Origin: a virus
Reading direction: 5' to 3' (one strand)
Virus record (IMG/VR): IMGVR_UViG_3300025543_003061
Span: 1-21,339 of that record
DNA length: 21,339 nt
The first letter of the stretch is position 1. Every line of letters begins with the position of its first letter. Of this stretch, positions 1-21,339 are shown one piece after another. The notes beneath the pieces are model-generated. The model ran no database searches. It worked only from the letters and a program-made list of their open reading frames with translations, and was not told the DNA's origin. The position numbers and the translations under genes were made by a program.

Positions 1-570
1 GTCAGTGGTGTGGGTCGTACAGCCTCTGGTATCTCTATGCTCATGTCTGCTGCTAACGGATCTATCCGTACAGTAGTCAAGAACATTGATGACTACCTGC
101 TGTCACCTTTGGGCAAAGCCTTCTTTAGCTTCAACATGCAGTTTGACTTCGATCCTGAGATTAAGGGTGACCTAGAAGTTAAGGCTGAGGGTACTCAGTC
201 CCTGATGGCTAATGAAGTACGAAGCCAGAGACTGATGCAATTCTTGGGTGTCGTACAGAACCCAGCTCTTGCACCGTTTGCTAAAATGGATTATATTATC
301 CGTGAGATTGCAAGCTCTATGGATCTTGATCCTGACAAGGTAGCAAACTCTATGACCGATGCAGCAATTCAGGCTGAGATCCTCAAGAAGTTCCAAGCTG
401 AGAACCCTCCACCTCCAGTACCTCCTCAGGGCGGTCCTCAGGGTGCTCCAGCAGGGGTACAGGTTCAGGATACCCAAGGGTCCGGTGGAGGACAAATGGG
501 CACAGGAACGGCTCCTACGCCTGGTGAGCCTGGTTTCTCAGCTAACACAGGACAAGGCCCAGCTCAGTAA
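1..570 (+). CDS. Portal protein, C-terminal part (5' end outside window)
   Basis: The reading frame is open from base 1 and ends with TAA at 568-570, so only the last 189 residues are present; the GTG at 10 is internal. The stretch TASGISMLMSAANGS followed by a region ending in FFSFNMQFDFDP is typical of the wing/stem end of P22/podovirus-type portal proteins, the dodecameric ring through which DNA enters the capsid. The tail of the protein (about residues 130-189) is Pro/Gly/Gln-rich and probably disordered, as is common in marine podoviral portals. The next gene starts inside its stop codon (TAATG), and a scaffold-like gene and the capsid gene follow, which agrees with a portal call. Recognition is from family memory of motif and context, not from a search. 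Confidence 0.8.
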   Translation, partial: VSGVGRTASGISMLMSAANGSIRTVVKNIDDYLLSPLGKAFFSFNMQFDFDPEIKGDLEVKAEGTQSLMANEVRSQRLMQFLGVVQNPALAPFAKMDYIIREIASSMDLDPDKVANSMTDAAIQAEILKKFQAENPPPPVPPQGGPQGAPAGVQVQDTQGSGGGQMGTGTAPTPGEPGFSANTGQGPAQ

Positions 571-761
571 TGGATAATCTAAAACCTTTAGTGAACAACA
601 AAGATCTCTGGGAGTCATTTCTTGCAGAGATTAACTTCAGGCTCAATGAAGTGCACAGACAGATGGAGCAAGCAGCTTCTGTAGAGGATCTGTTCAGGCT
701 ACAAGGACAAGCAGCTTGTTTAAATAAACTTAAGTACCTCAGGGAAAAAGTAAATGGCTGA
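570..761 (+). CDS. Small helical protein after the portal gene, function unknown
   Basis: This 63-residue protein is predicted to be almost wholly alpha-helical, with heptad-like spacing of Leu and Phe (FLAEINFRLNEVHRQM, then FRLQGQAACLNKLKYL). It has no signal peptide or membrane segment. It starts in a TAATG overlap with the portal stop and its TGA overlaps the start of the next gene by 8 nt, so it looks translationally coupled to both. Small open reading frames at this position are common in marine podovirus genomes, but I know of no assigned function. It may be a small head-assembly or accessory virion protein; that is inference from position only. Confidence 0.7.
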   Translation: MDNLKPLVNNKDLWESFLAEINFRLNEVHRQMEQAASVEDLFRLQGQAACLNKLKYLREKVNG

Positions 762-2424
762 AGTAGGTAAATCTATAGGGAAAAAGACTCAGGCTGGTCG
801 TGAGGTATACGAAACACCTGATGGTGAAATGGTGTCTGAGAAGTCTACTACCTTTAAATATAAAGGTAAGTGGATTAACATACCCACTATTTTTGATGGT
901 CGTTCTTATGACGATGACACTCTTAGGATGATGTTAGATGCGGAAGTCATAGAACCCACAAGTGTCCATAAAAGTAAAAAAGATGCAATAAAGTCTGCGA
1001 TAGAAAGAAGTAAGTCTTTAAAGTTTAATCAAGGCGGGGAAGTAATGAACAATCAGATGGAAATGGCTTTCATGAAGCAAGGCGGCATCAAAGATGATGG
1101 CATGAAGAGAGACCCTGTTTCCGGTAATGAGATCCCTCCTGGTTCTATGGCTAAAGAAGTCAGGGATGATATCCCTGCTATGTTATCTGAGGGTGAGTAC
1201 GTAGTCCCTGCTGACGTTCTTCGTTTCTATGGAGTGAACTTCTTTGAGGATCTCCGTAACCAAGCAAAATCGGGCTTGCAAGGAATGGAACAGAATGGTA
1301 GGATAGGTGGAGAGCCACTGTCCCCTCAACAAGTACAACAGAACATGGGCCAAGCACCAGTACAAGCCAATCAAGGCGGTATGATGCAAGGGTTCAATCA
1401 GGCTGGCCTTGCAGGTACTCCTACTCCAACTTCTACCTTTGATCCTTCTAAGTATTCTGTAGTTGGTGGCTCTACTTTTAACAATCAAGGCCAACAACCA
1501 CAACAAGACAGTATTGTAACCTTTAAAACATTTATTAATTCTGCAGATGGAAGCACACAGATTGTAGAGTTTGTTGGCGGTAAACTGAAGAACCCAGCAA
1601 TGGAGAAGTTTACTCAACCTCCTTATTACGAACAAGGCTCCTCTGCTCTTAAGAAAGCTCAGTCCCAAGCAAGTAGCAAAGATGATAAACCAGACTTCCC
1701 TGAGCCAGAAAAAGGTGAAGATCCTAAAGACTGGGGTCTTGGTGTAGACTGGTCTGATCCAAAGGCATACGCAGACAGTGTTCTTAAAAACCAAATGGGG
1801 AGGGGTGCAAGAAGTGTACTCCAAGGTCTGTCAGCCCTTGCTGGTCCAGTCGGTGTTGCAGCAGTAGGAGCAGGATTAGGTATTCAAGCTTTAAGCCAAG
1901 TGTCCAACCTAAGAGCTGCAGCAGAGATTGCTCGTGCTCAAGGTATGGACGAACAGGCTAAATCTATTGATGGGATGATTAAAGATTTCATGGCTGAACA
2001 GCCAGCCATTGTAGACTTCTTTGATGATCTTAGAGGCGAGAGTAATAAGAATGCTCTAACTGTTATGGATCGAATGGGTATGAGGTATAAACTTGAAGAT
2101 GGTAAAATTACCTATACTCCTGAGATGATTAAGAATAACACTAGAGCTTTACAAGTCAGAAATCAAACAGCTCAGGAAAAGGCTGCTGACGAAGAGATTG
2201 TAATGTCTCAATCCGTATCCAACAACAATGATGATGATCCATTCAAAGATCTGAAGTCTTTTACGGGAAGTAAGGCTCAAGGTGAGTCTGACATGGAAAA
2301 AATAATAGATAAGCAAGTGTCGGACTACGCAGCCTCTGGTAAAGAGTTTGACGCAAATGACCCCTCAACTTGGGCAGCTAACAATAAAGGTGGTCTAATG
2401 GCCCCTAAGAAGAAAAAGAAATAA
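754..2424 (+). CDS. Large virion-associated protein (556 aa), unknown exact role
   Basis: Residues 1-90 form a compact module (GKKTQAGREVYETPDGEMVS, then YKGKWINIPTIFDG and a Lys/Ser-rich helix) that I recognise as recurring in phage structural proteins. Residues about 146-176 carry the segment AMLSEGEYVVPADVLRFYGV followed by NFFEDLRNQAKSGLQ, also recurrent in virion proteins of marine podoviruses. The middle is Gln/Gly/Pro-rich and low-complexity (NQGGMMQGFNQAGLAG). At about 360-385 there is an Ala/Gly hydrophobic stretch (GPVGVAAVGAGLGIQAL) that could insert in a membrane, as DNA-ejection proteins do. The C-terminus ends in five lysines. It lies between portal and scaffold genes and overlaps the gene before it. 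An internal or ejection protein role is possible but unproven. Confidence 0.7.
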   Translation: MAEVGKSIGKKTQAGREVYETPDGEMVSEKSTTFKYKGKWINIPTIFDGRSYDDDTLRMMLDAEVIEPTSVHKSKKDAIKSAIERSKSLKFNQGGEVMNNQMEMAFMKQGGIKDDGMKRDPVSGNEIPPGSMAKEVRDDIPAMLSEGEYVVPADVLRFYGVNFFEDLRNQAKSGLQGMEQNGRIGGEPLSPQQVQQNMGQAPVQANQGGMMQGFNQAGLAGTPTPTSTFDPSKYSVVGGSTFNNQGQQPQQDSIVTFKTFINSADGSTQIVEFVGGKLKNPAMEKFTQPPYYEQGSSALKKAQSQASSKDDKPDFPEPEKGEDPKDWGLGVDWSDPKAYADSVLKNQMGRGARSVLQGLSALAGPVGVAAVGAGLGIQALSQVSNLRAAAEIARAQGMDEQAKSIDGMIKDFMAEQPAIVDFFDDLRGESNKNALTVMDRMGMRYKLEDGKITYTPEMIKNNTRALQVRNQTAQEKAADEEIVMSQSVSNNNDDDPFKDLKSFTGSKAQGESDMEKIIDKQVSDYAASGKEFDANDPSTWAANNKGGLMAPKKKKK

Positions 2425-2447
2425 GTACCATAGAATAATAAGGCTAC

Positions 2448-2463
2448 CCAGCAATAGTGCTGG
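2448..2463 (+). other. Perfect hairpin between virion protein and scaffold genes
   Basis: CCAGCA and TGCTGG form a perfect 6-bp stem around the tetraloop ATAG, in the 60-nt gap before the scaffold-like gene. No T-run follows, so it is not a good intrinsic terminator. An RNA processing or mRNA-stabilising stem that changes expression between the two genes is more likely. Confidence 0.5.
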
Positions 2464-2484
2464 CCCCAACATAAGGAAAATAAT

Positions 2485-3429
2485 ATGGCTAATATGACAA
2501 CAATGGAATCTCCTAAGTCTGCAGGTTTCGTTCAACGTGGTTCTAACTACTCTCGTAAACAGAAGAGACTGGAGCAGGAAGAAGCAGAGATTGCTCGTCT
2601 TGAGGCAGAAGCTCGTGGTGAAGAAGTTACTGAAAGTGAATCCGGTGGCGAAGATACTGAGGACACCTCGGTACAGGCCACTGACGATACCCAACAAGAA
2701 GAAACCCAAGAGGCATCCGAAACACAAGAAGATGACTCTAACCTGAGTGCTGAGGAGAAATCCTTTAAGAAACGTTACGGTGACCTACGCAGGCACATGC
2801 AGGAAAAAGAGAAAGAGTTTAACGAAAAGTTAGAAGCTCTAAGTACTAAGACTAAACGTGCTAATATCGTTCCCCCTAAGTCTGATGAAGACATTGAGGC
2901 TTGGTCCAAGGAGTACCCAGACGTAGCAGGTATTGTTGAGACAATCGCAGCTAAGAAAGCTAAAGAACTATTTAGTAAAGCTGAGTCACGTTTATCAGAG
3001 TTAGATGAAGCTCACAATGAAGCTCTACGGATAAAGGCTGAGAACCAGATCCGTAAGACACATGATGACTTCGATGAATTAAGATCCTCAGAGAGTTTCC
3101 ACGATTGGGCTGACGAACAGCCTAAGTGGGTTAAAGATGCTCTGTATGAGAACATGGATGACCCTGCGTCTGTAATTCGTGTTATTGATCTTTACAAAGT
3201 TGATAACGGTATGACACCAGCAGCCAGAACACAATCTAAGAAGGCTGCTGCATCTACTGTTACCAAAGGATCTCGTACTTCTATTGATGCAAAAGGGTTA
3301 CAAGGACAGATTAAAGAGTCTGACGTAGCCAAGATGTCTACACAGGAGTTTGAGAAACGTCAGGATGAAATTACTGAAGCAATGCGCAAAGGTAAGTTTG
3401 TCTATGATATGTCTGGCGGTGCCAGATAA
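2485..3429 (+). CDS. Capsid assembly scaffolding protein-like
   Basis: The protein has 314 residues and no cysteine. Residues about 20-85 are Glu/Asp/Thr/Gln-rich and probably disordered or coiled, followed by a charged helical region (KSFKKRYGDLRRHMQEKEKE) typical of phage scaffolds. A second helical part (about 150-250) contains AESRLSELDEAHNEALRIKA and HDDFDELRSSESFHDWADE. The C-terminus is basic then polar (MRKGKFVYDMSGGAR). Scaffolds act inside the procapsid and leave or are degraded before DNA fills it. Position directly before the major capsid gene is the standard place. An AGGA Shine-Dalgarno at 2474-2477 supports the start. The call rests on composition and context, since scaffolds diverge quickly. 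Confidence 0.75.
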   Translation: MANMTTMESPKSAGFVQRGSNYSRKQKRLEQEEAEIARLEAEARGEEVTESESGGEDTEDTSVQATDDTQQEETQEASETQEDDSNLSAEEKSFKKRYGDLRRHMQEKEKEFNEKLEALSTKTKRANIVPPKSDEDIEAWSKEYPDVAGIVETIAAKKAKELFSKAESRLSELDEAHNEALRIKAENQIRKTHDDFDELRSSESFHDWADEQPKWVKDALYENMDDPASVIRVIDLYKVDNGMTPAARTQSKKAAASTVTKGSRTSIDAKGLQGQIKESDVAKMSTQEFEKRQDEITEAMRKGKFVYDMSGGAR

Positions 3430-3433
3430 ACTA

Positions 3434-3461
3434 TTGACACAGACAAAGTGTTCAATATAAC
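3434..3461 (+). promoter_or_regulatory. Sigma70-like promoter upstream of major capsid gene
   Basis: A perfect -35 box TTGACA (3434-3439) is followed by a 16-nt spacer and TATAAC (3456-3461, 5 of 6 to consensus). It starts just after the scaffold stop codon and would give a leader of about 205 nt before the capsid start. A second, weaker match (TTGATA at 3504-3509) shares the flanking CTATTGA-AC pattern but its possible -10 is 19 nt away. This fits strong separate transcription of the capsid gene by host-type RNA polymerase. Confidence 0.6.
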
Positions 3462-3563
3462 TACTCGTATCTTGTATAGAGCCTCCCTAGTGGACTACCT
3501 CTATTGATACTTTTCCCTTTAAAAAGTCTAAACTATAAAGAACCACCTGTTCAAGTATAGGCC

Positions 3564-3600
3564 CAAGTAGTAATCGGTTGCGCAACTGATACATTACTTG
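3564..3600 (+). other. Inverted repeat in the capsid leader
   Basis: CAAGTA (3564-3569) pairs perfectly with TACTTG (3595-3600). Inside it ATCGGTT (3573-3579) pairs with AACTGAT (3584-3590), with one G-U pair, around the loop GCGC; a small internal loop separates the two stems. It lies about 75 nt upstream of the capsid start in the 245-nt non-coding gap 3430-3674. There is no T-run, so a terminator is unlikely. A stabilising or processing structure in the capsid mRNA leader is the simplest reading. Confidence 0.5.
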
Positions 3601-3674
3601 CACCCTAGAAAAGTAACAGCCTCTTTAAGGTGTTTAGCTTTTATTCAAAAAGCCAACATCATGGAGGATTTCAC

Positions 3675-4748
3675 ATGGCTTTCGCATCCGCAGGGGGTTA
3701 CACCAACCTCCCCAATGGCAACTTTTCAAGTGTCATTTATTCTAAGAAGACCCAGCTGGCGTTTCGTAAGAGCACAGTTGTAGGCGACATCACTAACTCT
3801 GATTATTTTGGTGAGATTGCCAACCAAGGCGATACTGTCAAAATTATTAAAGAGCCAGAAGTGAGTGTATCTGCTTATGCACGTGGTACAACCATTGCTG
3901 CACAAGATTTGACAGATGCCGACTTCTCGTTAGTTGTTGATAAAGCTAACTATTTTGCTTTCAAGATGGACGATATCGAGGAAGCACATTCACACGTGAA
4001 TTTTATTGATCTTGCTACCAACCGTGCGGCTTTCCGTTTGGCTGACCAGCATGACCAAGAAGTTCTGGGTTACTTGACAGGCTACAAGCAGTCTGCTCTT
4101 CACGGTAACGCAGACACAGTGAATGACACTGTAAACGGCACCAAAGCAGACACAACTGCTGGTACTGACGAACTCTTGGCGGTAAACAAACTGTCTCGTC
4201 CAGACTTCGGTAATATCACAACTGCTGGTACAACTGGTGACTCGATCCCAGTTGCTGCTCGTCTTCCAGGTGCAACAGCACTTCCAACAGCATACGTATC
4301 CCCAACAATGTTGATTGCACGTATGGGTCGTTTGCTTGACCAGAAGTCTGTTGACAAAGATGGTAGATGGGTTGTAATTGACCCGATCATGATGGAAATC
4401 TTGATGGACGAAGATTCACGTTTCTTGAATTCTGACTTCGGCAATTCAGGTGCTCTTCGCAATGGTCTGGTTATCAACAACTGGAATGGCTTCCGTGTTT
4501 ATGTCTCCAACAACTTGCCTTCTATTGGTACTGGTGCAGATACAACAGGTACAGCCGCCCAAAGCACTAACTTTGGTGCTATCGTAGCTGGTCATGACTC
4601 CGCAGTTGCTACTGCTGAGCAGATCAACAAAACAGAAACATACCGTGACCCAGACAGCTTTGCTGATATCGTCCGTGGTATGCATCTGTACGGGAGAAAA
4701 ATCCTGAGACCAGAAGCCCTTGTAACAGCACGTTACAACTTGGCCTAA
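3675..4748 (+). CDS. Major capsid protein (HK97-fold type)
   Basis: I take ATG 3675 as the start, giving 357 residues that begin MAFASAGGYTNLPNGNF, because GGAGG at 3663-3667 sits at the right distance and this N-terminus matches capsid proteins of marine phages. The frame runs 15 codons further upstream, but those codons lie in the leader. The segments FRKSTVVGDITNSDYFGEI and GDTVKIIKEPEVSVSAYARG (about residues 31-75) are typical of the N-arm and first beta region of this capsid family; YLTGYKQSAL and LIARMGRLLDQKSV lie in the central domain. It contains no cysteine. Its own promoter, a structured leader and a downstream hairpin fit a protein needed in hundreds of copies. Confidence 0.88.
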   Translation: MAFASAGGYTNLPNGNFSSVIYSKKTQLAFRKSTVVGDITNSDYFGEIANQGDTVKIIKEPEVSVSAYARGTTIAAQDLTDADFSLVVDKANYFAFKMDDIEEAHSHVNFIDLATNRAAFRLADQHDQEVLGYLTGYKQSALHGNADTVNDTVNGTKADTTAGTDELLAVNKLSRPDFGNITTAGTTGDSIPVAARLPGATALPTAYVSPTMLIARMGRLLDQKSVDKDGRWVVIDPIMMEILMDEDSRFLNSDFGNSGALRNGLVINNWNGFRVYVSNNLPSIGTGADTTGTAAQSTNFGAIVAGHDSAVATAEQINKTETYRDPDSFADIVRGMHLYGRKILRPEALVTARYNLA

Positions 4749-4764
4749 GTCTACAGAACCTGTC

Positions 4765-4789
4765 GGGCTGGTCTCTTAGAGGCTGGCCC
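4765..4789 (+). terminator. Terminator-like hairpin after the capsid gene
   Basis: GGGCTGG (4765-4771) pairs with CTGGCCC (4783-4789) with two G-U pairs, and an inner CTC-TTA-GAG stem-loop extends it. Only two Ts follow directly; a run of five Ts comes about 12 nt later. It would act as a partial terminator or mRNA stabiliser, at the same place as the T7 terminator after gene 10. Strength cannot be judged from sequence alone. Confidence 0.55.
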
Positions 4790-4818
4790 TTCAGCTTACC
4801 TATTTTTAGGATACAGAC

Positions 4819-5547
4819 ATGACAACTTACGTTTCTTTAGTTAATGAATTGCTTCGCAGACTAAACGAAGTCACCTTGGATACTGAGGGTTCTGGCTTTG
4901 ATACTGCACGTAACGTACAAGCTCTTGCTAAAGACTCTATCAATAACTCTATCAGAAGTATTCTTCAGACAGGCCAAGAGTGGCCCTTCCTCAGAGTTAC
5001 TTACACACAGCCTTTAACAGCAGGTGTGAACACTTATTCCTTTCCTTCTAATTATTCTAGTGCTGACTGGGAAACTTTTTATCTTAAGAAGTCCACTTCA
5101 CTAAATAACTCCCCTAGTTTTTTACCAACTATTCCGTATGACGAATACATCCAAAAGTATCGTGAGTCGGATGACACCAGCAACTCTGCAGGTTCAGCAG
5201 CACCTAGAGTAGTGTTCCAAACAAACCAAGAAAAGTTTGGTGTTTCTCCTATCCCTGATGCAGCTTACGAAGTTGAGTATTCTTACTGGTCTTTCCCAGC
5301 TGACTTGACGTTGTACAACGATGTCTCAGTTATCCCAAACAGATTTAAGAGTGTCATTATTGATGGTGCTATGATGTACATGATGCGGTTCAGATCAAAT
5401 GAACAAAGTGCATCAATTCACCAACAGAACTTCCAAGATGGTATCAAGACAATGCGTAGGGTTCTCATTGATGAACACCTTCAAATTCGTTCTACTGTTC
5501 TAGTAGGTGGCTCTGGTTCTAGTGTAACCCTTGGAAGAGTTACGTAA
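4819..5547 (+). CDS. Head-tail adaptor / tail tubular protein A-like
   Basis: A 242-residue protein starting TTYVSLVNELLRRLNEV, then helical NVQALAKDSINNSIRSILQ and GQEWPFLRV. This pattern matches gp11-like (T7) and gp4-like (P22) adaptors that bind below the portal ring and start the tail. The C-terminal part has IPNRFKSVIIDGAMMYMMRF and a helix with QQNFQDGIKTMRRVLID, as in related tubular proteins. AGGA precedes the ATG. It contains no cysteine. Its TAA overlaps the next start codon (TAATG). The family call is from pattern and position (capsid, adaptor, nozzle), so the exact family is moderately certain. Confidence 0.75.
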   Translation: MTTYVSLVNELLRRLNEVTLDTEGSGFDTARNVQALAKDSINNSIRSILQTGQEWPFLRVTYTQPLTAGVNTYSFPSNYSSADWETFYLKKSTSLNNSPSFLPTIPYDEYIQKYRESDDTSNSAGSAAPRVVFQTNQEKFGVSPIPDAAYEVEYSYWSFPADLTLYNDVSVIPNRFKSVIIDGAMMYMMRFRSNEQSASIHQQNFQDGIKTMRRVLIDEHLQIRSTVLVGGSGSSVTLGRVT

Positions 5548-7097
5548 TGGCAGACAACCTAGGTTCATTTAAGGTATTTTCACAGGGTGGTTTAAACCTT
5601 AACAGGGACGTTTTGTCCCAAGGTGAGTTGCAACCTGGATCTGCTATCTCTCTCCTTAACTACGAGCCTGCTACAACAGGTGGTTACAGACGTGTGAGTG
5701 GTTACACTAACGACTACGGTGTAGTTCCAGGGGACAGCTCTGGCAGTGTTCTAGGTGTGGCAGTAGCTGCTGGTATCAATGATGGCATTCTTGCTGCACG
5801 TAAGCCTTCTGTAGGAAGTAACTATCTACACTACTGGGATACAGCAACAAGTTCTTGGGTGGCGGTAACCACTGCTGGATCACCTACAATGACGGGTGTG
5901 TCTAAGGTACGGTTCACTCGATTTAACTGGGGATCTCCAAAGGTTATTCTAACAGACGGTGTAAACCCTGCAGCCACATACGATGGCACAACTTACACCC
6001 AGATTACACATGCTAATGCTCCTACAGACCCTAAGTTTGCTGCAGTGTTTAAGAACCACATGTGGCTTGCAGGTGATCCTGCTGAACCTCACAATGTTTA
6101 CTTTAGTGCACCAACAGACGAAATCAAGTGGTCACCTGTAGATGGTGCAGGTGTAATTAACGTAGGTTTTCCTGTCGTATCAATAAAACCATTTCGTGAT
6201 TCCTTGTTTGTATTTGGTACAAATAATATTAAAAGGATCGTAGGAAACAACATCTCAGACTGGGCTGTACAGCACGTAACAGATGACCTTGGTTGCCTAG
6301 CCTCAGACAGTGTTATTGAAATTGGTGGTGACCTAATCTTTTTGTCACAGGATGGTATCAGACCTATCTCAGGTACAGACAAGATTGGTGATGTAAACTT
6401 AGAAACTCTTACTAAAAACATTCAATCGTTTATATCGGATGTCATCTTAACTAATGACCTTGATGCTGTATCATCTGTTCTCATTAGGGGTAAATCTCAG
6501 TTTAGACTGTTTTATAATGTAGAGAGTGGAAACGGTTTACTTGGGGGTTTGCGTCAAAACCAACAAGGTGGCATTAACTTTGAGTTTAGTCAAATGCTTG
6601 GCATTGAGGTTACTTGTGCTGACAGTGGATACATTGACAAAGAAGAGTACGTAATACACGGTGACTCCAGTGGTAAAGTCCACAGGCAGGAATCAGGTAA
6701 CAGCTTTGGTGGGCAAAACATCGTAAGTCTTTACCAGACACCATTCTTGCACATGCAAGATCCAGAGCAACGTAAGATTATTTATACTGTTGCTACGTAC
6801 CTAAGGTCGGAAGGTGATAACGAGATCGTAATGTCAGTTGTTTTTGACTACGATGATACCACCATTCTAAATCCAACTAACTTTACACTGACCACCGAAG
6901 GTGCTGCTGCTTACTATAACGAAGCTGTCTTTAATGACTCTTCTACTATTTGGAGTGGCAACCCATCCCCCGTTCAAAGGGTCAATGTTTCAGGTTCGGG
7001 AAAATCAGTATCTTTTAGATACGTTACAAATGACACAAATGCGTCTCACAGTGTCCAAGGCATTGTAGTGACATTCGGAGTAGGGGACAGACTTTAA
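5547..7097 (+). CDS. Tail nozzle / tail tubular protein B-like
   Basis: A 516-residue beta-rich protein starting MADNLGSFKVFSQGGLNLN, with the GGLN-type N-terminus and NYEPATTGGYRRVSGY near residue 40 seen in podoviral nozzle proteins (compare T7 gp12 and P22 gp10). Residues 150-260 carry KFAAVFKNHMWLAGDPAEP and SIKPFRDSLFVFGTNNIKR, the repeating beta-blade-like pattern (short segments ending in hydrophobic strands) expected for a hexameric propeller-type nozzle. It contains only two cysteines. It is coupled to the adaptor gene by a TAATG overlap, and the fibre gene begins directly after its stop. It likely forms the distal tube through which DNA is ejected. Confidence 0.75.
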   Translation: MADNLGSFKVFSQGGLNLNRDVLSQGELQPGSAISLLNYEPATTGGYRRVSGYTNDYGVVPGDSSGSVLGVAVAAGINDGILAARKPSVGSNYLHYWDTATSSWVAVTTAGSPTMTGVSKVRFTRFNWGSPKVILTDGVNPAATYDGTTYTQITHANAPTDPKFAAVFKNHMWLAGDPAEPHNVYFSAPTDEIKWSPVDGAGVINVGFPVVSIKPFRDSLFVFGTNNIKRIVGNNISDWAVQHVTDDLGCLASDSVIEIGGDLIFLSQDGIRPISGTDKIGDVNLETLTKNIQSFISDVILTNDLDAVSSVLIRGKSQFRLFYNVESGNGLLGGLRQNQQGGINFEFSQMLGIEVTCADSGYIDKEEYVIHGDSSGKVHRQESGNSFGGQNIVSLYQTPFLHMQDPEQRKIIYTVATYLRSEGDNEIVMSVVFDYDDTTILNPTNFTLTTEGAAAYYNEAVFNDSSTIWSGNPSPVQRVNVSGSGKSVSFRYVTNDTNASHSVQGIVVTFGVGDRL

Positions 7098-10000
7098 ATG
7101 GCGGGTTATACAAGACAGAGTGTTGCCGATATTGTTTCTGGTCAGGTTATTAAAGCTGAACCAATTAACAATGAACTCAACCAATTACTAGCAGCTTTTG
7201 CTGCTTCTTCAGGCCACAAGCACGATGGAAGCACAGGTCAGGGTGGCTACATTCCACTCATTGGTGACGTGGATGCCTTAAACAAAGTTGTTGTAGACAC
7301 AACTAACAACAGAGTTGGTTTCTTCTCTGAGGTTGGTGGTGTTGCTACTGAACAAATTCGTATCCAAGATGGTGCTTTAGTTCCTGTAACAGACGATGAC
7401 ATTGATCTAGGTTCTGCAAGTGCTGAATTTAAAGATCTGTACATTGACGGTGTTGGCTACATTGACACCTTGGCAGTCCACGAGAATGCTACAATTACAG
7501 GCAATCTTACAGTAAATGGAAACACTACACTAGGTAGTGCTGCCACTGATACAGTGACTGTAAATGCTGACGTTTCTTCAGATCTTATCCCTTCTGCAGA
7601 TGCAACGTATGACCTAGGTGCTACAGGTAGTGAGTGGAATGATGCTTACATTACTGGTACAGCAAATATTGACAGCCTTGTAGCTGACACTGCAGATATC
7701 AATGCAGGTACAATAGACAACACTGTTATTGGTAATACGACTGCTGCCTCTGGTGAATTTACAACCCTTGGATCTAGTGGTAACCTTACTGTTGGTGGTA
7801 CTGCAGGAATTACAGGCAATACTACACTAGCAGGTACACTTGGTGTTGCAGGTGTTGCAGGTTTTGGTGATACAGTAACTGTCCCAGACCTTTCTGCTAC
7901 AGGTACAGCAACACTAGCTACAGTAGATATTAATGCAGGTAATATTGATGGCACTGTTATCGGTGCTTCTACTGCTGCTGCTGGCAGCTTTACTACAGTT
8001 AGTACGTCAGGACAAGGTACTTTTGCTACAGTCGATGTCAATGGCGGTACTATTGATGGTACTATTATTGGTGGGACTACACCAAGTGCTATCACAGGTA
8101 CAACAATTACTGGTACTAGCCTTGTAGGTCCAGTTACAGGTAATGTCACAGGTAACATTACTGGTAACGTAACAGGTGACCTAACAGGTAATGTTGCAGG
8201 AAACGTAACAGGTGACGTCACTGGGGATCTCACAGGAAATGTTACAGGTGATGTTACTGGGGATGTAACAGGTAACCTAACAGGTACTGTTACAGGAAGT
8301 GTAACAGGGAATGTAACAGGTGATGTAACTTCAACAGGTACATCATCTTTCAATGATATTAACATGTCTGGTTCTGCGGGAATTGACATGGGTTCTGCAA
8401 AGATTACTTCTCTTGCAGCTCCGACTGCTGATGGTGATGCAGCCACGAAATTGTACGTGGACACGTCCGTTTCAACTCTTATTGACTCAGCACCAGGTAC
8501 TCTGGACACTCTTAACGAGATTGCTGCAGCTATTGGTGACGATCCAAACTTCAGCACAACAATCACATCAAGCATTGCAGGTAAGTTACCACTAGCTGGT
8601 GGAACAATGACTGGTGACGTTGTATTAGGTGCTAACAAGGCTACATCTACAGCTACACCTGCTACTGCAGATACTCTTACTCGTAAGGGTTACGTAGACG
8701 ATCAAGATGCACTTAAGCTAAACTTGACTGGTGGAACCATGTCAGGTGCTATTGCTATGGGGACATCTAAGGTTACAGGAGTTGGAGATCCAACCCTAGC
8801 TCAAGATGCAGCAACAAAGTCTTACACTGACACCCAACGTGATACACGACTTTCGTGTTCTGGTGGTACTATTACTGGTACTATCGACATGGGTTCTAAC
8901 AAGATCACGTCAACATACACACCTACTGATGCTGTTGATTTTACAACAAAGACGTATGTTGATGGTATCCTGCAGTCTGCCACAGCTGCTTGTGCTTCTG
9001 CTGCATGTGCCTTAGCAAGTCAAACTGCTGCAGCAACTTCTGAGACAAATGCAAGTAACTCAGCTTCTGCTGCTTTAACCTCAGCTAACAATGCTGCTAC
9101 ATCTTATGACAATTTTGACGACAGATACCTTGGCAACAAGGCGTCAGACCCCTCTGTAGATAACGATGGAGATAGCTTACTTACTGGTGCTCTCTACTGG
9201 AATACCACAGATAATGCTCTAAAAGTTTATACAGGATCTGCTTGGAACTCTGCAGCATTTACCTTGGGTGATGCTCTTACTGCTATCTCTGATGATACCA
9301 CCCCTCAACTAGGTGGTAACTTAGACTCAGGTTCTAACTGTATATACGGCACAGGATCAGCCTGTTTCTCAAACTTCTATGGAACACTGACAGGTAACGT
9401 TACTGGTAATGTTACTGGTACTGTTTCTTCCCTTTCCAACCATGACACAGATGATCTAGCAGAAGGTACAAATCAGTACTATACAACAGCTAGAGTTGAC
9501 AGCCACCTAGCAGGTGGTACGGGTGTAACATACTCAAGTGGTAACATCTCTATTGGTCAGTCTGTAGGTACTTCAGACAATGTATGCTTTGGGTCTGTCT
9601 GTGTTAGTGCTAACCCAACTGCTGCTTGTCAACTTGCAACAAAAGAGTACGTTGATACAATTGCTGCTGCTGGTATTCACTACCACACACCTGTCCGTGT
9701 TGAGTCACCAGACAGTGCAGGAAGCCTTGCTGCTACCTATGATAACGGTGCATCAGGTGTAGGTGCTACACTTACTAATAATGGTACTCAAGCTGCACTT
9801 GTTATTGACGGTGTAACAGTTAACACAAATGATCGTGTTCTTATCTATAGCCAAACTAACGGCTATGAGAATGGTATCTACACAGTAACTAACACAGGTT
9901 CTGCAAGCACTAACTGGGTTCTTACTCGTGCTACAGATGCTGATAGCTACGGTGCCTCGGCCCAAGATGCCTTGGGTGAGGGTGACGCATTCTTCGTGAA

Positions 10001-10982
10001 AGAAGGTGACACAGGTGCTGGTGAACTTTATGTTATGAACACATCAGGTGTCATAACATTTGGTACAACAAACATTAGCTTCACTGTCGTAGCTGAGACT
10101 GCTGTATACGAAGCAGGATCAGGCTTGACACTGGACGGTACAACCTTTAATATTGGAGCAGGTACTGGTGTTACAGTAAATGCTTCTAACATTGCTATTG
10201 GTCAGTCTGTAGGTACAGGTGACACAGTAAACTTTGCAAGAGTATGTGCTCCTGTCACAGGTAACGTAACTGGTAATGCTGACACAGCAACTACTTGGGC
10301 TACAGGAAGATCAATCAGCCTTACAGGTGCAGTTACAGGTTCTGTCACAGGAGTAAACGGTTCAGGTAATGTAAGTATTGCAACGACTGCAACCTCTGAT
10401 CCTACTCTTTGTATCTGTGGTGATGCAACAGGTTCTGCTACATTTACTAACTTGGGTAATGCTAACCTTAGCCTTACTATTGCTGACGATAGCCACAATC
10501 ACACAGTAGCTAACGTAGATGGATTGGCGACATGTCTTTCAGGCAAAGCCTCTACTACCTGCGCAAGCTCTATTGTAACCTGTTTAGGCGGCAAGGCTAC
10601 GTCCAGTGGTTCATTTGGTACAAACTTCTGTGCGAATATCTTCTGCTCAGACGTTTGTGTTAAGTCACCAACCATCTGCTCAACAGGAACAGTCTTCGGT
10701 TCAACTCTTTGTGCAACAGGCACAGGAGCAAGTAAACTTAACGTAGGAACTACGGCCCAAAGACCAGGTACACCTGCAAACGGTATGCTTCGTTACAACT
10801 CAGAAGATAACTCATTTGAAGGATACCAAGGTGGTGAATGGTCTGGTCTAGGGGGTGGAGGTGGGTATTTGCCTATCCGACTATTTGATAACTCTCAACT
10901 TCTCATTGCTGCTGAGACAGGATCAACTCTAATAATCACAGGACGTGTCGCAGACACTACTATCGCACTACAAGCCCTATAG
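7098..10982 (+). CDS. Long repetitive tail fibre with cysteine-rich distal half
   Basis: This 1294-residue protein has an N-terminal virion-attachment-like part (SGHKHDGSTGQGGYIPLIGD, about residues 38-57), then beta-repeats rich in Gly, Thr, Asn and Val. Residues 346-411 are a run of about 16 tetrapeptides of VTGN/VTGD type. At about 420-622 come four modules of roughly 38 residues ending in KLYVD, KGYVD, KSYTD or KTYVD, as in many trimeric phage fibres. An Ala/Ser segment that may be a coiled coil follows (about 625-670). All 19 cysteines lie after residue 586; the first half has none. The C-terminus (LPIRLFDNSQLLIAAETGST) resembles the start of the next gene's product. It should bind the host surface as a trimer. 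The fibre class is clear; the ligand is unknown. Confidence 0.85.
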   Translation: MAGYTRQSVADIVSGQVIKAEPINNELNQLLAAFAASSGHKHDGSTGQGGYIPLIGDVDALNKVVVDTTNNRVGFFSEVGGVATEQIRIQDGALVPVTDDDIDLGSASAEFKDLYIDGVGYIDTLAVHENATITGNLTVNGNTTLGSAATDTVTVNADVSSDLIPSADATYDLGATGSEWNDAYITGTANIDSLVADTADINAGTIDNTVIGNTTAASGEFTTLGSSGNLTVGGTAGITGNTTLAGTLGVAGVAGFGDTVTVPDLSATGTATLATVDINAGNIDGTVIGASTAAAGSFTTVSTSGQGTFATVDVNGGTIDGTIIGGTTPSAITGTTITGTSLVGPVTGNVTGNITGNVTGDLTGNVAGNVTGDVTGDLTGNVTGDVTGDVTGNLTGTVTGSVTGNVTGDVTSTGTSSFNDINMSGSAGIDMGSAKITSLAAPTADGDAATKLYVDTSVSTLIDSAPGTLDTLNEIAAAIGDDPNFSTTITSSIAGKLPLAGGTMTGDVVLGANKATSTATPATADTLTRKGYVDDQDALKLNLTGGTMSGAIAMGTSKVTGVGDPTLAQDAATKSYTDTQRDTRLSCSGGTITGTIDMGSNKITSTYTPTDAVDFTTKTYVDGILQSATAACASAACALASQTAAATSETNASNSASAALTSANNAATSYDNFDDRYLGNKASDPSVDNDGDSLLTGALYWNTTDNALKVYTGSAWNSAAFTLGDALTAISDDTTPQLGGNLDSGSNCIYGTGSACFSNFYGTLTGNVTGNVTGTVSSLSNHDTDDLAEGTNQYYTTARVDSHLAGGTGVTYSSGNISIGQSVGTSDNVCFGSVCVSANPTAACQLATKEYVDTIAAAGIHYHTPVRVESPDSAGSLAATYDNGASGVGATLTNNGTQAALVIDGVTVNTNDRVLIYSQTNGYENGIYTVTNTGSASTNWVLTRATDADSYGASAQDALGEGDAFFVKEGDTGAGELYVMNTSGVITFGTTNISFTVVAETAVYEAGSGLTLDGTTFNIGAGTGVTVNASNIAIGQSVGTGDTVNFARVCAPVTGNVTGNADTATTWATGRSISLTGAVTGSVTGVNGSGNVSIATTATSDPTLCICGDATGSATFTNLGNANLSLTIADDSHNHTVANVDGLATCLSGKASTTCASSIVTCLGGKATSSGSFGTNFCANIFCSDVCVKSPTICSTGTVFGSTLCATGTGASKLNVGTTAQRPGTPANGMLRYNSEDNSFEGYQGGEWSGLGGGGGYLPIRLFDNSQLLIAAETGSTLIITGRVADTTIALQAL
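8133..8330 (+). repeat. 12-nt tandem repeat in the fibre gene (VTGN repeats)
   Basis: About 16.5 units of 12 nt with consensus GTNACAGGTAAY or GTNACAGGTGAY encode V/L/I-T-G-N/D/S/T tetrapeptides. Units differ mostly at third codon positions and at the last residue. Two shorter runs recur near 9390-9425 and 10250-10275. The array would form a regular beta-solenoid-like shaft and could change fibre length by slippage or recombination. Confidence 0.85.
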
Positions 10983-10995
10983 GAGCATAAAAACA

Positions 10996-11427
10996 ATGGC
11001 GGATTTTTTCCCGATAGTCGTAGACTCGGCTAACTCAATTATCAAGGAATTACCATCAGGTGATACCCTTGACCTTACTAACTCTACAATCAAAACAAAA
11101 GACTTTGAAGTAACTGGTGCTGTGTATCAAGACATCAACACCAGTTCTACTACTACTTTTGACCTGAGTGTATCTTCCTTTTTCCAAGTAACTCTCAACG
11201 CAAACTTGACAATTTCGGCTATTAATAATGCAACTGCTAATGTTGCTCAATCCTTCGCAATTGAAATAGTAAACGGTGGGGCATACTCCGTAACGTGGCC
11301 TGGCTCAATAAGATGGGATGGTGGTATTGCCCCTACTCTTACAGAGAACAGAACAATCTTGTTTATGTTCTATACGACAGACGGTGGGACTACCTTTAGA
11401 GGCCAAGTGGTAATGGAGACCCAATAA
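10996..11427 (+). CDS. Fibre-tip-like small tail protein (143 aa)
   Basis: The start is ATG 10996, preceded by AGGAG at 10981-10985; upstream codons overlap the fibre gene and are not needed. The 143 residues begin MADFFPIVVDSANSIIKELP and contain TTFDLSVSSFFQVTLNANLT, SVTWPGSIRWDGGIAPTLT and FMFYTTDGGTTFRGQV. This beta-sandwich-like pattern (Leu/Thr strands, a TWP motif, YTTDGGTT near the end) is common in receptor-tip or collar proteins of marine phages. It has no cysteine although it sits between two cysteine-rich products. It is coupled to the next gene by TAATG. Likely part of the fibre assembly. Confidence 0.65.
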   Translation: MADFFPIVVDSANSIIKELPSGDTLDLTNSTIKTKDFEVTGAVYQDINTSSTTTFDLSVSSFFQVTLNANLTISAINNATANVAQSFAIEIVNGGAYSVTWPGSIRWDGGIAPTLTENRTILFMFYTTDGGTTFRGQVVMETQ

Positions 11428-13565
11428 TGACAATTCCTTTTTACCAAATACACAGCAACTCCAATGCTCCTAACTACGTAGACTTTGAAAGACCTAAGTA
11501 CTGGTGGGTAAGGCTTGATACTGGTCCTACCCTTAACACTGGTCAGTGTCCAGTTATTGCCACGTGTCCTGATAGGCAGTCTGGCCTTAGCCCTTGGGTT
11601 CCTGTTCAAGTAAACATGTGTGATAGGTCATATCATATTCCCACAGGTGGTCAAAGGTTTACTTGCTGCAGCCATGGGGATGGCAACATGTGTGTTGTTA
11701 ATCTTGACTATCAGGGTTCTGTAGGACCAGTCAGTTTCACGAACATGTATAGACCATGTAGGCCAATAACAGACGCATGTGGCTGTACGGTCACTGGTAT
11801 TCATGACCTCCACTCTTACTCAACAGGTAGTGCTGACCATATCGTCAACTATACAACTGAGCTTTATCAAGTCTTCCAGGGGACTTCGACATGGGATATC
11901 TTTACCGCTGGTGTAACTCGGTCACCTATCGTGACTCTGAGTCTTCCAACATGTCAAAGTTGCACCAACTATTGGAATAGTAAGGTCTGTAACTATTCGC
12001 CTATAGTCTATAGCCCAACAACAAGTACTTCTTTTGCTTCACAAACTGTTAGCACCCAGTGTCACTGCTCCAATGGTTATGCAGATATATGCCTTCGGAC
12101 AAGAACTGGTCAATTCTCAGTTGAAAATGCTATTGATTGTGCCTGCTGTAACTGGGGGGCATGTTGTTCTAGGGCTGCTGTAGTATGTCACGGGGAGGTT
12201 AACGCCAAGTACTGTGTTAAACCGTGCATCTCTGGCTATGGCGGTTGTAATCACAGGTACTACCACTGGATTCAAAATGACGACAAGAACCCAGACTACT
12301 TCTACCATGTTATGTCCTTTTCTGCTCGGTATAGAACTGAAACTGTTTGCAATTGCCACTGCCTTGGTCCTTGGGCTACCGGAAACTGCTTTGTTCAAAA
12401 CTGCTGTGGTGGCGTTTTTGACAACGTTGTAGCCAGAGTTAAGATTTGCGCCAGTGGTAACCACTGTGTCCCACAGGCCATCATCTTCCCTGTTAGTTGC
12501 CTTCAATCTGATGGATTTATAACTAGAGGTACCTTTAAGAAACTTTGCAACATGGAAGACGATCAGTTTCTTCTTACAACGAATGGCGTTTCCTTTGACT
12601 GGGAGCACAGTGCTACCTGCAGATGTTGTTCAGCATCCACTAAGCTTTTGTCTTTTGACATAGCTACAGGATGTACTTGTGTTATTAGAATGAACATAGG
12701 CTGCTCCTGTGCAAATAATTTCTGTAACACCTACACAGATGCTATTTTCACGTCCAGAGGAACTTTTGTTGTTGCAACATCAACTCTTGCCTGTGCAAAC
12801 TGTTACAATTCTAACGAAGGATTTAGTACTACTTACATATCTGAGTTTAATTGTGATTTCACAGTTAACCTAGGTACTGTTGCAATTAGACCAAATGTTA
12901 AAAGGATCTTCGACTGTGACTGCAACACAAGATCTTGCACTTCGGACGTAGTCAACCTTGCTTACGATAAGTATGATGACTCTGTTATTGTATCTTTTGG
13001 TAAAAGTTCCAATTTTAGCAGTGTTAACTGCCTATGTGGTCTTAATGCTACCTCTTCTGGTGCAATTCATACTATGAAACTGCCAAGCTGTATTGGTTCG
13101 TTTTGTCAGTACCTTTGTGAACAGTGTAGATATTCAGGGCCAAGGTGCTGTCTTTACTTCTGCTGCTGCTGTCTTCCAGTTACTTGTACGTACCAAGCTT
13201 CGTGTAAGATATTGAATACAAAAGACTATGTGTATAATGTTTGTAGTTCCTGTGTTTGTGCTCAGAGAACAGTGTTTACTGCTCCAACCATGTGCTCAAC
13301 TGGAAGTTTCCTTAATTGCTGTACGAACTACCGTTCTTTCCTTCAAAGACTTTGCTGGGACTCGGTCTGTCTTTGTAATTATTCTCAATGCCTTTGCAAC
13401 GTAGGCTGCGCCGGTGCTAACCCAAGCCTGTTCTGTAGATTTAGGTATACAGAATCACAAACTCGTGATATTTGTTGTGGGTGTGCGAGTGTTTTTTGCA
13501 AAGACTACACAAGACAGTATAGCCCATCCATATCTTACACCGCCTTCTGTGTAGAATGTAACTAA
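11427..13565 (+). CDS. Extremely cysteine-rich tail-associated protein (712 aa), function unknown
   Basis: By my count the protein has about 81 cysteines (near 11%), from residue 41 to the end, many as CC, CxC and CxCC; residues 574-582 include four Cys in a row. The Cys-free N-terminus (MTIPFYQIHSNSNAPNYVDF) leads into a mostly beta-type sequence with aromatic and Thr/Ser-rich strands. Segments such as NLAYDKYDDSVIVSFGKSS and DAIFTSRGTFVVATSTLA resemble blade repeats of a beta-propeller, which is only suggestive. There is no signal peptide or membrane segment. GGAG at 11414-11417 and the TAATG overlap with the preceding gene support the start and its reality, and both Cys codons are used. 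It sits between fibre genes and a fibre chaperone-like gene, so a receptor-binding or appendage protein is likely. I do not recognise the family. Confidence 0.8.
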   Translation: MTIPFYQIHSNSNAPNYVDFERPKYWWVRLDTGPTLNTGQCPVIATCPDRQSGLSPWVPVQVNMCDRSYHIPTGGQRFTCCSHGDGNMCVVNLDYQGSVGPVSFTNMYRPCRPITDACGCTVTGIHDLHSYSTGSADHIVNYTTELYQVFQGTSTWDIFTAGVTRSPIVTLSLPTCQSCTNYWNSKVCNYSPIVYSPTTSTSFASQTVSTQCHCSNGYADICLRTRTGQFSVENAIDCACCNWGACCSRAAVVCHGEVNAKYCVKPCISGYGGCNHRYYHWIQNDDKNPDYFYHVMSFSARYRTETVCNCHCLGPWATGNCFVQNCCGGVFDNVVARVKICASGNHCVPQAIIFPVSCLQSDGFITRGTFKKLCNMEDDQFLLTTNGVSFDWEHSATCRCCSASTKLLSFDIATGCTCVIRMNIGCSCANNFCNTYTDAIFTSRGTFVVATSTLACANCYNSNEGFSTTYISEFNCDFTVNLGTVAIRPNVKRIFDCDCNTRSCTSDVVNLAYDKYDDSVIVSFGKSSNFSSVNCLCGLNATSSGAIHTMKLPSCIGSFCQYLCEQCRYSGPRCCLYFCCCCLPVTCTYQASCKILNTKDYVYNVCSSCVCAQRTVFTAPTMCSTGSFLNCCTNYRSFLQRLCWDSVCLCNYSQCLCNVGCAGANPSLFCRFRYTESQTRDICCGCASVFCKDYTRQYSPSISYTAFCVECN

Positions 13566-13576
13566 GGAGATAGCTC

Positions 13577-14185
13577 ATGTGGTATAGTTTAGAATACGGA
13601 AGAAGGCTCAAGTCTAAGGACATAAAAGATTTGTATAAGAACATTTCTTTTCCAGCAGCTTTTACAAAAGGGTTTATGGGGATAACCCCTGAAATTGCAG
13701 AAGCTACCAGACTAATTCCTCTTTTAATCCCATCCGAACCTGAACCAGGGGTTGATTATGACCCCGACTTTCAACAACCTATCTTGGACTTTTCTCAAGT
13801 AACGGTAAACGAAAGTCAGACTGAATCCTTTGGTACTTGGGTTATCTCTGATGTTTTTCAAGATATTCTTGATGAAGGAGGGACTGTGATAAAGAGCAAG
13901 GAAGAAGTTAAAGCAGAGGTCGAGGAAGAACAAGCAAAAGAGCTTGCTGAACTTGAACGTATTGCGGGGGAAGAGGAAAAGGAGCAACTAACTCTTCTCA
14001 ACAGATTTCGTAGGGATAACCTTCTTGTACTCTCTGATCAGTACGTGACAGAAGACTGGGGGGTTGACACAGAAGAGGAAACACAAGAATGGTTATCCTA
14101 CAGGAAAGCTTTGAGGGATTTAACTTCTGATCCTAGTTGGCCTACTGTAGACTTTCCTGTACCTCCTATTCCCCTTGAAGAATAG
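13577..14185 (+). CDS. Tail-fibre assembly chaperone-like protein
   Basis: The 202 residues follow the plan of phage tail-fibre assembly proteins (Tfa / Phage_tail_APC type). The N-terminal half has NISFPAAF, then a Pro-rich stretch and VDYDPDFQQPILDFSQVTVN with FGTWVISDV. A Glu/Lys-rich helix (about 115-140) follows, and a C-terminal motif RRDNLLVLSDQYVTEDWGVD, EWLSYRKALRDL and FPVPPI. Such proteins help fold or trimerise the adjacent fibre and may stay on the tip. It has no cysteine. TAAGGAG precedes the start, joining it to the cysteine-rich gene. Placement right after that gene suggests it serves that protein. The -35 box of the next promoter overlaps its last codons. Confidence 0.7.
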   Translation: MWYSLEYGRRLKSKDIKDLYKNISFPAAFTKGFMGITPEIAEATRLIPLLIPSEPEPGVDYDPDFQQPILDFSQVTVNESQTESFGTWVISDVFQDILDEGGTVIKSKEEVKAEVEEEQAKELAELERIAGEEEKEQLTLLNRFRRDNLLVLSDQYVTEDWGVDTEEETQEWLSYRKALRDLTSDPSWPTVDFPVPPIPLEE

Positions 14186-14203
14186 TTTTTTTTAAGGTAT
14201 ACT
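14175..14203 (+). promoter_or_regulatory. Sigma70-like promoter of the sugar module
   Basis: TTGAAG (14175-14180, 4 of 6) and TATACT (14198-14203, 5 of 6) are separated by exactly 17 nt that include a run of eight Ts. It overlaps the end of the fibre chaperone gene and lies about 50 nt before the glycosyltransferase start. It would allow the sugar genes to be expressed apart from the virion genes. Confidence 0.55.
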
Positions 14204-14209
14204 AAGCAC

Positions 14210-14228
14210 CAGAGTAAAAAATGCTCTG
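14210..14228 (+). other. Small leader hairpin before the sugar module
   Basis: CAGAG (14210-14214) pairs with CTCTG (14224-14228) around a 9-nt A-rich loop, just downstream of the predicted promoter. It is short and may be chance, or it may protect the 5' end of the mRNA. Confidence 0.3.
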
Positions 14229-14254
14229 TAAAGATAATAAAAGAAAGAAGATAC

Positions 14255-15181
14255 ATGAAAACCGTCTTTATGATTGACGGGGGTGCGGGTCGAGCTATTG
14301 CTGCTATTCCCGCCCTCCTCAAATATAATAAGAGTAATCCTGACTTCAGGGTTCTCGTACATGGCTGGGATACTTTATTTTGGGGTATTCCAGAGTTACA
14401 GGATAAAGTGTTCAACCCAGACCAGAAGGGTGCCTTTGATCAGTTCTTTATGGATGCTGATGAAGTTTTATCTCCTGAGCCGTATAGAGTACCAGGGTAT
14501 TACAAACAAGAGAAGTCTTTGGCGGAAGCCTTTGACTACTTAATCAATAACACAGACGATCACTCTGACCTTGGTGTTCCTGTTATTAAAACAAACAAGC
14601 AAGAAGAACTACAAGCTGCTAACTTTATGCAGCAGGTTAGACAACAACAACAAAAACAGAAGACTGTTGTTATCCAACCGTTTGGTAGGTCAATGGAGAA
14701 GCCTCAGGATAATGTCCTTATGGATCAGTCTTCTCGTTCTATTAATCCTGATACGTATCTAAAGCTGGTTAAGAAACTGGCAACGAAGTACAACTTGGTC
14801 TTGTTTGCTGAAAAGAACTTCTGGATGGAGGAAGATACCTACACAATGAAGCCTGAGGCTGACTTGCGTATGTGGACTGCCTTTATTGACGCAGCAGATT
14901 ACTTCATTGGTTGTGATTCTGTAGGCCAGCACATGGCTCGTGCCCTGAATAAACCTGGGACTGTTGTTATTGGTTCTACCTTTGCTATCAACACCTCCTA
15001 CCCTAACTACTTTAATATCATCGAAAGGGATGTTCAGAAGAAGTATTCACCTATTCGTATCTCTGGCCTTGAGTCTCACTTGGCTGACAGAGCTAATGAA
15101 GCTACTGTCGAGTTTACTGATGAAGAGATCAACAAGATGTACGAGTCTATCGTAAAAGACATTGAAAAGAAGGTGAAGTAA
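14255..15181 (+). CDS. GT9-like glycosyltransferase (heptosyltransferase-type)
   Basis: The 308-residue protein has a GT-B-like plan. The N-terminus MKTVFMIDGGAGRAIAAIPA, followed by a strand with FRVLVHGWD, resembles the opening of GT9 enzymes. The C-terminal domain has FIGCDSVGQHMARALNKPGT, matching the D-S-x-x-x-H-x-A-x-A-L-x-K-P signature of the nucleotide-sugar site in ADP-heptose:LPS heptosyltransferases. A Gln-rich linker (about 125-137) lies between the domains. Neighbouring genes make ADP-heptose, so ADP-heptose is the most likely donor. The acceptor is unknown: LPS core, or possibly a protein, since some heptosyltransferases modify autotransporters. It is first in the module, with the carbamoyltransferase start 1 nt after its stop. 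Confidence 0.65.
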   Translation: MKTVFMIDGGAGRAIAAIPALLKYNKSNPDFRVLVHGWDTLFWGIPELQDKVFNPDQKGAFDQFFMDADEVLSPEPYRVPGYYKQEKSLAEAFDYLINNTDDHSDLGVPVIKTNKQEELQAANFMQQVRQQQQKQKTVVIQPFGRSMEKPQDNVLMDQSSRSINPDTYLKLVKKLATKYNLVLFAEKNFWMEEDTYTMKPEADLRMWTAFIDAADYFIGCDSVGQHMARALNKPGTVVIGSTFAINTSYPNYFNIIERDVQKKYSPIRISGLESHLADRANEATVEFTDEEINKMYESIVKDIEKKVK

Positions 15182-15182
15182 G

Positions 15183-16898
15183 ATGAACATTCTAGGTATT
15201 AACCCAGGTCATAACGGTGCAGCAGCACTCCTCGTAGACGGTGAGCTTGAGTTCTACATTGAAGAAGAACGACTGTCCCGTAGTAAGTACGATGGCAACC
15301 CTCTCATGGGTATTCTTGAAGGCTTAAAACATGGCATTGACGTACTCGTTATAGGTGGCACAAGTACTCAGCTGCCTCAGTTACCGTGGACAGGTGAAGA
15401 CCCGTACTCTGCTTTAGTACGTAAACACAACCCCAATGTACAGGTTATTAACGTAGGGCATATTCACCATATTGGACACGCAGCCGCAGCTTTTTATAAC
15501 TCAGGGTTTGAAGATGCTGCTGCTGTTATTGTAGATGGCTCTGGAACACGTCAAGAGATCCAGATCACTGAAGAAGGTCAAAAGAATCCTGGCTTTGAGA
15601 CTGAGACCATCTTTAACTGTGACTACGAAGAGGGTATAAAACCTGTATTCCAAGCTTTGGGTGGTAATCCCGACACTCAAAGAGTTATCAGTGATAGCCT
15701 TGAAATGGATTCAGCAATTACCCTAGTCAAAGCCTACGAGGCTGTTTCTGACTACCTTGGCTTTGGGTTTATTGAAGCAGGTAAGACAATGGGTCTTGCA
15801 CCCTACGGTAAAGACGATGAACTTATTCCCTCTCTCTTCTATGGAGGACGAGGTAACAAGAACGTATTTGTTCCTAACTACCCTGCTGGTGCCTACATTG
15901 ACCACACACGTCACCCCTACCTGACACTCAAGGAAGATCCTAAATCTTGGCACAGTGATTCCTCCAAGGTGACAGATGCTGCTAAGAACCTAGCTTGGGC
16001 TGTGCAGGACGAGACACAACGTCTTGTTGGTGACTTGATTGAAAAAGCTGTTAAGGCAACAGGAAAGAAGAACATTGTTATTGCTGGTGGCTACGGCCTC
16101 AACTGTGTAGCCAACTACTACTACAAGAAACGTTTCCCTGACCTTAATATCTATGTTGACCCTATCTCGCATGATGGTGGAACAGCTCTTGGTATAGCTC
16201 AGTTAGTTTACTATACAGAGTCTAAAGATAAAACTATACGTCCTCTTAATACTTTGTACCTTGGTCCTAAAAGAGAAGAAGAATACGACTTTGGTGACAT
16301 TGAAACTACAGATGTAACACCTGCTGACATTGCTAAGATGATCTCTGAGAGAAACATTGTAGCTATGGTGCAAGGTAGATCTGAAGCTGGCCCTCGTGCT
16401 CTTGGTAACCGTTCTATCCTCTACGATCCCACTGATCCTAACGGTAAGGACACAGTGAACAAAGTCAAGGGACGTGAGTGGTTCAGACCTTTTGCTGGTT
16501 CCATGATGCAGGAACACTTTGAGGAGTGGTTCGATACATACGGAATGGAAGAGACACCATTCATGATGTATGCAATGGACTTCAAGCTAGAGAAGCATGG
16601 TGAGTGTCCAGCAATCACACACGTAGATGGTACTTGTCGCATCCAAACTGTTACCAAAGAACAGAACGAGGTGTACCACACTCTGATTGACGAGTTCCGT
16701 AAGATTACAGGTGTTCCTATCCTGTTTAATACAAGCTTTAACTTGGCGGGTGAACCTCTGGTAGAAACACTTGATGATGCAATGAGAACTATTAAGAACT
16801 CTGACATCAAATACCTGTACCTACCAGAGTTAGGTAAACTGGTACATTATCCTTATAATGACTCAGTTGTAGAAGACTTGGGGGAGGCTGCTGCTTAA
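15183..16898 (+). CDS. O-carbamoyltransferase, NodU/TobZ (CmcH) family
   Basis: The protein has 571 residues, full length for the family. MNILGINPGHNGAAALLVDG begins the Kae1-like domain; the metal-binding His cluster HIHHIGHA lies at residues 93-100; GKTMGLAPYG, GGYGLNCVAN (about 302) and SHDGGTALGIA follow. The C-terminal YrdC-like domain shows GRSEAGPRALGNRS (about 398-411) and VPILFNTSFNLAGEP. These enzymes make carbamoyl-adenylate from carbamoyl phosphate and ATP, then carbamoylate a hydroxyl, often of a sugar. With an ADP-heptose pathway around it, heptose is the likely target, as in the carbamoylated heptose of Pseudomonas LPS core. Its TAA overlaps the opposite-strand gmhB stop (CTTAAG). 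The family call is very strong, the substrate an inference. Confidence 0.9.
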   Translation: MNILGINPGHNGAAALLVDGELEFYIEEERLSRSKYDGNPLMGILEGLKHGIDVLVIGGTSTQLPQLPWTGEDPYSALVRKHNPNVQVINVGHIHHIGHAAAAFYNSGFEDAAAVIVDGSGTRQEIQITEEGQKNPGFETETIFNCDYEEGIKPVFQALGGNPDTQRVISDSLEMDSAITLVKAYEAVSDYLGFGFIEAGKTMGLAPYGKDDELIPSLFYGGRGNKNVFVPNYPAGAYIDHTRHPYLTLKEDPKSWHSDSSKVTDAAKNLAWAVQDETQRLVGDLIEKAVKATGKKNIVIAGGYGLNCVANYYYKKRFPDLNIYVDPISHDGGTALGIAQLVYYTESKDKTIRPLNTLYLGPKREEEYDFGDIETTDVTPADIAKMISERNIVAMVQGRSEAGPRALGNRSILYDPTDPNGKDTVNKVKGREWFRPFAGSMMQEHFEEWFDTYGMEETPFMMYAMDFKLEKHGECPAITHVDGTCRIQTVTKEQNEVYHTLIDEFRKITGVPILFNTSFNLAGEPLVETLDDAMRTIKNSDIKYLYLPELGKLVHYPYNDSVVEDLGEAAA

Positions 16899-17542
16899 GG
16901 CAGTCTCTCAACGAATTGGAGGAGGTTGTCGAAAACTTTCGTCTTCTTTCTTAACTTCTCTTTAGAGAACTTCTTCAACTCTCCTTCAGTAGCCATCCCG
17001 TGACCAGTACGTACTAGGATCGGGGTGGCACCAATCTTAGCAGCAGCTTTGAGGTCGGACATCTTGTCCCCTACGTAGAAACCACCCTGTTTAAAACGGG
17101 CCTTTCCCTCAAAGATTTCTTTCTCTGCTCTGTGAAACATACCTAGGTTAGGTTTGGCGTAGTAGTCCTCCTTAAGAGAGGATTCAGAGTAAAAGAGACC
17201 ATCAACTGTATAGATACCAGCTCTACCAAAGATCTCAAACATACGTTGATGCACAGATTCTACCTGCTCATGGGTTTGTAACCCCTTAGTAATACCACCT
17301 TGGTTAGTAAGAATAACTACTTTGTATCCCTTAATACGTAGTTTATGGATAGCTGCTAGGGACTCAGGTATAACTTCGAAGTCTTCAGGATCTGTTATGT
17401 AGTGTCCTTTGTCTACGTTGATCACACCATCACGGTCCAAGCCCACAATAGCTTTAGGGAAGACTGTAGGCCAATCTGGTGGTAACTCCTGCTGAGGTTG
17501 TTGACTTGGTTCTTGTGTGATAATATGTTTAAATCTGGACAT
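16895..17542 (-). CDS. gmhB: D-glycero-D-manno-heptose-1,7-bisphosphate phosphatase (HAD-IIIA)
   Basis: The 215 residues show the HAD motifs: LDRDGVIN (D36 nucleophile, D38), ILTNQGGITKG (about 77-87), K130 in YYAKPNLGM and YVGDKMSDLKAA (D159, D163). The pattern and length match GmhB, which removes the C7 phosphate of heptose-1,7-bisphosphate between the HldE kinase and adenylyltransferase steps. The zinc-binding loop usual in GmhB, with its Cys and His residues, is replaced by a short loop without Cys (YSESSLKEDYYAKP). About 28 Gln/Pro-rich residues precede the HAD core. This is the only gene on the - strand; AAGGAG lies 5 nt before its start, and a promoter-like pair lies over the start of the divergent gene. 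The related histidinol-phosphatase family is an alternative, but context favours GmhB. Confidence 0.82.
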   Translation of the reverse strand: MSRFKHIITQEPSQQPQQELPPDWPTVFPKAIVGLDRDGVINVDKGHYITDPEDFEVIPESLAAIHKLRIKGYKVVILTNQGGITKGLQTHEQVESVHQRMFEIFGRAGIYTVDGLFYSESSLKEDYYAKPNLGMFHRAEKEIFEGKARFKQGGFYVGDKMSDLKAAAKIGATPILVRTGHGMATEGELKKFSKEKLRKKTKVFDNLLQFVERLP

Positions 17543-17560
17543 AGGATCTCCTTTAGGTGA

Positions 17561-17589
17561 ATAATAATAATGAAGAAAGTTTTTGTCAA
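17561..17589 (-). promoter_or_regulatory. Sigma70-like promoter for gmhB on the - strand
   Basis: On the - strand, TTGACA (17589-17584, 6 of 6), a 17-nt spacer and TATTAT (17566-17561, 5 of 6) point at gmhB. It lies over the first codons of the divergent adenylyltransferase gene. The transcript would start near 17554, directly at the ribosome-binding site, so the leader would be very short. A neighbouring TATTAT at shorter spacing makes the exact -10 uncertain. Confidence 0.5.
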
Positions 17590-17971
17590 TGGAGCCTTTG
17601 ATGTTCTACACTCTGGTCATCTTGACATGTTGGATTATGCTTCAAGTTTAGGGGATCATCTACTTGTAGCTATTGACACAGACACCCGTATTGAGTATAA
17701 CAAGGGTAAAGGAAGACCATTTAACAAATTGTCAATTCGTAAACGTCTTATGATGTCTCTTAAGCCTGTAAGTAGTGTTGCAGTATTCAACACCGATCAG
17801 GATCTGGTAGATCTAATAAGACGATTTGAACCTGACATTATGGTTAAAGGATCAGATTGGAAGGGGAAGCCGATCATTGGGGAGGAGTACTGTAAGAAAG
17901 TAATCTTCTATGAGAGAACCAATGGCGAATCAACAACAAAAACCATTCAAGATTTTATTGATAGGCGATAG
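17570..17971 (+). CDS. hldE (adenylyltransferase part): D-glycero-beta-D-manno-heptose-1-phosphate adenylyltransferase (HldE C-domain)
   Basis: The 133 residues correspond to the C-terminal domain of bifunctional HldE. They have the nucleotidyltransferase signature GAFDVLHSGHL (about 8-18), VAIDTDTRIEYNKGKGRP, the MVKGSDWKGKPI segment and the C-terminal STTKTIQ motif. The enzyme joins heptose-1-phosphate and ATP to give ADP-D-glycero-D-manno-heptose. AGGTGA at 17555-17560 precedes the ATG. It is a stand-alone protein, unlike the fused HldE of enteric bacteria, and it comes before the kinase gene rather than after. Its end overlaps the kinase gene by about 50 nt. Related cytidylyltransferases share the fold, but the motif set and context fit HldE. 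Confidence 0.85.
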   Translation: MKKVFVNGAFDVLHSGHLDMLDYASSLGDHLLVAIDTDTRIEYNKGKGRPFNKLSIRKRLMMSLKPVSSVAVFNTDQDLVDLIRRFEPDIMVKGSDWKGKPIIGEEYCKKVIFYERTNGESTTKTIQDFIDRR

Positions 17972-18677
17972 TTGTTACGATGACTACCACTACGGTAGTA
18001 TCAACAGAATAAGCCCAGAAGCCCCTGTTCCTGTCCTTGATATGGATAGAGTTGTTACCAAAAAGGGTATGGCCTTTAACGTATTTAATAACGTACTTGC
18101 TCTTGGAGCTGAAGCTCACATCATAACAGAGTTCAGTGAAAGAAAACACAGGTATCTTGACAGTAAGACTGGTCAGCAACTACTCAGAGTAGACGAGAAG
18201 ATTGATAAGAAGATTGTTGATACAGCAGAAGAAGACCTTAACGAGTACGATGTAGTCATTGTCTCAGACTATAACAAGGGTTTCTTTAACGAAGATGACA
18301 TCACTGAGATTATAAGTAAGTATAGTGGTCCTATCTTTGTTGATACTAAGAAAAGAGATCTATCTATCTTTGATGGATGCTTTGTTAAGATTAATCAGTA
18401 TGAGTATGAAGCCTCTGACAGACTAACAGAAGACCTCATAGTTACCTACGGCTCAAAGAAAGTCGAGTACAAGAACAAGACTTACACTCCACCTAAAGTG
18501 GAAGCCTACGATGTGTGTGGAGCTGGCGATACATTCCTAGCTGCTCTTGCCTATAAGTACTGTGAAGAATATAATATGGATGAAGCAATAAAGTTTGCAA
18601 TGATTGCTGCTTCACTCACGGTACAACACATAGGTGTCTATGCACCCACACTAGAGGAAATACAGAATGCGGCTTGA
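17922..18677 (+). CDS. hldE (kinase part): D-glycero-beta-D-manno-heptose-7-phosphate kinase (HldE N-domain, PfkB type)
   Basis: I choose ATG 17922 (251 residues, MANQQQKPFKILLIGDSCYD) because GAGAG is well placed before it; ATG 17910 is a possible alternative. PfkB/ribokinase features are the opening ILLIGDSCYDDYHYG, a KGMAFNVFNNVLALGA segment where relatives have GGAANVA, IVSDYNKGFF, FVDTKKRDL and the anion hole DVCGAGDTFLAALAY. It phosphorylates C1 of heptose-7-phosphate. It is about 60 residues shorter than the E. coli HldE kinase domain, with a compact middle, and KINQYEYEAS stands at the usual substrate-loop site. The overlap with the upstream gene and the 11-nt overlap with the cupin gene imply coupled translation. 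Confidence 0.8.
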   Translation: MANQQQKPFKILLIGDSCYDDYHYGSINRISPEAPVPVLDMDRVVTKKGMAFNVFNNVLALGAEAHIITEFSERKHRYLDSKTGQQLLRVDEKIDKKIVDTAEEDLNEYDVVIVSDYNKGFFNEDDITEIISKYSGPIFVDTKKRDLSIFDGCFVKINQYEYEASDRLTEDLIVTYGSKKVEYKNKTYTPPKVEAYDVCGAGDTFLAALAYKYCEEYNMDEAIKFAMIAASLTVQHIGVYAPTLEEIQNAA

Positions 18678-19023
18678 AGGTGTAGTAAAGAAGGGTTGGG
18701 GATCAGAGTTAATCTGGGTAACTAACGACAAGTACTGCGGTAAGTTTATGAACTTTAAGCAGGGTGCCAAGTTCTCGATGCACTTTCACAGAGAAAAAGA
18801 TGAGACTTGGTTCGTACTCACTGGAAAGTTTCTGGTTACTTGGATTGATACTGTGGATGCCAGTGAGCACGTAGAAGAGCTTAATGAGGGTGACACTTGG
18901 CATAACCCACCCCTTGTTCCTCACCGGATTACCTGCCTAGTGGAGGGTACTGTAGTAGAGGTATCTACCCCAGATTCCGTTGAGGATAACTATCGTGTAG
19001 CTAAGGGCGACAGCCAAAAATGA
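18667..19023 (+). CDS. Single-domain cupin, possible sugar-phosphate isomerase-like
   Basis: The 118 residues form one cupin barrel. Motif 1 is GAKFSMHFHREKDETWFVLTG, with metal-ligand candidates H39, H41 and E46, and motif 2 is GDTWHNPPLVPHRITC with H86. The WGSELIWVTNDKYCGK start and the PHR segment resemble type II mannose-6-phosphate isomerase cupins and related LPS-locus cupins. It acts in the cytoplasm and has no signal peptide. It lies between the heptose kinase and the epimerase, with an ATGA overlap to the latter. The heptose pathway here has no GmhA, so an isomerase role on sedoheptulose-7-phosphate is conceivable but unproven. The cupin fold is certain, the reaction is not. Confidence 0.85.
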   Translation: MRLEGVVKKGWGSELIWVTNDKYCGKFMNFKQGAKFSMHFHREKDETWFVLTGKFLVTWIDTVDASEHVEELNEGDTWHNPPLVPHRITCLVEGTVVEVSTPDSVEDNYRVAKGDSQK

Positions 19024-19790
19024 AGATCTTAGTTACTGGTGCTAGTGGGTTCATTGGTCAGAACATGGTCAGTGGACTCAGGGAAGAACACGAAGTTATT
19101 CCTCACGAGTGGGGTCAGACAACCTCTAAAGTAAGAGAGGTAGACTGGGTTGTTCACTTAGGTGCTATAAGCTCTACAGTAGAGCAGAATGTAGCTAAGA
19201 TCTACAGACAAAATTTAGACTTTTCTATTAATCTCTATGAAGAGTGTATAAAGAACAAAGTAAACTTTCAGTTTGCTAGTAGTGCGTCAGTATACGGGTT
19301 GAAGTCATCCTTTGAGGAGAGTGCTCCCCTTGATCCCCAGAACCACTATGCTCGTAGCAAGGCAATGTTTGAGAAATATATTGAGCTAAGGAAAGCCCCT
19401 ATTATTACTCAGACGTTTCGATACTTTAATGTGTATGGGCCACACGAAGATCACAAAGGTGGTCAGGCAAGCCCTCATACTCAATTCACTAAGCAGGCTA
19501 AGGAGACTGGTCTTATAAAACTCTTTGAGGGATCAGAGAACTATAAGAGAGACTTCATTAACGTATCTCAGGTTGTAGACTACCATAAACTCTTCTTCTC
19601 TATTAAAGAGTCAGGTGTTTGGAACATGGGTACGGGTGTAGCTAAAAGTTTTTATGACGTAGCTAAAGATATAGCTGAGGAACATGAGACTAAAATAGAA
19701 TACATCCAAATGCCAGACATCCTAAAAGATAACTACCAAGAGTTTACACAAGCAAACACTGACAAGCTTCGTAAGACTTTATTGCTATAA
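19020..19790 (+). CDS. hldD: ADP-L-glycero-D-manno-heptose 6-epimerase
   Basis: This short-chain dehydrogenase/reductase has 256 residues. The dinucleotide-binding loop is VTGASGFIGQN (6-16), followed by HLGAISSTVEQN, FQFASSASVYG, YARSK (catalytic Tyr and Lys) and RYFNVYGPHEDHKGGQAS. The HKG lysine matches the second catalytic base known in E. coli HldD. KLFEGSENYKRDFINVSQVV and FTQANTDKLR agree almost segment by segment with HldD. It converts ADP-D-glycero- to ADP-L-glycero-D-manno-heptose, the usual donor for core heptosyltransferases. The protein stops soon after the FTQA segment, about 40 residues earlier than E. coli HldD, so the last helix is missing. It closes the module. Confidence 0.87.
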   Translation: MKILVTGASGFIGQNMVSGLREEHEVIPHEWGQTTSKVREVDWVVHLGAISSTVEQNVAKIYRQNLDFSINLYEECIKNKVNFQFASSASVYGLKSSFEESAPLDPQNHYARSKAMFEKYIELRKAPIITQTFRYFNVYGPHEDHKGGQASPHTQFTKQAKETGLIKLFEGSENYKRDFINVSQVVDYHKLFFSIKESGVWNMGTGVAKSFYDVAKDIAEEHETKIEYIQMPDILKDNYQEFTQANTDKLRKTLLL

Positions 19791-19804
19791 GGTAACAGAT
19801 AAAC

Positions 19805-21339
19805 ATGTCACTAATCGTAGAAAAAGAAAATCCACCAGCAGGTACTAACTATAAAGTTGGTGATAATGCAGAGCTTGATGCAGCAATTCAGTCTGGTGAA
19901 GCTACTGGTATCACTGTAGGATCTGATGGTTACTACATTACAGAAGATGGTAATCGTATTGAGTCTGCGGGTGGTACAACTAAGGTCGTAGACCTTTCTC
20001 AGGCTACTGCTGAAGATATGGCTAATATCGCCAAACTTGCAGAGGTTCATTTCCTAGCACAAATGACAGGTGTTGCAAGCTCAGATATGAATGCTGCAAA
20101 AGAAGCCGTTGGTCTAGACCCTAAAGATTACACACAAGATTCCCTGTACTATAAGATCTTAGACGAGGCTGGTTATAACACAGGTGACCCAAGTAAAACT
20201 TTTGAGAAGAATGGGTACACAGGTAACGATCCTGCTGTAAATATTTTACGAGATCGTCTTTCACAGAGCCCTACAGACGAAGAATTAGAAGCTGCAGGTA
20301 TTGACCCAAAAGAAGTGTCTGTCGTTAACAGCAACACCGCAGCTCAAGCATACTTAACTGAAGAGCTTGCTAACAGGGGGTTGTCTTTTGATGACACGCA
20401 GGTTGGGTCTGTTCTTAAAAGTAGAGCTTCGGAAATGCCTGGTGGAACACTAGGTGCTTACAACTACTATAAAGACTACATAGACGAGGTAACACCTGCA
20501 AGCTCCTACTGGGGTAAGAAAAAGCAGGAAAGTGGTCTTTCTCTAGATGATATGCAGCTTGATATGATGGAGTGGGACTTAGTTAAAAACAAGCAGAAAG
20601 GCACAGGGGTAGACACAACAGGGACTACCGTTGGTGCACCTGCAGCTACAGTCACAGGAACTAACTTTACAACACCAGGTCAAGGCCAGATTACAGGTGG
20701 TGCCACAGGCAGTATCACTCCCACTTCTTACTCAAGCACACCTAACATTGGTGTTGTCACACCTACGTATGGTGCTGGGCAAACAGGTACTTCTGAGACA
20801 ACTATTTCTACTTACGAGGACGGCCTAAAGAAGCAAGCTAATCAGTTCCAAAACAGAGCTACATGCCAAGCTACATTCTATCAGCCTCAGACCCAATCAG
20901 AGAAGACAGCTGCGGGAACAGCTCCAGCCTTTGAGAACGTATTGTACCGTAACAGGTTTGGTATGAGCATGTACGTGCAGCACATCAATGGTGTACCCTC
21001 TCAACCTATACCACCAGGTTACTTCAAAGTACAGGATTTCACCACACAGGACCAAACTCAGGCTGCTGCTGCAGGTGCTCAAGGTCAGAACCAAGGTGGT
21101 ATGATACAAGGCTTTATGGCTGGTGGTGTTATATCCCCCATCAATGATGACGGTAAAAACAAGTTCAGGATCTTTTATCCAAATGGAACTTATTCAAGTC
21201 AACACTATAGCACAGAAGCACAAGCACAAGCTAAGATAGAGGCAGACAACGCAGCTGCAGGGTATAACGGTGCAGGGTCAGGATCGAGTAGTGGCACATC
21301 TGCTAATGCCACTGTAAACCCAGCCTTAAACTATAAGCC
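19805..21339 (+). CDS. Large virion-type protein, truncated by the window edge
   Basis: The frame is open from ATG 19805 to the last base (511 codons plus 2 nt), so the C-terminus lies beyond the window. The N-terminus (MSLIVEKENPPAGTNYKVGD) leads to helical segments such as DMANIAKLAEVHFLAQMTGV, then a Thr/Gly/Ala/Ser-rich linker (about residues 275-340). The motif NQGGMIQGFMAGGVI near residue 440 echoes NQGGMMQGFNQAGLAG in the 754-2424 protein. This motif style, with Gln/Gly-rich low complexity, is typical of marine phage virion proteins. It has one cysteine. No Shine-Dalgarno is strong (GGTAACAG lies before the ATG). A virion or ejection protein role is inferred from composition only. Confidence 0.7.
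   Translation, partial: MSLIVEKENPPAGTNYKVGDNAELDAAIQSGEATGITVGSDGYYITEDGNRIESAGGTTKVVDLSQATAEDMANIAKLAEVHFLAQMTGVASSDMNAAKEAVGLDPKDYTQDSLYYKILDEAGYNTGDPSKTFEKNGYTGNDPAVNILRDRLSQSPTDEELEAAGIDPKEVSVVNSNTAAQAYLTEELANRGLSFDDTQVGSVLKSRASEMPGGTLGAYNYYKDYIDEVTPASSYWGKKKQESGLSLDDMQLDMMEWDLVKNKQKGTGVDTTGTTVGAPAATVTGTNFTTPGQGQITGGATGSITPTSYSSTPNIGVVTPTYGAGQTGTSETTISTYEDGLKKQANQFQNRATCQATFYQPQTQSEKTAAGTAPAFENVLYRNRFGMSMYVQHINGVPSQPIPPGYFKVQDFTTQDQTQAAAAGAQGQNQGGMIQGFMAGGVISPINDDGKNKFRIFYPNGTYSSQHYSTEAQAQAKIEADNAAAGYNGAGSGSSSGTSANATVNPALNYK

Follow-up and report, generated by a model that had tools for sequence, protein, structure and literature searches.

Attachment of a sugar to cysteine is a known chemistry, as in the glycocin sublancin with its S-linked sugar; these peptides are small, carry the sugar at one or two positions and depend on another glycosyltransferase family than the one considered here. 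The heptosyltransferase TibC decorates an adhesin at many sites, on serine, by means of ADP-heptose (PMC4358343). In the phages P-SSM2, S-SSM7 and S-SM2 a related cassette was described as LPS genes without known use, possibly 'stuffer DNA' (PMC3037559). For Agrobacterium phage Milano a Cys content of 1.4% overall and 2.1% in structural proteins is reported (PMC10811340).

In this study, we followed up an initial annotation of a 21,339-nucleotide stretch of viral DNA (the window), in which a protein of far higher Cys content is encoded in the tail-fibre region. Across phage lineages, Cys-rich proteins of this kind are linked near-obligatorily to a transferase and a carbamoyltransferase. Even if the chemistry proposed below is wrong, the near-absolute tie of proteins with about 10% Cys to a single pair of enzymes remains a strong rule without an explanation.

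The 712-aa protein and its gene neighbourhood

The initial annotation had read the gene at 11427..13565 (+) as an intact frame for a 712-aa protein with about 81 Cys (roughly 11%), spread from residue 41 onward. The count gives 81 Cys, or 11.4%, which makes Cys the commonest residue, with the first at position 41 and the noted CCCC run at residues 579-582 (nt 13161-13172). The frame starts with ATG and runs through 712 aa, both Cys codons are used (50 TGT and 31 TGC), GGAG upstream provides the Shine-Dalgarno motif, and the start overlaps the preceding stop by one base, in agreement with the claimed coupling. Past residue 40 the spacing of Cys is approximately random, with 11 CC against 9.7 expected, 16 CxC against 9.6 and 9 CxxC against 9.6. 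We regard the product as a putative fibre-tip adhesin and candidate substrate of modification enzymes; its site is that of other Cys-rich proteins.

The placement in the appendage region also stands, as the gene lies between two fibre genes and a fibre chaperone gene. Upstream are a tail fibre of 1294 aa with a conserved N-terminus (7098..10982, +; PHROG tail fibre) and a tail-fibre-type protein of 160 aa (10945..11427, +; PHROG tail fibre); downstream is a tail fibre assembly chaperone of 202 aa (13577..14185, +; PF16778 Phage_tail_APC above cut-off, PHROG tail fibre assembly). The claim that the flanking genes encode no Cys holds for both immediate neighbours but not for the tail fibre two genes upstream, which has 19 Cys, all in its distal half (residues 587-1205). 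The phage belongs with the HMO-2011-like group: the adaptor gene shares 75% identity with its counterpart in the cultured roseophage CRP-9, and the gene order matches CRP-9 and HMO-2011, with coat, adaptor and stabilisation homologues in the same order.

Behind the chaperone gene stands a 308-aa protein (14255..15181, +) belonging to phrog_8954 (E 7e-84), a family to which PHROGs assigns no function. We describe it as a GT9/heptosyltransferase-like transferase on the basis of its linkage and of weak matches that stay below curated thresholds: 19.3 bits to Glyco_transf_9 (cut-off 22), 30 bits to RfaQ (cut-off 467) and 30 bits to heptosyltransferase III (cut-off 170). It has a single Cys, and a sequence search of the PDB gave no relative. 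Adjacent on the same strand is a NodU-type carbamoyltransferase of 571 aa (15183..16898, +; PF16861, PF02543, phrog_1601 at E 6e-151). The initial annotation makes no mention of these two neighbours. We defined a module as an ORF of at least 200 aa and at least 6% Cys, within the tail-fibre region or next to it, accompanied by adjacent same-strand transferase and carbamoyltransferase genes; the window holds such a module, with the 712-aa, 11.4% Cys protein between fibre and fibre chaperone.

The cassette continues with an ADP-heptose-like set, whose best matches are GmhB, HldE-C, HldE-N and HldD, all below the equivalog cut-offs. It consists of a HAD phosphatase resembling the heptose bisphosphate phosphatase GmhB (16895..17542, −; NF006506), an HldE C-domain-like nucleotidyltransferase, or heptose-1-P adenylyltransferase (17570..17971, +; TIGR02199), an HldE N-domain-like heptose-7-P kinase of PfkB type (17910..18677, +; TIGR02198, PF00294) and an HldD-like ADP-glyceromanno-heptose 6-epimerase (19020..19790, +; TIGR02197 at 224 bits, cut-off 274.6). 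A small cupin (18667..19023, +; PF07883), whose cyanophage relatives are annotated 'cysteine dioxygenase', lies before the epimerase gene.

We found no relatives of the 712-aa protein itself in viral contigs, plasmids or phage records, and none of the other Cys-rich proteins proved related to it. Pfam (above cut-off), PHROG and NCBIfam gave no family match, and PDB sequence searches returned chance-level matches. The initial annotation knew of no described family like it, and in the searchable part of the open-access literature we likewise found no mention of comparable Cys-rich fibre proteins in phages. An AlphaFold model from the single sequence reached pLDDT 30 and was useless.

Near-obligatory linkage of Cys-rich proteins to one enzyme pair

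Loci of relatives were fetched by the structural gene (window 5547-7097) and picked regardless of Cys. Downstream of the tail fibre several of them encode proteins of 405-1150 aa with 8-12% Cys, while CRP-9, CRP-13 and others have Cys-poor proteins there. The latter are unrelated in sequence, and conserved homologues lacking the Cys, named by the initial annotation as evidence against its reading, were thus not encountered at the locus. The N-terminal anchor MAYKINGTTVVDNSRNVCACCVTSCCITAS retrieved 25 loci, whose Cys-rich proteins contain 6.9-12.7% Cys. The Cys-rich proteins are mostly dissimilar to one another, some having short conserved ends in common. Among loci picked by the structural gene or the anchor, the transferase is present in each Cys-rich locus with enough flanking DNA and absent from the Cys-poor relatives. 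On the structural-gene tree 23 tips have both and 11 neither, and all three supported changes are joint, although three alone cannot reach significance.

The same relation was seen in the opposite direction. At least 591 relatives of the transferase occur in viral contigs, of which 80 loci were fetched and read. A Cys-rich ORF (at least 150 aa and 6% Cys) was found in 73 of the 80, the seven exceptions being contigs that end no more than 1.1 kb upstream of the transferase; where more than 1.2 kb is available upstream, such an ORF lies beside the transferase in 72/72 loci, and the Cys-rich ORFs are on the transferase strand in 132 of 132 cases. The carbamoyltransferase is present in all 68 transferase loci with at least 2.5 kb downstream. 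At least three heptose genes accompany the transferase in 32 of the 46 loci with at least 7.5 kb downstream; the other 14 lack three such genes nearby, which makes the identity of the sugar uncertain. The partner proteins of the transferase (about 7-13% Cys) form many families without detectable sequence similarity.

In annotated phages the transferase occurs in the T4-like cyanophages P-SSM2, P-SSM5, S-SSM7, S-SSM6a, S-CAM1, S-CAM3 and Sf-FS3, and also in single-cell marine viruses. Cys-rich proteins (7.6-11.6%) adjoin it in the seven annotated regions that were read, exemplified by PSSM2_304 and PSSM2_306 with 36 Cys each and by SSSM7_114 to 116, which are also Cys-rich and lie beside the transferase. 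The pairing spans HMO-2011-like podoviruses, T4-like cyanophages (cultured P-SSM2, S-SSM7, S-CAM1 and S-CAM3) and one archaeal contig. That the lineages bearing the transferase differ follows from the T4-like capsid gene gp23 on three of six transferase contigs tested and a window-type coat on another (L102). Genome contigs gave a Cys-rich protein beside the transferase in 7/7 cases; six of these resemble phage contigs binned with bacteria or archaea. The remaining one, L213, is a Woesearchaeota contig with a Cbf5-type TruB nearby and encodes a 591-aa Gly- and Cys-rich protein with a signal-sequence-like N-terminus. This cellular version is rare, found in one of 279 genomes of the archaeal phylum, and may therefore be a lateral acquisition.

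As controls, ORFs of at least 200 aa with at least 6% Cys were tallied. They account for 201 of the 725 ORFs up to 4 kb from the transferase, for 3 of 428 at larger distances and for 1 of 586 in loci without the transferase; in this last case (L101) the Cys-rich gene is cut off by the end of the contig. These tallies are given as counts without a significance test, because the loci are non-independent samples. Another seeming exception, L086, is a duplicate of L034 that was omitted from one table. In S-RIM44, which has the carbamoyltransferase but no transferase match, ORFs of at least 150 aa reach at most 3.3% Cys in the entire 197 kb, and in S-SM2, P-TIM68, S-T4 and Sf-CH8, where heptose genes stand in LPS-like clusters with no transferase match, no ORF exceeds 4.7% Cys in the approximately 41 kb around those genes. 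Cys-richness thus tracks the transferase and not heptose genes or carbamoyltransferase alone.

In ordinary alignments of the 1140-aa and 714-aa families no residue, or hardly any, is better conserved than Cys. Scoring matrices reward matched Cys, and five pairs were therefore aligned with every Cys masked as X. Identity at Cys against that at other residues was then 82 v 57%, 54 v 40% and 54 v 36%, and in the most distant pairs the advantage was marginal (35 v 27% and 37 v 31%); the conservation is smaller than in ordinary alignments and holds in the closer pairs. Usable dS values were obtained for 660 pairs of Cys-rich proteins, and the median dN/dS of these pairs was 0.15; the window's protein stands outside this set, and kept Cys positions frequently switch between TGT and TGC. 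The Cys of the relatives are under purifying selection. Selection on the frame, the second point on which the initial annotation had staked its reading, was thereby observed for related Cys-rich proteins, the window's own gene having no close relative.

The 81-Cys content of the 712-aa protein far exceeds chance, as the other genes of the window have 0-1.7% Cys and the ORFs of transferase-less loci contain a single case. Chance or a composition artefact was rejected as the source of Cys by the ORF controls and dN/dS. An origin from a diversity-generating retroelement was set aside by inference, because both Cys codons are freely used.

Proposed modification and rival explanations

Unrelated adhesin-like proteins that are Cys-rich only beside one enzyme pair are most simply accounted for as substrates of these enzymes. 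Judging from sequence, we give roughly even chances to the reading that the 712-aa protein is a fibre-tip adhesin of a convergent Cys-rich class and that the neighbouring enzymes modify its side chains, with Cys thiols as the most likely targets. During infection the GT9-like transferase would attach a sugar to a large number of side chains in this protein, a variable fibre tip or distal fibre component, and likewise in the Cys-carrying distal portion of the fibre encoded upstream; the sugar would probably be heptose, made with the ADP-heptose-like cassette, and the carbamoyltransferase would then carbamoylate the glycosylated product. The Cys thiol is the most likely acceptor (S-linked), because Cys-richness is the sole feature common to the unrelated partner proteins. 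Counting against Cys are the Ser acceptor of TibC and the richness of the partner proteins in Ser and Thr. Decorated in this way, the thiols would already be capped when the virion reaches oxic water, and the fibre would present a dense, tunable coat that serves in host binding or as protection. More tentatively, and at somewhat below even chances, we suggest that phages and at least one archaeon possess a dedicated S-glycosylation system that places dozens of carbamoylated sugars on fibre-tip Cys, with unrelated scaffolds having converged on about 10% Cys as its substrates.

The upstream fibres carry 18-58 Cys in transferase-bearing phages and 0-1 in transferase-less relatives; one locus (L040) is an exception, having Cys-rich tips and yet a Cys-free upstream fibre. 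The positions of the fibre Cys are occupied mostly by Thr, Ala, Leu or Ser in transferase-less homologues (at least 40% identity), and for this reason the fibre fold has no need of Cys. The Cys load of the upstream fibre belongs to the same phenomenon. A model of a cyanophage-type 265-aa partner family, built on 31 sequences and of moderate quality (pLDDT 67, pTM 0.70), is similar to the Pam3 cyanophage fibre (E 4e-6, TM about 0.5) as well as predicted proteins of S-CAM3 and P-SSM2, which is consistent with the cyanophage-type partner being a fibre tip.

The initial annotation had offered disulfides, closed after lysis, or metal binding as the use of the Cys. Motif statistics were obtained on 85 non-redundant Cys-rich proteins, which are also rich in Ser and Thr, and parity on those with a start. 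Intrachain pairing predicts even Cys counts, and 39 odd to 38 even were seen; metal sites predict CxxC, and only CC (1.42-fold, z 10) and CxC (1.22-fold, z 5) are clearly enriched, CxxC reaching 1.11-fold. The lack of a parity bias together with little CxxC argues against mainly intrachain disulfides and classical metal sites, and neither chemistry predicts near-obligatory transferase and carbamoyltransferase neighbours. Disulfides between chains keep some probability. We consider unlikely a disulfide-armoured tip, in which lysis into oxic water would let Cys pair, partly between trimer chains, and so make the appendage more stable, the enzymes glycosylating Ser/Thr of the same protein or acting otherwise. 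Its precedent is the structural disulfide network of phage Milano (PMC10811340), and high conservation is expected of disulfide Cys, but the strongest enrichment is that of adjacent CC, homologous fibres exist without Cys, and the near-perfect tie to the transferase is left unexplained. Metal binding, in which Zn, Fe or Cu sites would help the tip to fold or let it make use of receptors for metal uptake, has the slightest chance of all. It would suit the many Cys and the over-representation of His directly after Cys (1.42-fold), yet CxxCH occurs 12 times against about 8 expected, Pfam and PDB sequence searches with the window protein gave no metal-site family, and the link to the transferase has no reason in it. 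The Ferrojan horse idea of the initial annotation, and iron in general, receive neither support nor contradiction from these results.

Carbamoylation of a Cys thiol is known from HypF/HypE, and the carbamoyltransferase accompanies the Cys-rich proteins just as constantly as the transferase does; it could act directly on the Cys thiols, the GT-like protein having lost or changed its sugar-transfer role. S-RIM44, with a carbamoyltransferase and no transferase match, has no Cys-rich protein, and the frequent heptose cassette points to a sugar; such direct S-carbamoylation is highly improbable. The chemistry of the LPS core includes heptosyltransferases and the carbamoylation of heptose, and the enzyme pair might alter the host LPS, so as to mask receptors or exclude superinfecting phages, its company with one class of receptor-binding proteins being incidental. 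The genes of P-SSM2 and S-SSM7 have long been classed as LPS biosynthesis (PMC3037559). Against this stand partners that are mostly unrelated to each other, with Cys-richness alone in common, the locus on an archaeal contig, where LPS is unexpected, LPS-like heptose clusters that gave no such transferase match and hold no Cys-rich ORF, and the position of the pair beside tail genes in the window, P-SSM2, S-SSM7, S-CAM1 and S-CAM3; we judge an action on the host surface quite unlikely, a little more so than the disulfide tip.

Comparison with known systems

If true, the proposed S-glycosylation would be a new protein modification on phage surfaces, present across several phage lineages, and cultured phages such as P-SSM2 carry the system. 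It would provide a function for a marine cyanophage gene group filed as LPS genes in 2010 (PMC3037559), and also for the PHROG families 8954, 4205 and 35878, to which no function is assigned. The LPS regions of P-SSM2 and S-SSM7 contain the same gene families as the window, T4-GC 302-308 (transferase, carbamoyltransferase, HldE parts, cupin and epimerase); their Cys-rich neighbours were not remarked on in PMC3037559, in the text of which the word 'cysteine' is absent.

The cyanophage-type Cys-rich partners are predicted to be alike in fold to the Pam3 fibre and match PF21722 (Gly_rich_2) weakly, below the Pfam cut-off; neither likeness was seen for the 712-aa protein in Pfam and PHROG searches. 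Phage Milano has in common with our case an unusual use of Cys in phage structural proteins (PMC10811340). There the 1.4-2.1% Cys concern the sheath and baseplate, in contrast to about 10% in the proposed fibre tips, and no linked transferase is named in the passages covered.

The bacterial autotransporter heptosyltransferase systems TibC/TibA and Aah/AIDA-I likewise combine a heptosyltransferase with a large repetitive surface adhesin (PMC4358343). TibC has a four-Cys iron finger and the transferase of the window a single Cys, on which account the latter is not of TibC type; its alignment (A8) holds no conserved four-Cys set. The acceptor of TibC is Ser, whereas the one proposed here is Cys, the putative adhesin is Cys-rich, a carbamoyltransferase is the constant partner, and the system belongs to a phage and not to a bacterium.

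Arrangement of the Cys-rich genes

Two Cys-rich proteins, one long and one short, with similar N-termini, are encoded side by side in loci L124 (10016-13161), L212 (4153-6914), L033 and L034. Such a pair was found repeatedly, in HMO-type contigs, in the single-cell virus AG-345-O18 and in a Gammaproteobacteria MAG contig, which suggests that it travels as one unit. Gene order is variable: in L112 two Cys-rich genes come after those of the GT9-like transferase and the NodU-type carbamoyltransferase, and in L149 the Cys-rich genes are located 6.8-8.4 kb downstream of the transferase. Despite the altered order, the association of Cys-rich genes with the transferase is kept in both loci.

Carriers of the module

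The module, comprising Cys-rich, transferase and carbamoyltransferase genes, is also borne by the phage contig L113 (44 kb), in which we found a match neither to the window's HMO-2011-like coat nor to a T4-like gp23 capsid; it possibly represents a third lineage, or else a fragment devoid of the coat gene. Contigs L208, L209, L210, L211, L212 and L214 resemble fragments of phage DNA; their assignment to MAGs of Rhodobacteraceae, Euryarchaeota, Actinomycetota, Gammaproteobacteria and Flavobacteriales is probably a binning error.

Contig L213 (JAHFPP010000006.1), from a Woesearchaeota MAG, bears cellular genes and the module (6046-11317). Within this segment, genes for the same transferase and carbamoyltransferase and a GmhB-like gene adjoin that of a 591-aa protein, which is rich in Gly and Cys and whose N-terminus resembles a signal sequence. 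The transferase was present in only one of 279 genomes from this phylum.

Cassette cupin and a Cys-poor relative

The ADP-heptose-like cassette includes a small cupin (window 18667-19023; L121 24637-24993, and relatives). Its cyanophage copies are annotated as 'cysteine dioxygenase', a name that is doubtful, because the window copy matches generic cupin families only.

In L084 (ctYwJ313, MW202701.1), a Cys-poor relative, a repeat protein annotated as WD40 (16327-18471) occupies the same place in the appendage region as the Cys-rich protein of the window.
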